A program made the translations under genes and the position numbers. Source: Aeromicrobium sp. Root236 (GTDB taxonomy: Bacteria > Actinomycetota > Actinomycetes > Propionibacteriales > Nocardioidaceae). Taken from it: a DNA stretch of 64,000 nt. Below the pieces are notes generated by a model. It was not told the origin of the DNA and ran no database searches. It saw only the letters and a list, made by a program, of their open reading frames with translations. The DNA lies in the NCBI RefSeq assembly GCF_001428805.1, contig NZ_LMIS01000001.1, positions 3,699,908-3,763,907 of the forward strand, written 5' to 3'. Below, one piece after another: positions 1 to 64,000 of the stretch. The stretch's first letter is position 1, and every line of letters begins with the position of its first letter.

Positions 1-1
1 G

Positions 2-160
2 GCGCAGCGCGACAACGAGGTCGACCACTACCTCAAGCGGGTCGAGGCCGAGCGCGAGAGCCAGACCATGCCCGACGACGAGACCGCCGACGCCGCGCGC
101 ATGGGCGCCGAGGACGTCGTGCCGATCGCGACCACCGCGACGAAGGCGAAGACCGCCTGA
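2..160 (+). CDS. C-terminal end of an unidentified protein (partial)
   Basis: Only the last 52 codons are in the window; the 5' part lies upstream. The visible tail is charged and hydrophilic (a DNEVDHYLKRVEAERES stretch, then an Ala/Thr/Lys-rich end) with no membrane segment or catalytic motif. The stop overlaps the next start as TGATG (A160 shared), so the two genes are probably translated as one unit. It could be the tail of a regulator or membrane-associated partner of the DUF4097-type gene, but nothing seen here identifies the family. Confidence 0.6.
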   Translation, partial: AQRDNEVDHYLKRVEAERESQTMPDDETADAARMGAEDVVPIATTATKAKTA

Positions 161-933
161 TGGCAGAAGAGACCGTCGCGGACTACGACGTACGCTCACC
201 GGCGTCGCGCACCCTGCTGACCGTGATCAGCACGATCGTGACCGTGCTGCTCCTCGGGGGCTTCGTGGTGGGCGCGTCGTTCGTCAAGCGCGACACCCGC
301 GTCGCCACGGCCGACGTCGAGCTCGGCGAGCTCTCGCAGCTCGTGATCAACGCCGGGTCCGCCAACGTGCACCTCGTCGAGGGCGAGGAGGGCATGGTCA
401 GGATCCGTTCGCGCATCACCTCGGGCCTGCAGAAGACCGACTACCAGCTCGGCCGCCGCGGCAACGAGATCAAGATCGTCTCGTCGTGCAAGACCTGGCT
501 GTCGCCGGGCTGCGGCGTGTCGACCACCCTCGAGGTGCCCAAGGGCATGCCGATCGTCGTCAAGAGCACGACGGGCGACGTCAAGGCCGACTCCCTCTCG
601 GAGGGGTCGCTCACCGTGAGGTCAGGCAGCGGCGACATCTCGGTGGCCGATCTCAAGGTCGACGAGCTCGACGCCAAGACCGGCTCGGGCGACATCAAGG
701 CGACGTTCGCGACGCAGCCGTTCGGGCTCAAGGTCATCACCACGAGCGGCGACATCCGCGCGTCGATGCCGGCCGGCAAGCGCAAGTATGCCGTGGTGGT
801 CTCGTCCAAGTCCGGCAACATCTCCAACTCGCTCGACGGTGACGTCAAGAGCTCGCTGTCCGTGGCCGATGCCCAGAAGGGCTTCGTCCGGGCGATCACC
901 ACCAGCGGCGACATCCGCCTGGCCAACCAATGA
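160..933 (+). CDS. DUF4097-type beta-repeat protein, membrane anchored
   Basis: This 257-residue protein has one N-terminal membrane segment at about residues 20-42, followed by an exported domain built from repeated short beta motifs (SGDI, GSGDI, TSGDI recurring through residues 125-255). That pattern is typical of the DUF4097/adhesin-like beta-helix family, whose biochemical role is not established; members often sit next to PspC-type or PadR-type envelope stress genes. Translation is coupled to the preceding gene through a TGATG overlap. A strong 12-bp hairpin follows the stop directly. The family call rests on the repeat pattern, and the function is unknown. Confidence 0.75.
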   Translation: MAEETVADYDVRSPASRTLLTVISTIVTVLLLGGFVVGASFVKRDTRVATADVELGELSQLVINAGSANVHLVEGEEGMVRIRSRITSGLQKTDYQLGRRGNEIKIVSSCKTWLSPGCGVSTTLEVPKGMPIVVKSTTGDVKADSLSEGSLTVRSGSGDISVADLKVDELDAKTGSGDIKATFATQPFGLKVITTSGDIRASMPAGKRKYAVVVSSKSGNISNSLDGDVKSSLSVADAQKGFVRAITTSGDIRLANQ

Positions 934-934
934 C

Positions 935-967
935 AAGACCCTCGGTCCTTGCGGAACCGAGGGTCTT
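935..967. terminator. Hairpin terminator between DUF4097-type gene and tRNA-His
   Basis: Arms AAGACCCTCGGT (935-946) and ACCGAGGGTCTT (956-967) are perfect 12-bp complements around a 9-nt loop, starting 1 nt after the upstream stop. The outer AAGA/TCTT pairs give a short T-rich end on both strands, so it could stop transcription from both sides; the tRNA-His gene on the minus strand ends 3 nt away. Confidence 0.75.
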
Positions 968-969
968 CG

Positions 970-1046
970 TGGGGTGGACGACGGGACTTGAACCCGCGGC
1001 CACCGGCACCACAAGCCGGTGCTCTACCAACTGAGCTACGCCCACC
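970..1046 (-). tRNA. tRNA-His (anticodon GTG)
   Basis: Read on the minus strand the gene folds as a full cloverleaf. The acceptor stem is GTGGGCG/CGTCCAC, the anticodon loop TTGTGGT lies in a CACCGGC/GCCGGTG stem, and the T-loop is GTTCAAG. The anticodon GTG specifies His. An extra G at 1046 can pair with discriminator C (973), the G-1:C73 pair that marks tRNA-His. The 3' CCA is encoded (970-972). Confidence 0.95.
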
Positions 1047-1106
1047 ACGCGTGCCGGGCATACGCCCGACACGGCGTCGGTCAGTCTAACGCAGGCCTGA
1101 GGCGGT

Positions 1107-1730
1107 TCAGACCGTAGCCCGGCCTTCGCCGGTCAACGAACCGGCGACCTCGGCGGCGATGGCCTTGGCGGTGTCGGAGTCGATCCCGGGATCCGGGGTG
1201 AAAACCGCGCGACGGTAGTAGCGCAGCTCCTCGATGCTCTCCTGGATGTCGACCAGGGCGCGGTGGTGGCCGGCCTTGGCGGGCGCCGCGAAGTAGGCCC
1301 GCGGGAACCACTGACGAGCCAGCTCCTTGATCGACGAGACGTCGATGACGCGGTAGTGCAGCCAGCCCTCGAGCTCGGCCATGTCGCGGGCGAGGAACGA
1401 CCGGTCGGTGCCGATCGTGTTGCCGGCCATCGGTGCCTTGCCGGGCTCCTTGACGAACTCCCGGACGTACGCGAGCACCTGCTCCTCGGCCTCGCGCAGG
1501 CTCAGGCCGTTGTCGAGCTCGGTGATCAGGCCGGAGCTGGTGTGCATCTCGCGGACGAAGTCGTTCATCTGCTCGAGCGCAGCCTGCGGGGGCTTGACGA
1601 TGAGGTCGATCCCGTCGCCGAGGACGTTGAGGTCGTAGTCGGTGACCAGGGCGGCCACCTCGACCAATGCATCGGTCTCGAGCGAGAGTCCGGTCATCTC
1701 GCAGTCGATCCACACCAGCTTGTCATTCAC
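1107..1730 (-). CDS. orn: Oligoribonuclease
   Basis: A 3'-5' exoribonuclease of the DEDDh family that degrades two- to five-nucleotide RNAs, including pGpG from cyclic-di-GMP turnover. The ExoI motif WIDCEMTGL is at the very N-terminus and the ExoIII segment HRALVDIQESIEEL (catalytic His and Asp) near the C-terminus. The GTG at 1730 is chosen because it puts the family's usual N-terminus (VNDKLVWIDCEM) first and gives 207 residues, the normal length. A longer reading to 1838 would add a non-conserved extension. A TACTAA box lies 10 nt upstream of this GTG, so the mRNA leader would be very short. Confidence 0.95.
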   Translation of the reverse strand: MNDKLVWIDCEMTGLSLETDALVEVAALVTDYDLNVLGDGIDLIVKPPQAALEQMNDFVREMHTSSGLITELDNGLSLREAEEQVLAYVREFVKEPGKAPMAGNTIGTDRSFLARDMAELEGWLHYRVIDVSSIKELARQWFPRAYFAAPAKAGHHRALVDIQESIEELRYYRRAVFTPDPGIDSDTAKAIAAEVAGSLTGEGRATV

Positions 1731-1865
1731 GCGCTCGACCTTAGTACGCCTGTCGGACGCGACATGTGGACACCGCCATTCGGGCGGGCCGGTAGGGTCT
1801 GATGGAACCTTCAACGAGCGAGCCGCGTTGGTCCCCATGGTGACCGCCCGACCCAGGAGATATCA

Positions 1866-2630
1866 GTGAGCAACGAACGTCAGCAGCGTGCCGCCCGCGC
1901 CGAGCAGATGCGCAAGGAGCGCGAGAAGGCCGACCGCAAGCAGCGCAACCTGATCACCGTCGGGATCGTCGTCGTCGTCGTGGCCCTGATCGCCGTCGCC
2001 GGCTTCGCGGTCAAGAACGCCCAGGACAGCAACACCGACTCCGACAAGCTGGTCTACCCGGCTCACACCGACAAGAAGACCTTCGGGTTCGACTACACGG
2101 CAGCCGACGCCGGGGGCAAGGCCGGAGCCAACCCGGTCAAGGTCGTGCTGACCGAGGACTTCCAGTGCCCCGTGTGCAAGGCGTTCGAGGAGCAGAGCGG
2201 TGCGTTCCTCGACGACCTGGTCAAGAAGGGCGAGATCACGATCGACTACCGCCCGATCAGCTTCCTCGACCGCAGCAGCTCCAACGAGTACTCGAGCCGC
2301 GCCGCCAACGCCGCGATGTGCGTCCTGAACGAGGGTGGGGTCGAGGACTACAAGAAGTTCCACGACCTCCTCTACGCCAACCAGCCCGAGGAGAACACGG
2401 CTGGTCCGGAGGACGCCGAGCTGATCTCCGACGCCAAGCAGGTCGGCGTCACCGGCGTCGACAGCTGCATCCGCAAGAAGGTCTACGGTCCGTGGCTCGA
2501 CAAGGCGTACGAGAAGGCCCAGTCCGACGGCTTCCAGGGCACGCCCTGGGTCCGCATCGGTGGCAAGGACGTCAAGACGCCGACGGCCGAGAACATGCAG
2601 AAGGCCATCGACGCCGCCAAGAAGTCGTAG
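1866..2630 (+). CDS. Membrane-anchored DsbA-like thiol oxidoreductase, copy 1
   Basis: 254 residues: a highly charged cytoplasmic N-terminus (RAEQMRKEREKADRKQRN), one membrane anchor at about residues 30-48, then a thioredoxin-like domain facing outward (PF13462-like, Thioredoxin_4). The active-site motif is CPVC in EDFQCPVCKAFEE at about residue 100. Such proteins catalyse disulfide formation or exchange on exported proteins. Two further cysteines occur (AAMCVL and VDSCIRKK) that the tandem paralogue lacks and that may form a structural disulfide. The start is a GTG with a clear AGGAG 7 nt upstream. The gene lies 9 nt from its paralogue, so both are probably one operon. Confidence 0.88.
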   Translation: MSNERQQRAARAEQMRKEREKADRKQRNLITVGIVVVVVALIAVAGFAVKNAQDSNTDSDKLVYPAHTDKKTFGFDYTAADAGGKAGANPVKVVLTEDFQCPVCKAFEEQSGAFLDDLVKKGEITIDYRPISFLDRSSSNEYSSRAANAAMCVLNEGGVEDYKKFHDLLYANQPEENTAGPEDAELISDAKQVGVTGVDSCIRKKVYGPWLDKAYEKAQSDGFQGTPWVRIGGKDVKTPTAENMQKAIDAAKKS

Positions 2631-2639
2631 CCTGCTGAC

Positions 2640-3401
2640 ATGGCGTCACCCTCCGACCGCACGCAACGCGCTGAACGGGCGGAGCAGATGCGCAAGGAGC
2701 GGGAGAAGGCCGACCGCAAGCAGCGCAACCTGATCAGCGTGGCGATCGTCGTCGTGGTCGTCGCGCTGATTGCTGTGGGTGCGTGGGCTGTCTCGACGGC
2801 GGGCGGGGACGGCGACAAGCCCGTCGGCCCGCTGGTCACGCCGGCGCACACCAACGCGTCGTACGGCTTCGACTACTCCGCAGCCGACGCCGGTGGCACG
2901 GCGGGCACCGATCCGGTTCGGGTCGTGCTCTACGAGGACTTCCAGTGTCCGATCTGCAAGTCGTTCGAAGAGCAGAACGGCGCCTTCCTCGACGATCTGG
3001 TCAAGAAGGGTGAGATCACGATCGAGTACCGGATGTTCGCCTTCCTGGACGGACAAAGCTCGACTGAGTACTCCACCCGCTCGGCCAGTGCTGCCATGGC
3101 GGTGCTCGACAAGGGCGGGGTCGCGGCGTTCAAGAAGTTCCATGACCTGCTTTACGCCAACCAGCCGCCTGAAGGAGGCGACGGCCTCTCCGATGTGACG
3201 CTGATCGACCTCGCGAAGCAGGCCGGCGTCACTGGAATCGACGCGGATGTAAAGGACCAGACCTACGCGCCGTGGGTCCGCAAGGCGAAGGCTGCTGCGT
3301 TCGATGACGGCCACAAGGGGACCCCGACGATTCTGATTGAAGGCAAGAGCATCACACCGACTCAAGCAGACATCAGGGCCGCCATCGCCGCGGCGAAGTA
3401 G
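2640..3401 (+). CDS. Membrane-anchored DsbA-like thiol oxidoreductase, copy 2
   Basis: 253 residues, co-linear with the preceding gene throughout: the same charged N-terminus and membrane anchor (about 30-50), the same thioredoxin fold with CPIC as active site in EDFQCPICKSFEE, and a C-terminal cis-Pro segment HKGTPTIL. It is clearly a tandem duplicate, and the DNA of the first 30 codons is still nearly identical. It lacks the two extra cysteines of copy 1. The pair probably shares transcription. The stop abuts the stop of crcB on the other strand (TAGCTA). Confidence 0.88.
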   Translation: MASPSDRTQRAERAEQMRKEREKADRKQRNLISVAIVVVVVALIAVGAWAVSTAGGDGDKPVGPLVTPAHTNASYGFDYSAADAGGTAGTDPVRVVLYEDFQCPICKSFEEQNGAFLDDLVKKGEITIEYRMFAFLDGQSSTEYSTRSASAAMAVLDKGGVAAFKKFHDLLYANQPPEGGDGLSDVTLIDLAKQAGVTGIDADVKDQTYAPWVRKAKAAAFDDGHKGTPTILIEGKSITPTQADIRAAIAAAK

Positions 3402-3758
3402 CTACCAGGTTCGGCCGATGGCGTAGCCGAGCGACGCTGCCGCCACGCTGAGCACCAGCATGCCGACGGCGTTGACCGTCGCGGCGCGGTAGCGGCCGTC
3501 AAGGGCCAGGTGCACCGACTCGACGCTCGCGGTGCTGAACGTGGTGTAGCCGCCGAGGAACCCGGTGCCGAGCACGGTGTGCCAGGTGTCGTCGGCGCCC
3601 AGGCCCACGACGAGCCCGAGCAGCAGTGACCCGCTGATGTTGATCAGGTGCGTCGACCACGGGAGCGTCGACGAGACACGCGGACGCAACCACGCGTCGA
3701 GCGACCAGCGGGTCCCGGCACCCAGACCGCCTGCCATCGCCATCAGCAGCGTCGTCAT
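3402..3758 (-). CDS. crcB: Fluoride ion channel CrcB/Fluc, subunit 1
   Basis: 118 residues with four predicted membrane helices. The Fluc motifs are visible: GGLGAGTRW at the N-terminus, a central Asn-containing helix (HLINISGSLLLG) and the GFLGGYTTFST segment that lines the pore. Fluc proteins form dual-topology dimers that export fluoride. Many actinobacteria use two different adjacent genes, as here. Its ATG overlaps the stop of the upstream crcB copy as ATGA, so the two subunits are translationally coupled. No fluoride riboswitch-like leader was recognised upstream of the operon. Confidence 0.93.
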   Translation of the reverse strand: MTTLLMAMAGGLGAGTRWSLDAWLRPRVSSTLPWSTHLINISGSLLLGLVVGLGADDTWHTVLGTGFLGGYTTFSTASVESVHLALDGRYRAATVNAVGMLVLSVAAASLGYAIGRTW

Positions 3759-4135
3759 CGCGCCACCGCCCGGCCCGCCGCGACTCCCGCGAGTGCCGCC
3801 ACGAGCCCGGCGGCGACACTGCCCACCGCGTACGTGACCCCGAGCGCGATGTGATCGCCGCGCAGCAGCGTGTCGGTCTCGACGGCCAGCGCGCTGTACG
3901 TCGTGTAGCCGCCGAGGAATCCCGTGCCGAGCAGCACCCGCAGGCGGTTGGCGGACGCACGGTGGTCGCGTACGAGCAGCACCGCGAGCAGCGCGCCCAG
4001 GGCGAACGATCCGGTCACGTTGACGAGGAACGTCGGCAGCGGGAAGAGCCGGTCGCCGGCGAGTGCCTCGGCGATGCCGTGGCGGGCGAGGGTGCCCGCG
4101 GCGCCACCGATGGCGACGAGCGCGAAGGACCTCAC
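3755..4135 (-). CDS. crcB: Fluoride ion channel CrcB/Fluc, subunit 2
   Basis: 126 residues from the GTG at 4135; four membrane helices and the same fluoride channel motifs (GGAAGTLARHG, FLVNVTGSFALGALL, GTGFLGGYTTYSAL). The frame stays open far upstream, but that sequence is antisense to nothing conserved and overlaps lysE, so the GTG overlapping the lysE stop (GTGA at 4132-4135) is preferred. Together with the downstream crcB it would form a heterodimeric channel. The overlaps place lysE-crcB-crcB in a single transcription unit. Confidence 0.92.
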   Translation of the reverse strand: MRSFALVAIGGAAGTLARHGIAEALAGDRLFPLPTFLVNVTGSFALGALLAVLLVRDHRASANRLRVLLGTGFLGGYTTYSALAVETDTLLRGDHIALGVTYAVGSVAAGLVAALAGVAAGRAVAR

Positions 4136-4758
4136 CCCTCCATTAGACCGTGCAGCAGGCTGAGCGCGATCGCCGCCATGACGACGGCGATCAACGCATC
4201 GAGGACGCGCCACGCCATGGGCCGCGCGAACAGCGGCCGCAGCAGGCGCGCGCCGAAGCCGAGCGCCGAGAACCAGACGATCGACCCGGTCGCCGCACCG
4301 AGACCGAACCACCAGCGAGCGTCCCCGTGGGTGCCGGCCACGGAGCCCAGCAGCAGGATCGTGTCCAGGTAGACGTGTGGGTTGAGCCAGGTCAGGGCGA
4401 CCGCGGTCATGACGGTGGGCCACAGCGGTGTGGCCGCGCCCGCGGTCTCGGCGTCGAGCTCGCCCGGGTTCAGTGCGCGCCGACCGGCGATGACCGCGTA
4501 CGTCAGGAGGAACGCCGCTCCACCGATCCGCATCGTGTCGAGCAGCCACGGTGCGAGGTCCAGCAGGCTGCCGATGCCGGCGATCCCCAGCGCGATCAGC
4601 ACCACGTCGGAGATCGCGCAGATCAGGACGACCGCCAGCACGTGCTCGCCCCGCAAGCCTTGGCGCAGCACGAACGCGTTCTGCGCACCGATGGCCACGA
4701 TGAGGGACAGGCCGAAGCCCATCCCGGCGAGCGCGGCGAGCAGCGCGGTCTGGTCCAT
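4132..4758 (-). CDS. lysE: LysE/ArgO family basic amino acid exporter
   Basis: 208 residues with about six hydrophobic helices. The LysE signature is at the N-terminus (IVAIGAQNAFVLRQGLRGEH), with LTWLNPHVYLDT in the middle. Members export L-lysine, L-arginine or related compounds to relieve intracellular excess. The ATG at 4758 gives the normal family length. A LysR-type gene starts 70 bp away in the opposite direction, exactly the lysE/lysG arrangement of Corynebacterium, where LysG activates lysE when lysine or arginine is high. The substrate here is inferred from the family. Confidence 0.92.
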   Translation of the reverse strand: MDQTALLAALAGMGFGLSLIVAIGAQNAFVLRQGLRGEHVLAVVLICAISDVVLIALGIAGIGSLLDLAPWLLDTMRIGGAAFLLTYAVIAGRRALNPGELDAETAGAATPLWPTVMTAVALTWLNPHVYLDTILLLGSVAGTHGDARWWFGLGAATGSIVWFSALGFGARLLRPLFARPMAWRVLDALIAVVMAAIALSLLHGLMEG

Positions 4759-4815
4759 GCCTCCATCCAACGGGCTGGAGGGGCATAAGACCAGTTCATG
4801 TTTCGAACGATGCAT

Positions 4816-4828
4816 TAGCATCACTGAT
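4816..4828 (+). promoter_or_regulatory. -10 box placing lysG mRNA start at its GTG
   Basis: TAGCAT (4816-4821) is followed by 7 nt and then the GTG at 4829, a spacing expected for a leaderless transcript. There is no Shine-Dalgarno sequence before this GTG. The lysE-lysG intergenic region (4759-4828) would also hold the regulator's binding site. Confidence 0.45.
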
Positions 4829-5710
4829 GTGCCGGATTTGGACCTGTCGCAGCTCAGGGCACTCGCCGCAGTGGTGGACGAGGGCTCCTTCGATGCTGCG
4901 GCCTCGGCGCTCCACCTGACGCCGTCGGCGGTCAGCCAGCGCATCAAGGCGCTCGAGCAGTCCGCCGGCCGGGTCCTGGTGCGCCGGACCAAGCCGACCG
5001 AAGCCACTGAGGCGGGCCACGCCTACCTGCGGCTGGCACGCCAGGTCGAGGCGCTCGTGCAGGACGTACGTGTCGAGGTCGACCCCGCTGAGCAGCGGCC
5101 GCCGACGATCCCGTTGGCGGTGAACGGTGACTCCCTCGCGACCTGGGTGCTGCCGGCCCTGGCCGCGCTCGCCGGTACGGCCTACTTCGACGTGCGACGC
5201 GAGGACGAGGGACGTACGGCCGAGCTGCTGCGCTCCGGCACCGTGATGGCGGCGATCACGTCGGACGCGGCGCCGGTGCAGGGCTGCCGCTCGACACGCC
5301 TCGGCACGATGCGCTACCGGCCGATGGCGAGCCCGGCATTCGTCGACGCGTGGTTCGCCGACGGGGTTGACGCGGCCAGCCTGGCGCTCGCCCCGGTCGT
5401 CGTGTTCGACCGCAACGACGACCTGCAGGACGCCTACCTGCGACAGCGCAGCCGCCGCAGGCTCGCCCCGCCGCGCCATCACATCCCCGCGTCGTCACAG
5501 TTCGCCGAGGCCATCTCGCTCGGCCTCGGGTGGGGGATGCTGCCCAAGGAGCAGTACGAGGAGCGTCAGCGGGCCGGCCTGCTGGTCGACTTCGATCCCG
5601 GCCGGCATGTCGACGTCACGCTGCACTGGCAGCAATGGGCCCTGCAGACCCCGGCCCTGGAGATCACCGCCCGCGCGATCCGGGAAGCCGCCGCCGACCA
5701 CCTGACGTGA
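4829..5710 (+). CDS. lysG: LysR-type regulator, LysG/ArgP family
   Basis: 293 residues. A winged helix-turn-helix occupies residues 1-60 (LSQLRALAAVVDEGSFDAAA, then LTPSAVSQRIKALEQ), followed by a periplasmic-binding-like effector domain. ArgP/LysG proteins sense lysine or arginine and switch on the divergent exporter gene, which is lysE here. The GTG at 4829 is chosen for its position just before the HTH and its spacing from a TAGCAT box; longer in-frame readings run into lysE. Confidence 0.9.
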   Translation: MPDLDLSQLRALAAVVDEGSFDAAASALHLTPSAVSQRIKALEQSAGRVLVRRTKPTEATEAGHAYLRLARQVEALVQDVRVEVDPAEQRPPTIPLAVNGDSLATWVLPALAALAGTAYFDVRREDEGRTAELLRSGTVMAAITSDAAPVQGCRSTRLGTMRYRPMASPAFVDAWFADGVDAASLALAPVVVFDRNDDLQDAYLRQRSRRRLAPPRHHIPASSQFAEAISLGLGWGMLPKEQYEERQRAGLLVDFDPGRHVDVTLHWQQWALQTPALEITARAIREAAADHLT

Positions 5711-5756
5711 GGTGGCGCCGGTGGTAACGTCAAGTCACTACCACCGAGGAGCGGCG

Positions 5757-6332
5757 ATGAGTCTCGAGGAGATGCTCGACCACCTGCTCGAACCTCACGC
5801 CGTCGGCACCGACGACGACGGCGACCGCCTCGTGGCGCTCCGCCTGGCCGACGACTGGGGCGTCGGCGTACGCCTCCACCGTCGCGGCACCCATCGGCAG
5901 TGGAACGTCCGTGAGGTCACGCTTCGGCTGCTGGACCCCGATGCAGGCATCAGCGGCAACGACGTCCGCGAGCTGCCCCTGGGCTCGTTGCTGTCCGAGG
6001 CCAAGCGGCTCGCCACGAAGGACTCCCTGACGGCATCGCCGCCGACGCCGCGACTGAACCTCGCCGACGTGCTCGAGCAGAGCGGTGGGGCGTTCGGCAG
6101 TGGCGACGATGCACTGGCCACGCTCGCCCTCGAGTACGTCTCGCTGGTCGAGTCGGGCGTACGGACACCCTCCAAGGCCCTGGCCGAGCGCTTCGGCGGC
6201 GCAGCAGGCACGTGGACCAACCGGGTCGCCGAGTCGCGCAAGCGGGGGTTCCTCACGCCGGTCGCCCGCGGTGAAGCCGGGGGAGCCCTCACGCCGAAGG
6301 CCCTCTCGGCGCTCGGCCTACGCCGGGACTGA
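5757..6332 (+). CDS. Hypothetical protein with a C-terminal HTH-like region
   Basis: 191 residues from the ATG at 5757, preceded by a good GAGGAG site. The first half is an acidic alpha/beta region with alternating strands (LVALRLADDWGVGVRLHRRG), possibly a small protein-interaction domain. The C-terminal 70 residues (ALEYVSLVESG, then PSKALAERFGG, TWTNRVAESRKRGFL) look like a winged helix-turn-helix often found at the end of actinobacterial proteins of unknown function. I do not recognise the family. Its end overlaps the convergent alpha/beta hydrolase gene by 15 bp. Confidence 0.65.
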   Translation: MSLEEMLDHLLEPHAVGTDDDGDRLVALRLADDWGVGVRLHRRGTHRQWNVREVTLRLLDPDAGISGNDVRELPLGSLLSEAKRLATKDSLTASPPTPRLNLADVLEQSGGAFGSGDDALATLALEYVSLVESGVRTPSKALAERFGGAAGTWTNRVAESRKRGFLTPVARGEAGGALTPKALSALGLRRD

Positions 6333-7112
6333 CGATTCGAAGAAGTCCACCAGCACGGGCGCGAGCACGTCCGGTGCCACGTCGTGGGTCTGCCCCTCGA
6401 GTGTCCGGTGCTCGGCGTTCGGCAGCGCCGCGGCCGTCGCCTCGGCCGCCCGTTGGAGGGTGTCCGGGCTGGCGCTCCCGCTCAGCACCACGGCGCGTGT
6501 CGCGATGGTCGCGGCGAGGTCACGCGGCACCCGGCCGCCTGCGAGCAGCCGGTCGTCGTACGCGAGGGTGGGCGCGATCGCCTCGAACCTCGCCCAGCCG
6601 GGGCTCGCCTGCATGCCCGAGATCACCTCTGACGGGATGCCGACCCGGCTCATGAACAGCGCGATCGCGCCGCCACGGTCGCCGGTATCGAGCAGCTCAC
6701 CGAGGCGGGCGGTGTAGTCGGCTCCGGGCGCGTCGCCCTCGGACTCGGCCACGTACGGGGGCTCGTAGAGCGCGAGACCGGTGATCGGCGCTCCTGCGGC
6801 TGCCGTCGCCAGGGCCAGCGCCCCGCCCGACGACATCGCGTACACGTACGCCTCGCCGCCCGCCGCGTCTATCAGCGCGCGCAGGTCCTCGACCTCGCGC
6901 TCGATGGCGTACGCCGCGGTGTCGGTGCTCTCGCCGCGGCCGCGACGGTCGTACGTGAGCACCGTGAAGTGCGGCGCGAGGAGGGCAGCGAGGGCATCCA
7001 TCGGCCCGGCGCCGCGGAAGCACATCGCGCCGTCGACGAGCACGATCGGCGGTCCGGCACCGATCGCGTCGTACGCGATGGTCGTGCCGTCAGGTGAGGT
7101 GAGCTCGGGCAT
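6318..7112 (-). CDS. Alpha/beta hydrolase
   Basis: 264 residues with the alpha/beta hydrolase layout. There is a beta-strand pair with GPPIVLVDGA near residue 25 and YDRRGRGES at about 55. The nucleophile elbow is YAMSSGGAL at about residue 92 (the first Gly of GxSxG replaced by Ala), and the catalytic His is in GQTHDVAPD close to the C-terminus. It resembles small soluble esterases or haloperoxidase-like hydrolases; the substrate cannot be read from sequence. It lies 18 nt downstream of the SRPBCC gene on the same strand, so it is probably the third gene of the ArsR operon. Confidence 0.85.
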   Translation of the reverse strand: MPELTSPDGTTIAYDAIGAGPPIVLVDGAMCFRGAGPMDALAALLAPHFTVLTYDRRGRGESTDTAAYAIEREVEDLRALIDAAGGEAYVYAMSSGGALALATAAAGAPITGLALYEPPYVAESEGDAPGADYTARLGELLDTGDRGGAIALFMSRVGIPSEVISGMQASPGWARFEAIAPTLAYDDRLLAGGRVPRDLAATIATRAVVLSGSASPDTLQRAAEATAAALPNAEHRTLEGQTHDVAPDVLAPVLVDFFESSVPA

Positions 7113-7130
7113 GTGGGTCTCCTGTCGTGG

Positions 7131-7580
7131 TCACTGCTCGGAGTCGAGCGAGGCGAGGTAGGTGTCGAGGCGGTCGAGGCTCGTCCTGAACCCGGCCTGC
7201 GCCTCGGCGCTGAGATAGGCCTGCGGCACGTTCGTCTGGTGCGTCACGGCCTCGGTGCGACCGTCGCCGAGGTCGATGAAGGTGATCTCCGTGCGCATGC
7301 CACCCTCGACACCCGCCTCGATCCAGACGAGCCGGTCGGGGCGGCTGACCTCGGCGTACACCGCCTTCATCGTGTACGTGCTGCCGTCGGCGTCGTTGAC
7401 CATCGTGGTCTCGAACGCGCCGCCGGGCCGCAGGTCGACCGTGATGTTGTCGGCCGGTGTCGTCGTGCCGGTCGGTCCCCAGAACTGGGCGAGGTGCTCC
7501 GGCGTCGTCATGCAGTCGAAGAGGCGCTCCGGGGACGCTTGGTGCACCCGGCTGAACCTCATCTCACCGGTCTCGGTCAT
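7131..7580 (-). CDS. SRPBCC/AHSA1-domain protein
   Basis: 149 residues of the START-like SRPBCC fold, Aha1-type: FSRVHQASPERLFDCMTTPE at the N-terminus, GGAFETTMVNDADG in the middle and an amphipathic C-terminal helix. These proteins bind hydrophobic ligands, and many are encoded directly behind an ArsR gene, as here. The ATG at 7580 overlaps the ArsR stop (ATGA), which shows translational coupling. Confidence 0.85.
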   Translation of the reverse strand: MTETGEMRFSRVHQASPERLFDCMTTPEHLAQFWGPTGTTTPADNITVDLRPGGAFETTMVNDADGSTYTMKAVYAEVSRPDRLVWIEAGVEGGMRTEITFIDLGDGRTEAVTHQTNVPQAYLSAEAQAGFRTSLDRLDTYLASLDSEQ

Positions 7581-7915
7581 GACGTCTCCTTCGGCAGCGT
7601 CGCGAGGTGGTCGGCAAGACGGTCGTGGCGGTCGGCCCAGATCGCGCGGTGCCGCTCGATCCAGCCGACGGCCTCGTCGAGATGTTCGGCATCCAGGCGG
7701 CACGGCCGGGACTGTGCCTCCCTGGTGCGGGAGATCAGGCGGGCTCGTTCGAGGACCTTGAGGTGCTTGGACACCGCCTGCTGCGTTATGTCGAAGGGCT
7801 CGGCGAGCTGGCTCACGGTCGCCTCGCCCTCGGCCAGTCGCGACAGGATCGCGCGCCGCGTCGAGTCGGCGAGCGCCGCGAACACGAGGTCGAGGTCTTC
7901 TTCGATCACGGTCAT
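7577..7915 (-). CDS. ArsR-family winged-helix repressor
   Basis: 112 residues of a single winged helix-turn-helix: LVFAALADSTRRAILSRLAE, then ATVSQLAEPFDITQQAVSKH and LKVLERARLI. No metal-binding CxC motif is present, so it belongs to the non-metal ArsR branch that controls SRPBCC/AHSA1 genes. The ATG at 7915 is chosen because translation from further upstream would run through the 16-bp repeats that look like the operator. It probably represses its own operon (ArsR-SRPBCC-hydrolase). Confidence 0.88.
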   Translation of the reverse strand: MTVIEEDLDLVFAALADSTRRAILSRLAEGEATVSQLAEPFDITQQAVSKHLKVLERARLISRTREAQSRPCRLDAEHLDEAVGWIERHRAIWADRHDRLADHLATLPKETS

Positions 7916-7920
7916 GTGGT

Positions 7921-7952
7921 GAGCATATGCACAACCGAGCATTTGCACAACC
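7921..7952. promoter_or_regulatory. Tandem 16-bp repeat, likely ArsR operator
   Basis: GAGCATATGCACAACC (7921-7936) is followed without a gap by GAGCATTTGCACAACC (7937-7952); 15 of 16 positions match. It sits 5 bp upstream of the ArsR start. On the minus strand each unit contributes a TTGTGC box, so a bound repressor would block the promoter. Confidence 0.55.
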
Positions 7953-7989
7953 AGTCAGTTGTCAAAGCTGCGGCGGTTAAGGTGACAGC

Positions 7990-8277
7990 ATGACTGATGA
8001 GTTCCGCGACCTCGGCTCCTTCGTCCCCGCTCCTACGGAGCCCACCTCGCCGTCGACTCCGACGGAGACGCACGGTGACGAGATCGGCGGCTGGGGGATC
8101 ATCGGGTTCGTGCTGCTGGTCGTCGGCGGCGCGATCACCGCCGTCAGCGTCAACCAGGGAGACTCAGCCGCCTCGGGGCTCGCCGCGTTGCTCGGCTCAC
8201 TCATGAGCATCGTCGGCTTCTTCGCGCTGATGGTCGCCGCCGTGGCCAAGGGCGTCCAGATCGGCAACCGCTCCTAG
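7990..8277 (+). CDS. Small two-helix membrane protein, unknown function
   Basis: 95 residues with an acidic, Pro/Thr-rich N-terminus (FVPAPTEPTSPSTPTE) and two membrane helices (GIIGFVLLVVGGAITAVSV and AALLGSLMSIVGFFALMVAA) ending in a basic tail. No catalytic motif is visible. It is divergent from the ArsR operon and shares that intergenic region, so it could respond to the same regulator. Confidence 0.7.
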   Translation: MTDEFRDLGSFVPAPTEPTSPSTPTETHGDEIGGWGIIGFVLLVVGGAITAVSVNQGDSAASGLAALLGSLMSIVGFFALMVAAVAKGVQIGNRS

Positions 8278-8327
8278 CCTCCCCGAATCCTGGACGCCGG
8301 GAGTCGGCGGGTGCACTCACTTCTCGT

Positions 8328-8404
8328 TGGCGCGCCCGGCAGGATTCGAACCTGCGACCTAGAGATTAGAAGGCTCTTGCTCTATCCGGCTGAGCTACGG
8401 GCGC
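8328..8404 (-). tRNA. tRNA-Arg (anticodon TCT)
   Basis: Minus-strand cloverleaf with acceptor stem GCGCCCG/CGGGCGC, anticodon loop CTTCTAA (anticodon TCT, decoding AGA), T-loop GTTCGAA, and CCA encoded at 8328-8330. The anticodon stem is AGAGC/TCTCT, so the pair closing the loop (31-39) is a C.U mismatch while the other four pairs are normal. The rest of the molecule looks intact. Confidence 0.9.
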
Positions 8405-8485
8405 TCGGGTCGTGAAACCCGGACCAAGCCTATCGGCGCGGGTGGCCGAGCAGGCGGACCCGGCGTCGGGGTGCCCGGCATGCCC

Positions 8486-8497
8486 TAGGATTTGCGG
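8486..8497 (+). promoter_or_regulatory. -10 box placing prsW mRNA start at its GTG
   Basis: TAGGAT (8486-8491) ends 6 nt before GTG 8498, and no ribosome-binding site is seen. This suggests a leaderless mRNA and favours the GTG over the TTG two codons earlier. Confidence 0.4.
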
Positions 8498-9685
8498 GTG
8501 ACAGAAGCGACTGCCGCCGCGATTCCAGCCGCGCTGCCCAAGTACAACGAGGCGATTCGTCAGCGTGGCCGCAAGGCGCTGCTCATCATCTTCATCGGCG
8601 TCGCAGTCGTTGGCGTGCTCGGTGCGGCGTGGATCGCGTGGCGGGGGAGCGACGGCGACGCGGCCGGCTCCACGCTCTCGATCGGCTACGCGCTGATCCC
8701 GTTGCCGCTCCTGTGGTTCGTCTACTGGTGGCTCGACCGCTACGAGCCCGAGCCACGCCGCTACAAGTTCGCGGCGTTCGTGTGGGGCGGCGTCGTCGCC
8801 GTGGCGATCGCGCTCACCCTCGAGATCTCGATCCAGAACATCTGGGACCTCAGCGACAAGCAGATGGCCGCGTTCATCGCGCCGATCGTCGAGGAGCCGG
8901 CCAAGTGCCTGTTCCTCATGCTCACGTTCGTACGAGCGCGCCGGGTCATCGACGGCTATCTGGACGGCCTGATCTACGCCGGCATCGTCGGCATCGGCTT
9001 CGCGTTCGTCGAGAACATCGGCTACTACGCGAGCAGCTACCTCGGCTCACCCGACATCCAGGTCGCCGGCGCCGAGGGTGCCACCGCGACGTTCGTCGTC
9101 CGCGGGCTGTTCAGCCCGTTCGCCCACCCACTGTTCACCTCGGCGTTCGGCATCGCCGTCGGGCTCGCCGCCGCCCGCAGGACCAAGACCATGAAGGTCC
9201 TGATCTGCGCGGCCGGGCTGCTCGTCAGCGCCGGTCTGCACGGCCTGTGGAACGGCTCCTTGAGCTATGGCGGCGGGCTGGGGTTCGTCCTCGCCTACCT
9301 CGCCCTGGGGGCGGTGCTGGTAGGCCTTGCGGTGCTCGCGATCATCGTGCGCAACCGCCAGGTCCGCATCCTGGAGCGATCCCTGTCGTACGTCGCGCAG
9401 CGCGGCTGGATCCACCCCGCCGAGATCCCCTACCTGTCGCGGTTCGGCTACCGCAAGGCCGCGCGCCGCTATGCCAAGAGCCACGACGGCAAGGTCGCGG
9501 CGCAGGTCGTCAAGCGATACCAGACCCTCGCCACGGAGATGGCGTTCCTGCACGACGCCCTCATGAGCGGCCGGCAGATCCCGCGGGGTGTCGAGCGTAC
9601 GTACGCCCTGCTCGACGACATGTACGCGCTGCGGCCGTTGTTGCGATTCCCGCCTGCGCTGCAGAGCACCGTCCGTCACTCCTGA
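8498..9685 (+). CDS. PrsW-family intramembrane metalloprotease
   Basis: 395 residues with about eight hydrophobic helices. The PrsW family signatures are in order: EEPAK (Glu132-Glu133), FAFVEN (Glu172), FAHPLFT (His210) and LHGLWN (His248), which together form the zinc-binding catalytic centre inside the membrane. In Bacillus, PrsW makes the first cut in an anti-sigma factor. The substrate here is unknown and no anti-sigma gene is next to it. A roughly 110-residue cytoplasmic tail follows the membrane domain. Confidence 0.9.
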   Translation: MTEATAAAIPAALPKYNEAIRQRGRKALLIIFIGVAVVGVLGAAWIAWRGSDGDAAGSTLSIGYALIPLPLLWFVYWWLDRYEPEPRRYKFAAFVWGGVVAVAIALTLEISIQNIWDLSDKQMAAFIAPIVEEPAKCLFLMLTFVRARRVIDGYLDGLIYAGIVGIGFAFVENIGYYASSYLGSPDIQVAGAEGATATFVVRGLFSPFAHPLFTSAFGIAVGLAAARRTKTMKVLICAAGLLVSAGLHGLWNGSLSYGGGLGFVLAYLALGAVLVGLAVLAIIVRNRQVRILERSLSYVAQRGWIHPAEIPYLSRFGYRKAARRYAKSHDGKVAAQVVKRYQTLATEMAFLHDALMSGRQIPRGVERTYALLDDMYALRPLLRFPPALQSTVRHS

Positions 9686-9788
9686 CTCGTGCGCAGCACG
9701 AGGCGTGGCGGCGAAGTGCCCCCTCGTCCACTAATCTGTGCAGAGACCCGCATTGCGCACGGACCGCCGTCGACGAGAGGAGCACCCA

Positions 9789-11504
9789 GTGGCCAGCGAA
9801 CACGCTTCGGCCGAGCTCCTTGGCGCGATGAGCAAGCTCCTCACGAGCGTTCGTGACATCACGCTGCGCCTCGAGGTCGACGGTGTCGACGAGGCGCGCG
9901 GCACGCAGGCCAAGGTCGCCGACCAGCTGTCCGACTACGTCCTGCCCAGGCTCGTCCAGCTCGACGCGCCGCTGCTGACGGTGGTCGGCGGGTCGACCGG
10001 CGCCGGCAAGTCCACCCTGGTCAACTCCCTGGTGGGAGAGCGGGTCACCGAGTCCGGCGTGCTCCGCCCGACCACACGCTCGCCGGTCCTGGTGCACCAC
10101 CCCGACGACGCCGAGTGGTTCCTCCCCGACCGCATCCTGCCCGACCTGCCGCGCACCAACGTGCCGACCAACGACACCTATGCGTTGCGGCTCGCGACCT
10201 CGGAGAAGATCCCTCGGGGTCTCGCGATCCTCGACGCGCCCGACGTCGACTCGATCGACAAGGGCAACCGCGAGCTCGCCGCCCAGCTCCTCGCCGCCGC
10301 CGATCTGTGGCTCTTCGTCACCTCGGCGGCGCGCTATGCCGACCAGGTGCCCTGGGACTACCTGCGCCAGGCCGCGGAGCGCAGCACCTCGGTCGCGGTC
10401 GTCCTCGACCGCACGACCGCCGACGCGGTCATGGAGGTGCGCGGCCACCTCGCTCGCATGATGACGTCGCGCGGGCTGTCGGACTCGCCCCTGTTCACGG
10501 TGCCCGAGTCGGGCGTCGACGCCGATGGCCTGCTGCCCCGCGAGGCGGTCTCGCCGATCGTCGTCTGGCTGCACGAGCTCGCCGCCGATCCCGCCGCCCG
10601 CAAGATGGTCATGGCCCGTACGCTCGACGGCGCCGTACGCCACGTCGTCCTGCGCACCCACGACGTCGCCGACGCGATGGACGCCCAGATCGCGGCCTCC
10701 GAGGTCATGCACGGCGAGATCGACACGATCTATCGCAAGGCGCTCGAGACGTTCACGGTGCAGGTCAGCGACGGCACGGTGCTCAAGGGCGAGGTGCTCG
10801 CGCGCTGGCAGGAGTTCGTCGGCACCGGCGAGCTGCTGCGCTCGGTCGAGGAGAAGGTCAGCCGCATCCGCGACCGCTTCGTCGACGGCGTGACCGGCAA
10901 GCGCACACGATCCACCGAGGTCGTCGAAGCCATCGAGACCGGGGTGCAGATGCTCCTGGTCGAGCACGCCGAGGCGGCTGCCGAGGCAGCGTCCCGCGCG
11001 TGGGCGGCCAACCCGGCCGGTCGCAAGTTGCTCGACGCCAACCGCGGCATCGACCGTGCCTCCCGCGACTTCCGCGTGCGGGCCCAGCGCATGGTGCACG
11101 ACTGGCGGCAGGCCGTGCTCGAGCTCGTACGCGTCGAGGGTGCCGACAAGCGCATGACCGCGAGGTTCCTCGCGTTCGGCGTCAACGGCATCGGTGTCGC
11201 CCTGATGATCGTGATGTTCTCGCGCAACGGCGAGGGCAAGGAGGCCGGCGGCACCGCGGCCCTCGGCCACAAGCTGCTCGACGCGATCTTCGGCGAGGAG
11301 GTCGTCGCGAGCCTCGCTGCGCGTGCCCAGGCCGACCTCGAGTCACGGGTCGCCGCGCTGTTCGAGGGCGAGATGCAGCGGTTCCTCGACCTCGTGGAGT
11401 CGCCCGACACCATCAAGGCGCACCAGGCCGTCCTCCGTGAATCTGCCCGTCAGGCCGAATACGCTCGGCATGCCGACTTCCTGAACGGAGAGACGACGTC
11501 ATGA
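9789..11504 (+). CDS. Dynamin-like/P-loop GTPase, first of a pair
   Basis: 571 residues from the GTG at 9789. The Walker A motif GGSTGAGKSTL is at about residues 67-77, the G3-like DAPDVDSID at about 148, and a single hydrophobic stretch (AFGVNGIGVALMIVMF) at about 461-477 inside a long helical C-terminal half. This layout fits bacterial dynamin-like or YfjP-type GTPases that act at membranes. Its ATGA overlap with the following GTPase gene shows coupled expression, and the two products probably work as a heteromer. The specific process (division, membrane repair or phage response) cannot be read from the sequence. Confidence 0.82.
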   Translation: MASEHASAELLGAMSKLLTSVRDITLRLEVDGVDEARGTQAKVADQLSDYVLPRLVQLDAPLLTVVGGSTGAGKSTLVNSLVGERVTESGVLRPTTRSPVLVHHPDDAEWFLPDRILPDLPRTNVPTNDTYALRLATSEKIPRGLAILDAPDVDSIDKGNRELAAQLLAAADLWLFVTSAARYADQVPWDYLRQAAERSTSVAVVLDRTTADAVMEVRGHLARMMTSRGLSDSPLFTVPESGVDADGLLPREAVSPIVVWLHELAADPAARKMVMARTLDGAVRHVVLRTHDVADAMDAQIAASEVMHGEIDTIYRKALETFTVQVSDGTVLKGEVLARWQEFVGTGELLRSVEEKVSRIRDRFVDGVTGKRTRSTEVVEAIETGVQMLLVEHAEAAAEAASRAWAANPAGRKLLDANRGIDRASRDFRVRAQRMVHDWRQAVLELVRVEGADKRMTARFLAFGVNGIGVALMIVMFSRNGEGKEAGGTAALGHKLLDAIFGEEVVASLAARAQADLESRVAALFEGEMQRFLDLVESPDTIKAHQAVLRESARQAEYARHADFLNGETTS

Positions 11505-13150
11505 CAGCGCCGAGCGACGCCGCCGAAGCAGTGTTCGGCGGCGGCCGTAACGATGTCGCGAAGCGGCTCGACGGCCTCACGCAAGCGGTCGAGGCGAGCC
11601 GTGGCCGCATCGACGGTGAGATCCTCGCGCCCGCGGAGATGCTCTCCGGCCGGGCTGCCGAGCGCCTCAAGCTGTCCGGGGACCACACGATCGTCGCTCT
11701 CGCAGGCGCCACGGGCTCCGGAAAGTCGTCACTGTTCAACGCGCTGACCGACCTCGAGCTCGCCGGTGTCGGCGTACGCCGGCCGACCACGTCATGGGCA
11801 CTCGCCTGCGCCTGGGGGCCCGACGGTGCCCAGGGCCTGCTGGAGTGGATGGGCATCCCGGCACGCCACCAGGTGTCCCGCATGAGCATGCTCGACCACT
11901 CCGCCGAGGACACCAAGCTCGACGGTCTCGTGCTGCTCGACCTGCCCGACCATGACTCCACCGAGGTCTCCCACCACCTCGAGATGGACCGCCTGATCAA
12001 GTACGCCGACCTCCTCGTGTGGGTCCTCGACCCGCAGAAGTACGCCGACGCGGCGATCCACGACCGCTACATCCGGCCCATGGCGTCCTACGCCGACGTC
12101 ACGCTCGTCGTGCTCAACCAGATCGACCGCATCCCGTTCGAGCAGCGCGAACGCGCACTGACCGACGTGAGGCGCATCCTCGCCGACGAGGGGCTGCCCG
12201 ACGTCACGGTCGTCGGCGTGTCCGCCACCCGCGGCGACGGCATCGAGGACCTCAAGCGCGAGATGGCGAGCCGCATCCGGGCCAAGTCCGCCGCCAAGTC
12301 CCGGCTCGCCTCCGACATCTCCGCCGCGGCGGGCGTCATCGCGCAGGTCGGCGGCACCAGCGAGACGCCAGGGCTGGCTCCCGCCGATCGCGAAGCCCTC
12401 GACGAGGCTCTCGTGGAGTGCGCCGGAGTGCCGCAGATCGTCGACGCCGTCTCCTGGTCGACCCGCCGCCGGGCCGCACAGCGTACGGGCTGGCCGATCG
12501 CTCGATGGCTCGGTCGCCTCCGCAAGGACCCGCTCAAGGAGCTGGGACTCGGCGACGACCTGTCGATGTCCTCCCTCGCACGTGCCGCCGTCCCCGAGGC
12601 CGGCAACGTGCAGCGCGCCAATGCCGAGCTCGCGATCCGTGACGCCGCCGAGAAGGCGTCGGTCGGACTGGAGCGACCGTGGCGCGACGCGATCCGCGAC
12701 GCCTCCAACCCGCCGGGCGATGACATCATCGACGCCCTCGACCGTGCCATCCACGAGACGAGCCTCGGCGTCGCCCGTCCCGCGGTCTGGTGGCGGCTCG
12801 TCCAGGTCCTGCAGCTGCTGCTCTTCGTCGCGATGCTGGGCGGGCTCGGCTGGCTCGCCGCGCAGGGCATCCAGCAGCTCGCCTCGTTCGACCTGCCTGA
12901 TCTCGGCAAGGTCGGCGGTGTGCCGATGGCAGCCGTGGTGGCAGGTGGCTCGCTGGTCGCCGGTCTTGTGCTCGCCGCCGTGTCGAGCATCGCATCACGC
13001 ATCGGTGGGCGCCGCAAGGCCCGACGCGCCGACCGTCAGCTCCGTGAGGCGATCGACCGGGTCACCGCAGAGCGGGTCATCGCGCCGATCCAGCGCGAGC
13101 TCGACTCCTACGCCGCCTACCGCGCGGGCATCCTCGCCGCCCTGTCCTGA
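11501..13150 (+). CDS. YfjP-type membrane GTPase, second of a pair
   Basis: 549 residues. G1 is GATGSGKSSLFNAL (about 69-82), G3 is DLPDHDS (about 147) and G4 is NQIDRI (about 205), so all nucleotide-binding motifs are intact. Two membrane helices at about 430-455 and 475-497 precede a basic C-terminus. The family resembles YfjP/Era-like GTPases of unknown role. It differs from its upstream partner by its clear NxxD motif and hairpin membrane anchor, so the pair is not a simple duplication. Confidence 0.83.
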   Translation: MTAPSDAAEAVFGGGRNDVAKRLDGLTQAVEASRGRIDGEILAPAEMLSGRAAERLKLSGDHTIVALAGATGSGKSSLFNALTDLELAGVGVRRPTTSWALACAWGPDGAQGLLEWMGIPARHQVSRMSMLDHSAEDTKLDGLVLLDLPDHDSTEVSHHLEMDRLIKYADLLVWVLDPQKYADAAIHDRYIRPMASYADVTLVVLNQIDRIPFEQRERALTDVRRILADEGLPDVTVVGVSATRGDGIEDLKREMASRIRAKSAAKSRLASDISAAAGVIAQVGGTSETPGLAPADREALDEALVECAGVPQIVDAVSWSTRRRAAQRTGWPIARWLGRLRKDPLKELGLGDDLSMSSLARAAVPEAGNVQRANAELAIRDAAEKASVGLERPWRDAIRDASNPPGDDIIDALDRAIHETSLGVARPAVWWRLVQVLQLLLFVAMLGGLGWLAAQGIQQLASFDLPDLGKVGGVPMAAVVAGGSLVAGLVLAAVSSIASRIGGRRKARRADRQLREAIDRVTAERVIAPIQRELDSYAAYRAGILAALS

Positions 13151-13260
13151 TCCACAGGCGTGCCTGCGGCCGTCGGCCGATCCACAGGACGTACGACGTG
13201 GCTGTCGTCGCGTGCCGAGGGTGACGAGGCTGGAGCTCCTCAACCGCGAAGGAGATCTCC

Positions 13261-13704
13261 ATGTCCAACGACAACACCCTGACCTTCCATGGCCGCGTCG
13301 GCACCAAGGTCGAGCTGCGAGAGGGCACCGTGCCGTGGGTCCTGTTCCGGGTCGCGTCGACGCCCAGCTACTTCGACCAGGCGACCCGCACGTGGCGTGA
13401 CCTCGAGACGATCTGGATCTCGGTCAAGGCGTGGCGCAACCTCGCGCAGAACGTCGCCGACTCGCTCGAGGTCGGCGATCCGGTCGTCGTGATCGGCAAG
13501 ATGCGCACCGAGAAGTGGACGACGCAGGACGGCGAGCCCCGCGAGAGCACGGTGCTCGAGGCCAGCCTGATCGGCCACGACCTCACGTGGGGCGTCACCA
13601 AGCTGCAGCGGGTGGACCGGCAGCCGCCGGCCGCCGCGCGTGAGGACACGGGAGCAGCCCTGGCCGCCCTCGAGGGTGAGCCGGCACAGACACCTGCGGC
13701 CTGA
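13261..13704 (+). CDS. Single-stranded DNA-binding protein-like OB-fold protein
   Basis: 147 residues. An OB-fold covers residues 5-110 (LTFHGRVGTKVELREG, WISVKAWRNLAQNVADSL, VGDPVVVIGKMRTEKW), as in SSB. The C-terminal tail is short, Ala/Pro-rich and ends in PAQTPAA, so it lacks the acidic DDxPF tip that recruits partners in the main SSB. It is therefore probably the second, accessory SSB that actinobacteria carry (SsbB-like), not the essential one. Confidence 0.8.
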   Translation: MSNDNTLTFHGRVGTKVELREGTVPWVLFRVASTPSYFDQATRTWRDLETIWISVKAWRNLAQNVADSLEVGDPVVVIGKMRTEKWTTQDGEPRESTVLEASLIGHDLTWGVTKLQRVDRQPPAAAREDTGAALAALEGEPAQTPAA

Positions 13705-13731
13705 TCCGATTCGTCGGGTTGGGCGCGGATC

Positions 13732-13746
13732 TATAGGCTTGTCCAT
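13732..13746 (+). promoter_or_regulatory. -10 box close to the ettA start
   Basis: The overlapping boxes TATAGG (13732-13737) and TAGGCT (13734-13739) lie 7-9 nt before ATG 13747, and no Shine-Dalgarno sequence is present. The same TAGGCT plus 7 nt arrangement precedes the hydrolase at 46760. A leaderless or nearly leaderless mRNA is likely. Confidence 0.4.
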
Positions 13747-15429
13747 ATGGCCGATTACGTCTTCACCCTCCGCAACGTCCGCAAGAAGCTCGGCGAGAAG
13801 GTCGTGCTCGACGACGTCACGCTGTCGTTCCTCCACGGCGCCAAGATCGGTGTCGTCGGCCCCAACGGCACCGGCAAGTCGACCCTGTTCAAGATCATGG
13901 CCGGCATCGTGCAGACCGACAACGGCGATGCGATCAAGGACCCCGACGCGACCGTCGGCATCCTCCTGCAGGAGCCGCCGCTGACCGAGGGCCGCACGGT
14001 GCTGGAGAACGTCGAGGAGGCCGTCGGCGAGATCAAGGCCAAGATCGACCGGTTCAACAAGATCAGCGAGGAGCTGGCCGACCCGGACGCCGACTACGAC
14101 ACGTTGCTGCCCGAGATGGGCGAGCTGCAGACCGACCTCGACCACGCCAACGCCTGGGACCTTGATTCCCGGCTGGCCCAGGCGATGGACGCCCTGCGGT
14201 GCCCGCCGCCCGACGAGCTGGTCGACCACCTCTCCGGTGGTGAGCGCCGACGCGTCGCGCTCTGCAAGCTGCTGCTCGAGCAGCCCGACCTGCTGCTCCT
14301 CGACGAGCCCACCAACCACCTGGACGCCGAGAGCGTGCTGTGGCTCGAGCAGCACCTCGCGTCCTACCCCGGCGCCGTCCTGGCCATCACCCACGACCGC
14401 TACTTCCTCGACAACGTCGCCGAGTGGATCCTCGAGCTCGACCGCGGCAAGACCCATCCCTATGAGGGCAACTACTCGACCTACCTCGAGACCAAGCAGG
14501 CCCGGCTCGTGGTCGAGGGCAAGAAGGACGCCAAGCGCGCCAAGATCCTGGCCAAGGAGCTCGAGTGGGTGCGGTCCAACGCCAAAGCGCGCCAGGTCAA
14601 GAACCAGGCCCGCCTGAGCCGCTACGAGGAGATGGCCGCCGAGGCCGAGCGCGGCCGCAAGCTCGACTTCGAGGAGATCAACATCCCCGCCGGGCCGCGC
14701 CTCGGTGATGTCGTGCTCAACGCCAAAGACCTGCACAAGAGCTTCGGCGACCGGGAGCTGTTCGACGGCCTGACGTTCGACCTCCCGCGCGCCGGCATCG
14801 TCGGTGTGGTCGGCCCCAACGGTGTCGGCAAGTCGACCCTGTTCCGCATGATCGTGGGGGAGGAGAAACCCGACGAGGGCTCGCTCGAGGTCGGCCAGAC
14901 GGTCAAGATCTCCTACGTCGACCAGGGGCGTGGCGGCATCGACAACGACCTCAACATCTGGCAGCTCGTCTCCGGCGAGCTCGACTTCATCAAGGTCGCC
15001 AACTACGAGGTCCCGAGCCGCGCCTACGTGGCGTCGTTCGGCTTCAAGGGTCCCGACCAACAGAAGAAGGTCGGCGTGCTGTCAGGCGGTGAGCGCAACC
15101 GGCTCAACCTGGCGCTGACGCTCAAGATGGGCGGCAACCTGCTGCTGCTCGATGAGCCGACCAACGACCTTGACGTCGAGACCCTGCAGTCCCTCGAGGA
15201 CGCCCTGCTGGACTTCCCCGGCTGCGCCGTGGTCGTCTCGCACGATCGCTGGTTCCTGGACCGCGTCGCCACGCACATCCTGGCGTGGGAGGGCAACGCG
15301 GAGACGCCGGCCCGCTGGTTCTGGTTCGAGGGCAACTTCGCGGACTACGAGGTCAACAAGGTCGAGCGCCTCGGCGAAGAGGCTGCCCGCCCGCACAGCG
15401 TGACCTACCGCAAGCTGACGCGCGACTAG
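13747..15429 (+). CDS. ettA: Energy-dependent translational throttle protein (ABC-F)
   Basis: 560 residues with two ABC ATPase domains and no membrane part. The first Walker A is GPNGTGKSTLFKI (about 39) with signature LSGGERRRVALCK and LLLLDEPTNHLD; the second is GPNGVGKSTLFRM with LSGGERNRLNLAL and LLLLDEPTNDLD. The linker between them is the P-site tRNA interaction motif region. EttA binds the ribosomal E site and gates the first elongation step according to ADP/ATP level. The stop shares the palindrome CTAG with the convergent MarR gene. Confidence 0.95.
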   Translation: MADYVFTLRNVRKKLGEKVVLDDVTLSFLHGAKIGVVGPNGTGKSTLFKIMAGIVQTDNGDAIKDPDATVGILLQEPPLTEGRTVLENVEEAVGEIKAKIDRFNKISEELADPDADYDTLLPEMGELQTDLDHANAWDLDSRLAQAMDALRCPPPDELVDHLSGGERRRVALCKLLLEQPDLLLLDEPTNHLDAESVLWLEQHLASYPGAVLAITHDRYFLDNVAEWILELDRGKTHPYEGNYSTYLETKQARLVVEGKKDAKRAKILAKELEWVRSNAKARQVKNQARLSRYEEMAAEAERGRKLDFEEINIPAGPRLGDVVLNAKDLHKSFGDRELFDGLTFDLPRAGIVGVVGPNGVGKSTLFRMIVGEEKPDEGSLEVGQTVKISYVDQGRGGIDNDLNIWQLVSGELDFIKVANYEVPSRAYVASFGFKGPDQQKKVGVLSGGERNRLNLALTLKMGGNLLLLDEPTNDLDVETLQSLEDALLDFPGCAVVVSHDRWFLDRVATHILAWEGNAETPARWFWFEGNFADYEVNKVERLGEEAARPHSVTYRKLTRD

Positions 15430-15899
15430 AAGTTCTTGCCGTGGAGCTGCTCGACGACGTTCTGCATGATGCGGCCCATCGCGATGAAGTCCTCGGCGTC
15501 GGCGTTCTCGATCAGGTAGTCGTGCACACCCTGCACGTGGGTGTGCGCGGCGGACTCGAGCACGCTGAAGCCGTGGTCGGTCAGCACGGCGGACACGCCA
15601 CGGCCGTCCTCGGAGCACTGCCCGCGTACGACGATGTTCTCGCGCTCGAGGCGGGCGATCGTGTGGGTCACCCGGCTGCGCGAGTGTGCGACGGCATCGG
15701 CCAGCTCGGCCATGCGGATCGCGCGGCCCGGCGCCTCTGACAGCCGCACGAGGATCTCGTACTCGGGCATCGACAGACCGTGCGCCGCGCGCAGGTCCCG
15801 GTCGAGGCGGTCCATCAGGACGGTGGTGCCCCCGAGAAATGAGCGCCAGATGCGCTGCTGCTCCTCGGTGAGCCACGGGGTGGCTGTCGTCGTCTCCAT
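15426..15899 (-). CDS. MarR-family transcriptional regulator
   Basis: 157 residues. The winged helix-turn-helix is central (SMPEYEILVRLSEAPG, MAELADAVAHSRSRVTHTI, ARLERENIVVRGQCSEDGRG), flanked by dimerisation helices. The start METTTATPW at 15899 gives the usual MarR length; longer readings cross the operator region. It is divergent from yceI, and two GTTGA/TCAAC palindromes lie between them, so it probably represses both genes. Confidence 0.88.
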   Translation of the reverse strand: METTTATPWLTEEQQRIWRSFLGGTTVLMDRLDRDLRAAHGLSMPEYEILVRLSEAPGRAIRMAELADAVAHSRSRVTHTIARLERENIVVRGQCSEDGRGVSAVLTDHGFSVLESAAHTHVQGVHDYLIENADAEDFIAMGRIMQNVVEQLHGKNF

Positions 15900-15924
15900 G
15901 TGATCTATCCTACTCTGTGAGACT

Positions 15925-15942
15925 GTTGATTGAATTTTCAAC
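15925..15942. promoter_or_regulatory. MarR operator candidate, palindrome 1
   Basis: GTTGATTGAATTTTCAAC: half-sites GTTGA and TCAAC with an 8-nt spacer that contains a second nested repeat TTGAA/TTCAA. It lies 25 bp upstream of the marR start and is markedly AT-rich for this genome. Confidence 0.55.
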
Positions 15943-15962
15943 CTCGTGGTAGAGTCTATCTT

Positions 15963-15976
15963 GTTGAAGGATCAAC
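15963..15976. promoter_or_regulatory. MarR operator candidate, palindrome 2
   Basis: GTTGAAGGATCAAC: the same GTTGA/TCAAC half-sites with a 4-nt spacer, 22 bp upstream of the yceI ATG and 20 bp after palindrome 1. It would overlap the yceI promoter. Confidence 0.55.
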
Positions 15977-15998
15977 TACATACTTCTGAGGAGAATTC

Positions 15999-16544
15999 AT
16001 GACCACCGCAACTGCAGTCAGCACCGGCACCTGGACGATCGACCCCTCGCACACCGAGATCGGCTTCTCGGTCCGTCACCTGGTGAGCAAGGTCCGCGGC
16101 AAGTTCGAGGGCTTCGAGGGCACCATCGTCACGAAGGACGACATCACGGCCTCCTCGGTCAACGTCACGGTCGACCTCAACACGATCAACACGGGCACCG
16201 CCGACCGCGACAACCACCTGCGCTCCGCCGACTTCTTCGAGGTCGAGAGCCACCCGACGATGACGTTCGTCTCCACGAACATCATCCAGAAGAGTGACAC
16301 GGACTTCGTCGTCGTCGGCGACCTGACCATCAAGGGCGTCACCAAGCCCGTCGAGCTCGCGACCGAGTTCCTCGGTGAGGGCGGCGACCCGTGGGGCGGC
16401 ACCCGCGTCGGCATCGAGGCCACGGCCGAGATCAGCCGCAAGGAGTTCGGCATCGACTTCAACATCCCGCTCGAGGGCGGCAAGGTCATGGTCGGCGACA
16501 AGATCTCGATCCACATCAACGCCGAAGCCGTTCTCCAGGCCTAG
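15999..16544 (+). CDS. YceI-family lipid-binding protein
   Basis: 181 residues of the YceI lipocalin-like barrel: GTWTIDPSHTEIGFSVRHLV at the N-terminus, then KVRGKFEGFEGT, VESHPTMTFVST, and KEFGIDFNIPLEGGK near the end. YceI proteins bind isoprenoid or other long-chain lipids. No signal peptide is present, so this copy is cytoplasmic. A strong GAGGAG lies 5 nt before the ATG. It is divergent from a MarR gene, a common actinobacterial pairing. Its stop shares CTAG with the convergent tetR gene. Confidence 0.93.
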   Translation: MTTATAVSTGTWTIDPSHTEIGFSVRHLVSKVRGKFEGFEGTIVTKDDITASSVNVTVDLNTINTGTADRDNHLRSADFFEVESHPTMTFVSTNIIQKSDTDFVVVGDLTIKGVTKPVELATEFLGEGGDPWGGTRVGIEATAEISRKEFGIDFNIPLEGGKVMVGDKISIHINAEAVLQA

Positions 16545-17116
16545 GTGCGGCGGGTCATCCTGACTGCCAGATCGGCATGCAGGCTGGCCAGCTCATGGCC
16601 GGAGCGTGATCCGCCCGGTTCGAACCACCGCACGAGATCGACGCCGAGGGACAGCAGCGAGAACGCGGTCCCCGGGACGTCATCGACATGCAGGACGCCC
16701 TGGTCGACACCGTCGGCCAGGGCGTCCTGCATCGTCTTCTCGATGCTGCGCCGGTACGTCGCGACCTCGGCGCGGTGCTCGTCGGTCAGTGCGTGGTACT
16801 CGTACTGCACGATCCGCCCGACGCGGCTGTTGTCGGCGTGCCAGAGGCTGAAGTCGTAGACCATCGACCGGAGCCGTTCGACGGGGTCGGTGCTCGACGC
16901 CGACGCGCGGGTGATGACGTCGAACGCGCTGCGGTGACCCTCGATGCTGACTGTGAAGAGCAGGCTCTCCTTGGAGTCGTGGTGCACATAGACCGCGGCG
17001 GGGCTCATGCCGGCGCGCGAGGCGATGTCGCGGGTCGTCGTACCGGCGAAGCCCTTCTCCGCGAACGCCTCGATCGCGGCATTGATGAGCCGCTCACGTG
17101 CCGTGATGGTCGTCAT
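16541..17116 (-). CDS. TetR-family regulator of the beta-oxidation cluster
   Basis: 191 residues. The TetR helix-turn-helix is at residues 8-53 (AFAEKGFAGTTTRDIASRAG, MSPAAVYVHHDSKESLL), followed by a ligand domain. The frame remains open for several kilobases upstream, antisense to the acyl-CoA dehydrogenase and thiolase genes; the ATG at 17116 is the only start that puts the HTH at the N-terminus. It is divergent from the acyl-CoA dehydrogenase gene. A 16-bp palindrome between them is repeated exactly upstream of fabG at 36.8 kb, so it may control both. The ligand is probably an acyl-CoA, by analogy with related TetR regulators. Confidence 0.87.
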   Translation of the reverse strand: MTTITARERLINAAIEAFAEKGFAGTTTRDIASRAGMSPAAVYVHHDSKESLLFTVSIEGHRSAFDVITRASASSTDPVERLRSMVYDFSLWHADNSRVGRIVQYEYHALTDEHRAEVATYRRSIEKTMQDALADGVDQGVLHVDDVPGTAFSLLSLGVDLVRWFEPGGSRSGHELASLHADLAVRMTRRT

Positions 17117-17160
17117 GTCCACTCCTCTTTCGGTTGACAGCATGACGGAGGGCTTGCATG

Positions 17161-17176
17161 CTAAGCAAGCGCTTAG
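17161..17176. promoter_or_regulatory. TetR operator, copy 1 (CTAAGC-N4-GCTTAG)
   Basis: CTAAGCAAGCGCTTAG has perfect 6-bp arms and lies 39 nt upstream of the acyl-CoA dehydrogenase start and 44 nt upstream of the divergent tetR start. The identical 16-mer, in the same orientation relative to the gene it precedes, occurs before fabG (36807-36822). Confidence 0.7.
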
Positions 17177-17215
17177 CGCGTTTCCCCCAGTTTCCCTGAT
17201 CACGAAGGCAGTGCA

Positions 17216-18361
17216 TTGCGGCGGACGATCTACGACCAGGACCACGAGGCGTTCCGGGACTCCTGCGCGGCCTTCCTGGCCAAGCATGTGACCCCCAACC
17301 TCGAGACGTATCTCGAGGAGAAGGCGCTCCCGCGCGACTTCTGGCTCGCTGCGGGCGCCGAAGGGTTCCTGGGCCTGGAGATCCCCGAGGAGCTCGGCGG
17401 CGCGGAGGCCGGCGACTTCCGGTTCAACGCCATCTGGGCCGAGGAGCTGAGCAAGCTCAACGCGGCGCTCGCGTCGTGCATGGCGATCCATGCCGACATC
17501 GCGGTGCCCTACATCGTCGACCTGGCCACCGAAGAGCAGAAGCAGCGCTGGCTGCCCGGCTGCGCGACCGGTGAGATCGTCACGGCGATCGGCATGACTG
17601 AGCCCGGCGGCGGCTCCGACCTTGCTGCGCTCAAGACCACCGCGGTGCGTGACGGCGACGAGTGGGTCATCAACGGCTCCAAGACGTTCATCACCAACGG
17701 CTACTCCGCCGACCTCGTGCTCACCGCGGTCCGTACGTCCCCCGACAAGGGGGCCAAGGGCATCACGCTGTTCGGGCTCGAGGCGACCGACGAGGGCTTC
17801 AGCCGGGGCCGCAAGCTCGACAAGGTCGGGCAGAGCGAGGCCGACACGTCCGAGCTGTTCTTCGAGAACGTGCGCGTCGGCGACGACCGGATCATCGGCG
17901 AGGTCGACCGCGGCTTCATCTACATGATGGAGCGGCTCCCGCAGGAGCGACTGACCTGCGCCGTGTCCAACGTGGCCCACGCCAAGCAGATCCTCGCCGA
18001 GACGATCCAGTACGCCCACGACCGGGTCGCGTTCAAGCAGCCGATCGGCAGCCTGCAGCACAACAAATTCCTGCTCGCGGAGCTGGTGACCAAGATCGAG
18101 GTCGCCGAGGCGTACGTCGACCAGGCCGTGCTCGCCCACAGCAACGGTGAGGCGACCGCGATCGACGCGGCCAAGGCCAAGTGGTGGTCGTCGGAGATCC
18201 AGAACGACGTCCTCGACCACTGCGTCCAGCTGCACGGCGGATACGGCTTCATGAACGAGTACCGTGTCGCGCGTGCGTGGCGCGATGCCCGCGTCAGCAA
18301 GATCTGGGCCGGATCCAACGAGATCATGAAAGAGCTCATCGGCCGCGACCTCGGATTCTGA
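17216..18361 (+). CDS. Acyl-CoA dehydrogenase
   Basis: 381 residues from the TTG at 17216, which gives the usual N-terminus RRTIYDQDHEAFRDSC. Family signatures: AIGMTEPGGGSDL (FAD/substrate site, about residues 122-134), WVINGSKTFITNG, QLHGGYGFMNEY, and the C-terminal IWAGSNEIMKELIGRDLGF. It introduces the trans-2 double bond into an acyl-CoA and passes electrons to ETF. It is the first gene of a cluster with thiolase and an SDR, under a divergent TetR gene. Chain-length preference cannot be read from sequence. Confidence 0.93.
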   Translation: MRRTIYDQDHEAFRDSCAAFLAKHVTPNLETYLEEKALPRDFWLAAGAEGFLGLEIPEELGGAEAGDFRFNAIWAEELSKLNAALASCMAIHADIAVPYIVDLATEEQKQRWLPGCATGEIVTAIGMTEPGGGSDLAALKTTAVRDGDEWVINGSKTFITNGYSADLVLTAVRTSPDKGAKGITLFGLEATDEGFSRGRKLDKVGQSEADTSELFFENVRVGDDRIIGEVDRGFIYMMERLPQERLTCAVSNVAHAKQILAETIQYAHDRVAFKQPIGSLQHNKFLLAELVTKIEVAEAYVDQAVLAHSNGEATAIDAAKAKWWSSEIQNDVLDHCVQLHGGYGFMNEYRVARAWRDARVSKIWAGSNEIMKELIGRDLGF

Positions 18362-18391
18362 GGCCGGACCACCCATCAGGAAGGCAACGCA

Positions 18392-19609
18392 ATGCCCGAA
18401 GCAGTCATCGTCTCCACCGCCCGTTCGCCCATCGGCCGAGCCGTCAAGGGATCGCTCAAGGACATGCGTCCCGACGACCTCTCGGTCATGATGCTCGAGG
18501 CCGCGCTCGCCAAGGTCCCCGAGCTCGACCGGCGTGACATCGTCGACCTGCACCTGGGCGTCGGCCAGCCGGCGGGTGAGTCGGGCAACAACCTCGGACG
18601 CATCGTCGCCGTGCAGGCCGGCATGGACCACGTGCCCGGCGTCACGGTCAACCGCTACTGCTCGTCGAGCCTGCAGACCACGCGGATGGCGTTCCACGCG
18701 ATCAAGGCCGGCGAGGGCGACGTGTTCCTGTCGCTCGGCGTCGAGACCGTCAGCCGGTTCGCCAACGGCATGGCCGACATGGCAGCCGCGCACAACCCGC
18801 TCTTCGACGAGGCGGTCAGCCGTACGGACAAGCGTGCCCAGGGCGGCGCCGAGGCGTGGCACGACCCGCGCGAGGACGGCACGCTGCCCGACGCCTACAT
18901 CGCGATGGGCCAGACCGCCGAGAACGTCCAGCAGCTCATCGGCATGAGCCGCCAGGAGCAGGACGAGTTCGGCGTACGCAGCCAGAACCTCGCCGAGAAG
19001 GCTCTTGCCGACGGCTTCTGGGCCAAGGACATCACGCCGGTGACGCTGCCCGACGGCACCGTCGTCAGCACGGACGACGGACCCCGCGCCGGCGTCACGT
19101 ACGAAGCGGTGTCGCAGCTCAAGCCCGTGTTCCGTCCCGACGGCACGATCACGGCCGGCAACTGCTGCGCGCTCAACGACGGCGCAGCCGCAGTCGTCAT
19201 CATGAGCGACACCAAGGCCAAGGAGCTGGGCCTCACCCCGCTGGCCCGCATCGTCTCGACGGGCGTCACGGGTCTGTCCCCGGAGATCATGGGCCTCGGC
19301 CCGGTCGAGGCGGTCAAGCAGGCGCTGCGCCACGCCGGCATGGGCATCGACGACATCGACCTGTTCGAGATCAACGAGGCGTTCGCGGTCCAGGCGCTTG
19401 GCTCGGCGCAGGCGCTCGGCATCGACATCGACAAGCTCAACGTCAACGGCGGCGCCATCGCGGTCGGCCACCCGTTCGGCATGACCGGCGCGCGCATCAC
19501 GAGCACGCTGATCAACTCGCTGCAGCACCACGACAAGCAGTTCGGCGTCGAGACGATGTGTGTCGGCGGCGGACAGGGCATGGCGATGGTGCTGGAGCGC
19601 CTCTCCTGA
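18392..19609 (+). CDS. Acetyl-CoA acetyltransferase (thiolase)
   Basis: 405 residues. The acyl-accepting Cys is Cys90 in NRYCSSSLQT, the catalytic His360 is in AVGHPFGMTGAR, and the proton-transfer Cys390 is in MCVGGGQGMAM; INEAFAVQ is also present. It cleaves 3-ketoacyl-CoA (or condenses acetyl-CoA). It follows the acyl-CoA dehydrogenase by 30 nt with a good AGGAAGG site, and its stop overlaps the SDR start as TGATG, so all three form one operon. Confidence 0.94.
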   Translation: MPEAVIVSTARSPIGRAVKGSLKDMRPDDLSVMMLEAALAKVPELDRRDIVDLHLGVGQPAGESGNNLGRIVAVQAGMDHVPGVTVNRYCSSSLQTTRMAFHAIKAGEGDVFLSLGVETVSRFANGMADMAAAHNPLFDEAVSRTDKRAQGGAEAWHDPREDGTLPDAYIAMGQTAENVQQLIGMSRQEQDEFGVRSQNLAEKALADGFWAKDITPVTLPDGTVVSTDDGPRAGVTYEAVSQLKPVFRPDGTITAGNCCALNDGAAAVVIMSDTKAKELGLTPLARIVSTGVTGLSPEIMGLGPVEAVKQALRHAGMGIDDIDLFEINEAFAVQALGSAQALGIDIDKLNVNGGAIAVGHPFGMTGARITSTLINSLQHHDKQFGVETMCVGGGQGMAMVLERLS

Positions 19610-20361
19610 TGGGCCGCTTCGACGGCAAGGTCGCGATCGTCACCGGCGCGAGCCGGGGTATCGGCCTTGCCGTCGCCGAACGTCTCGTGGCTGACGGCGC
19701 ACGCGTGTGCCTGACGGCCCGCAAGCCCGGCCCTCTGGCCGAGGCCGTCGAGTCGCTCGGCGGCGCGGAGAACGCGATCTTCGCGGCTGGGGCTGCGGAC
19801 GACGCAGCCCATCAGGACGAGGCAGTCGCGGCGACGATGGACGCGTTCGGCCGCATCGACTTCCTGGTCAACAACACCGGGATCAACCCCGCGTACGGGC
19901 GCATGATCGACATCGATCTCGAGGCTGCGGAGAAGATCTTCCGGGTCAACGTCGTCTCGTCGATCGCGTGGGCGCAGAAGGTCTACCGCGCCTGGATGGA
20001 GGCCAACGGCGGCGCGATGGTCAACATCGCGTCGGTCGCCGGCCTCAAGCCCGCGCCCGGCATCGGCGTCTACGGCGCGTCCAAGTCCAGCGTGATCCAC
20101 GTGACGGAGGAGCTCGCCGTGGAGCTCGGACCGGAGATCCGCGTCAACGCGGTGGCGCCGGCCGTCGTCAAGACCAAGTTCGCGACGGCGCTCTACGAGG
20201 GCCGCGAGGAAGAGGTCGCCTCGGCGTACCCGCTCAAGCGGCTCGGCGTGCCGGACGACATCGGCTCGGTCGTGGCGTTCCTGCTGTCCGAGGACGCCGC
20301 CTGGATCACCGGCCAGACCATCACGATCGACGGTGGATTGACGCTCACCGGCGGCGTCTGA
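19609..20361 (+). CDS. Short-chain dehydrogenase/reductase
   Basis: 250 residues of a classical SDR. The NAD(P) motif TGASRGIG starts at about residue 13, NNTG at about 87, the catalytic Ser is in VNIASVAG, and Tyr155 and Lys159 are in VYGASK. It ends in the usual TGQTITIDGGLTLTGG. In this operon it probably acts as 3-hydroxyacyl-CoA dehydrogenase or a related lipid oxidoreductase between the dehydrogenase and thiolase steps; no separate hydratase gene is present. A perfect hairpin follows the stop. Confidence 0.9.
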   Translation: MGRFDGKVAIVTGASRGIGLAVAERLVADGARVCLTARKPGPLAEAVESLGGAENAIFAAGAADDAAHQDEAVAATMDAFGRIDFLVNNTGINPAYGRMIDIDLEAAEKIFRVNVVSSIAWAQKVYRAWMEANGGAMVNIASVAGLKPAPGIGVYGASKSSVIHVTEELAVELGPEIRVNAVAPAVVKTKFATALYEGREEEVASAYPLKRLGVPDDIGSVVAFLLSEDAAWITGQTITIDGGLTLTGGV

Positions 20362-20372
20362 GCCACCACGCG

Positions 20373-20407
20373 GTGCGGCCCATCTCCCGAGAGGAGATGG
20401 GCCGCAC
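20373..20407. terminator. Perfect 15-bp hairpin between SDR and M4 protease genes
   Basis: GTGCGGCCCATCTCC (20373-20387) pairs perfectly with GGAGATGGGCCGCAC (20393-20407) around the 5-nt loop CGAGA. It lies 11 nt after the SDR stop and 12 nt before the stop of the convergent protease gene. It has no T-tract, as is common for actinobacterial terminators, and could serve both strands. Confidence 0.7.
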
Positions 20408-20419
20408 GCTTGTGTGCGG

Positions 20420-22021
20420 TCAGCTGACGCTGACCGCCGACCACGCTGCCTTGACCGCAGCGACCTCGGGGCTGCTGGCGCCGTAGAGCGTCGTCGCGGC
20501 GGCGACCGTGTCGACTCGCGCCTTGGCGTACGTCTCGGTGCTGGTCATGCGCTCGGTGAGCGCCTTGTACCAGATCGCCGCGGCCTTGGCCCGGCCGATT
20601 CCGGCGACGGTGGAGCCGTTGCACGTCGGGCTGTTGCCGTACGTGCTCTGGCCACTGCCGTTGGCGAGCAGGAAGAAGAAGTGGTTGCCCACTCCGGAGG
20701 AGTAGTGCGGATCCGACCGGGGGACCGCGGTGCTCCAGCACGCGTAGGACGCGCCGTCGCGACGAGGATCGTCCATGTAGCGCAGCGGCGTGCCGTCGCC
20801 GTTGATGTTGATCTCCTCGCCGATCAGGAAGTCCGGCGTGTCGTTCGGGTTGTTGGCGTAGAACTCGACCATCGTGCCGAAGATGTCGCTGGTGGCCTCG
20901 TTGAGACCGCCGGCATCGCCGGAGTAGCCGAGGTTGGCGGAGTTCTCGGTGACGCCGTGGGACATCTCGTGGCCCGCGACGTCGAGCTCGACCAGCGGTG
21001 CCCGGTTGCCGGCTCCGTCGCCGTACGTCATCTGGCTGCCGTCCCAGTAGGCGTTGACGTAGCCGTTGCCGTAGTGGACCCGTGAGGGTACGCCGCTGCC
21101 GTTGTCGAAGATGCCCTGACGGCCGAAGCTCGACTTGTAGTAGTCGAACGTCTTGGCGGCGCCGTAGTGCGCGTCGACACCCGCTGAGGCGCGGTCACTG
21201 ACGGTGCCGTTGCCCCATGCGTTGTCGGCGTCGGCGAACGTCGTGCACGTGCCGGAGGTGCGGTTCCTGAGGTCGCACGTACGTCCGTTGCCGTGCGTCG
21301 CGTCGACCATCGTGTAGCTGCTGCCGCTGCCGGTCGTGCTGATCGAGACCGTGCCGACGAAGATGCCGCGACCCGTCCCGGTCGCAGCGACGCCGGGCCT
21401 GGCGGCTGCCTTCTGGTTGGTGGTCGTGCCGACCTTGATCGGCGTCAGGATCGTCTCCTCGGCGCTGCGGACCTTGCCGGTGTTGGCGTCGGTCACGACG
21501 ACCTGCCGGCTCGGCGTCTGGCCGTCGGCCTGAACGCCGGTCACGATCGACCGCCAGGCGAGGACGGCCTTGCCGTGGCGCGCGTCGACGACGAGCTTCG
21601 GCGAGCCCGCCTTGCTGACGCTCCGCCCGGCGAACTCGTCTCGGGCCCGGTCGGCGGCGGAGGCCGACGACACCTTGGGCGTCGTGCTCACCGCGACGGG
21701 AGCCGTCTGCGCGACGGACACGCTCTGCGGGCTGTCGGCGGCGCTGAGGTGGACCACGAGGTCACCGCCGAGCACCGGCAGGCCGTCGTACGTACGGTTG
21801 AACCGCACGTGGCTGGCGCCGTTGCTCGATCCGACTGTGTCGACGAGCTGGTAGGCGTCCTTGGACGTGCCCTCGACCTTGGCGGGATGCTCCTGGATGT
21901 ACTCCTTGGCCACGACAGCGGGATCGCCGCTGTTGTCGGCTGCTGCGCTCAGAGAGGGCGTGGCAACGCCCAGCCCGGCCACGAGGAGGGTTGCTCCTCC
22001 GATGGCAAAGACATGTTTCAT
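20420..22021 (-). CDS. Secreted M4-family (thermolysin-like) metalloprotease
   Basis: 533 residues. A Sec signal peptide (MKHVFAIGGATLLVAGLGVA, cleavage likely after SLSAAA) is followed by an FTP/PepSY-type propeptide to about residue 215 and the catalytic domain. Zinc ligands and catalytic residues are visible: VAGHEMSHGV (His351, Glu352, His355) and GGLNEATSDIFG (Glu375), with the proton-donor His in RSDPHYSSGVGNHFF. It is an extracellular neutral endopeptidase, autoprocessed after secretion. It is monocistronic as far as can be seen, with a hairpin at its 3' side. Confidence 0.94.
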   Translation of the reverse strand: MKHVFAIGGATLLVAGLGVATPSLSAAADNSGDPAVVAKEYIQEHPAKVEGTSKDAYQLVDTVGSSNGASHVRFNRTYDGLPVLGGDLVVHLSAADSPQSVSVAQTAPVAVSTTPKVSSASAADRARDEFAGRSVSKAGSPKLVVDARHGKAVLAWRSIVTGVQADGQTPSRQVVVTDANTGKVRSAEETILTPIKVGTTTNQKAAARPGVAATGTGRGIFVGTVSISTTGSGSSYTMVDATHGNGRTCDLRNRTSGTCTTFADADNAWGNGTVSDRASAGVDAHYGAAKTFDYYKSSFGRQGIFDNGSGVPSRVHYGNGYVNAYWDGSQMTYGDGAGNRAPLVELDVAGHEMSHGVTENSANLGYSGDAGGLNEATSDIFGTMVEFYANNPNDTPDFLIGEEININGDGTPLRYMDDPRRDGASYACWSTAVPRSDPHYSSGVGNHFFFLLANGSGQSTYGNSPTCNGSTVAGIGRAKAAAIWYKALTERMTSTETYAKARVDTVAAATTLYGASSPEVAAVKAAWSAVSVS

Positions 22022-22108
22022 GAGTGGTGGTCCTCTCGGTTGACGTAGGCGTGACGCTAGTCACATCGAGAGGCGTTGGGTCATGCCAGATGACCATGCC
22101 ATCGGAGG

Positions 22109-23068
22109 TCAGGACCGTGGTCGCGTCATCGCCAGCGGACCGTGGTGCTCGACCCAGGATCGGTAGACGGGCTGACGCTCGAGGGTCTCGGTCAGGACGT
22201 CGGCGGTGAAGCGGGCCAGCTTGTCGAGGTGGTCGGCGAAGGGGTTGTCCCGCTCGGTCAGCAGCAGACGCCGGACCTGCATCGGGGTGCCCGCCAAGGG
22301 CTTGAGCACCATGCCGGAGTCGCGGTTGGTCGGGGTGCTGAGGGCGATCGCCTCGCCGGCGCGGATCAGCTCGACGCTGAGCCCGTCGCTGAGGTAGTGG
22401 CCGATCTTGGGGGTGAAGCCGGCGTCCCAGCAGATGCGGGTCATGCAGTCCGCCTCACGGTCGACGTCGAGGGGGGACAGCAGCCAGGTCTCGTCCGCGA
22501 GGTCGGCGAGGTCGAGCTCGCCGCGGTCCGCGAGGGGGTGGTCGGCGGACATCAGGACGAATCCGGGCTCGCAGCCGACGGGGCGTACGAGCAGCCGTGG
22601 GTCGAGCGGGATCTCGTTGCCGACGTACTCGTGGATCACGGCGAAGTCGATGCGGTGCGAGCCCAGCAGGTCGAGCAGGCCGTCGATGCGGGTCTCGCTC
22701 TCGGTGACGATCTCGGTGCTCGGCAAGGTCGCGCGCAGGCCGCGGATGAGACCCACCAGGGCGTTGCCGAAGCGCACCCCGATGCGTACCTGGGCGGGGG
22801 CTGTGCGCAGGCTGGACGCGTCGGTCTTGAGGGTGTCGAGCACCGAGAGCACGGCGGTGGCACGGCCGACGACGAGCCGGCCGAGCGGTGTCTGCTCGAC
22901 CCCGGCGTGCGAACGCTGGAACAGGGGACCGCCGAGGTTGTCCTCGATGCGTCGGAGCTGTCGGGTGAGCGCCGGCTGCGTCGTGCCCAGCGCTGATGCC
23001 GCCTTGGTGATGCTGCCCTCGTCGGCCACGGCCTTGACCATCCGCAGATGGCGCGTCTCGATCTCCAT
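22109..23068 (-). CDS. LysR-type transcriptional regulator
   Basis: 319 residues. The N-terminal HTH (RHLRMVKAVADEGSITKAAS, LGTTQPALTRQLRRIEDNLG) is followed by a LysR substrate-binding domain. The target is unclear: the nearest genes are the M4 protease, whose start is 87 bp away downstream on the same strand, and a TetR gene also on the same strand. Neither is divergent, so the usual LTTR neighbour rule gives no answer. The 88 bp between it and the TetR gene hold no obvious palindrome. Confidence 0.88.
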   Translation of the reverse strand: MEIETRHLRMVKAVADEGSITKAASALGTTQPALTRQLRRIEDNLGGPLFQRSHAGVEQTPLGRLVVGRATAVLSVLDTLKTDASSLRTAPAQVRIGVRFGNALVGLIRGLRATLPSTEIVTESETRIDGLLDLLGSHRIDFAVIHEYVGNEIPLDPRLLVRPVGCEPGFVLMSADHPLADRGELDLADLADETWLLSPLDVDREADCMTRICWDAGFTPKIGHYLSDGLSVELIRAGEAIALSTPTNRDSGMVLKPLAGTPMQVRRLLLTERDNPFADHLDKLARFTADVLTETLERQPVYRSWVEHHGPLAMTRPRS

Positions 23069-23156
23069 GTCGTCCCCCTGGCGTCAGCCTAGTCGCGGGA
23101 TGCCCCGAACGCGCGGGGCAAATCCGGGCCGGAACGTGTGCCTCAGATCTGAGCGT

Positions 23157-23729
23157 TCAGCTCCTCGAGTCGGTGACGGCGCGCCAGCACGCCTCGATCA
23201 AGGGCTCGACGAGGGACTCATCGATGCCGCGCCGGGTTGCGGTGAGCCGGACGACCGGGCCCACTGCAAGGTCGAACAAGATCTCCGGCGGTAGATCGAC
23301 CATCCCTTCGAGGAGGTTGGCCACCACAGGGGAGGACATCAAGGGGTCGCTGATCGCGGAGATGGCGCGCTCGTGCGCGATCTCGGCATACGGCGAGCCG
23401 TCAGCCTGCACCAGGAACCGGGCGCGCTCGGGATTGGCCTCGAGGTGCTTCTGGACACCGGTCCACAGCTGAGCGAACTGTGTTCGCAGCGGCGAGCCGG
23501 CGTCGACCGATGCCAGTGCCGCTTCACCCAGAGCGTGCTTGACCTCGACGTACGTGGCCATCACGAGCTCGTCCTTCGACGCGTAGTGGACGTACGCAGT
23601 GCCGGTCGCGACCCCGGCCTCCTTGGCGACGGCGGCCATCGACGTGCCGTGGAACCCGTCGCGGGCCACCAGCCGGATCAGGGCGTGGCGTACCGCTTCG
23701 GCTCGATCGACCGCGACGGGGCTCATCAT
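23157..23729 (-). CDS. TetR-family regulator
   Basis: 190 residues. The HTH lies at residues 10-55 (ALIRLVARDGFHGTSMAAVA, AGVATGTAYVHYASKDELV). It starts at ATG 23729, which overlaps the stop of the SDR gene (ATGA), so SDR and regulator form one operon and the regulator probably controls it. The palindrome TGAATG-TT-CATTCA in front of the SDR is the likely binding site. Confidence 0.87.
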   Translation of the reverse strand: MMSPVAVDRAEAVRHALIRLVARDGFHGTSMAAVAKEAGVATGTAYVHYASKDELVMATYVEVKHALGEAALASVDAGSPLRTQFAQLWTGVQKHLEANPERARFLVQADGSPYAEIAHERAISAISDPLMSSPVVANLLEGMVDLPPEILFDLAVGPVVRLTATRRGIDESLVEPLIEACWRAVTDSRS

Positions 23730-24667
23730 GTCGATCTCGCAGCGCGTGCCACGTCGAGAATCACGCCGGTCTCGCGCTCGGACATGTCCCACAGCTCGTT
23801 GATGCGCCTGTCGAGCCCGATGCGTCGAAGGATGGGTCGTCTGACGGCCGGACCGTTGGACGCGAGCAGCGGGCCATACATCTGACCGCCCTTCGCTCTC
23901 GGGTCCGTGGCGGCGCGCAGCTGCGGGCGTACTCCCTTGTGTGGCGGCATCCCCGTGCGTGCGGCCCACGTCTCGGAGGCTCGGCCGAGCCATCCGCCGC
24001 CGCCTTCGGCAGCGGTCGTGCTCTGGAGGTCGGTGTGCGACAGGCCTGGATGCGCGATGAGGCTCTCGGCGGCGACGCCGGCGGCCTTGAACCTGCTCTG
24101 CAGTCCCAGACCGAAGTGATAGTTGGCCAGCTTGGCCTGTCCGTAAGCCCTCCAGGCGCCGTAGTTGCCCTTCATGTGCGGGTTGGCGGGATCGAACGGG
24201 CGTCCCTGGAACCGGGCAATGCTGGTCACGGTGACGACTCGGGCGGCATCGGCCGCGAGGATGCCCGACAGCAGGTGGGCCGTGAACGCGAAGTGGCCCA
24301 GGTGGTCGACACCCATCTGCATCTCGAATCCGTCGACCGTGGTGCGCTCCGGCATCGCCATGACTCCGGCGTTGTTGATGAGCAGATCGATGGAGTCGTG
24401 CTTGGCGAGGATCTGCTTCGCTGCCGCCGCAGTCGAGGCGAGATCTCCGAGGTCGAGGGGGACCAGCTCAAGCAAGGCGTGGGGGTGGGCGGCACGGATG
24501 CGATCGACGGCGTCCTGGGCCTTCTCCTGGTTGCGGACGGCCATGACCACGTGGGCGCCAGCGCCCGCCAACGCTTCGGCGGACTCGAGGCCGAGGCCCC
24601 CGTTGGCGCCGGTCACCACGACGGTGCGGCCCGTCTGATCGGGGATGTCGTTCTGGGTCCAACTCAC
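23726..24667 (-). CDS. Short-chain dehydrogenase, retinol dehydrogenase-like
   Basis: 313 residues. TGANGGLG at about residues 19-26, NNAGVMAMP at about 97, and an active site with the Tyr and Lys in AYGQAKLANYHF. The long C-terminus and LGHFAFTAHLL match the RDH/WWOX-like branch of SDRs that reduce or oxidise bulky alcohols and aldehydes. It is the first gene of a two-gene unit with a TetR regulator. Substrate unknown. Confidence 0.88.
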   Translation of the reverse strand: MSWTQNDIPDQTGRTVVVTGANGGLGLESAEALAGAGAHVVMAVRNQEKAQDAVDRIRAAHPHALLELVPLDLGDLASTAAAAKQILAKHDSIDLLINNAGVMAMPERTTVDGFEMQMGVDHLGHFAFTAHLLSGILAADAARVVTVTSIARFQGRPFDPANPHMKGNYGAWRAYGQAKLANYHFGLGLQSRFKAAGVAAESLIAHPGLSHTDLQSTTAAEGGGGWLGRASETWAARTGMPPHKGVRPQLRAATDPRAKGGQMYGPLLASNGPAVRRPILRRIGLDRRINELWDMSERETGVILDVARAARST

Positions 24668-24683
24668 GGGAGTCTCCTATGAC

Positions 24684-24697
24684 TGAATGTTCATTCA
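24684..24697. promoter_or_regulatory. TetR operator candidate (TGAATG-TT-CATTCA)
   Basis: An inverted repeat with perfect 6-bp arms, 16 nt upstream of the SDR start at 24667. The sequence resembles many TetR operators built on gained TGAAT/ATTCA half-sites. It lies in an unusually AT-rich stretch. Confidence 0.55.
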
Positions 24698-24750
24698 TTT
24701 AAGCCTGCACCGTCTGCCGAGTCAAGGTGATCCAGATCTCGCGAAAAACA

Positions 24751-24787
24751 TGAGGAAACCCTCGCATTAAACTTGAGGAAAGCCTCA
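24751..24787. promoter_or_regulatory. Double FAS operator (TGAGG-N4-CCTCA type)
   Basis: Two palindromes, TGAGGAAACCCTCG (24751-24764, one base off) and TGAGGAAAGCCTCA (24774-24787, perfect 5-bp arms), are separated by 9 nt. A TTAAAC-like -10 box lies between them. The second site with its flanks (TTGAGGAAAGCCTCATGTTTT) recurs almost unchanged before the carboxylase gene at 36924. It probably binds a lipid-responsive repressor. Confidence 0.65.
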
Positions 24788-24852
24788 TGTTTTGAGAGGA
24801 TGGTGGGACCGCCCGTCGATCCAGCGACGGCAGTGACCCCGAGGGATTCCAC

Positions 24853-27800
24853 GTGACGACCATCGACACCCCGCTTGCCACGATCCAGCCCACCGAGCGC
24901 CGCGGCGCCTTGGTCGATCGCCTCTCGACCGGCACGCCGTACGCCATCGCGTTCGGCGGCCAGGGTGCTCCGTGGCTCGAGCCGCTCGCGGGACTCATCC
25001 GTGACTTCGCGCTCGAGGCCGAGCTCGAGACCCTCGTGTCGCAGGCCGAGGAGCGCCTCGCTCCGGTCGCCGCGGAGCTCGCCCGGGTCGGCGTGACGTT
25101 CACGCCCCTCGAGTGGGCCGATGTCATCGCCGTCGGCGAGTCCGCCGAGGACGACGACGCACCTGAACTGCCGAGCTCCGCGGTGCTGGATACACCCGGA
25201 GCCTCGGTACCCGGCATCCTCCTGACGCAGCTCGCCGGCCTCCGCGCGCTGCGCCGCCAGGGCGTCGACACGCAGCTGACCGCCCCGGTCGCCGTCATCG
25301 GCCACTCGCAGGGTGACCTCGCCACGCAGTCGCTGGCGGGCGTCGACGACGTCGAGCTGCTGGCCCTCGCCCGGCTCATGGGTGCAGCGGCGCAGCTCGT
25401 GGGCCGCCGCCGCGGCCTGCTCGGCTCGACGATGCTGAGCGTGTCGAACGTCGTGCCGGAGCGCATTGACGCGATCCTCGCCGAGCTTCCGGCATCGCTG
25501 CGCGTCGTCTCGCGCCTCCGCAACGGTCGCCGCGGCGTCGTGCTGTCCGGCCCCGCCGACAGTCTCCGCGTCGTCGAGGCTCGCCTCGAGGAGGTCGCCG
25601 CGGCCGAGAAGGCCGATCGTGAGCGCAAGGTCACCGGCGGCTCGCCGTTCGCCCCCGTCCTGGAGCCGCTGCCGGCCCAGCTCGCCTTCCACCACCCCGA
25701 CCTCGCCGAGGCCGCTGACCTGGTCGCCACCTGGGCCGAGGCCTGTGGCTTCGACGGTGCCCGCGCCCGTACGCTCACGATGCGCTCGATCGTCGACCCC
25801 GTCGACTGGGTCGCGTCGCTCGAGTCTGCACTCGACGCCGGCGCGACGTGGGTCCTCGACCTCGGCCCGTCCGACATCGCCGCCCGGCTCTCCGCGCGTG
25901 ACCTGCGCAGCCGCGGAGCCGGCATCATCGCCACGACGACGCGTCGCGGCCACCGTGAGCTGACCGCCGCCGGTGCTGCACCGCGCCTGGCGACCCCCTG
26001 GTCCGCATACGCCCCCAGCGTCGTGACGCTGCCCGACGGCAGCCTGCACGTCGAGACCCGCTTCACCCGCCTGACCGGCAAGTCGCCGATCCTGCTGGCC
26101 GGCATGACGCCGACGACGGTCGACGCCAAGATCGTCGCCGCAGCGGCCAACGCCGGCTTCTGGTCCGAGCTCGCCGGCGGCGGCCAGGTCACCGAGGAGA
26201 TCTTCGCCGATCGCGTGGCCGAGCTCGACGAGCTGCTGCTGCCCGGCCGGACGTACCAGTTCAACTCGCTGTTCCTCGACCCCTACCTCTGGAAGCTGCA
26301 GCTCGGGCAGAAGCGGCTCGTGCAGCGTGCCCGCGCTGCCGGTGCCGCGATCGACGCGGTCATCGTGACCGCCGGCATCCCCGAGCTCGACGAGGCCGTC
26401 GAGCTCGTCGAGGAGCTCCGCGCCGCGGAGATCACGCACGTCGTGTTCAAGCCGGGCACGGTCAAGCAGATCCGCCAGGTGCTCGCGATCGCCAAGGCCG
26501 TCGCGCCGACGCCGATCATCGTCCAGATCGAGGGCGGCCGCGCTGGCGGTCACCACTCGTGGGAGGACCTCGACGACCTGCTGATCGCCACGTACGGCGA
26601 GCTGCGCAGCCTCGACAACGTCGTCGTCGCCGTCGGTGGCGGCATCGGCACGCCCGAGGTCGCCTCGGCCTACCTCACGGGTGAGTGGGCACGCCGCCAC
26701 GGCTTCCCGGTCATGCCGCTCGACGGCATCCTCGTCGGCACCGCCGCGATGGCGACGCTGGAGGCGACGACCTCGCCCGAGGTCAAGCAGCTGCTCGTCG
26801 ACACGCGCGGCACGGGCACCTGGGTCGGCGCGGGCAGCGCCAAGGGCGGCATGGCCTCGGGCCGCAGCCAGCTCGGCGCCGACATCCACGAGATCGACAA
26901 CACGGCGTCGCGCACGGGTCGCCTGCTCGACGAGGTCGCCGGCGACGCCAAGGCGGTCGCCGCACGTCGCGACGAGATCATCGAGGCGCTCAACCGTACG
27001 GCCAAGCCCTACTTCGGCGACGTCGACACCATGACGTACGCGCAGTGGCTCCGCCGCTACGTCGAGCTGTCCGGCACGCCGTCGTGGCTCGACGTCACGA
27101 TCCGCGACCGCTTCCACGCGATGCTGCAGCGCGCCGAGGCCCGCCTCAACGCTGCCGATCGCGGCACCATCCCCACGCTCTTCGCCGACGCTTCCCTGGT
27201 CGACGACGGCGCCGCGGCAATCACCACCCTGCTCGAGGCGTACCCGCGCGCGGAGGACGTCGTCCTCCACCCGGCCGACGTGCTGTTCTTCGTCGACCAG
27301 TGCCGGACGCCGGGCAAGCCGGCCAACTTCGTGCCCGTGCTCGACCAGGACGTACGCCGCTGGTGGCGCTCGGACTCGCTGTGGCAGGCGCACGACCCGC
27401 GCTACGCCGCCGACGAGGTCTGCGTCATCCCCGGCACCGTCTCCGTCGCCGGCATCGACCGGCTCGACGAGCCCGTCGCCGACCTGCTGCGCCGTTTCGA
27501 GGACGCCACGATCGACGGCCTGCTCGCCTCGGGCCGCGCCGCCCAGCGGGTCACCGGTCGCCGTCGTGTCGAGGGCGCCGGTGACGTGCTCTCGCTCGTG
27601 CTCGCCGCTCCCGACCTCGTCTGGGCCGGTCGCACCGTTCGCAACCCCGTCCACCGCCTCGGTGCCGAGTGGGTCATCGTCGACCCGCAGCGTGCCGAGC
27701 ACCCCGAGACGGGCGCCGCGCTCGTCGCGGTCGACGGTCGCACCGCTGAGCTGCAGGTGCCGCTCGCACGTCCGCTCTCGCTGCGCATCGCGGTCGACGA

Positions 27801-30800
27801 CTCCGTGCTCGCCGGCGCCGCCCCGGTCGTGTCGACCGAGGTCGCCGCGTCCGCGATGTCCTCTCTCGTCGCCGGTGCTGCCGGTGGCGACGTCCCGTCG
27901 GTCAACAACGGCCGCGCGACCGTCACGGTCGAGTGGGACCCGGACCTGATCGCCGACCACGCCGGTGTCACCGGTGCAGACGTGCCGGTCCACCCCGTGC
28001 CCGACGTGCTCGTGGGTCTCGCCTGGCCGTCGGTCTTCGCGGTGCTCGGCGAGGCCACCACCTCGACCGGCATCCCGGTCATCGAGGGCATGCTCGACCT
28101 GGTCCACCTCGACCACGCGATCGCCCTCCACGACGCGCTGCCCGTCGCTCCCGCAGAGCTCACGATCACCTCGGTCGTCGAGTCGATCGAGGACACCGGC
28201 TTCGGCCGGGTCGTCGCGGTCGACGTCACGGTGTCCTCCGCCTCAGGGGAGGTCGCGACGCTGCGTGAGCGCTTCGCGATCCGCGGACGTACCGGAGCCG
28301 GCGAGCTCTCCGACCCGGCACGCGCCGGCGGAGCGCTCGGCGACGACATCAAGGACACGCCGCGCAAGTCGCGCGGTGCGGCGACGCTGACGGCGCCCAC
28401 CGACCTGCGTGGTTTCGCCGCCGTCACGGGCGACCACAACCCGATCCACACCAGCATCGCCGCCGCCCGCCTCGCGGGGCTCGGTGCGCCGATCGTGCAC
28501 GGCATGTGGGTCTCCGCCGCGGCCCAGCAGGTGCTCTCCGGCCGCCGCATCACGGGCTGGACCACGCGCTTCCTCGCACCGGTCCGCCCGGGCGTGAAGG
28601 TCGACGTCAAGGCCGACCGCATCGGTCTCGACAACGGCGCCGAGCTGGTCGACATCACGTGCCGCGCCGAGGGCGAGGTCGTCATGTCGGCGACCGCCCG
28701 CCTCGAGGCGCCCCGCACGGCGTACGCCTTCCCGGGCCAGGGCATCCAGCACCAGGGCATGGGCATGGCGGGTTACCAGCGCTCCAAGGCTGCCCGTGAG
28801 ATCTGGGACCGCGCCGACGCGCACACGCGCGCCGCGCTCGGCTTCTCGATCCTCACGGTCGTGCGCGACAACCCGACGGTCCTGGTGACCAACGGCGTGA
28901 CGCACAAGCACCCCGACGGCGTCCTGTTCCTCACGCAGTTCACGCAGGTCGCGATGGCGGTGCTCGGTGCCGCACAGATGGCGGAGCTCCGCGAGTCCGG
29001 CGCGTTCGTCGAGGGCTCGATCCTCGCGGGTCACTCCGTCGGCGAGTACAACGCGCTCGCGGCCGTCTCGGGCGTCATCCCGCTCGAGGCCGTCGTCGAG
29101 GTCGTGTTCCAGCGCGGCTCGGTCATGCACACGCTCGTGCCCCGCGACGCCGAGGGCCGCAGCAACTACCGCCTCGCGGCGATCCGCCCGGCGCAGATCG
29201 GCCTCAACGACGACAACGTCACGGCGTACGTCGACCGCATCGCGGACGAGTCCGGCGAGTTCCTGCAGATCGTCAACTACAACCTGCGCGACTCGCAGTA
29301 CGCGATCGCCGGCACGGTGCGCGGCCTGGAGATCCTCGAGGAGGACATCACGCGTCGCCGCGAGGAGTTCGGCGGCAAGGCTGCCTACATCCTCGTGCCC
29401 GGCATCGACGTGCCGTTCCACTCCACGGTGCTGCGCGACGGCGTCCCGGACTTCCGCGACCGCCTCACCGAGCTGCTGCCGGCGACGATCGACCCCGCGA
29501 TCCTCGAGGGTCGCTACGTCCCCAACCTCGTGCCCAAGCCGTTCTCGCTCGACCGTGCATTCCTGCAGGAGATCGCCGACCTCGTGCCGTCGGAGCCGCT
29601 CAACGCGGTCCTGGCCGATTTCGCGACCTGGTCGGCGAAGCCCGGCGAGCTGTGCCGTGTCGTCCTGATCGAGCTGCTGGCCTGGCAGTTCGCCAGCCCG
29701 GTCCGCTGGATCGAGACGCAGGACCTGCTGTTCGGCGACCTCGGTGTCGAGCGCTTCATCGAGGTCGGTGTCGGCCAGGCCCCCACGGTGGCCAACCTCG
29801 CGTCCTCGACGCTCAAGCTCCCGGGCCGCTTCGGCGGACCCGTCGAGGTGCTCAACTTCGAGCGCGACGGCGCCGCGGTCTTCGCGACCGACGAGGAGCA
29901 GGTCGTCGAGCAGGAGGAAGCTCCGGTGGAGTCCTCCCCGCCCGAGGCCTCGGCTCCTGCTGCGGCCCCCGCTGCCGCTCCGGCGACCTCGAGCGGGCCG
30001 CGTCCGGCCGACCTGACGTTCGACGCCGCCGACGCCACCACGGTGCTCATCGCCTGGTGGACCAAGATGCGCCTCGACCAGATCGGCGCCGCCGACACGA
30101 TCGAGTCGCTGTGTGACGGCGCTTCGTCGCGACGCAACCAGCTGCTCGTCGACCTCGGTGGTGAGCTCAGCCTCGGCGCGATCGACGGCGCCGCTGACGC
30201 GGACCTGCCGACGCTGTCTGCGCAGGTCAAGGGCCTGGCTCGCGGCTACAAGCCGTTCGGCCCGGTGCTCGCCGAGGCCCTCGGCGACCACCTCAAGAAG
30301 GTCCTCGGCCCGACCGGCAAGCGCCAGTCGGCCGTCGCCGAGCGCGTCGCCGACGTCTGGCAGCTCGGGCCGGGCTGGGCGAGTCACGCACTCGTCGAGC
30401 TCGCGCTGTCGAGCCGCGAGGGGTCGAGCGTCCGTGGTGGCGAGTACGGCTCGCTGAGCGGCCTCGCCTCCGGTGCCGACGTCGACGCCGCGATCGACGC
30501 GAGCGTCCAGGCCGTGGCCGCACGCCACGGCATCAGCGTCGACCTGCCGTCCACGGGCGGGGGAGAGGGCGCCACGATCGACGCGGCCGCCCTCGGTGAG
30601 TTCACCGCACAGATCACCGGTCCCGACGGTGTCCTGGCCTCGTCGGCGCGCCTGGTGCTCGACCAGCTCGGACTCACGGACGTACCGGCCGTCGTCGAGA
30701 CGGACGAGGCAGAGGCCGAGATCCTGGCCCGCGTCGAGACCGAGCTCGGCAGCGACTGGGCCAAGCTCACGGCTCCGGCGTTCGACCCGCTCAAGGCCGT

Positions 30801-33800
30801 CGTGCTCGACGACCGCTGGGCCAGCGCCCGCGAGGACCTCGCCCGCATCGCCGCAGGCGAGACCGTCGAGGCCAGCTTCGTCGGCGCCGGCGAGGTCGTC
30901 GCTGCGCAGGCCCGCTGGCACGCGGACCACGCCGACCCGCGATTGGCCGAGCGTTTCACGCAGATCGCCGCTGACGCCCTCAGCCCGACGGACCAGACCT
31001 GGTCCGGAGAGCTCGCGGTCGTCACGGGTGCCAGCCAGGGCTCGATCGCCGCAGGCGTCACCGGCAAGCTGCTCGCGGGCGGTGCGACGGTCGTCGCGAC
31101 CACCTCGAGCCTCGACGCCAAGCGGCTCGCGTTCTACAAGGAGCTCTACCGCACGCACGCCGTCGCCGGAGCTGTCCTGTGGGTCGTCCCGGCCAACATG
31201 GCGTCGTACGCCGACGTCGACGCGCTGACGAGCTGGCTCACCAGCGAGCAGACGCAGACCCGTGCGGGTGTCACGACGGTTGCCAAGCCGGCCATGACGC
31301 CGACGCTGCTGTTCCCGTTCGCGGCCGGTCGCGTCGCCGGTGACCTCACCGACGCCGGCAGCCGCACCGAGGTCGACATGCGCATCCTGCTGTGGTCCGT
31401 CGAGCGCCTGATCGGGCAGCTCTCGGCCGGCATCCAGGACCGCGACCTGACCTCGACGCTGCACGTCGTGCTCCCGGGCTCGCCCAACCGCGGCATGTTC
31501 GGCGGCGACGGCGGATACGGCGAGGCCAAGGCCGCGCTCGACGCCGTCGTGGCCCGCTGGTCCGCAGAACGTACGTGGGCCGATCGCGTCACGCTGAGCC
31601 ACGCCATCATCGGCTGGGTCCGCGGCACGGGCCTCATGGGCGGCAACGACCCGCTGGTCGAGGCCGTCGAGGCTGCCGGTGTCCGCACCTGGTCGCCGGA
31701 GGACATGGCGACCGCCCTGCTCGAGACCGCAACCGCCGAGGCTCGCGCCGCTGCGCGCATCGAGCCGCTGACGGTCGACCTCACGGGTGGCCTCGCGGGC
31801 GTCAAGCTCGACATGAAGGCGCTCGCCGAGGGCGTCGCGCGTCCGTCCGCCGCCGACGAGGACGAGACCGGCATGATCGCCGCGCTCGCCGCTTCGCCGG
31901 CCCAGCTCGACCGCGTCGAGCAGCTCGACTGGGCACCCGTCGACGCCAGGCCCGAGGACCTCGTGGTCATCGTCGGTGCCGGCGAGCTCGGCCCCTACGG
32001 CTCCTCTCGTACACGCTTCGAGATGGAGGTCTCCGACGAGCTGTCGGCCGCCGGCGTCCTCGAGCTGGCCTGGACCACGGGTCTGGTCAGCTGGGACGAG
32101 CAGGGTGGCGGTTGGTTCGACACCGAGACGCAGGAGAAGGTCGACGAGGCCGATCTCGTCGAGCGCTACGAGGACAAGGTCCGCGAGGCGGTCGGCATCC
32201 GGCGCTACGTCGACGAGGGCAACATGGTCGACAACTCGGCCCCGCTGCTGACGTCGGTGTTCCTCGACAAGGACCTGTCGTTCACCGTGTCCAACGAGGC
32301 GGAGGCGCGCGCGCTGCGTGACGCCGACCCCGAGCGTACGGTCATCGCGGCGACAGCCGACGGCGACTGGACCGTGACCCGCAAGGCCGGCACAGAGATC
32401 CGCGTGCCGCGTCGCATGGCGCTCACGCGTACGGTCGGCGGCCAGATCCCGACCGGCTTCGACCCCACGGTGTGGGGTGTGCCGGCCGAGATGGTCGACT
32501 CGATCGACCGGGTCGCGCTGTGGAACCTCATCTGCACGGTCGACGCGTTCCTCTCGAGCGGGTTCAACCCGTCCGAGCTGATGCGTTGGGTCCACCCGGC
32601 GCTCGTCGCCAACACGCAGGGCACCGGCATGGGCGGCATGCAGTCGATGCAGTCGCTCTACCTCGACACGCTGCTGGGCGAGAGCAAGCCCAACGACATC
32701 CTGCAGGAGGCGCTGCCCAACGTCATCGCCGCGCACGTCGTGCAGTCGTACGTCGGCTCGTACGGTGCGATGGTCCACCCCGTCGCCGCCTGTGCCACCA
32801 CGGCCGTGTCGGTCGAGGAGGGTGTCGACAAGATCAAGCTGGGCAAGGCCGAGTTCGTGGTCTCCGGCGGGTTCGACGACCTGAGCGTCGAGGGCATCGT
32901 GGGCTTCGCCGACATGTCGGCGACCGCGGACTCCGCGGCGATGCGCGCCAAGGGGCTCGAGGACCGCTACTTCAGCCGGGCCAACGACCGTCGCTACGGC
33001 GGCTTCGTGGAGTCGCAGGGTGGCGGCACGATCCTGCTCGCCCGCGGTGACCTCGCGCTGCGCATGGGTCTCCCGGTCCTCGGCGTCGTCGCGTACGCCG
33101 GCTCGTTCGCCGACGGCGTGCACACGTCGATCCCGGCTCCGGGCATGGGCGCTCTCGCGGCCGGCCTCGGTGGTCGCGAGTCCGCGCTGGCGAAGTCGCT
33201 GCGCACGCTCGGCCTCACCGCCGACGACATCGGCGTGCTGTCCAAGCACGACACGTCGACCGGGGTCAACGAGCGCAACGAGTCCGAGCTGCACGAGCGG
33301 CTCGCAGCGGCGATCGGCCGCAGCGAGGGCAACCCGCTCTACGTGATCTCGCAGAAGAGCATCACGGGGCACACCAAGGGTGGCGCCGCGGCGTTCCAGG
33401 TCATCGGGCTCTGCCAGGTGCTGTCCGGTGGGGTCATCCCGCCGAACCGCAGCCTCGACTGCGTCATGGACGACCTCGCCGAGCACGAGCACCTGGTCTG
33501 GCTGCGCAAGCCGCTGGCCACGGGTCAGCTCAAGGCGGGCATCCTCACGAGCCTTGGCTTCGGTCACGTCGCGGGCCTCATCGCGCTCGCACACCCCCAG
33601 GCATTCCTTGCGACCTTGAGCGACGAGGAGCGCGCCTCCTACGCCGCCCGTGCGGAAGCACGGCTCATCGAGGGTCGGATGCGTCTCGTCAGGGCCATGT
33701 ACGGCGGAGCGTCGCTGTACGAGCGTCCTGCCGATCGGCGCCTCGGCAGTGAGGGAGTGCGGACCCGGGAGGCTGGACTTCTCCTGGACCCGCAGGCACG

Positions 33801-33843
33801 GCTGGGTGAGGACGACGTCTACTTCGGAGCGTCGTGCCAGTGA
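24853..33843 (+). CDS. fas: Type I fatty acid synthase
   Basis: A 2996-residue multienzyme that makes long-chain acyl-CoAs from acetyl- and malonyl-CoA. Domains in order: acetyltransferase (GHSQGD, Ser152); enoyl reductase (ILLAGMTPTTVDAK, about 412); MaoC-like dehydratase (GDHNPIHTS, about 1193); malonyl/palmitoyl transferase (YAFPGQGIQHQGMGM at about 1291, GHSVGEY with Ser1395); an Ala/Pro linker; ACP (DGASSRRNQLL, Ser1758 or Ser1759 as pantetheine site); ketoreductase (VVTGASQGS, about 2056); and ketosynthase (AACATTAVS with Cys2647, KHDTSTG with His2799, GHTKGG with His2840). All active sites are intact and the length matches mycobacterial Fas. The GTG at 24853 follows a GAGG site. It overlaps acpS by 4 nt. 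Confidence 0.97.
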   Translation: MTTIDTPLATIQPTERRGALVDRLSTGTPYAIAFGGQGAPWLEPLAGLIRDFALEAELETLVSQAEERLAPVAAELARVGVTFTPLEWADVIAVGESAEDDDAPELPSSAVLDTPGASVPGILLTQLAGLRALRRQGVDTQLTAPVAVIGHSQGDLATQSLAGVDDVELLALARLMGAAAQLVGRRRGLLGSTMLSVSNVVPERIDAILAELPASLRVVSRLRNGRRGVVLSGPADSLRVVEARLEEVAAAEKADRERKVTGGSPFAPVLEPLPAQLAFHHPDLAEAADLVATWAEACGFDGARARTLTMRSIVDPVDWVASLESALDAGATWVLDLGPSDIAARLSARDLRSRGAGIIATTTRRGHRELTAAGAAPRLATPWSAYAPSVVTLPDGSLHVETRFTRLTGKSPILLAGMTPTTVDAKIVAAAANAGFWSELAGGGQVTEEIFADRVAELDELLLPGRTYQFNSLFLDPYLWKLQLGQKRLVQRARAAGAAIDAVIVTAGIPELDEAVELVEELRAAEITHVVFKPGTVKQIRQVLAIAKAVAPTPIIVQIEGGRAGGHHSWEDLDDLLIATYGELRSLDNVVVAVGGGIGTPEVASAYLTGEWARRHGFPVMPLDGILVGTAAMATLEATTSPEVKQLLVDTRGTGTWVGAGSAKGGMASGRSQLGADIHEIDNTASRTGRLLDEVAGDAKAVAARRDEIIEALNRTAKPYFGDVDTMTYAQWLRRYVELSGTPSWLDVTIRDRFHAMLQRAEARLNAADRGTIPTLFADASLVDDGAAAITTLLEAYPRAEDVVLHPADVLFFVDQCRTPGKPANFVPVLDQDVRRWWRSDSLWQAHDPRYAADEVCVIPGTVSVAGIDRLDEPVADLLRRFEDATIDGLLASGRAAQRVTGRRRVEGAGDVLSLVLAAPDLVWAGRTVRNPVHRLGAEWVIVDPQRAEHPETGAALVAVDGRTAELQVPLARPLSLRIAVDDSVLAGAAPVVSTEVAASAMSSLVAGAAGGDVPSVNNGRATVTVEWDPDLIADHAGVTGADVPVHPVPDVLVGLAWPSVFAVLGEATTSTGIPVIEGMLDLVHLDHAIALHDALPVAPAELTITSVVESIEDTGFGRVVAVDVTVSSASGEVATLRERFAIRGRTGAGELSDPARAGGALGDDIKDTPRKSRGAATLTAPTDLRGFAAVTGDHNPIHTSIAAARLAGLGAPIVHGMWVSAAAQQVLSGRRITGWTTRFLAPVRPGVKVDVKADRIGLDNGAELVDITCRAEGEVVMSATARLEAPRTAYAFPGQGIQHQGMGMAGYQRSKAAREIWDRADAHTRAALGFSILTVVRDNPTVLVTNGVTHKHPDGVLFLTQFTQVAMAVLGAAQMAELRESGAFVEGSILAGHSVGEYNALAAVSGVIPLEAVVEVVFQRGSVMHTLVPRDAEGRSNYRLAAIRPAQIGLNDDNVTAYVDRIADESGEFLQIVNYNLRDSQYAIAGTVRGLEILEEDITRRREEFGGKAAYILVPGIDVPFHSTVLRDGVPDFRDRLTELLPATIDPAILEGRYVPNLVPKPFSLDRAFLQEIADLVPSEPLNAVLADFATWSAKPGELCRVVLIELLAWQFASPVRWIETQDLLFGDLGVERFIEVGVGQAPTVANLASSTLKLPGRFGGPVEVLNFERDGAAVFATDEEQVVEQEEAPVESSPPEASAPAAAPAAAPATSSGPRPADLTFDAADATTVLIAWWTKMRLDQIGAADTIESLCDGASSRRNQLLVDLGGELSLGAIDGAADADLPTLSAQVKGLARGYKPFGPVLAEALGDHLKKVLGPTGKRQSAVAERVADVWQLGPGWASHALVELALSSREGSSVRGGEYGSLSGLASGADVDAAIDASVQAVAARHGISVDLPSTGGGEGATIDAAALGEFTAQITGPDGVLASSARLVLDQLGLTDVPAVVETDEAEAEILARVETELGSDWAKLTAPAFDPLKAVVLDDRWASAREDLARIAAGETVEASFVGAGEVVAAQARWHADHADPRLAERFTQIAADALSPTDQTWSGELAVVTGASQGSIAAGVTGKLLAGGATVVATTSSLDAKRLAFYKELYRTHAVAGAVLWVVPANMASYADVDALTSWLTSEQTQTRAGVTTVAKPAMTPTLLFPFAAGRVAGDLTDAGSRTEVDMRILLWSVERLIGQLSAGIQDRDLTSTLHVVLPGSPNRGMFGGDGGYGEAKAALDAVVARWSAERTWADRVTLSHAIIGWVRGTGLMGGNDPLVEAVEAAGVRTWSPEDMATALLETATAEARAAARIEPLTVDLTGGLAGVKLDMKALAEGVARPSAADEDETGMIAALAASPAQLDRVEQLDWAPVDARPEDLVVIVGAGELGPYGSSRTRFEMEVSDELSAAGVLELAWTTGLVSWDEQGGGWFDTETQEKVDEADLVERYEDKVREAVGIRRYVDEGNMVDNSAPLLTSVFLDKDLSFTVSNEAEARALRDADPERTVIAATADGDWTVTRKAGTEIRVPRRMALTRTVGGQIPTGFDPTVWGVPAEMVDSIDRVALWNLICTVDAFLSSGFNPSELMRWVHPALVANTQGTGMGGMQSMQSLYLDTLLGESKPNDILQEALPNVIAAHVVQSYVGSYGAMVHPVAACATTAVSVEEGVDKIKLGKAEFVVSGGFDDLSVEGIVGFADMSATADSAAMRAKGLEDRYFSRANDRRYGGFVESQGGGTILLARGDLALRMGLPVLGVVAYAGSFADGVHTSIPAPGMGALAAGLGGRESALAKSLRTLGLTADDIGVLSKHDTSTGVNERNESELHERLAAAIGRSEGNPLYVISQKSITGHTKGGAAAFQVIGLCQVLSGGVIPPNRSLDCVMDDLAEHEHLVWLRKPLATGQLKAGILTSLGFGHVAGLIALAHPQAFLATLSDEERASYAARAEARLIEGRMRLVRAMYGGASLYERPADRRLGSEGVRTREAGLLLDPQARLGEDDVYFGASCQ

Positions 33844-34232
33844 CGGTTGTCGGTGTCGGTGTTGATCTGGTCCACGTCCCTTCTTTCGCGGACCAGCTGG
33901 AACAACCCGGAACCACGTTCGCCACGGCTTTCCTGCCCGGTGAGCGAAGTGACGTGCGGAGTCGTCCCTCCGACTCCGCGCGTCACTTCGCCGTGCGCTG
34001 GGCCGCCAAGGAGGCGGTCATCAAGGCCTGGTCGGCGTCGCTCCACGGCGAGCCGCCGGTCATGGACGAGCACGTGCACCATCTCATCGAGGTCGTCGCC
34101 GATGCGTGGGGTCGCCCGCGCATACGCCTGCACGGCGAGGTGGCGAAGTGGCTCGCCGATCACACCCTCGAGGTCTCGCTGAGCCACGACGGTGACTACG
34201 CCATCGCGTACGTCGTCCTGTCCCGCGCCTGA
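33840..34232 (+). CDS. acpS: Holo-ACP synthase (4'-phosphopantetheinyl transferase)
   Basis: 130 residues. The AcpS signatures are GVGVDLVHV (metal-binding Asp) at the N-terminus and FAVRWAAKEAVIKAW (Glu/Lys of WxxKEA) in the middle, with VSLSHDGDYAIAYV at the end. It transfers phosphopantetheine from CoA to the ACP domain of the adjacent FAS-I. The GTG at 33840 overlaps the fas stop (GTGA); a GTG two codons earlier is an alternative. The fas-acpS pair is the standard arrangement in FAS-I actinobacteria. Confidence 0.94.
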   Translation: MTVVGVGVDLVHVPSFADQLEQPGTTFATAFLPGERSDVRSRPSDSARHFAVRWAAKEAVIKAWSASLHGEPPVMDEHVHHLIEVVADAWGRPRIRLHGEVAKWLADHTLEVSLSHDGDYAIAYVVLSRA

Positions 34233-34242
34233 GGCTCCTCGG

Positions 34243-34359
34243 TGGCGGTTTACCAAGAGGTCAGGGCAAGCTGGCAGCTCCGCAGGGCAAACCGCCACAC
34301 CTCAGGGTGTGCGCGCCGTGAGAAGTGGCTGTTCGCCCTGACCTCTTGGTAAACCGCCA
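34243..34359. repeat. 117-bp palindromic element with perfect 25-bp arms
   Basis: The left arm (34243-34267) and right arm (34335-34359) are perfect 25-bp reverse complements; each starts or ends with the GGCGGTTTACCAAGAGG sequence. The 67-bp interior holds GGCAAACCGCCA (34286-34297), which matches 11 of 12 bases of the arm tip and could form an alternative, shorter hairpin. A further small hairpin AGCCC-TTC-GGGCT follows at 34360-34372. It lies between acpS and the convergent tetR gene and may double as a terminator. There is no ORF inside. Confidence 0.8.
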
Positions 34360-34370
34360 AGCCCTTCGGG

Positions 34371-34988
34371 CTAGGCGTGCTCGGCGCTCAGCAGGTACGC
34401 CGTGACGAGCCGCTTGAGCTCGATGATCGACTCGGCGTGCTCCTGGCCGTCGCGGATCGAGAAGTTGAGCATCGAGTAGACGACGTGCACCAGCACCTCG
34501 GCCATGATCTGGCGGCGTTCGCGCGGCGTGCCGGGGGTCAGCGGGGCCAGTGCGCGCGCCACCTCGGCCGCAAGCTCCCGCTCGGTCACCGCAGCGGTCG
34601 CGCGGGTCGCCGGCGTCGACTGCACGGCGAGCCACACGGCCCGGCGTGACGGGTCGTTGACCCAGAGCTCGGCCATGTGGTCGACGAGCCGGTTGAGGAA
34701 CTTCAGCCAGTCGAGCGTCGGGATCGCCTCGGCGAAGCTCGCAAGCTCCTGGCGTACGGCCACGGCGTCGACCCGGTCGAGCTCGCACACGATGACGTAC
34801 TTGTTCTGGAAGAACTGGTAGAGCGTGCCGATCGGCAGACCCGCTCGGTGAGCGACCTCCTCGCACGTGAACGACTCGAAGCCGACGTCGAGCAGCAGCT
34901 CGCGCGACACCTGCAACAGGTGGTCGAACTTCTTGTGGCTACGCTCCTGCGTCGGGCGGCGCCGGGGTTCGAGGATCTCGGCCGTCAC
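34371..34988 (-). CDS. TetR-family regulator next to the FAS genes
   Basis: 205 residues. The HTH is at about residues 22-66 (LLLDVGFESFTCEEVAHRAG, LPIGTLYQFFQNKYVIVCEL), followed by an all-helical ligand domain. GTG start. It is the last gene of a minus-strand unit with fabG and the ACAD10-like gene (10 nt behind the latter). By position it is a candidate for the repressor that reads the palindromes before fas and the carboxylase. In mycobacteria a TetR protein, FasR, controls fas-acpS, but orthology to FasR cannot be judged here. Confidence 0.85.
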   Translation of the reverse strand: MTAEILEPRRRPTQERSHKKFDHLLQVSRELLLDVGFESFTCEEVAHRAGLPIGTLYQFFQNKYVIVCELDRVDAVAVRQELASFAEAIPTLDWLKFLNRLVDHMAELWVNDPSRRAVWLAVQSTPATRATAAVTERELAAEVARALAPLTPGTPRERRQIMAEVLVHVVYSMLNFSIRDGQEHAESIIELKRLVTAYLLSAEHA

Positions 34989-34998
34989 GGGCGCAACC

Positions 34999-36027
34999 CT
35001 ATCCCGTAGCGGCGCGTCCTGCGGCGATCAAGGGAACGATCATGTCGCCGATGCCGTCGAAGCCCGCCCCGACGGTCTGCCCGTGCGAGTGGCGGTAGTG
35101 GATGCCCTCGAGGATCACGGCGAGCTTGAAGAACGCCAGGGCGAGGTGGAAGCCGATGTCGCTGACGTCCCGACCCGACTCTGCGGCGTACCGGGCGAGC
35201 ACCTCGTCGCGGCTGAGGTAGCCGGGCGCGACCGGGGCATCCGTGACCATCGCGGCGTCGCCCGACGGGGGAGCGACCTCGGCGAGCTGCTGGTAGGCCA
35301 GCAGCACCGCGACGTCGGTCAGCGGATCGCCGAGCGTGCTCATCTCCCAGTCGAGCACCGCGGTGACCTGGTCCTGGTCGTCGACCAGCAGGTTGTCGAG
35401 CCGGAAGTCGCCGTGCACGATCGTGCCGTCCCCGTTGGCGGGGATGTGGGACTCCAGGTGCGCGACGAGCTCGTCCATGCCGGGCAGCTCACGGCTGGTC
35501 GATGCCTCGAGCTGCTTCTTCCAACGAGCGACCTGGCGGCCGAGGTAGCCGTCCGGGCGGCCGAAGTCGCCCAAGCCGACGGCGGCGTAGTCGACGGCGT
35601 GCAGGGCGACCAGGGTGTCGACCATGCGCTCGCTGATGACGCGCGTACGTTCGGGGCCCAGCGGCTCGAGCTGCGCCGCCCGGCCGTACGGGGTGCCGGC
35701 GACCTTCTCCATGACGTAGAACGGCGCACCGATGACGTCGGCGTCCTCGCAGTGGGCGATCATCTGCGGCACCGGCACGTTGGTCGGTGCCAGGGCCGCC
35801 ATGACGCGATACTCGCGGCCCATGTCGTGCGCCGTCGCGAGCACGTGACCCAAGGGTGGACGGCGTACGACGTAGTCGCGGGAGCCGGCGCTCAGCGTGT
35901 ACGTCAGGTTGGACTTGCCGCCCGTGATGAGGCTCGCCGTCAGCGGCCCGGTGACCAGCTCGGGACGCTCGCGCTCCAGCCAGTTCTGCAGCGCAGCGAG
36001 GTCCAGGCCCTTGGGATCGCTCGACAT
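34999..36027 (-). CDS. Phosphotransferase-family protein (ACAD10/11 kinase-like)
   Basis: 342 residues with the aminoglycoside/choline kinase fold. The catalytic loop is HGDFRLDNLL (His205, Asp207, Asn212), the metal-binding DWE lies at about 226, and the N-lobe has GGKSNLTYTL. It matches the branch that forms the N-terminal kinase domain of ACAD10/ACAD11, proposed to phosphorylate 4-hydroxyacyl-CoAs before oxidation. It starts 1 nt after the fabG stop, so it is co-expressed with a lipid reductase, which supports a role in acyl-CoA metabolism and not antibiotic resistance. Confidence 0.88.
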   Translation of the reverse strand: MSSDPKGLDLAALQNWLERERPELVTGPLTASLITGGKSNLTYTLSAGSRDYVVRRPPLGHVLATAHDMGREYRVMAALAPTNVPVPQMIAHCEDADVIGAPFYVMEKVAGTPYGRAAQLEPLGPERTRVISERMVDTLVALHAVDYAAVGLGDFGRPDGYLGRQVARWKKQLEASTSRELPGMDELVAHLESHIPANGDGTIVHGDFRLDNLLVDDQDQVTAVLDWEMSTLGDPLTDVAVLLAYQQLAEVAPPSGDAAMVTDAPVAPGYLSRDEVLARYAAESGRDVSDIGFHLALAFFKLAVILEGIHYRHSHGQTVGAGFDGIGDMIVPLIAAGRAATG

Positions 36028-36028
36028 G

Positions 36029-36784
36029 TCAGGCCTTGGGCCCGCCGGCGACGTAGATGACCTGGCCGGACACGAACCCCGCGCCCTCGCTCACGAGGAA
36101 CGACACGGTGTGCGCGATGTCCTCGGGCTGACCGACGCGGGCGACCGGGATCTGCTCGGCGTTCCACTTGATGAAGTCGTCGAAGGGGATCTTCATGCGC
36201 TCGGCCGTCGAGGCGGTCATGTCGGTCTGGATGAAGCCGGGGGCGATGGCGTTGGCGGTGATGCCGAACTTGCCGAGCTCGATCGCGAGGGTCTTGGTGA
36301 AGCCCTGCATGCCGGCCTTGGCGGCCGAGTAGTTGGCCTGGCCGCGGTTGCCGAGCGCCGAGGTGCTCGAGAGGTTGACGATGCGGCCGAAGCCGGCCTC
36401 CGTCATGTGCTTCTGGGCCGCCTTGGTCATCAGGAACGCGCCGCGCAGGTGCACGTTCATGACGGCGTCCCAGTCGTCGACGGTCATCTTGAACAGCATG
36501 TTGTCGCGGATGATGCCGGCGTTATTGACCAGCACGGTCGGCGCACCGAGCTCGGCAGTGATGCGCTCGAACGCGGCGGCGACCTGCTCCTCGTTGCTCA
36601 CGTCGGCGCCGACGGCGAGGGCCTTGCCCCCGGCGGCGGTCACGGCGTCGACGGTGGCGGCGCAGGACGCCTCGTCGAGGTCGACGACGGCGACCTGGAA
36701 GCCGTCGGCGGCGAGCCGCTGCGAGACGGCCGCGCCGATGCCTCGTGCGGCTCCGGTGACGATCGCGGTACGGGTTTCGGTCAC
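36029..36784 (-). CDS. fabG: 3-oxoacyl-ACP reductase FabG-type SDR
   Basis: 251 residues from GTG 36784, preceded by GAAGGAGC. NADP site TGAARGIG (about 10), NNAGI (about 88), catalytic Ser in NLSSTSALG and Tyr152/Lys156 in NYSAAKAG; the C-terminus SGQVIYVAGGPKA is typical. It reduces 3-oxoacyl thioesters or acts in the reverse direction on hydroxyacyl-CoAs. It is first in the operon with the ACAD10-like gene and a TetR. A 16-bp palindrome 22 nt upstream is identical to the one before the acyl-CoA dehydrogenase at 17.2 kb. Confidence 0.9.
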   Translation of the reverse strand: MTETRTAIVTGAARGIGAAVSQRLAADGFQVAVVDLDEASCAATVDAVTAAGGKALAVGADVSNEEQVAAAFERITAELGAPTVLVNNAGIIRDNMLFKMTVDDWDAVMNVHLRGAFLMTKAAQKHMTEAGFGRIVNLSSTSALGNRGQANYSAAKAGMQGFTKTLAIELGKFGITANAIAPGFIQTDMTASTAERMKIPFDDFIKWNAEQIPVARVGQPEDIAHTVSFLVSEGAGFVSGQVIYVAGGPKA

Positions 36785-36806
36785 GAGATGCTCCTTCGAC
36801 GGGCGC

Positions 36807-36822
36807 CTAAGCGCTTGCTTAG
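36807..36822. promoter_or_regulatory. TetR operator, copy 2 (CTAAGC-N4-GCTTAG)
   Basis: CTAAGCGCTTGCTTAG on the plus strand, which is CTAAGCAAGCGCTTAG in the direction of fabG, the exact 16-mer found at 17161-17176 before the acyl-CoA dehydrogenase. It lies 22 nt upstream of the fabG GTG. Confidence 0.7.
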
Positions 36823-36895
36823 TGAATTCCTTCCGCACGTTATCGCACGAGGCCCGCGTGTGCGAGATCACCGTCGACATTGGTGGCGTTGAAGA

Positions 36896-36937
36896 TGAAG
36901 GAACCCTCATGTTTGTGTATAGTTGAGGAAAACCTCA
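36896..36937. promoter_or_regulatory. Double FAS-type operator before the carboxylase gene
   Basis: TGAAGGAACCCTCA (36896-36909, 4 of 5 arm pairs) and TGAGGAAAACCTCA (36924-36937, perfect 5-bp arms) flank a TATAGT -10 box (36918-36923). The second site with its flanks TTGAGGAAAACCTCATGTTTT differs from the FAS site by one base. The arrangement suggests that a bound repressor covers the promoter. Confidence 0.65.
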
Positions 36938-36953
36938 TGTTTTAGGAGTCCTC

Positions 36954-38461
<1,508 letters not shown>

Positions 38462-38462
<1 letters not shown>

Positions 38463-38686
38463 TGTTCGCTGCGCGGGCCGAGATCGTCGCGAACGTCTGG
38501 AAGATCGTCGCCCGCGAGGGTGACCAGGTCGGGGTCGGTGACGTTCTGGCCGTCCTGGAGAGCATGAAGATGGAGATCCCGGTCTACGCCGAGGCGTCCG
38601 GGTTCGTCAGCAAGGTCCTCGTCGAGGTGGGGCAGATCGTCCAGGAGGGCGACCCGCTCATCGAGATCGACGAGAGCCACGCCTGA
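38462..38686 (+). CDS. Free-standing biotin carboxyl carrier protein
   Basis: 74 residues, a single biotinyl/lipoyl domain with the biotin attachment motif ESMKMEIPV (Lys of MKM) and the mirror segment VGQIVQEGDPLIEI. It would shuttle carboxybiotin between a biotin carboxylase and the AccD product. In most actinobacterial systems the carrier is fused to the carboxylase (AccA3), so a separate one coupled to accD is noteworthy. No biotin carboxylase gene is in this window. Confidence 0.88.
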
Positions 38687-38707
38687 GGCGTCTGGCATCA
38701 TCGGCGG

Positions 38708-39433
38708 GTGTCCGCCACCGTCGTCCATGAGCTGCCCATGCGCTGGGCCGACCTGGACTCGCTCAATCACGTCAACAACGTCGTCTACCTCGACTACGCC
38801 GCCGAGAGCCGTGCGATGCTCGCCGACGAGGGCCTGCTCGACGGTGGTGCCGTCGTCACACGCATCGCGATCGACTTCCTCCGTCCGCTGCTCCTGACGT
38901 CCCGGCCCGTCCAGGTGGCGTCGACGTTCGAGGGCGCCCAGCTCACGCAGGAGATCAGCCCGCAGGACTCCGACACCGCGTTCGCCCGCGTCGTGACGAC
39001 GTTCGACGAGCCACAGCCGCTCACGCGTCAGAGCGGCGCCGCCGGTCCGCTGCCGACGCGTGTGCGGCGCAGCGACCTCGACCTCTCTGGCGCCGTCAGC
39101 ACGACGCAGATGTTCGAGCTGTTCCAGGAGTCTCGCGTCCTCCACCTGTCGCAGCGGCTGACGGAGATGACCCCCGGCCGGTTCGTGGTCGGGCACGTCG
39201 ACGTCGCGTACGCCGCTCCCATGCCGTGGCGGGTCGAGCCCTACGAGACGTACAACTGGGTCAGCCGGGTTGGGTCGTCCTCGGTCACGATCGAGTCGCA
39301 GCTCGCCGACGGCGACCAGGTCATGGCGCAGTGCCGATCGATCCTGGTCGGGTTCGACCTGGAGAGTCAGCGCTCCCGGCCGCTCAGCGACACCGAGAAG
39401 AGCGAGTTCGCCTCGCTCAGCCTGCCTGGTTGA
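38708..39433 (+). CDS. Double hot-dog acyl thioesterase
   Basis: 241 residues forming two 4HBT hot-dog modules: RWADLDSLNHVNNVVYLDY at the N-terminus (catalytic Asp of the 4HBT motif) and a second module from about residue 120 (MFELFQESRVLHL). It hydrolyses acyl-CoA or acyl-ACP thioesters. Position, 21 nt after the biotin carrier and close to fas, suggests removal of FAS-I products or CoA recycling. GTG start with a CATCAT box 6 nt upstream. Its end overlaps the convergent globin gene by 17 bp. Confidence 0.85.
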   Translation: MSATVVHELPMRWADLDSLNHVNNVVYLDYAAESRAMLADEGLLDGGAVVTRIAIDFLRPLLLTSRPVQVASTFEGAQLTQEISPQDSDTAFARVVTTFDEPQPLTRQSGAAGPLPTRVRRSDLDLSGAVSTTQMFELFQESRVLHLSQRLTEMTPGRFVVGHVDVAYAAPMPWRVEPYETYNWVSRVGSSSVTIESQLADGDQVMAQCRSILVGFDLESQRSRPLSDTEKSEFASLSLPG

Positions 39434-39803
39434 CCATGAAGTCGGCGGCGTGCTGCACGTACGCCCAGAACTGCGCGTCGAGCTCGGGCGACAGCTTGGC
39501 CCGGTCGAGCCCTTCGCGGAAGTGCACGAGCCAGCGGTCGCGCGCCTCCGGCGTCACGGCGAACGGTGCGTGGCGCATGCGGAGGCGGGGGTGCCCCCGC
39601 TGCTCGGAGTACGTCGTGGGGCCGCCCCAATACTGCTCGAGGAACATCGTGAAGCGGTGCGCCGCCGGGCCGAGGTCCTCCTCGGGATAGAGCGGCCGCA
39701 GCACCTCGTCCGTCGCCACGCCCTCGTAGAACGTGTCGACGATGAGCTTGATCGTGTCGTGCCCGCCGATCGCCTCGTAGAACGTCGTCGTCTGCTCGCT
39801 CAC
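39417..39803 (-). CDS. Truncated haemoglobin, group II (trHbO-like)
   Basis: 128 residues. The 2-on-2 globin features are TTTFYEAIGGHDTIK at the N-terminus (B helix region), EQYWGGPTTYSEQRGHPRLR (EF region) and the proximal His in MRHAPF. It binds O2 or NO at haem and is a probable electron or NO detoxification protein. GTG start overlapping the mscS stop as GTGA places it downstream in one operon with mscS... the order on the minus strand is globin first, then mscS, with translation coupled. Confidence 0.9.
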   Translation of the reverse strand: MSEQTTTFYEAIGGHDTIKLIVDTFYEGVATDEVLRPLYPEEDLGPAAHRFTMFLEQYWGGPTTYSEQRGHPRLRMRHAPFAVTPEARDRWLVHFREGLDRAKLSPELDAQFWAYVQHAADFMVNQAG

Positions 39804-40723
39804 GCGGGGGGCTCCTCGTCGATCGTGGTGCGGAAGGTCGTCGGGATGCGGATGCCTTCCTTGTCGAACCGCGCCTTGACCCGTTGGCGCATGGCCCGGG
39901 CGACGAGCCACTGCTGCAGCGGCGCGGTCTTGAGCACGACGCGTACGACGGCGCCGTCCTTGTCGAAGCGCTCGACGCCCCAGACCTCGGGCTGCTCGAT
40001 GATGACGTCGTGGAACTGCTCGTCCTGGTACATCGCGGTGGCCTCCTCCTCGAGCACGGTCTGCACCCGGTCGAGGTCGGCCTCGTAGTCGACGGTGATG
40101 TCGAGGACCGTACGGGCCCAGTTCTGGCTCTGGTTGCCGACGCGGAGGATCTCGCCGTTGCGGACGTACCAGACCGTGCCGTTGACGTCCCTGAGCCGGG
40201 TGACGCGGAGGCCGACCGCCTCGACGGTGCCACTGGCCTCACCGAGGTCGACGACATCGCCGACGCCGTACTGGTCCTCGAGGATCATGAAGATGCCCGA
40301 CAGCAGGTCCTTCACCAGGTTCTGGGCGCCGAACCCCAGTGCCACGCCGACGATGCCGGCACTGGCGATGATCGGGGCGATGTTGACGCTGAGCTGCGCC
40401 AGCACCATGACGATGACGATCGACAAGATGACGCCCGTCGAGATGCTCTTGAGCAGCGAGCCCATGGTCTCGGCGCGTTGTTTGCGGCGCTCGTTGGAGC
40501 CCGGCCGGAGGTCGGCGAGGAACTCGCCGGCCTTGGAGTTGGCGATGACACCGGGGACCGTGCCTTTGATCGCCCGCGCCACCAGCCGGTTGATCGCGCG
40601 GTTGATGAACCACCGCAACGCCAGACCGAGGACGATGATCAGGAGGATCGACAGCGGCGCGGCGACGAACCAGTCGTACGCCGTGCCTGCGGGCAGGTCC
40701 CAGTTCACGTCGAGGGGTGACAT
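39800..40723 (-). CDS. MscS-family mechanosensitive channel
   Basis: 307 residues. An N-terminal membrane region (WFVAAPLSILLIIVLGLALRW) and a second one (TGVILSIVIVMVLAQLSVN) precede the pore helix IIASAGIVGVALGFGAQNLV and the beta domain (YGVGDVVDLGEASGTVEAVG), the MscS hallmark. It opens under membrane tension to release solutes during osmotic downshock. GGAGGA precedes the ATG at 40723. The stop overlaps the GTG of the globin gene by 4 nt; since both lie on the minus strand, mscS is transcribed first and the globin second. Confidence 0.92.
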   Translation of the reverse strand: MSPLDVNWDLPAGTAYDWFVAAPLSILLIIVLGLALRWFINRAINRLVARAIKGTVPGVIANSKAGEFLADLRPGSNERRKQRAETMGSLLKSISTGVILSIVIVMVLAQLSVNIAPIIASAGIVGVALGFGAQNLVKDLLSGIFMILEDQYGVGDVVDLGEASGTVEAVGLRVTRLRDVNGTVWYVRNGEILRVGNQSQNWARTVLDITVDYEADLDRVQTVLEEEATAMYQDEQFHDVIIEQPEVWGVERFDKDGAVVRVVLKTAPLQQWLVARAMRQRVKARFDKEGIRIPTTFRTTIDEEPPA

Positions 40724-40743
40724 TCCTCCAGCCTACGGGTGGA

Positions 40744-40756
40744 TACGATGGGGCTC
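40744..40756 (+). promoter_or_regulatory. -10 box at the start of the small exported protein gene
   Basis: TACGAT (40744-40749) is followed by 7 nt and then ATG 40757, without a ribosome-binding site. This supports the ATG at 40757 over the upstream GTG and ATG. Confidence 0.4.
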
Positions 40757-41041
40757 ATGAGGACTCCCGCCCGCCTGCTCGGACCAGCGCTTGCCTTCGT
40801 GATCACGTTCTTCGCCGGATCGGCCGCGGCCTTCGCCGATCAGCCGACGGGTGGGGCCTGGCCCGACGGCAAGGAGCGCAGCGACCTGTGGCTGCTGGTG
40901 CTCTTCGGCGGTGGCACGGTCGGGCTGTTCATCATCATCTCGCTGTTCGCCCTGCTGACGGCCCGCAACAACTACGTGCCTCCCGCGCCCGGCAAGGAGA
41001 TCCACGTCCGTACGGACAACAGCCCCACCCCCCACCACTGA
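40757..41041 (+). CDS. Small membrane protein with signal-like N-terminus
   Basis: 94 residues. An N-terminal hydrophobic segment (LLGPALAFVITFFAGSAAAFA, possibly a signal peptide) is followed by a short outside loop and a second helix (LWLLVLFGGGTVGLFIIISL), with a Pro-rich tail ending in PTPHH. No recognised family. It is divergent from mscS with a 33-bp gap. Its 3' end lies 14 bp before the first hairpin element of the nuclease gene. Confidence 0.7.
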   Translation: MRTPARLLGPALAFVITFFAGSAAAFADQPTGGAWPDGKERSDLWLLVLFGGGTVGLFIIISLFALLTARNNYVPPAPGKEIHVRTDNSPTPHH

Positions 41042-41055
41042 CTTTGGTGGCTCGC

Positions 41056-41119
41056 CGCTGAGCCTGACGTTTCTGTCGCGAAACGCCGTGGGAGGTCAGC
41101 AGAATCGTCAGTCCCAGTG
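41056..41119. repeat. 64-bp hairpin element upstream of the nuclease gene
   Basis: CGCTGAGCCTGACGTTTCTG (41056-41075) pairs with 41100-41119 at 16 of 20 positions. The first 20 bases are identical to the outer arm of the 64-bp element at 42145-42208 read on the other strand, and the loop sequences also match there (GCGA-ACGCCG). It lies between the small membrane protein gene and the nuclease gene. Confidence 0.75.
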
Positions 41120-41172
41120 AGGGCTGTGGACGGCGACAAGCGCGTCGCGGGTACGTCCCGCACGATCGCCGG

Positions 41173-42156
41173 ATGGACCACATCGATCCCACGTTGGTGT
41201 CACTCCGGGTCAGACGAGCTCGGGAGCTTGGATTCACTGCCGGTGAGCTTCGAGGCAATCAGTGGCAGCACGTGGCACACGGCGTCGTACGGCCTGCCTT
41301 CTTCGCGGTAGACCCGATCTCGGCCAGGGTGGCGGATGCCGTCGCGCTGATGGGTCGCGCGAACGTGCTGGGTGGCTGGGGGTCGCTCTGGGTGCAGGGC
41401 AACACGTGGTTCGACGGATTGGACCGCGCTGGCGACTCTCGTGACGTCTTGGTCCATTGCCTGGCCGGCTCGCAGCTACGAGTCCGGCCGGGCATCCTGC
41501 CGAGCCAAGCGGATCTGCACCCCGACGAAATTGACTCGCTCGGGCACTACGACGTCACAACGCTCGCGCGCTCGGCATATGACGAGATGCGGATGGCGAG
41601 GAATCTCCGTGAGGCGGTCGTGATTCTGGACATGGCGGTGAGCACGACTTCGGAGGTCGCTCACACCACACTTGCTGCCGTCCGCAGGGTCATCGACTCG
41701 CATCACAAGACGCGCGGGATCGTTCAAGCGAGAAACGCGCTCGACCTCGGAACGTCTCGATCCGCAAGCCCGTGGGAGACGCGCACCCGTCTGCTGGCCC
41801 AGCTGGACATCGGAATCAAGGAACTCAAGGTAAACGTCCCGGTTTTCGACCTATCCGAGAATCTTCTGGGCGTCGCGGACCTGATCGATCCCGAGACTGG
41901 GCTCGTCATCGAATCCGACGGATCGGGCCACCGTGAGCTCTCCAGGCACACCGACGACAACGTGCGCGAAGAGAAGTTCGAGCGGGCCGGGCTAGTCGTA
42001 TGTCGGGTGACCTCGCTCGACCACGCAGACCGGTGGGCGACAGTGGGCCGCATCAACCGCGCATGGACCGACGCGGCCAGGGCACGCCACAGGCTGTGGA
42101 CGCTGGAACAGCCCGACTGGTGGGCTTCATGGTCGCCGGCCCGTCGCTGGGCCTGA
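41173..42156 (+). CDS. DUF559/Vsr-like PD-(D/E)XK nuclease-domain protein
   Basis: 327 residues. The N-terminal 100 residues resemble the AbiEi-type winged-helix region often fused to such domains (VRRARELGFTAGELRGNQWQ, VVRPAFFAV). The C-terminal domain carries candidate PD-(D/E)XK residues: Glu in SPWETRTRLL, GVADLIDPETGLVIESDG (Asp and Glu) and the following charged helix HTDDNVREEKFERAG. The fold is that of DUF559/very-short-patch-repair-like endonucleases, but the role is unproven. Codon use is visibly less GC-rich than the neighbours (codons such as aaa, att, gaa, tct are frequent), which suggests transfer. It is framed by two homologous hairpins, and its stop lies inside the second one. 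Confidence 0.75.
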   Translation: MDHIDPTLVSLRVRRARELGFTAGELRGNQWQHVAHGVVRPAFFAVDPISARVADAVALMGRANVLGGWGSLWVQGNTWFDGLDRAGDSRDVLVHCLAGSQLRVRPGILPSQADLHPDEIDSLGHYDVTTLARSAYDEMRMARNLREAVVILDMAVSTTSEVAHTTLAAVRRVIDSHHKTRGIVQARNALDLGTSRSASPWETRTRLLAQLDIGIKELKVNVPVFDLSENLLGVADLIDPETGLVIESDGSGHRELSRHTDDNVREEKFERAGLVVCRVTSLDHADRWATVGRINRAWTDAARARHRLWTLEQPDWWASWSPARRWA

Positions 42157-42208
42157 CGTTTCTGCACACACGGCGCGGCGTGTCGCAGCAGAAACGTCAG
42201 GCTCAGCG
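42145..42208. repeat. 64-bp hairpin element overlapping the nuclease stop codon
   Basis: Arms 42145-42164 and 42189-42208 are complementary at 20 of 20 positions if one G.T pair is allowed. An inner ACACG/CGTGT stem closes the loop. The outer right arm is the exact reverse complement of 41056-41075. The nuclease stop (42154-42156) is inside the left arm, so the last codons are part of the element. It is 12 bp from the stop of the convergent pepN gene. Confidence 0.8.
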
Positions 42209-42219
42209 GGAACGGGACC

Positions 42220-44748
42220 TTAGAACGCGGCTTGGGCCTTCAGGGCTCGGGCGAGGTCGTCGCGGCCCTCGGACACGTAGCGCTTCGCCGCCGGGTTGGC
42301 GTTCGTCGACGAGAGCCACGCATCGACCTTGTCGAGCGTCGCCTGCGACGGGTTGGCCGACGGGAACAGGTAGATCAGCGCGACCTGGCCGATCCACACG
42401 CCCATGTCGTCGATGATCGTGCTGGCCATCTCGAGGTATCGGTCGACGTACGGCTCGAGGAGCTCGGCCTGCCCGGCGACCTGGAACGCCAAGGCGGTCT
42501 GGCGACGCGTCTCGTTGGGCGTCGAGGGGTCGATCGCGGCGATCTGCCACGCCGCGGCCTTGGCCTCGGCGAGCGGACGGATCGCGCGGGCGGCCGACGC
42601 GTTCTCGGTGCCGGAGATCGTGTTGTCGCGCTCGAGCTCCGCGGCGATCTCGGCCTCGTCCGCAGCGCCGATGCGGGCCAGCGCGGTGACGATCGTCCAG
42701 CGCAGGTCCGTGTCGACCGAGAGGCCCTCGAGCCCACCGTCGAGGATCTCGCGCAGGCGCTCGGGACCGGACGCCGCCGACGCGTACGCGCGTACGAGCG
42801 CCAGCTGGTGGTCGCTGCCGGGCTCGGCGGCCTCCATCAGGGCGCGCACGCCGGACTCCCAGCGCTCCTTGAGCTCGGGACGGGCCGAGTCGGGCGTGAA
42901 CAGGTTGACCGCGCTGAGCCCCTGGCGCAGCAGCGATCCGACGGCAGTGAGATCGGTCTCCGACCCGACACCGGCGAGCACGAGGGTGACGAAGTCCGAC
43001 GACGACAGCTCGGCGTCGCGCGTCATGTCCCACGCCGATCCCCAGCACAGCGCCCGGGGGAGCGAGTCCTCGAACGTGGCGATGCTCTCGATCAACGTCG
43101 CGAACGAGCGCTCGTCGAGCCGGATCTTGGCGTACGTCAGGTCGTCGTCGTTGAGCAGGATCAGGTCGGGCTGCTTGGTGTCGATCAGCTCGGTGATCTG
43201 CGTCGACGCGCCGCGGATGTCGGTCTCGACGCGTTCCGTGCGCACGAGCTTGCCCTCGACCTGGTCGTAGAGGCCGATCGCGATGCGGTGGCGCCGCAGC
43301 GTGGGGTAGGCGTCGATGGCGCTCTGCTCGACCGAGAACGACGTGAAGTAGCCCTCGTCGTTGGTCTCGAACGTCGCCCGCAGCGTGTTGACGCCCGACG
43401 TCTGCAGCCACTCCTCGGCCCACTCGCTCAGCTCGCGGCCCGATGCCGCCTCGAGCTCGACGAGCAGGTCCTTGAGCTCGGTGTTGCCGTACGCGTGCTT
43501 GCCGAAGTACGCCCGCAGGCCCGCGAAGAAGTCCTTCTCGCCGACCCACGCCACGAGCTGCTTGAGCGCCGAGGCGCCCTTGGCGTACGTGATGCCGTCG
43601 AAGTTGGCCTCGACGGCGTGCAGGTCGTAGTTGTCGGCCGCGATGGGGTGCGTCGACGGCAGCTGGTCCTGTCGATAGGCCCAGTTCTTGCGCGCGTTCG
43701 TGAAGCTCGTCCACGAGTCGGTGAACCGGGTCGCGTTGGTCGCCGAGTGCGACGCGGCGAACTCCGCGAACGACTCGTTGAGCCACAGGTCGTCCCACCA
43801 CTTCATGGTCACGAGGTCGCCGAACCACATGTGCGCCATCTCGTGCAGGATCGTGTTGGCCCGCTGCTCGTACGCGGCGACGGTCTGCCGGCTGCGGAAG
43901 ATCATCTCGTCGCGGAACGTCACGGCGCCGGCGTTCTCCATCGCGCCCATGTTGTACTCCGGCACGAACAGCTGGTCGTACTTGCCGAACGGGTAGGCCA
44001 TCTCGAACGCGCCCTCGAAGAACTCGAAGCCCTGCTTCGTGACGAGGAAGATGTCGTCGGCGTCGAGGTGCCGGACGACCGACTGGCGGCAGAAGATGCC
44101 GAGCGGGATCTCCTCGTACGCTCCGCGGTACGAGTCGGTCACCGAGACGTACTCACCGGCGATCAGGGCGGTGATGTAGGTCGACATCCGCTTGGTCGGC
44201 TCGAAGTGCCATGTCGAGGTGCCCTCGCCGGCCGCGACGGGCTCGGGCGTGGGGGAGTTGGACACGACGGCCCAGTCCGAAGGCGCTGTGACGTGGAACG
44301 TGAAGATCGCCTTGAGGTCCGGCTGCTCGAACGTCGTGAACACGCGCCGCGCGTCCGGCACCTCGAACTGCGTGTACAGGTAGACGCGCTCGTCGACGGG
44401 GTCGACGAACCGGTGCAGGCCCTCGCCGGAGCGCGAGTAGGCGCAGGTGGCGTCGACGACGAGCTCGTTGCTCTCGGCGAGACCACTGAGCGCGATGCGG
44501 TTGTCGGCGTACGCCGAGACGTCGACCGGGTCGCCGTTGAGCGTGATCGAGGAGACCTCGGCGTCGACGAGATCGACGAAGGTCGAGGACCCCGGAGTCG
44601 CGCCGAACCGGATCGTGGTGACCGAGCCGAAGCGGGTGTCGGAGTCGAGGGTGAGGTCGAGCTGCACGTCGTAGGTCTCTGTGGAGACGATCGAGGCGCG
44701 CTCGCTGGCTTCTTCGCGGGTGAGATTGGTACCAGGCATGTTCGCCAT
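42220..44748 (-). CDS. pepN: Aminopeptidase N (M1 family)
   Basis: 842 residues from the ATG at 44748. The exopeptidase motif GAMENAG is at about residue 270, the zinc site HEMAHMWFGD is His302, Glu303, His306, and NESFAEF gives Glu325. An ERAP1-like helical C-terminal domain fills residues 540-842. It removes N-terminal residues from peptides in the cytoplasm and is a general protein-turnover enzyme. An upstream in-frame extension to 44838 is not conserved in type. It is convergent with the nuclease gene. Confidence 0.95.
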   Translation of the reverse strand: MANMPGTNLTREEASERASIVSTETYDVQLDLTLDSDTRFGSVTTIRFGATPGSSTFVDLVDAEVSSITLNGDPVDVSAYADNRIALSGLAESNELVVDATCAYSRSGEGLHRFVDPVDERVYLYTQFEVPDARRVFTTFEQPDLKAIFTFHVTAPSDWAVVSNSPTPEPVAAGEGTSTWHFEPTKRMSTYITALIAGEYVSVTDSYRGAYEEIPLGIFCRQSVVRHLDADDIFLVTKQGFEFFEGAFEMAYPFGKYDQLFVPEYNMGAMENAGAVTFRDEMIFRSRQTVAAYEQRANTILHEMAHMWFGDLVTMKWWDDLWLNESFAEFAASHSATNATRFTDSWTSFTNARKNWAYRQDQLPSTHPIAADNYDLHAVEANFDGITYAKGASALKQLVAWVGEKDFFAGLRAYFGKHAYGNTELKDLLVELEAASGRELSEWAEEWLQTSGVNTLRATFETNDEGYFTSFSVEQSAIDAYPTLRRHRIAIGLYDQVEGKLVRTERVETDIRGASTQITELIDTKQPDLILLNDDDLTYAKIRLDERSFATLIESIATFEDSLPRALCWGSAWDMTRDAELSSSDFVTLVLAGVGSETDLTAVGSLLRQGLSAVNLFTPDSARPELKERWESGVRALMEAAEPGSDHQLALVRAYASAASGPERLREILDGGLEGLSVDTDLRWTIVTALARIGAADEAEIAAELERDNTISGTENASAARAIRPLAEAKAAAWQIAAIDPSTPNETRRQTALAFQVAGQAELLEPYVDRYLEMASTIIDDMGVWIGQVALIYLFPSANPSQATLDKVDAWLSSTNANPAAKRYVSEGRDDLARALKAQAAF

Positions 44749-44891
44749 GCTTTCACGCTGCCGTCCATGGGACGAGGCGGGTGGATGGTCCGATCTCGGG
44801 CAGGATGGAGTCATGAGCGAGCGCAGCGAGCGAAACATCAGGCAGTCATGACCCGGCCTCCGTATCGTTGGCTCTTGTTGGAGGTCGGGTC

Positions 44892-46040
44892 ATGAACATC
44901 CCGTTCGCCGAGTCCGAGCGCTCCACTGTGGGCATCGAGTGGGAGCTCGCGCTCGTCGACACGGACTCAGGAGACCTCCGCCAGGTCGCCCAGACCGTCC
45001 TCGACGCGGTCGCGCCGGCAGGTGGCGGCGAGCATCCGCACATCCGGCAGGAGCTGCTGCTCAACACCGTCGAGATCGTCTCGGGCGTGTGCCACACGGT
45101 GCGCGAGGCCGGGGCGGACCTCGAGCGGGCGATCGAGGAGATCCGCGCCGTGACCGACCCGCTGCGGGTCGAGCTGATGTGCGCCGGCACCCACCCCTTC
45201 GCTGCCTGGGACCACCAGAAGGTGACCGACAAGGAGCGCTACGCGACGCTGATCGACCGTACGCAGTGGTGGGGCCGGCAGATGCTGATCTACGGCGTCC
45301 ACGTACACGTCGGCATCGAGGACCGCGACAAGGTCCTGCCGATCAGCCGCGCCCTGCTGACCTACTACGGCCACCTGCAGGCGCTCAGCGCCTCGTCCCC
45401 GTTCTGGGGCGGCAAGGAGACCGGCTACGCGTCCAACCGCGCGCTGATGTTCCAGCAGCTGCCGACAGCGGGGCTGCCGTTCCAGTTCGAGGAGTGGAGC
45501 CAGCTCGAGGGCTACGTCGACGACATGCTGCACACCGGAGTGATCGACGTGTTCGACGAGATCCGCTGGGACCTGCGTCCGTCACCCAAGTTCGGCACGC
45601 TCGAGGTACGCGTGTGCGACGGGATCCCGTCGATGGCCGAGCTGCTGAGCATCTCGGCGCTGACCCACTGCCTGGTCGAGTTCTTCTCCTCCGAACTCGA
45701 CGCGGGCCGCGAGCTGCCGACCGTGCCGCCGTGGTTCGCCCAGGAGAACAAGTGGCGGTCCGCCCGCTACGGCATGGACGCCATCCTGATCCTCGACAAG
45801 CACGCCGACGAGGAGCTCGTCACGACACACCTGCACCGCGTGCTCGAGCAGCTCGCGCCGGTCGCCGAGCGACTCAAGTGCACCGAGGAGCTCGGCGGGA
45901 TCCACGACATCATCTCGGGCGGCGCGTCCTACCAGCGCCAGCGCAGAGTCGCCGCGATGAACGGCGGAGAGCTCGACGCCGTGGTCGGATCTCTCGTCGA
46001 GGAAATGCGCGCGGGTCGTCCGTTGTTGAACTTCCCATGA
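44892..46040 (+). CDS. Glutamate-cysteine ligase type 2 (YbdK-like)
   Basis: 382 residues of the GCS2/carboxylate-amine ligase family: [13 protein letters not shown] at the N-terminus, [27 protein letters not shown] (metal-binding His), [12 protein letters not shown], and a C-terminal basic region. Such enzymes couple an amino acid to a carboxylate with ATP; YbdK makes gamma-glutamylcysteine weakly. A role in low-molecular-weight thiol or ergothioneine-type metabolism is possible but not shown. ATG 44892 is chosen over an upstream GTG. The stop overlaps the next gene as ATGA. Confidence 0.9.
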
Positions 46041-46681
46041 CTTCTACTGACACCGCCACGTCCCCGACCGTCTCGACCTCGACCGAGACGGTCGACTTCT
46101 GGTTCGACCCGCTGTGCCCGTTCGCCTGGATCACGTCCCGCTGGATGCTCGAGGTGGAGCAGGTTCGCGACGTACGCACGACGTTCCACGTCATGAGCCT
46201 GTCCGTGCTCAACGAGGACAAGGACGTCGAGCAGCGCTACAAGGACATGCTCGAGCGTGGCTGGGGCCCCGTACGCCTCGCGATCGCGGTCGAGCAGGGA
46301 CACGGTCCCGAGGCGCTGCGGTCGTTCTACACGTCGATCGGCACGCAGCACCACAACGAGAAGCGTGAGTTCGACAAGGCTCTGTACGAGGAGGTGCTCG
46401 AGGAGATCGGCCTGCCGGTCGACCTGGCCAACGCCGCCGAGGACACGTCGCTCGACGACGCCGTGCGCGCCTCGCACAAGATCGGCATCGACCGCGTGGG
46501 CGAGGAGGTCGGCACGCCCGTGATCGCCATCGGCGGCACCGCGTTCTTCGGTCCGGTCCTCCAGAGCATTCCCCGCGGTGAGGTCGCCGGGTCGGTGTTC
46601 GACGGCGCCCGGCTGCTCGCGAGCTATCCGGACTTCTTCGAGCTCAAGCGCACCCGCAAGGGGGAGCTCAACTTCGACTGA
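46037..46681 (+). CDS. DsbA-like mycothiol-dependent nitroreductase family protein
   Basis: 214 residues with a thioredoxin-like fold and inserted helical domain. The N-terminal motif [18 protein letters not shown] matches the family of mycobacterial Rv2466c, a mycothiol-dependent reductase. The second Cys of a CxxC pair is absent (CPFA), so only the first Cys can form a mixed disulfide with mycothiol. The cis-Pro loop is [10 protein letters not shown]. Translation is coupled to the GCS2-type ligase by an ATGA overlap, which links both to thiol chemistry. Confidence 0.86.
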
Positions 46682-46686
46682 GCCTC

Positions 46687-46734
46687 GGACCTTGAGCTTG
46701 TCCAGGGGACGTCCTTTCGACAGGCTCAAGGACC
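46687..46734. repeat. REP-like inverted repeat (CTTGAGCCTGTC type)
   Basis: GGACCTTGAGCTTGTC (46687-46702) and GACAGGCTCAAGGACC (46719-46734) pair at 14 of 16 positions. The CTTGAGC-TGTC core with TCCTTTCGACAGG resembles short palindromic repeats dispersed in many GC-rich genomes. It begins 5 nt after a stop codon and may also act as terminator. Confidence 0.6.
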
Positions 46735-46759
46735 GGAGGGGACTACTAGGCTCTTGCGC

Positions 46760-47653
46760 ATGAGTCTTCACCCGCAGTCCCGCGAGCTGCTCGACCTGCT
46801 CGGCTCCTCCGCGTCCGGCCCGCTCGCCGAGTCGTACGCGGAGGTCCGGGCGACGGCCCGCGCCGCCGCTCTCGAGAGCACCGATCGGATCGGGCTCGAC
46901 CACGTCAGTGACGTCGACGCCGACGGAGTGACCTGTCGCCTCTACCGTCCGCGTCAGGGCGCGCCGGTCGCGCTCTACGTGCACGGCGGCGGCTGGGTGC
47001 TGCACGACCTCGAGACGCACGACAGCTTCTGCCGCTACCTGGCCCACACGACCGGATGGGCGTTGCTGGCGGCGGACTACCGCCGGGCCCCGGAGCACCC
47101 CTACCCGGCACCGCTCGACGACGTGCAGACCGCGGCGGCCTGGCTGCGCACGCACGATCGTGAGCACCGGGTCGACGCGTCATACCTGCCGGCGATCGGT
47201 GACTCGTCCGGCGCCAACCTGGTTGCCGGGCTGGCGGTGCGCCAGCCGGACGCGATCGACTTCCAGGTGCTGATGTACCCGCCGGTCGACCGGCGCGCCG
47301 ACCTGGGCGGGCCCGACGAGAACGCGGCGCTCGAGCGCGACGAGATGGACTGGTTCTGGGAGTCGTACGCGCCGGGCGACACCGGGGACCTGCCCGAGGT
47401 GTCGGTCGTCAACGCGACCAACCTGGCCGAGCTGCCACCGGCGTTCGTCGTGACCAACGAGCACGACCTGCTGCGCGACCAGGGCGAGGCCTACGCTGCG
47501 CTGCTGGCCGACGCCGGCGTCGACGTCGCCGCGTTCCGCGCGCTCGGCATGGTGCACTCGTACTGGCGGCAGCCGGCGCTGTTCGACGCGGCTCGGGCCA
47601 CCGTGACGATGGTCGGCGCGCTGCTCGACGCCCGTCGGGCGCGCGCACGCTGA
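46760..47653 (+). CDS. Alpha/beta hydrolase, hormone-sensitive lipase family
   Basis: 297 residues. HSL hallmarks: oxyanion-hole motif HGGGWVLHD at about residue 78, nucleophile motif IGDSSGANLVAG at about 152, and catalytic His in GMVHSYW near the C-terminus. It hydrolyses short- to medium-chain esters. ATG 46760 follows TAGGCT by 7 nt, the same start arrangement as ettA, which argues for a leaderless mRNA. No operon partner is evident. Confidence 0.9.
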   Translation: MSLHPQSRELLDLLGSSASGPLAESYAEVRATARAAALESTDRIGLDHVSDVDADGVTCRLYRPRQGAPVALYVHGGGWVLHDLETHDSFCRYLAHTTGWALLAADYRRAPEHPYPAPLDDVQTAAAWLRTHDREHRVDASYLPAIGDSSGANLVAGLAVRQPDAIDFQVLMYPPVDRRADLGGPDENAALERDEMDWFWESYAPGDTGDLPEVSVVNATNLAELPPAFVVTNEHDLLRDQGEAYAALLADAGVDVAAFRALGMVHSYWRQPALFDAARATVTMVGALLDARRARAR

Positions 47654-47669
47654 CTGGCATACTGTGCGC

Positions 47670-49208
47670 GTGACCGGGGACGTGCGGAAGTCGAACAAGC
47701 GCACCCAGACCCTCCGCAAGCAGGTCGTCGAACGACCGCGACTCGTCGTCCTGCCGGTCGTGGGCGTGGCCTTGGTCGTGCTCCTGGTGCTCCTGCCCGA
47801 CGCCGGCACCTTCGCGTCGTTGCTGGTCCTGCTCGCCGGCACCTTCCTGGTCCCTCGGATCTCCGAGTCGCCGTCGTACGCGTACGGGTTGCCGGGCGTG
47901 CCGGACGGCCCGCCCAAGCCCAGCCGCGTCCCGGTCGAGGCGCACACGTGGGTCAGCCTTGCCGCGGCCGCCGTCGCGGTGCTCCTCACGGTCGCCGGCG
48001 CCTCGTGGCCCGCGTTCGCGGCCCTGGCCGGCGTCGCGGTCGTGGCGTGGCTCGCGTGCGCCGCCACGATGCTGCGCTACCTGCGGCACGGCCGACGGGT
48101 GCGGCAGGCCCTCGAGGCGTACGCGCCGACGATCGCGATGGGATTCGCGGGCCGGTCCGGAGGCCCGTGGCAGCTTCGCATGTGGGAGCCCTACCTGCTG
48201 CGCTCCGGCGAGCGCTGCGTCGTGATCACGCTGCACGAGAAGTACCTGCCCCTGATCCTCGACGGCGCCAACCTGACGTCGCCGCTGGTGCAGCTCGGGT
48301 CCCGTGGGGCACGCGACCTCGACTCACTGCTGGTGCCGTCGATCCGCGCCGTGTTCTACGTGCAGAACGCCCAGGCCAACAAGGGCTTCATGGCCCACAA
48401 GAACCTCACCCATGTGTGGCTCAACCACGGCGACTCCGACAAGCCGGCCAACTTCAACCCCCGGCACGCGCTCTACGACGTGCTGGTGGTGTGCGGGCAG
48501 GCCGGGATCGACCGCTACGAGCGGCACGGCATCCACGTGGCACCCGAGAAGTTCCAGGTCCTCGGCCGGCCGCAGGCGGCAGGCGTACGCCCGGCGCGCG
48601 GTCCGATCGCGGAGCTGGACCCCAAGACGGTGCTCTACGCCCCGACCTGGCAAGGCCTCGACGAGGCGGTCAACTTCTCGTCGTTGGAGCGTGGCCCCGA
48701 GATCGTGCGTGCCCTGCTCGACCGGGGAGTCAAGGTCATCTTCAGGCCGCACCCGCTGAGCAACCGCTGGCGCATCCGGCGCGCGGTCGTCAAGGAGATC
48801 CAGGCGATCCTCCGCGACGACAAGGCGAAGACCGGCCGCAAGCACATCTGGGGCAACCTGGCCGAGAACACCTGGAGCGTGATCGACTGCGCCAACCGGT
48901 CCGACGCGCTGATCTCCGACGTGTCGAGCGTCGTGTCGGACTTCCTGCAGTCCGAGAAGCCGTACGCCATGACGAGCATGCGGGCAGGCATCGAGGCGTT
49001 CCGCGAGGAGTTCTCGGTGGCCGAGACGGCGTACGTCCTGCTCGGCGACCTGTCCAACCTCGACGAGGTGCTCGACGACCTGTTGGTGCGCGACCCGCTG
49101 GCGACAGCGCGTGCCGAGCGCAAGCGTTACGTGCTCGGTGACTTCGTCGGTGAGGAGTCCGCGGACGCGTTCGCCGCGTACGTACGCGATCTGGTCCGAG
49201 GTGCGTGA
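47670..49208 (+). CDS. CDP-glycerol glycerophosphotransferase family protein (TagF-like)
   Basis: 512 residues. Two hydrophobic regions near the N-terminus (about 25-55 and 90-125) anchor it in the membrane; the rest is a GT-B-type catalytic domain with VLYAPTWQGLDEAV, VIFRPHPLSNRW and DALISDVSSVVSDFLQ, the teichoic acid polymerase signatures. It probably transfers glycerol-phosphate units or a related phospho-sugar onto a wall glycopolymer. The GTG at 47670 follows a CATACT box by 6 nt. No other teichoic acid gene is in the window. Confidence 0.85.
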   Translation: MTGDVRKSNKRTQTLRKQVVERPRLVVLPVVGVALVVLLVLLPDAGTFASLLVLLAGTFLVPRISESPSYAYGLPGVPDGPPKPSRVPVEAHTWVSLAAAAVAVLLTVAGASWPAFAALAGVAVVAWLACAATMLRYLRHGRRVRQALEAYAPTIAMGFAGRSGGPWQLRMWEPYLLRSGERCVVITLHEKYLPLILDGANLTSPLVQLGSRGARDLDSLLVPSIRAVFYVQNAQANKGFMAHKNLTHVWLNHGDSDKPANFNPRHALYDVLVVCGQAGIDRYERHGIHVAPEKFQVLGRPQAAGVRPARGPIAELDPKTVLYAPTWQGLDEAVNFSSLERGPEIVRALLDRGVKVIFRPHPLSNRWRIRRAVVKEIQAILRDDKAKTGRKHIWGNLAENTWSVIDCANRSDALISDVSSVVSDFLQSEKPYAMTSMRAGIEAFREEFSVAETAYVLLGDLSNLDEVLDDLLVRDPLATARAERKRYVLGDFVGEESADAFAAYVRDLVRGA

Positions 49209-49241
49209 GCGTGCCGTCGCACGGACTGGAAGACTGAGCGC

Positions 49242-49700
49242 ATGCGCGTCCACATCGGTTCCGACCACGCCGGCTTCGAGCTCAAGACCCACCTGATCGC
49301 CTGGCTCACCGACAACGGCTACGAGCCCGTCGACCATGGTGCTCACGCCTATGACGCGGAGGACGACTACCCGCCGTTCTGCATCGCCGCCGCCACCGCA
49401 GCCGTGGCCGAGCCGGGCTCGCTCGGTGTCGTGATCGGCGGTTCAGGCAACGGTGAGCAGATCGCCGCCAACAAGGTCAAGGGCGCACGTGCCGCACTCG
49501 GGTGGAGCACCGAGACCGCGTCGCTCGCGCGGCAGCACAACGACGCCCAGGTCATCGCCGTCGGCGCACGCATGCACACGGCAGACGAGGCGACCGCGAT
49601 CGTCGAGACGTTCCTGACGACGCCGTGGAGCCACGCCGAGCGGCACCAGCGCCGCATCGACATGCTGCTGGCCTACGAGGAGACCGGCGAGCTTGCCTGA
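49242..49700 (+). CDS. rpiB: Ribose-5-phosphate isomerase B
   Basis: 152 residues with the RpiB/LacAB fold: IGSDHAGFELKTHL at the N-terminus, DDYPPFC in the phosphate region, and GVVIGGSGNGEQIAANKV, where Glu replaces the catalytic Cys of E. coli RpiB, as in mycobacterial enzymes. It interconverts ribose-5-phosphate and ribulose-5-phosphate in the pentose phosphate pathway. Its last 8 nt overlap the TTG start of the DNA glycosylase gene, so the two are coupled. Confidence 0.94.
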   Translation: MRVHIGSDHAGFELKTHLIAWLTDNGYEPVDHGAHAYDAEDDYPPFCIAAATAAVAEPGSLGVVIGGSGNGEQIAANKVKGARAALGWSTETASLARQHNDAQVIAVGARMHTADEATAIVETFLTTPWSHAERHQRRIDMLLAYEETGELA

Positions 49701-50505
49701 GGGGCACACGCTCCATCGGCTCGCGGACGAGCTCCGCACGGTCTACGGCGGGCGCGTCGTCGCGTCGTCGAGCCCGCAGGGCCGGTTCGCGGCCGAGGCG
49801 GCACGGATCGACCGCCGCGTCCTCGAGGGTGCCGAGGCGTGGGGCAAGCATGTCTTCGTGTCGTTCGCGGACCTGCCTGAGCAGGTGCACGTCCATCTCG
49901 GCCTCTACGGCACGTTCCTGGTCACTCCCGGCGTCGAACGCCCGGTCGTGGGCCAGGTGCGGTGGCGGCTGGAGGCGGACTCGACCGCGGACCTCCGCGG
50001 ACCCAACGCGTGCGAGCTCCTGACACCGCCCGAGGTCGAGGCGCTGATGGCCCGGCTCGGCCCTGATCCCCTGCGCGACGACGCCGATCCGGAGCTGGCC
50101 TGGCGCCGCATCCATCGCTCCTCGATGCCGATCGCGACACTGCTGATGGACCAGTCGGTGCTCGCCGGGGTCGGCAACGTCTATCGCGCCGAGGTCCTGT
50201 TCCGCAACGAGGTCGCACCCATGACGGCGGGCAGTCGTGTCACCCGCAAGCGCTGGGACGCGATGTGGGCCGACCTGGTCGGCCTGATGCGCGAGGGCGT
50301 ACGGACGGGTCGCATCGACACCGTGCGGCCGGAGCACGAGCCGGAGGCGATGGGTCGCGAGCCGCGAGCAGACGATCACGGGGGAGAGGTGTACGTCTAC
50401 CGGCGCGAGCACCAGCCCTGCCTCGTCTGCGAGACCCCCGTCCGCCGTCGGGTCGTGGCCGGGAGAAACCTGTTTTGGTGCCCGGCGTGCCAGCATCGTG
50501 GATAG
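49693..50505 (+). CDS. Formamidopyrimidine/endonuclease VIII-type DNA glycosylase
   Basis: 270 residues. After removal of the start Met the N-terminal Pro-Glu (PEGHTLHRLADEL) gives the Schiff-base nucleophile and catalytic Glu. The H2TH segment includes DQSVLAGVGNVYRAEVLF, and the C-terminal zinc finger is CLVC...CPAC. It removes oxidised bases and cuts the abasic site. The PEGHT start resembles Nei2-type actinobacterial enzymes more than Fpg. TTG start; overlaps rpiB. Confidence 0.92.
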   Translation: MPEGHTLHRLADELRTVYGGRVVASSSPQGRFAAEAARIDRRVLEGAEAWGKHVFVSFADLPEQVHVHLGLYGTFLVTPGVERPVVGQVRWRLEADSTADLRGPNACELLTPPEVEALMARLGPDPLRDDADPELAWRRIHRSSMPIATLLMDQSVLAGVGNVYRAEVLFRNEVAPMTAGSRVTRKRWDAMWADLVGLMREGVRTGRIDTVRPEHEPEAMGREPRADDHGGEVYVYRREHQPCLVCETPVRRRVVAGRNLFWCPACQHRG

Positions 50506-50518
50506 GGTCGATGGTGTG

Positions 50519-51691
50519 ATGGCCGGCCTGCGACGTGCGTTGCCCAACGTGGCGAGCTATGTCGACGACCGCATCGTCAGATGGCGGACAGGCACGAGCG
50601 AGGGCCAGGTCGCTGTCCTCCTGGCGTTGATCTTCCTGTCGGCCGGCATCATGTTCGTGTCGTTGATCAGCTACAACACGTTCCCCGCCGCGACGTTCGT
50701 GATCCCGATGCTGCTCGGCACGATGGCCCTGCGCTACAAGCCGTTGCTGGCCCTCGTGATGTTCATCGTCGTCGCCACCGCGATCACCGTCACCCACGAG
50801 ACGATCTCCAGCGGGATGACCACAGGGCGGATCAGCACCTTGGTCGTGATGGCGGTCGTCGCGGTCCTCGTGCTGTTCGAGTCGAGCCGGCATCGCAGCG
50901 GCCTGCCGGGTCCGCTCGGCGAGGCGATGCTCGTCGAGCTCAAGGACCGGCTGCAGGCGCAAGGCGTCGTGCCGCCGCTGCCCGAGGGGTGGAGGTCCCA
51001 GTCGGCGATGCTGTCGGCGGGTGGTGCCAAGTTCGCGGGCGACTTCCTCGTGGCCAACCTGTCCGAGGACGAGACCAGGCTCGAGATGGTCCTGGTCGAC
51101 GTGTGCGGCAAGGGCGTGGCAGCAGGCACCCAGTCGTTGCAGTTCGCCGGCGCCCTCGGCGGCCTGATCGGCGCGCTGCCGCCTCTCGGCCTGTTCTCCG
51201 CAGGCAACGACTTCCTGATCAGGCAGAACTGGGACGAGGGCTTCGCCACGGCGGTCCACGTGCTGGTCAACCTCACGACGGGCGACTACTCGATCATCAA
51301 CGCCGGGCACCCCCCGGCGCTCCGCTGGGAGGCCACGACCGGCGTCTGGGAGATCGACGGCGCACGCGGGACGGCGCTGGGCATCATGAAGCGCCCCGAC
51401 TTCCACCAGACCACCGGACGGCTCGAGCCCGGCGACGCGCTGATGTTCTACACCGACGGGGTCGTCGAGTCGCGTACGCAGGACTTCACGGCCGGCATCG
51501 AGTGGCTGCGCACCGAGGCCGCCACGATCGTCTCGCACGGATTCGAGCAGGCCCCCCGACGCATCCTCAAGCTCGTGACCTCGGGTGACGACGACCGGGC
51601 GGTCCTGATCCTCAGTCGTCCTGGTGCTCGGAAGCGGCCGGCTGAGGGAACTGGGTCTTCAGCATCGCGTCCCAACCTCGCGCTCCCATGA
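50519..51691 (+). CDS. Membrane-bound SpoIIE/PP2C-type phosphatase
   Basis: 390 residues. Four membrane helices in the first 115 residues are followed by a SpoIIE (PP2C-like) domain with metal-binding Asp in GDFLVANLSED, VLVDVCGKGVAAG and FYTDGVVES, plus INAGHPPAL. Such proteins dephosphorylate anti-sigma antagonists and so activate alternative sigma factors; no partner kinase is adjacent. The last 80 bp overlap the 3' end of the convergent SDR gene. The start follows the glycosylase stop by 13 nt. Confidence 0.88.
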   Translation: MAGLRRALPNVASYVDDRIVRWRTGTSEGQVAVLLALIFLSAGIMFVSLISYNTFPAATFVIPMLLGTMALRYKPLLALVMFIVVATAITVTHETISSGMTTGRISTLVVMAVVAVLVLFESSRHRSGLPGPLGEAMLVELKDRLQAQGVVPPLPEGWRSQSAMLSAGGAKFAGDFLVANLSEDETRLEMVLVDVCGKGVAAGTQSLQFAGALGGLIGALPPLGLFSAGNDFLIRQNWDEGFATAVHVLVNLTTGDYSIINAGHPPALRWEATTGVWEIDGARGTALGIMKRPDFHQTTGRLEPGDALMFYTDGVVESRTQDFTAGIEWLRTEAATIVSHGFEQAPRRILKLVTSGDDDRAVLILSRPGARKRPAEGTGSSASRPNLALP

Positions 51692-52478
51692 GGCTGCGAG
51701 TCCGGATCGACAGGCTGGCCGACGGCGTCACGGTGTAGCGGATCCGCGGCCGGCGTGCAGTCAGGGACTTCTCGATGACCTTGGCGACGGCGTCGGGACC
51801 ACCTCCCAGGTGGCGCATCGGCCCGGCGTACACCTCCTTCGTCGCCTTGGCGACCTCGGCGTTGAACGCCGCGTACGGGCCATCGGCGTTGCCCGCCATC
51901 GAGGCGACGGCTGCGTTCTCGAAGTTCGTGGTGATCAGCCCGGGCTCGACGATGACGACCTTGACCCCGAACCCGGCGACCTCGAAGCGCAGGGCGTCCG
52001 ACAACGCCTCGACGGCATACTTCGTCGCGTGGTACGCCCCGCCGCCTGGGAACACCAGCCGGCCGCCCATTGACGAGATGTTGACGATGCGCCCGTTGCC
52101 TCGCGCCCGCATGGTCGGCAGGACCAGCTGGCACATCCGTACGAGCCCGAAGACGTTGGTCTCGAACTGCCGGCGGACGTCGTCGAGGTCGAGCGTCTCG
52201 ACGGCGCCGGACTGCGAGTAGCCCGCATTGTTGACGAGCGCGTCGACCCGCCCGGCCTCGCTCAGCACGGTGTCGACCGCAGCGCTCATGGACTCCTCGC
52301 TGGTGACGTCGAGCGCCACCGTGCGGCAGCCCGCGGCCGCGAGCCCAGCCAGGGTGTCGGGCTTGCGGGCGGTCGCGTAGACCGTCCAGCCGGCGCCGGC
52401 CAGCCGTGCTGCAGTCGCTTCTCCGATCCCGGACGAGCAGCCGGTGATGAGCACGGTTCGTGCGGTGCGATCGGTCAT
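51612..52478 (-). CDS. Short-chain dehydrogenase
   Basis: 288 residues. TGCSSGIG (about 12), NNAGYSQSG (about 87), Ser in NISSMGG, and Tyr/Lys in AYHATKYAV. The Cys in TGCSSGIG and the long C-terminus suggest the classical SDR branch that includes oxidoreductases acting on steroids and fatty alcohols. It is divergent from the YdeI-type gene, and its 3' end overlaps the phosphatase gene by 80 bp, an unusual length for convergent genes. Confidence 0.88.
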   Translation of the reverse strand: MTDRTARTVLITGCSSGIGEATAARLAGAGWTVYATARKPDTLAGLAAAGCRTVALDVTSEESMSAAVDTVLSEAGRVDALVNNAGYSQSGAVETLDLDDVRRQFETNVFGLVRMCQLVLPTMRARGNGRIVNISSMGGRLVFPGGGAYHATKYAVEALSDALRFEVAGFGVKVVIVEPGLITTNFENAAVASMAGNADGPYAAFNAEVAKATKEVYAGPMRHLGGGPDAVAKVIEKSLTARRPRIRYTVTPSASLSIRTRSLMGARGWDAMLKTQFPQPAASEHQDD

Positions 52479-52506
52479 GCGGTCAGTATGGCGGCGCCGC
52501 CGTGAT

Positions 52507-52518
52507 TACGATACGGAG
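52507..52518 (+). promoter_or_regulatory. -10 box placing the YdeI-type mRNA start at its ATG
   Basis: TACGAT (52507-52512) ends 6 nt before ATG 52519, with no Shine-Dalgarno sequence: a leaderless start is likely. Confidence 0.4.
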
Positions 52519-53091
52519 ATGGCCGACGAGCGCGAGCCCATCCGATTCTCCGACGCGGCCGAGGCTGAGGCCTGGTACGAGGCCCACCACGCGGACACCG
52601 ATCGCGCGTGGTTCGTGATCGCCAAGAAGGGGTCGAACCTCGAGACGCCCACGCTGGCCGAGCTGCTCGACCTCGCCCTCGCGTTCGGCTGGATCGACGG
52701 TCAACGGCGTTCACTCGACGACCAGGCCTATCTACAGTCGTACGGGCCGCGGCGCCAGCGGAGCCCGTGGTCGCAGATCAACCGGGACAAGGTCGCGGTC
52801 TTGATGGCGGCAGGGCGGATGCGTCCTGCCGGCCTCGCGGAGGTCGAGCGGGCCAAGCAGGACGGCAGGTGGGACGCGGCAACGGCGAGCCCCTCGACGG
52901 CCGAGGTGCCTGAGGACTTCCTCGCGGCCCTCGAGGCGAGCCCAGCCGCCAAGGCGTTCTTCGCGACGCTCAACAAGCGCAACACGTTCGCGGTCTACTA
53001 CCAGCTGCACCACGCCAAGCGGCCCGAGACCCGCGCCCGGAGGATCGAGAAGCTCGTGTCGATGTTCGAGCGCGGGGAGACCCTGCACTGA
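52519..53091 (+). CDS. YdeI/OmpD-associated family protein
   Basis: 190 residues. The family pattern is visible: WYEAHHADTDRAWFVIAKKG, LDLALAFGWIDGQRRSLD, YLQSYGPRRQRSPWSQINRD, and the C-terminal LHHAKRPETRARRIEKLVSM helix. Function of the family is not established; some members are linked to antimicrobial peptide resistance. It stops 1 nt before the stop of the convergent membrane protein gene. Confidence 0.85.
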   Translation: MADEREPIRFSDAAEAEAWYEAHHADTDRAWFVIAKKGSNLETPTLAELLDLALAFGWIDGQRRSLDDQAYLQSYGPRRQRSPWSQINRDKVAVLMAAGRMRPAGLAEVERAKQDGRWDAATASPSTAEVPEDFLAALEASPAAKAFFATLNKRNTFAVYYQLHHAKRPETRARRIEKLVSMFERGETLH

Positions 53092-53092
53092 C

Positions 53093-53761
53093 CTACACGG
53101 TGCGGTCGACCCTGCGGTGGTAGTGCGTGCCCGCCTTGCCGCCGGCCAGTGCGGCAAGCAGGGTCGCGAAGATCGCCGCGGCGATCGTGATCGCGCCGCC
53201 GAGCGTCAGGTCGTCGGTCGGGATCGGTACGTCGGGGATGTCGACGCGGTTCATGACGTCGTACTCCGAGCCCCACACGGCGCCGACAATCGCTGCGATC
53301 ACGACGACCACGAGGCTGATGAGCCAGACGGCCCAGCCCTGTCGTGCGCCGTCGAAGCGAGACATCCGGCCGGCGACGTAGCCACCCGCGTAGAAGCTGA
53401 TCAGCAGCACCACGAGCAGCACGATCGCCGCCGCGACGCTGATCTCTCCGCTCTGGCGCTCGATGTCCGACTGCGTGACGTCGTTCGCGTCGCCGACGGC
53501 TGCCGCGATGGCGCCGATGATGCTCGAGAGCAGCACCGCCATGCCGACCGCGACGAGCCAGCCGAAGAATCCCGCGCCCAGGTTCATCCCGCCCCAGCGC
53601 TCACGCTGGTGCTCCTCGACCTCGGCGTCCCGCTGGTCCGGATCGACGTATGCCGTGCGGTCACCGTCACGCTGGTCCGGATCGACGTACGCCGTGCGGT
53701 CGCCGTCACGCGTACGGGTGTCGGTGTCGACGTGATTGCCCTTGTCCCTGTTCCAGATCAT
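53093..53761 (-). CDS. Four-helix membrane protein with repeated acidic N-terminus
   Basis: 222 residues from ATG 53761, with AGGAGA upstream. The N-terminal cytoplasmic region contains two identical 13-residue repeats (DGDRTAYVDPDQR twice), also almost identical in DNA. Four membrane helices follow (GFFGWLVAVGMAVLLSSIIG, VAAAIVLLVVLLISFYAGGY, AVWLISLVVVVIAAIVGAVW, ITIAAAIFATLLAALAGG), with YAGGYVAGRM typical of YrzE/TIGR04086-like proteins. Function unknown. It is divergent from the DJ-1-like gene. Confidence 0.75.
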   Translation of the reverse strand: MIWNRDKGNHVDTDTRTRDGDRTAYVDPDQRDGDRTAYVDPDQRDAEVEEHQRERWGGMNLGAGFFGWLVAVGMAVLLSSIIGAIAAAVGDANDVTQSDIERQSGEISVAAAIVLLVVLLISFYAGGYVAGRMSRFDGARQGWAVWLISLVVVVIAAIVGAVWGSEYDVMNRVDIPDVPIPTDDLTLGGAITIAAAIFATLLAALAGGKAGTHYHRRVDRTV

Positions 53762-53912
53762 GGCCGTCTCCTGTTCCAGCTGCGTGTCCTCACGCGGAGG
53801 CTTGCCTGGCGGGAGTACCCGTTCCACCGTGGTTTCAAGCAAAACTCCAGGCGGTGGCACGTGGTTCGATGCCGGCGCCCTGGGTATCGCAGCAATGACG
53901 AAAGGGGACAGC

Positions 53913-54458
53913 ATGACTGATCTGAACGGAAGTCGCGTCGCCATCCTGGCTGCCGACGGCGTCGAACGAGTGGAGCTGGAGCGGCCACGCAAGGCGCTGA
54001 TGGAGGCCGGCGCGGACACGACTCTGCTGTCGCTCGAGGAGGGGGAGATCGCCGCTCGCGACAACGACCTCGAGGAAGCGGGCACCTTCGACGTGGACCG
54101 GGTCGTCAAGGACGCCTCGGTCGACGAGTTCGACGCACTGCTGCTGCCCGGCGGCACGGTCAATCCCGACAAGCTTCGGGCGGACGAGTCTGCGGTGGCG
54201 TTCGTGCGGGCCTTCGTCGAGAGCGGCAAGCCGGTGGCGGCGATCTGCCACGGTCCCTGGAGCCTCGTCGAGGCCGAGGTCGTGTCGGGCCGGACGGTGA
54301 CGTCGTTCCCGAGCATCCGCACCGACCTGCGCAACGCGGGCGCGAACGTCGTCGACGAGGAGGTCGCGACCGACGGCAACCTCATCACGAGCCGGTCGCC
54401 CGAGGACCTCGACGCATTCTGCGAGGCACTGGTCTCGGCAGTGGCCTCTTCGCGTTGA
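53913..54458 (+). CDS. DJ-1/PfpI-family protein
   Basis: 181 residues. The nucleophile Cys112 is in AICHGPWSLVEA, the loop LLLPGGTVNPD gives the oxyanion region, and the start region has RVAILAADGVERVEL (Glu partner). It matches the PfpI/YhbO branch, proposed glyoxalase III, deglycase or protease-like stress enzymes. ATG 53913 has AAAGGGG 5-8 nt upstream; an ATG six codons earlier is possible. The tRNA-Gly repeat array begins 1 nt after the stop. Confidence 0.88.
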   Translation: MTDLNGSRVAILAADGVERVELERPRKALMEAGADTTLLSLEEGEIAARDNDLEEAGTFDVDRVVKDASVDEFDALLLPGGTVNPDKLRADESAVAFVRAFVESGKPVAAICHGPWSLVEAEVVSGRTVTSFPSIRTDLRNAGANVVDEEVATDGNLITSRSPEDLDAFCEALVSAVASSR

Positions 54459-54613
54459 GAGCGGACGACGATCCCTAGGTGGGCCCTTCGGGCCGCTGAG
54501 GGGCCCATGAGTCTCGTCGTCCGCGCAGCTGAACGCTACGCGTAGAAGAGAGCGGACGACGATCCCTAGATGGCGGCTTCGCCGCGCTGAGGGGCCCATG
54601 AGTCTCGTCGTCC
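54457..54613. repeat. Two 91-bp-period hairpin repeats built on tRNA-Gly 3' sequence
   Basis: Units at 54457 and 54548 start with GAGAGCGGACGACGA-TCCCTAG, carry a variable small hairpin (GGGCCC-TTC-GGGCC or GGCGGC-TTC-GCCGC), then CTGAGGGGCCCATGAGTCTCGTCGTCC. The same GCGGACGACGA begins the tRNA-Gly 3' end at 54643, again 91 bp on. In each unit GGACGACGA and TCGTCGTCC form the outer stem, so every hairpin contains the tRNA 3' end in both orientations. The region to 54641 contains no ORF. Confidence 0.8.
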
Positions 54614-54641
54614 ACTCGACGGACCGCTACGCGGTGATGGG

Positions 54642-54715
54642 AGCGGACGACGAGACTCGAACTCGCAACATTCTGCTTGGAAGGCAGAGACTCTAACCAA
54701 TTGAGTTACGTCCGC
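54642..54715 (-). tRNA. tRNA-Gly (anticodon TCC)
   Basis: Minus-strand cloverleaf: acceptor stem GCGGACG/CGTCCGC, anticodon stem TCTGC/GCAGA with loop CTTCCAA (anticodon TCC, decoding GGA), T-loop GTTCGAG. Discriminator U. CCA is not encoded (CCC at 54639-54641). Two hairpin units carrying its 3' sequence lie directly downstream. Confidence 0.93.
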
Positions 54716-54762
54716 GAAGCCTTGCGGCAACGACATCCATCTTGCCACATGGCCGGCTCGGA

Positions 54763-55308
54763 TCAGGCGCCGGTGTGCACCACGACATCGGCGTGGCGCC
54801 GGGTCTGCTCGGCCGCGAAGTGCACCGCTTCCTGCGCCGCCCAGATGTCCCAGAACGGGGCGTACACGTCACCGTCTCGCGCCAAGGCGCGCCGCTTGCG
54901 TACGTCGACGGGTGCCTCGACCCAGATCAACAGGCTGACGAACGGCCGGAGCATCGCCGCCCCACTTCCGACGCCGTCGAGGACGAGGATCCGGGCCGGA
55001 GGAACGTGCACGAGCGGCCCGGGCCGGTCACCGACCCAGTCCCAGCGTGGGGCGGTGCCGACGTTGCCGACAGCGATCGCCTCGAGGACCGCGTGCACGA
55101 GTGGGGGAGTCGCGGCGAGCCCGTGCCACCCGGGGTAGAGGTCCTCCAGGTGCAGCACTGCCGCACCCGCCGCCTCGGCCAGCTCGCCGGCGAAGCTCGT
55201 CTTGCCCGAGCCACTCGGGCCGTCAACCGCGACGACCCTCGTGGAGCCACACGCCGCCTGCCGTTCGCGGATGAGCTCGACGAGGTCGTCGTACCGATGC
55301 GAGGTCAC
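54763..55308 (-). CDS. Uridine kinase-like P-loop protein
   Basis: 181 residues. Walker A is VDGPSGSGKTSFA at about residue 29. HLEDLYPGWHGL and LVLDGVGSG are followed by APVDVRKRRALARDG (lid-type Arg) and a C-terminal helix. This matches small actinobacterial proteins annotated as uridine kinase or ATP-binding; the phosphate acceptor is unknown. GTG 55308 is preferred, since the longer reading enters the tRNA-Pro gene. Confidence 0.8.
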   Translation of the reverse strand: MTSHRYDDLVELIRERQAACGSTRVVAVDGPSGSGKTSFAGELAEAAGAAVLHLEDLYPGWHGLAATPPLVHAVLEAIAVGNVGTAPRWDWVGDRPGPLVHVPPARILVLDGVGSGAAMLRPFVSLLIWVEAPVDVRKRRALARDGDVYAPFWDIWAAQEAVHFAAEQTRRHADVVVHTGA

Positions 55309-55339
55309 GGGCCAAGTGTCCACTAGACTGGCGCGGCTA

Positions 55340-55416
55340 CGGGATGTAGCGCAGCTTGGTAGCGCATCCGCTTTGGGAGCGGAGGGCCGCAGGTTCAAAT
55401 CCTGTCATCCCGACCA
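55340..55416 (+). tRNA. tRNA-Pro (anticodon TGG)
   Basis: Plus-strand cloverleaf: acceptor CGGGATG/CATCCCG, D arm with GCGCAGCTTGGTAGCGC, anticodon stem TCCGC/GCGGA and loop TTTGGGA (anticodon TGG), T-loop GTTCAAA, CCA encoded at 55414-55416. Confidence 0.95.
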
Positions 55417-55511
55417 TGACCACGACATCGGCACCAGACGTACGTCTGACCGCCGCGTGACGTTCACCCTCCACTGGAGGGTTGGTCCTGTGCTCCTGCC
55501 CGAATGGGCGT

Positions 55512-57155
55512 GTGAGTACGGATCGCAGGCAGTTCCTGATCGGCGGTGTCGGTCTCGCCGCAGGATTGGGCGTCCTCGGGTCGGAGGTCATGTCGACGCC
55601 CGCAGCCTCGTCGACCGTGTCGCCCTTCCGGCACGGGGTGGCCTCGGGTGACCCGCTCCCGGACGCCGTCGTGCTGTGGACGCGGGTGACGCCGACCGAG
55701 CAGTCGCTGCCGGGATCTGGCCGTGGGCCGCGAGCCACGGTCCGCTGGGAGGTCGCGCTCGACGCGGCCTTCACCAAGGTCGTACGCTCCGGCGCCGTCG
55801 CGACCGACGCCGGACGTGACCACACGGTCAAGCTCGACGCGATGGGACTGGCACCGGCCACGGACCACTGGTTCCGTTTCACGTACGCCGATGCTGTGTC
55901 GCCCACCGGGCGTACGCGAACGGCACCGGCGCCGGGCAGCTCGCCGGAGCGACTCAGGTTCGGGGTCGTGTCGTGCGCCAACTGGCAAGCCGGGTGGTTC
56001 AGCTCCTATCGGCACCTTGCCGAGCGTGGCGACCTCGACGCCGTGATCCACCTGGGCGACTACCTCTACGAGTACGAGCCCGGGAAGTACTCGTACGGGC
56101 ACCGCAACGAGGACGTACGCCGGCACGACCCGCCACGCGAGACCGTCAGCCTCAGTGACTACCGCCGCAGGCACGCCCAGTACAAGACCGACCGCGACCT
56201 GCAGGCGCTTCACGCGGCGGTGCCGTTCATCGTCACCTGGGATGACCACGAGGTGGCCGACGGCAGCTGGGCGCACGGCGCCTTCGAGCACCAGGCCCGC
56301 GAGGGGTCGTACGCCACGCGAGCACGAGCCGCGCGGCGGGCGTACGACGAGTGGATGCCGGTGCGGATCTCGGGCACCGCGGTGGCCGGCGACGGCCAGA
56401 AGATCTATCGGCGGCTGCAGTTCGGCACGCTGGTCGACCTGTCCATGCTCGACCTCAGGAGCTATCGCAGCAAACGCGTCGACGAGGACGATCCGGAGAT
56501 CGACGACTCGAGGCGCACGATCACGGGGGAGCACCAGCTCGCCTGGGTGTCCGCCAATCTCGCCACCTCGCCGTGCCGATGGAAGCTCGTCGGCAACCCG
56601 GTCATGATCGCGCCGGTCAGGCTGCCGCCCAGGCCGGCGGCCGAGGAGTTCGCCCTGAGCCAGACCGTGAGCCTCACCCCGCTCAGGTCATCGACCCCCA
56701 ACACCGATGAGTGGGACGGCTATCCCTCGGACCGTCGACGGTTGCTCGGGCGGGTCGAGTCGGCCGGGACCACGGACGTCGTCTTCCTGACCGGCGACGT
56801 GCACACGGCATGGGCCAACGAGGTGCCCGGGCCGGGTGGCAGCGTCGTCGCGACGGAATTCGTCTGCAGCTCGATCACGAGCAACAACGTCGACGACTTC
56901 ATCGGCGCGCCCCCACGCACGGTCTCCTTGACCCTGGAGGCCGCGATCCAGACGGAGAACCCGCACGTGCGCTTCGTCAACCTCGACGACCACGGGCACT
57001 GTGTCCTCGAGGTGACACCGGAGCGGGTCCAGATGGACTGGTACGCCGTGGCCGATCGTCGCGATCCCCGATCGGGGTCGCGGCGCCTCGCTTCGTGGGC
57101 CGTCCGCTCCGGCAACGCGCGCATCGAGCCGGTCGACCGGACGTCGCGAGCGTGA
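55512..57155 (+). CDS. phoD: Secreted alkaline phosphatase D (PhoD-like)
   Basis: 547 residues. A Tat signal (TDRRQFLIGGVGLAAG, Arg5-Arg6) is followed by the PhoD N-terminal and metallophosphatase domains: FGVVSCANWQAGW, IHLGDYLYEY, VTWDDHEVADGSW and FLTGDVHTAWANEV carry the Asp, His and Cys ligands of the Fe/Ca centre. It hydrolyses phosphomono- and diesters outside the cell, usually under phosphate limitation; no PHO box was recognised. GTG start at 55512, because the Tat motif should be N-terminal. Confidence 0.93.
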   Translation: MSTDRRQFLIGGVGLAAGLGVLGSEVMSTPAASSTVSPFRHGVASGDPLPDAVVLWTRVTPTEQSLPGSGRGPRATVRWEVALDAAFTKVVRSGAVATDAGRDHTVKLDAMGLAPATDHWFRFTYADAVSPTGRTRTAPAPGSSPERLRFGVVSCANWQAGWFSSYRHLAERGDLDAVIHLGDYLYEYEPGKYSYGHRNEDVRRHDPPRETVSLSDYRRRHAQYKTDRDLQALHAAVPFIVTWDDHEVADGSWAHGAFEHQAREGSYATRARAARRAYDEWMPVRISGTAVAGDGQKIYRRLQFGTLVDLSMLDLRSYRSKRVDEDDPEIDDSRRTITGEHQLAWVSANLATSPCRWKLVGNPVMIAPVRLPPRPAAEEFALSQTVSLTPLRSSTPNTDEWDGYPSDRRRLLGRVESAGTTDVVFLTGDVHTAWANEVPGPGGSVVATEFVCSSITSNNVDDFIGAPPRTVSLTLEAAIQTENPHVRFVNLDDHGHCVLEVTPERVQMDWYAVADRRDPRSGSRRLASWAVRSGNARIEPVDRTSRA

Positions 57156-57163
57156 GCGAGTCG

Positions 57164-58084
57164 TCACCTCCACATCCGGAGCTTGGCCGGGTTCCGCACC
57201 CCCCACACCCGCTGGATCCGTCCGTCCTGGACGTCGAAGGCGAACACCGTCGCGGCCACGCCCTCATGCGTGCCGACCAGGCCGGGCTGGCCGTTGACCG
57301 TACGTTCGAGCAGCGTGATCGCACCCGCCCGCGTCGCCAGGTCGATGAGATACCGGGCGATGGCTTCGGCCCCGACGATCGGCTGGAGCGAAGCCGGCAC
57401 GACACCGCCACCGTCCGCGATGACCGTCGCGGCGGGGTCCAGGAGCTGGATCAGGGCGGCGATGTCCTTGCTCACCCACGCACGCTTGAACTGCCGGACG
57501 ATGCCGGCTGTGTGAGCTGAAGGGGCCGTGACGGGACCCGCCTCCCGGATCCTGCGTCGCCCTGACGCAGCCAGCTGCCGGCACGCTGCCGGTGTCCGGC
57601 CCACCACCTCTGCCACCTCGGAGAACGAGTACCGGAAGACGTCGTGCAGGAGGAACGCGACACGCTCAGCGGGGGTCATCGTGTCCAACAGGACCATGAA
57701 GGCCATGTCGACCGACTCGTCCAACGAGATCCGGTCGACCGGATCGACCGTGATCGACGAGCTCCGGTCGCTCCACTCGACGCGGTCCGGGAGCGGCTCG
57801 GGGATCCATTCCCCGACGTAGGACTCCCGTCGGGCCCGCGCTGACTTGAGGACGTCGAGACTGATGCGGCTGGCGACTGTCGTGAGCCAGGCTCCCGGTG
57901 AGTCGATGTCGTCCCGCTCGGCTCTCGTCAGGGTGTACCAGCGGGCACACGTCTCCTGGACCACGTCTTCCGCCTCGGCCAGGGACCCGAGCATGCGATA
58001 GGCGAGCTTGGTCAGCCGGGCCCTCTCGTCCAGGACGGCTTCCAGGCCGGAGTCGTCCCCCTGCAGACGTGACTGCGTGCTCAT
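57164..58084 (-). CDS. sigJ: ECF sigma factor with SnoaL-like C-terminal domain (SigJ/ECF41)
   Basis: 306 residues. Sigma region 2 (LAYRMLGSLAEAEDVVQETC) and region 4 (MTPAERVAFLLHDVFRYSFS, VVGRTPAACRQLAASGRRRI) are followed by a 120-residue SnoaL/NTF2-like domain (FKRAWVSKDIAALIQLLDPA). In ECF41 factors this extension acts as a built-in regulator in place of an anti-sigma factor. ATG 58084 is chosen; a further start at 58111 is possible. It is divergent from an NTF2-like gene, and ECF41 factors often control the gene next to them. Confidence 0.9.
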   Translation of the reverse strand: MSTQSRLQGDDSGLEAVLDERARLTKLAYRMLGSLAEAEDVVQETCARWYTLTRAERDDIDSPGAWLTTVASRISLDVLKSARARRESYVGEWIPEPLPDRVEWSDRSSSITVDPVDRISLDESVDMAFMVLLDTMTPAERVAFLLHDVFRYSFSEVAEVVGRTPAACRQLAASGRRRIREAGPVTAPSAHTAGIVRQFKRAWVSKDIAALIQLLDPAATVIADGGGVVPASLQPIVGAEAIARYLIDLATRAGAITLLERTVNGQPGLVGTHEGVAATVFAFDVQDGRIQRVWGVRNPAKLRMWR

Positions 58085-58254
58085 CGGCGTCGCCTCCTCG
58101 GCGTCTGGCATCTCCCTGCCCTGACGGACGCCGGGGGCAGAACGTGACCGATCCGACCGCTTGCGGCCGCGTGATGCCGACCTGACGTTTCAACCCCCCG
58201 TCTCGTCGAACTGCATGACACCCACCGACCGACCCAGCAGAAGGGCTGAGAGAC

Positions 58255-58725
58255 ATGATCGAACCGGGACAGATGGCCGACCACTTCGAGATCGAGGCAC
58301 TCCGCCACGAGTTCACGGACGCCGCCATGATGAACGACCACGAGCGTCTCGGATCGTTGTTCACCGCGGACGGCGCAGTGCGCATTCCGGACGCTGCGAT
58401 GGAGGCCGTCGGACCGGCTCAGATCCGGGCCATGGGGGAGCGGCGAGAGTCGCTGGCTACGTGTTTCGTGCAGAACACGCACGGGGGTCCGATCGAGATC
58501 GACGGGGACGTGGCGTCCGGCCGGGCGTACATCTACGAGCTGTTCCAGATGAAGGACGGGACGGCGCACGTGAACTACGCGATCTACCACGACCGTTACG
58601 CGCGTACGCCGGACGGCTGGAAGTTCGACGAGCGCGTCTTCGAGATCCGCTACCTCGACTCGACGCCTCTCGCTGGAGCTGTTCCCACAGGTGTGCTGGA
58701 CGTCGGCGGTCAACGTCAGCCGTGA
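58255..58725 (+). CDS. SnoaL/NTF2-like protein
   Basis: 156 residues of a single NTF2-like cone fold: ALRHEFTDAAMMNDHERLGS, LFTADGAVRIPDAAME and AIYHDRYARTPDGWKFDER. It is a ligand-binding or isomerase/dehydratase scaffold with unknown substrate. The 170-bp region between it and sigJ contains CTGACGTTTCAACCCCCCGTCTCGTC, which could hold a sigma-dependent promoter (CGTC at the -10 position is typical for ECF factors), but this is tentative. Confidence 0.82.
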   Translation: MIEPGQMADHFEIEALRHEFTDAAMMNDHERLGSLFTADGAVRIPDAAMEAVGPAQIRAMGERRESLATCFVQNTHGGPIEIDGDVASGRAYIYELFQMKDGTAHVNYAIYHDRYARTPDGWKFDERVFEIRYLDSTPLAGAVPTGVLDVGGQRQP

Positions 58726-58860
58726 ACGTGTCGCGGTTGGGCGTCTCGGGGACCTGCCTGTGTGAGTTGGACGCCATTGACATGAACCATTGTTGAGGTT
58801 TGAGAATCTGACGAACCGGGCGCACTCAGGTCGTCCGAACGATGCTGAGAGGTGGCACGC

Positions 58861-59829
58861 GTGCGCGCGATCGAGGTGAACGGATTCGGTGGGCCCGAGG
58901 TGCTCGTTCCGGTGGAGAGGCCGGACCCGGTGCCAGGGGCTGATGACGTGGTCATACGAGCAGCGGCGATCGACACGATCTACCTGGACACGCTGATTCG
59001 AGGGGGCTGGGGCGAGGCGTTCGGGGTCGAGCCGCCCTATGTGCCGGGCGGAGCGGCAGCGGGCACCGTCGAGTCGGTCGGCTCGGGGGTCGATCCGACG
59101 TGGACCGGCCGCCGAGTCCTTGCCGGTCCCGGAACGACCGGTGCCTACGCTGAGCTCGTCCGTACGGCCATCGATCGGCTCGTGCCCGTCCCTGACGATC
59201 TCGGTCTGCCCGAGGCCGCTGCCCTGGCTCATGACGGGGTGACTGCGACGGGGCTGGTCGAGGCGATGGAGATCACGCTGGGCGAGCGGGTGCTCATCCT
59301 CGGGGCCGGTGGCGGGATGGGGACCCTGCTGGTCCAGATGGCGCACGCTGCGGGTGCCCACGTGATCGGAGCCGCCCGAGGCGTGGAGAAGCTCGATCTC
59401 GTCAAGGGTCTTGGCGCCGACGCCACCGTCGACTACTCGGAGACGGACTGGATCGAACGCGTGCGAGAAGCCGCGGACCGGCGTTCCATCGATGTCCTGC
59501 TCGATGGTGTCGGCGGTGAGCTCGGCGCAGCGGCATTCGCGCTGGTCGGGGACAAGGGGCGGGTCTCGACTCACGGCGTGGCGGCTGGGGGCTTTGCACG
59601 GCTGGACGACGACGTGGTGCGCGCTCGGGACATCACCGTCCGCGGCATCGAGCACGTCCAGTTCGAGGCTCCCGAGATGGTGCGGCTGGCGACGCGGGCG
59701 CTCGCGGAGGCAGCAGCGGGTCGACTGCGGCCCGTCATCGACAAGCAGTTCGACCTCTCGGAGGCGACCGCCGCCCACCGGGCCATCGAGAACCGGACCG
59801 TACGCGGCAAGGCGCTCCTCATCCCATGA
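58861..59829 (+). CDS. Zinc-independent MDR quinone oxidoreductase-like protein
   Basis: 322 residues from GTG 58861, with GAGAGG 8 nt upstream. GroES-like N-terminal domain (VNGFGGPEVLVPVERPDPVP), substrate loop YVPGGAAAGTVESVG, and Rossmann motif LILGAGGGMGTLLVQMAHAAG at about 141. The zinc-ligand Cys residues of alcohol dehydrogenases are absent, so it belongs to the quinone oxidoreductase/zeta-crystallin branch using NADPH. It is followed after 22 nt by a VOC gene. Confidence 0.87.
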   Translation: MRAIEVNGFGGPEVLVPVERPDPVPGADDVVIRAAAIDTIYLDTLIRGGWGEAFGVEPPYVPGGAAAGTVESVGSGVDPTWTGRRVLAGPGTTGAYAELVRTAIDRLVPVPDDLGLPEAAALAHDGVTATGLVEAMEITLGERVLILGAGGGMGTLLVQMAHAAGAHVIGAARGVEKLDLVKGLGADATVDYSETDWIERVREAADRRSIDVLLDGVGGELGAAAFALVGDKGRVSTHGVAAGGFARLDDDVVRARDITVRGIEHVQFEAPEMVRLATRALAEAAAGRLRPVIDKQFDLSEATAAHRAIENRTVRGKALLIP

Positions 59830-59851
59830 CCCAACCACTGGAAGAGGCAAC

Positions 59852-60304
59852 ATGACCATCTCGTCCCACGCCGTGCACCTCACCGTCGACGGCGCCGATG
59901 CCGCCTCGCGCTGGTACACCGCGGCGTTCGGCGCGACCGAGCTGACTCGCATCCACCTTCCCGGCGACAAGCTGATCCACGTACAGCTGCGCATCGGTGA
60001 CCTCCTGATCACGTTGGCCGACGAGTTTCCCGAGCTCCAGTCGTTCGGCCCCGCTCATCTCGGCGGGACGTACGGCGCGATCTACCTCCAGGTGGACGAC
60101 GTCGACGCGGCGTGGCAGCGTGCAGTCTCGGCCGGGGCCGAGATCCTGCGGCCGATCACGGACGCCTTCTGGGGCGAGCGGGAAGGGCAGCTGAGCGACC
60201 CGTTCGGCCATCGATGGGGACTGACCCAGCACCTGGAGGACATCCCGCCGGACACGTTGCAGGCCCTCGCGTCAGCAGCATTCTCCGGCGAGGGCCTGCA
60301 TTGA
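59852..60304 (+). CDS. VOC/glyoxalase-fold protein (PhnB-like)
   Basis: 150 residues with two beta-alpha-beta3 modules: HAVHLTVDGADAASRWYTAA, GAIYLQVDDVDAAWQRAVSA and DPFGHRWGLTQHLED. Such proteins resemble PhnB and glyoxalase-like dioxygenase folds; enzymatic activity is unknown. GAAGAGG precedes the ATG. It probably shares a transcript with the MDR gene. Confidence 0.85.
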   Translation: MTISSHAVHLTVDGADAASRWYTAAFGATELTRIHLPGDKLIHVQLRIGDLLITLADEFPELQSFGPAHLGGTYGAIYLQVDDVDAAWQRAVSAGAEILRPITDAFWGEREGQLSDPFGHRWGLTQHLEDIPPDTLQALASAAFSGEGLH

Positions 60305-60456
60305 CCACGGTGAGCATGGGGCGGGGCGGTCAGGCCGAGACTCGATTCGGGGCTTCTTGGCGCTCATGAGAGACTGGTACGTCGCTGTATTCGCCGCGCA
60401 CATGCCGGCTGCAGCCCCCAACCGTCAAGCATCGAGATCATGCAGGAGTCAGTCAC

Positions 60457-61824
60457 GTGAAGAGCACCACCGAGACACTGAGCCCCACCCGGATCAAGCT
60501 CACCATCGAGGTGCCGTTCGAGGAGTTCAAGCCCAGCCTCGATGCTGCCTACAAGACCATCGGCTCGCAGATCACGATCCCCGGCTTCCGCAAGGGCAAG
60601 GTCCCCGCGGCGATCGTCGACCAGCGCGTCGGACGCACCGCGGTCCTCGACGAGGCCATCAACTCCGCGCTGCCCGGCTGGTACAGCCAGGCGCTGCAGG
60701 ACACCAAGATCCAGCCGCTGAGCCAGCCCGACATCGACCTGTCGAAGTTCGAGGACGGCGAGCCCATCGAGGTCACCGCCGAGCTCGACGTCCGTCCGGA
60801 GCTCGAGCTGCCCGACGTGTCGACGATCGAGGTCACCGTCGAGGACGCCGAGATCAGCGATGACGACGTCGAGGAGCAGCTCACCGCGCTCCGTGAGCGT
60901 TTCGCGACGTTCGCCGAGGTCGACCGCGCCGCCGCCGAGGGCGACTTCCTGACGATCGACCTGTCGGCGTCGCAGAACGGTGAGGACATCGAGGCGGCAC
61001 AGGCCGAGGGCATGCCCTACACGATCGGCCGCGCGACGATGCTCGACGGCCTCGACGAGGCCCTGATCGGCCTCAAGGCCGGCGAGTCCAAGACGTTCAC
61101 GACCAAGCTCGTCGGTGGCGAGCTCGCGGGCCAGGACGTCGACGTCACGGTCACGGTCAAGGACGTCAAGGAGCAGCAGCTCCCCGAGCTCGACGAGGAG
61201 TTCGCACAGACCGCCTCGGAGTTCGACACGATCGAGGAGCTCCGCGCCGACCTCGCCGACCGCGTCACCCGTGGCAAGCGCATGCAGCAGGCCAACGAGG
61301 CCCGTGACCTCGTGCTCGACGAGATCGTCAGCAAGATCGACGCCCCGCTGCCCGAGAACCTCGTCACCGAGGAGATCGACAGCCGTCGCCAGCAGATCGA
61401 GCAGCAGCTCGCGATGGCCGGCGTCGAGTTCCAGACCTACCTCGACGACGAGAAGCAGACGATCGACGAGTTCGAGGCCGACCTCGAGAAGCGCGTGCGC
61501 GACTCGCTGATCGCACAGTTCGTGCTCGACCAGATCGTCGCCAACGAGGAGTTCGGCATCGACGACGCCGAGCTGTCGCAGCACATCATGCGTCGCGCGC
61601 AGCAGTCGGGTGAGGACCCCAACGCGTACATCCAGCACATCATGGAGCACAACCACGTGCCCGAGATGGTGAGCGAGGTGCTGCGCGGCAAGGCGCTCGC
61701 ATCGCTCGTGGAGTCCGCCAAGGTCACCGACAAGTCGGGCAACACGATCGACCTGTCCAAGCTCCTCGCCGACGGCACCTACGCCGACGAGGCCGACGAC
61801 GCAGAGGCTCCCGCCGAGGCGTGA
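60457..61824 (+). CDS. tig: Trigger factor
   Basis: 455 residues, the ribosome-bound chaperone for nascent chains. The N-terminal domain has the ribosome-docking signature GFRKGKVP (residues 46-53). The peptidyl-prolyl isomerase domain runs from about 150 to 235 (GDFLTIDLSASQNGEDIE, YTIGRATMLDGLDEALIGLK), followed by the long helical C-terminal arms. GTG start. In many actinobacteria clpP genes follow tig; here the next gene is a lipase-like protein instead. The 152 bp upstream hold the promoter but no clear element was assigned. Confidence 0.96.
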   Translation: MKSTTETLSPTRIKLTIEVPFEEFKPSLDAAYKTIGSQITIPGFRKGKVPAAIVDQRVGRTAVLDEAINSALPGWYSQALQDTKIQPLSQPDIDLSKFEDGEPIEVTAELDVRPELELPDVSTIEVTVEDAEISDDDVEEQLTALRERFATFAEVDRAAAEGDFLTIDLSASQNGEDIEAAQAEGMPYTIGRATMLDGLDEALIGLKAGESKTFTTKLVGGELAGQDVDVTVTVKDVKEQQLPELDEEFAQTASEFDTIEELRADLADRVTRGKRMQQANEARDLVLDEIVSKIDAPLPENLVTEEIDSRRQQIEQQLAMAGVEFQTYLDDEKQTIDEFEADLEKRVRDSLIAQFVLDQIVANEEFGIDDAELSQHIMRRAQQSGEDPNAYIQHIMEHNHVPEMVSEVLRGKALASLVESAKVTDKSGNTIDLSKLLADGTYADEADDAEAPAEA

Positions 61825-61881
61825 CCAATGACTCCCCGCGCGGGAGTTCATTTTCGGTTCGGATACCGGCAGTATGTACCC

Positions 61882-63141
61882 ATGCCCGATGAACCTGCAC
61901 GGACGACTGACGTCGCGGCGCTGGCTCTCGACTACAGCGACCGCCTGATCGTCGGGACTGTTCGCGACCTGCACTCAGCCGTGACGAAGCGTGTGTTCAA
62001 GGCGACGCGTGTCGTCGGGGGGCATGTGCCGGAGTCGTTGCACGACGCGGTCGTGACGTCGGTCTACGGTGCCATCTCCGGTGTGCTGAGGGTCTCCAGC
62101 GGCTCGGTCCGGGCGCTCGCGACCCGCGGCGTCGGCCGGCCGATCGAGGACACCAGGCGGGGCCGTCTCGTGGTCGCTGCCGTCAACGGGCTGATCGGTG
62201 ACGAGCTGCGCATGCTCGACGATCCTCAGGCCATCACGATGGCGATCCGGCACGAGGGCCAGGACGTGCCTGCCACGTCATGGCCGCTCGCTGAGGCGTT
62301 CCGCGACGGCACGAGCCACCCCGTGGTGTTCCTCCACGGCCTGTGCGAGAACGACGAGTCGTGGGCCAACGGCGCGAAGGTGCACGGCACGACGTACGCC
62401 GAACGGATCCTCGCCGAGACCGACGGCACGCCGGTCATGATCCGTTACAACACCGGCCTCCACATCTCCGAGAACGGCAAGCACCTCGACTCGCTCCTGC
62501 AGCAGGTCGTCGAGTCCTGGCCCGTCCCGGTCACCCGCATCACGCTGATCGGCCACTCGATGGGTGGTCTCGTCGCCCGCGCCGCCACCAACCACGCGAC
62601 GGCATCCGGTCAGACCTGGCAGCACCTCGTACGTGATGTGGTCTGCCTCGGCACCCCTCACGCAGGAGCCAACCTCGAGAAGGTCGCCCACCTCGGGTCA
62701 CGGCTGCTGCGGTTCTGGCCGGAGTCCGCGCCGTTCAGCTCGATCCTCGAGAGCCGCTCGGCCGGCATCGTCGACCTGCGTCACGGCTACATCACGAAGG
62801 ACGAGTGGGAGGGCCAGGACCTCACGGGTCAGTGGGGGCTCGACCGCATCGCGGCCGCCCCGCTGCCGCATGCGGAGTACCACTTCGTCGCGGCCACGCT
62901 CGGAGCCTCGCAGCGTCATCCTCTCAGCGCGGTGCTCGGCGACCTCCTGGTGCACTTCTCGTCGGCGACAGGAGTCGGCCGCGCCGGTCCGATCGTCGAC
63001 GGTGCGACGTTCGAGTACCTGCCGAGCGCCCATCACTTCGCGCTGCTCAACCACCCGAGGGTGGGAGACTGGCTCGTCGAGTGGCTCAACTCCCGTACGC
63101 GCAACGTGCGCGCCCTGCCTGCCGCGCCGCGGCGCGCCTGA
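61882..63141 (+). CDS. Lipase-like alpha/beta hydrolase (PGAP1-type)
   Basis: 419 residues. An N-terminal helical region of about 130 residues precedes the hydrolase core: VVFLHGLCENDESW (oxyanion hole), TLIGHSMGGLVARAA (catalytic Ser), LGTPHAGANLEKVAHLGSRL and the His in SAHHFALLNHPRV. The GTPHAG segment groups it with esterases such as PGAP1-like and cutinase-like triacylglycerol lipases. No signal peptide, so it is cytoplasmic. ATG 61882 avoids an upstream extension that overlaps the tig 3' region. Confidence 0.85.
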   Translation: MPDEPARTTDVAALALDYSDRLIVGTVRDLHSAVTKRVFKATRVVGGHVPESLHDAVVTSVYGAISGVLRVSSGSVRALATRGVGRPIEDTRRGRLVVAAVNGLIGDELRMLDDPQAITMAIRHEGQDVPATSWPLAEAFRDGTSHPVVFLHGLCENDESWANGAKVHGTTYAERILAETDGTPVMIRYNTGLHISENGKHLDSLLQQVVESWPVPVTRITLIGHSMGGLVARAATNHATASGQTWQHLVRDVVCLGTPHAGANLEKVAHLGSRLLRFWPESAPFSSILESRSAGIVDLRHGYITKDEWEGQDLTGQWGLDRIAAAPLPHAEYHFVAATLGASQRHPLSAVLGDLLVHFSSATGVGRAGPIVDGATFEYLPSAHHFALLNHPRVGDWLVEWLNSRTRNVRALPAAPRRA

Positions 63142-63171
63142 GCCACTTCCGCACCACGAAAGGCCTGACCC

Positions 63172-63654
63172 ATGGGGCAACCCCCGCTCGAGTCGACCAC
63201 CACGATCGCCGCGACACCTGACGAGGTCTGGGCCGCGGTGTCGGACGTCAAGGCGATGCACCGCCGCAGCCCGGAGCTGGTCGGCATGTGGTTGTTCGGC
63301 CCGCCGCGCGCCGGCCGGCGGGGCGTGAACCTCAACCGACGCAAGGGCTTCGTGTGGCCGACGTTCAGCCGCGTCGTGCAGTGGAAGCCGCCGGCCAACG
63401 ACAACGGCCGCGGGGTGTTCCGGTTCCACGTGTGGCCGACCAACGTCGACTGGTCCTACGAGATCGAGCCCGCCGACGGCGGCACGCGGCTCACCGAGAG
63501 GCGTACCGCGCTGCCCGACCCGTCGCCGAGCGTCCGGTGGACCGCACGGCTCGCGCTGGGCGGGGCGGACGCCCACGACCGCGAGCTGAGCGACGGCATG
63601 GACCGCACGCTCGCCGCGATCAAGGCCGATGTCGAGCAGGTCGCTCAGCGGTAG
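63172..63654 (+). CDS. SRPBCC/polyketide cyclase-like protein
   Basis: 160 residues of the START-like fold: ESTTTIAATPDEVWAAVSDV, then MHRRSPELVGMWLFG and a C-terminal helix LSDGMDRTLAAIKADVEQV. The family binds hydrophobic ligands; no catalytic residues can be assigned. It lies 30 nt downstream of the lipase-like gene and may share its transcript. Its end overlaps the convergent flavin reductase gene by 10 bp. Confidence 0.85.
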   Translation: MGQPPLESTTTIAATPDEVWAAVSDVKAMHRRSPELVGMWLFGPPRAGRRGVNLNRRKGFVWPTFSRVVQWKPPANDNGRGVFRFHVWPTNVDWSYEIEPADGGTRLTERRTALPDPSPSVRWTARLALGGADAHDRELSDGMDRTLAAIKADVEQVAQR

Positions 63655-64000
63655 AGCTCCTCGTCGATGCTCGCCAGCCGTGACGGATGGACGCGCTCCC
63701 CGAGGCCGTAGAAGTGCTGGAAGCTCATGATGAGCGGCCGCCAGCGATCGGGGTCGATGCGGTGCTCGGTGCCCGGCATGCGGATCGTGTCGTGCACGTG
63801 GACGCGGTCGACCTGGACCTCGAACATCAGGATGCCGTCGTCGACCGGCTTGAGGTCCACGACGTGCGCCTCCAGGTTGACCGGGCACTCGGCGATGCGC
63901 TCGGCAGCGACCGTCTCAGCAGGCAGGGGCGTCAGGCCGGCGCGGGCGAACTTGTCCGGCTCGTAGCGGTAGCCGCGCTCCGCCTTTGCAGGCGGCACGT
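63645..64000 (-). CDS. Flavin reductase family protein, C-terminal part (partial)
   Basis: About 118 C-terminal residues are visible and the N-terminal half lies beyond the window edge. AECPVNLEAHVVDLKPVDDG, FEVQVDRVHVHDTI and RWRPLIMSFQHFYGLGERV match the DIM6/NTAB flavin reductase/FMN-binding split-barrel family, which reduces FMN with NAD(P)H for a partner monooxygenase. The GTG at 63998 is probably internal. Confidence 0.75.
   Translation of the reverse strand, partial: VPPAKAERGYRYEPDKFARAGLTPLPAETVAAERIAECPVNLEAHVVDLKPVDDGILMFEVQVDRVHVHDTIRMPGTEHRIDPDRWRPLIMSFQHFYGLGERVHPSRLASIDEELYR

Follow-up and report, generated by a model that had tools for sequence, protein, structure and literature searches.

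The window, by which we mean the whole 64,000-nucleotide stretch of the Aeromicrobium sp. Root236 genome that was analysed, carries a fas gene followed by acpS and then, in convergent orientation, genes for a TetR-family regulator, an APH-type phosphotransferase and a FabG-like reductase. An accD-like gene is divergent from the reductase gene (Table 1). The gap separating acpS from tetR contains an inverted repeat (34243-34276 and 34326-34359) whose 34-nt arms are 88% complementary; it may be a terminator acting in both directions or a small repeat element. A structure model of the TetR protein had low confidence (mean pLDDT 54.7), so the predicted fold gives no support on its ligand.

Table 1. 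Genes, candidate operators and promoter elements of the fas-accD region (positions within the window)
Feature	Position	Strand	Details
fas, type I fatty acid synthase	24853-33843	+	2996 aa; Pfam Fas1-AflB-like_hel, FAS_AT_central, MaoC, AT and KS domains
acpS, phosphopantetheinyl transferase	33840-34232	+	overlaps the fas end; Pfam ACPS
TetR-family regulator (FasR-like), proposed operator reader	34371-34988	-	Pfam TetR_N 35 bits, TetR_C_22 100.7 bits
APH-type phosphotransferase gene	34999-36027	-	Pfam APH; 10 bp from tetR; probable operon with tetR
SDR (FabG-like) reductase gene, probably leading the tetR operon	36029-36784	-	Pfam adh_short_C2; top NCBIfam matches are FabG models
accD-like acyl-CoA carboxylase carboxyltransferase	36954-38462	+	502 aa; Pfam Carboxyl_trans
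fas operator site 1 (candidate)	24751-24764	.	TGAGGAAACCCTCG, outer half AAAACATGAGG; site at the same place in 36/36 usable genus promoters
fas operator site 2 (candidate)	24774-24787	.	TGAGGAAAGCCTCA; 23 bp from site 1, centre to centre
fas -10 element (probable)	24796-24801	+	GAGGAT; 8 bp after site 2; from genus comparison, inferred
accD operator site 1 (candidate)	36896-36909	.	TGAAGGAACCCTCA; site at the same place in 41/41 usable genus promoters
accD -10 element	36918-36923	+	TATAGT; 8 bp after site 1, abuts site 2; variants TAGACT, TTTACT in the genus
accD operator site 2 (candidate)	36924-36937	.	TGAGGAAAACCTCA; over the expected transcription start
Second, different palindrome	36807-36822	.	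CTAAGCGCTTGCTTAG; promoter of the SDR-aph-tetR genes

Paired palindromes at the fas and accD promoters

The initial annotation had described two copies of TGAGG-N4-CCTCA before each of fas and accD. The second copy is exact in both promoters, while the first copies, TGAGGAAACCCTCG and TGAAGGAACCCTCA, each deviate by one mismatch. The 21-nucleotide block reported to link the promoters, TTGAGGAAA[G/A]CCTCATGTTTT, is indeed found at 24773-24793 and 36923-36943 with a single difference. Across the 3.9 Mb genome its motif form, TTGAGGN4CCTCATGTTTT, matches these two promoters and nothing else, and the control pattern matches nowhere.

The bare core TGAGGN4CCTCA is barely enriched, with 8 occurrences genome-wide as opposed to 4 of a reversed-pattern control. 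Six of the 8 are distinct from fas and accD; four fall well inside predicted open reading frames and two at frame edges (809193 and 3526889). Allowing one mismatch, a scan of the window returned 6 matches against 2.26 expected, and at the same stringency the genus regions contained 29 sites outside both promoters in 727,514 bp. Pairs of sites are far rarer: at least two occurred in 2 of 12,755 random 263-bp windows, compared with all 36 fas and all 41 accD promoters available from the genus. Random scatter of the motif is thus rejected on the uniqueness of the 21-mer, the conservation of the site pairs in the genus and the random-window counts, and the palindrome is common to the fas and accD promoters far above chance.

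Both edge copies lie beside open reading frames. At 809193 (locus L001, near 1501) the fas-type palindrome has its third copy, likewise conserved, just 5' of a small frame, about 57 aa long in L001, which recurs at L265, L348, L349, L350, L352, L356, L357 and L359; the protein begins MDES or similar and, where read through, ends near E[YF]GRHAWDE. At 3526889 (L281 at 2501), TGAGGTGGACCTCATG marks the start of a 329-aa frame and is listed as well for two close relatives, G109 and G115, which may be chance.

Conservation was assessed in the window or fetched regions of the 45 genomes, out of 49 in the genus, that carry an orthologue of the TetR (76-100% identity); the four genomes lacking one are 71-88% complete. 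This base gave 36 usable fas upstream regions (eight absent, and one, from G155, too short) and 41 usable accD upstream regions (four absent). All 36 fas promoters and all 41 accD promoters carried exactly two sites with at most one mismatch, although these counts are not independent because the genomes are related. The spacing of the fas sites is 23 bp throughout (36/36), and that of the accD sites is 28 bp in 24 promoters, 29 bp in 16 and 30 bp in one. The information profiles read AA.ATGAGG-N4-CCTCAtGTT, giving a palindrome of about 22 bp, AAcATGAGG-N4-CCTCAtGTT, and the numbers of distinct sequences per site were 30 and 31 for fas and 38 and 23 for accD. In the wider family of the window, the 21-mer pattern was found in 21 of 149 genomes, all of them within the 37 genomes of the genus.

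A -10-like box had been proposed between the two sites of both promoters. This holds for accD, where TATAGT occupies that position. In fas, the box that had been read (TAAACT, 24768-24773) does lie between the sites, but comparison across the genus favours a -10 element past site 2. There, the pattern NANNAT followed by G occurs 8-10 bp beyond the site in 33 of 36 promoters (raw count), and 10 of these 33 boxes stand 6-7 nt 5' of the start codon implied by protein alignment, as in leaderless genes. The intervening box ends in T in 25 of the 36 promoters and in A in 11 (hand count), and was rejected by comparison with the 33 of 36 past site 2.

With the fas -10 element placed at 24796-24801, the operator centre falls 15.5 bp 5' of the -10 element both in fas site 2 and in accD site 1. 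The remaining operator of each pair lies upstream in fas and over the expected start in accD. An operator in the spacer at the same distance in both promoters favours repression, as far as layout can tell. The two promoters differ in site spacing, a point against the single-repressor reading.

As possible further targets, the genome's five biotin carboxylase loci were scanned whole with a relaxed pattern; gene starts may fall outside some of them. L343 holds the sole upstream match of the five, AACATGAGGGAACCCTCG at 2909, which resembles fas site 1 and stands 5' of a gene that, from its translation, is presumably pyruvate carboxylase-like. L345 has a weak match inside a long open frame, and L344, L346 and L347 have no match to the relaxed pattern anywhere in the locus. 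With an upstream match at one of five loci, membership of the acc partner subunit is not established.

The TetR and the palindrome beyond Aeromicrobium

Among the best 80 of 567 confirmed relatives from a scan of named genomes, proteins at 68-72% identity to the TetR were found in Rhodococcus, Nocardia and their relatives. In most Rhodococcus, Nocardia and Aeromicrobium loci tetR stands next to acpS and fas, and the convergent gene order is shared. Of 66 loci outside the genus (L079-L144), 52 include the fas start and 28 of these have at least 240 bp upstream; the palindrome is present in the fas promoter of 25 of the 28, and two of the three exceptions (L089, L092) end where the site is expected. 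The Rhodococcus/Nocardia-type loci with enough sequence showed no second site at a distance of 23-30 bp, L096 having a distant one. Doubled operators therefore look specific to Aeromicrobium among the genomes examined.

Outside genus g31, presence of the regulator tracks that of the synthase. A class-wide sample of 296 genomes contains 17 with the TetR (E up to 1e-30) and 34 with FAS-I (PF08354). Those 17 coincide exactly with the FAS-I genomes that do not belong to g31, the two surveys apparently covering the same genomes. From family and FAS-I content, g31 is probably Mycobacterium and another genus discussed below, g139, probably Corynebacterium. In g31, which lacks the window-type TetR, none of 17 promoters has a fas site with up to two mismatches within 500 bp before the fas alignment; matches to the window TetR are at best weak there (E about 1e-16 to 1e-18, in 4 of 20 genomes).

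In the family of genome G190 (251 genomes), 200 genomes match the TetR profile at 1e-15; five of these matches are weak (four from g31 and one from g140). The strict motif ACRTGAGGN4CCTCAYG is present in 123 of the 195 genomes with a strong TetR match and in none of the 56 others (hand count), with the reversed control in 7 of 251. It is missing from 72 of the 195, several of which have close variants. None of 21 g139 genomes carries the strict motif; their fas site has a degenerate left half, as in ATGATGGAATCCTCAT. Relatives of the window TetR in ten fetched g139 genomes share 49-56% identity with it, adjoining acpS in six and lying within 17 kb of it in eight. A relaxed motif occurs in 33 of 81 g139 genomes. 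We fetched 30 of these loci: five are fas promoters (L439, L440, L441, L454, L455), the match falls within an open frame in L433 (accD-like) and in L434 (biotin carboxylase-like), and the other 23 show no tie to a fas or acc gene.

The one other FAS-I genome from the window's own family in the class sample, G004 (genus g5), also has the TetR, yet at fas it has only a half-like site. This genome also has a one-mismatch site, TGAGGCTAGTCTCA, in the tetR promoter, 59 bp before the tetR alignment (L364), which suggests that the TetR may regulate its own gene there. In genus g99, palindromes of the CGTGAGGTGATCCTCACG type stand beside methylmalonyl-CoA mutase genes (L271, L272), with similar ones listed in other g99 genomes; they may belong to the window-type TetR or to another regulator.

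Candidate regulator and its proposed mode of action

The proposal that a single regulator governs both the supply of malonyl-CoA (accD) and its use (fas), with the TetR at 34371 as the candidate, draws support from synteny, co-occurrence and motif conservation. We consider it probable (roughly 0.8) that the palindromes are operators of this protein and that it represses fas-acpS and accD together. In such a scheme a TetR dimer at fas site 2 or accD site 1, 15.5 bp before the -10 element, would block RNA polymerase, and the second operator would add a further dimer, which in fas would sit upstream and in accD would cover the start. Joint repression of fas-acpS and accD would keep malonyl-CoA supply in step with its use, and long-chain acyl-CoA end products would probably strengthen this repression, by analogy with FasR of C. 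glutamicum.

The C. glutamicum protein (cg2737) is described in PMC6460773 and PMC7316851 as repressing accBC, accD1, fasA/fas-IA and fasB/fas-IB through the fasO site; its effector is acyl-CoA (PMC7851686 and PMC7316851), and its locus tag lies near that of fas-IA, cg2743 (PMC6460773). PMC8790568, PMC7652896, PMC10355004 and PMC5541348 were also consulted. The system described here has in common with it a TetR-family regulator encoded close to fas and acpS, fas and acetyl-CoA carboxylase genes as presumed joint targets, and, at the level of the motif, a shared candidate operator at the fas and acc promoters. It differs in having two operators per promoter at (nearly) fixed spacing, each built on the full TGAGGN4CCTCA palindrome, and in that accD adjoins the regulator operon. 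The window TetR is most likely of the C. glutamicum FasR type, as judged by synteny and presumed targets rather than by direct comparison of the proteins or of fasO, and the paired operators at fixed spacing look like a lineage-specific variant of a FasR-type system. Studies of C. glutamicum FasR-fasO by Nickel 2010 and Irzik 2014 are cited in PMC6460773, PMC7316851 and PMC7851686. Among the papers listed by literature searches, which covered few subscription papers, none dealt with a window-type regulator in Aeromicrobium, Rhodococcus or Nocardia. FapR/FadR-type lipid regulators are alike in logic, with one repressor of fatty acid synthesis genes and a CoA- or acyl-linked signal; their proteins and operators are not known to be related to the window TetR system.

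Might the neighbouring TetR bind these sites and mainly activate, or exert mixed regulation through the upstream fas site? Mycobacterial FasR, also a TetR-family protein, is an activator of fas-acpS that senses acyl-CoA, and one fas site does lie upstream of the promoter core. We regard this as unlikely, since the layout is that of a repressor, with one site in the spacer just 5' of the -10 element in both promoters and the second accD site over the expected start, and since the nearest functional relative, C. glutamicum FasR, is a repressor (PMC6460773 and PMC7316851).

The initial annotation had looked to mycobacterial FasR as a precedent, and this link did not survive comparison. Against the Rv3208 family model NF053731 the window TetR scores 21.3 bits over 50 residues where the cut-off is 330, and so is not a member. 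The M. tuberculosis protein shares TetR-family control of fas-acpS, with acyl-CoA sensing being a property of the mycobacterial protein; it belongs to another TetR subfamily, uses another DNA site and activates, whereas the layout here suggests repression. The genome does hold a separate Rv3208-like gene (G000:C1:1374372-1374953, about 239 bits), and its mycobacterial relative controls fas-acpS. That this gene product reads the sites while the neighbouring TetR has some other role is nevertheless very unlikely: its score too is below the family cut-off, the 25-mer co-crystallized with M. tuberculosis FasR, as given in PMC7382501, is without the TGAGGN4CCTCA palindrome, and the g31 FAS-I genomes, assumed to use Rv3208 from their inferred Mycobacterium label, lack the fas site in 17 of 17 cases. 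Least probable of all is a regulator unlinked to the locus, for although TetR-like genes abound in the genome (one TetR model gives 48 matches), the motif distribution tracks that of the window TetR, whose gene lies between the targets.

A second palindrome and a possible wider system

The promoter of the SDR-aph-tetR genes contains a different palindrome, CTAAGCGCTTGCTTAG. An identical copy is located at 17161-17176, between another TetR gene (16541-17119) and a pair of acyl-CoA dehydrogenase (17216-18361) and thiolase genes. Within the genus, all 41 intergenic regions before the reductase gene contain it with no more than two mismatches (30 exact, eight with one mismatch and three with two), whereas of 600 260-mers drawn at random from these loci 581 had 5-8 mismatches in their best match. 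Because the palindrome is common to the tetR operon and acyl-CoA dehydrogenase promoters, expression of the proposed repressor may answer to a regulator of fatty acid breakdown.

From this we tentatively sketch a broader arrangement, which we think somewhat less than evenly probable. Non-mycobacterial FAS-I would constitute a module of fas-acpS with its own TetR and operators, the TetR being lost or absent only in g31, which would use another TetR. Aeromicrobium would have added accD and doubled the operators, and its repressor operon would stand under CTAAGCGCTTGCTTAG, shared with the divergent TetR/acyl-CoA dehydrogenase pair, wiring breakdown to synthesis.

Taken on sequence comparison, the locus most likely represents a conserved operator system in which a FasR-type repressor acts through doubled operators at fas and accD. 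If so, the operator of a FasR-type repressor would be defined by comparison across many genera, and type I fatty acid synthase would usually come with a dedicated repressor, g31 (probably Mycobacterium) being without one. The Aeromicrobium promoters would form a small model in which to study how a pair of repressor dimers, set a fixed distance apart, matches the supply of malonyl-CoA to its use, and their operators would be a practical handle for raising malonyl-CoA, comparable to mutation of fasO in C. glutamicum (PMC6460773 and PMC7316851).
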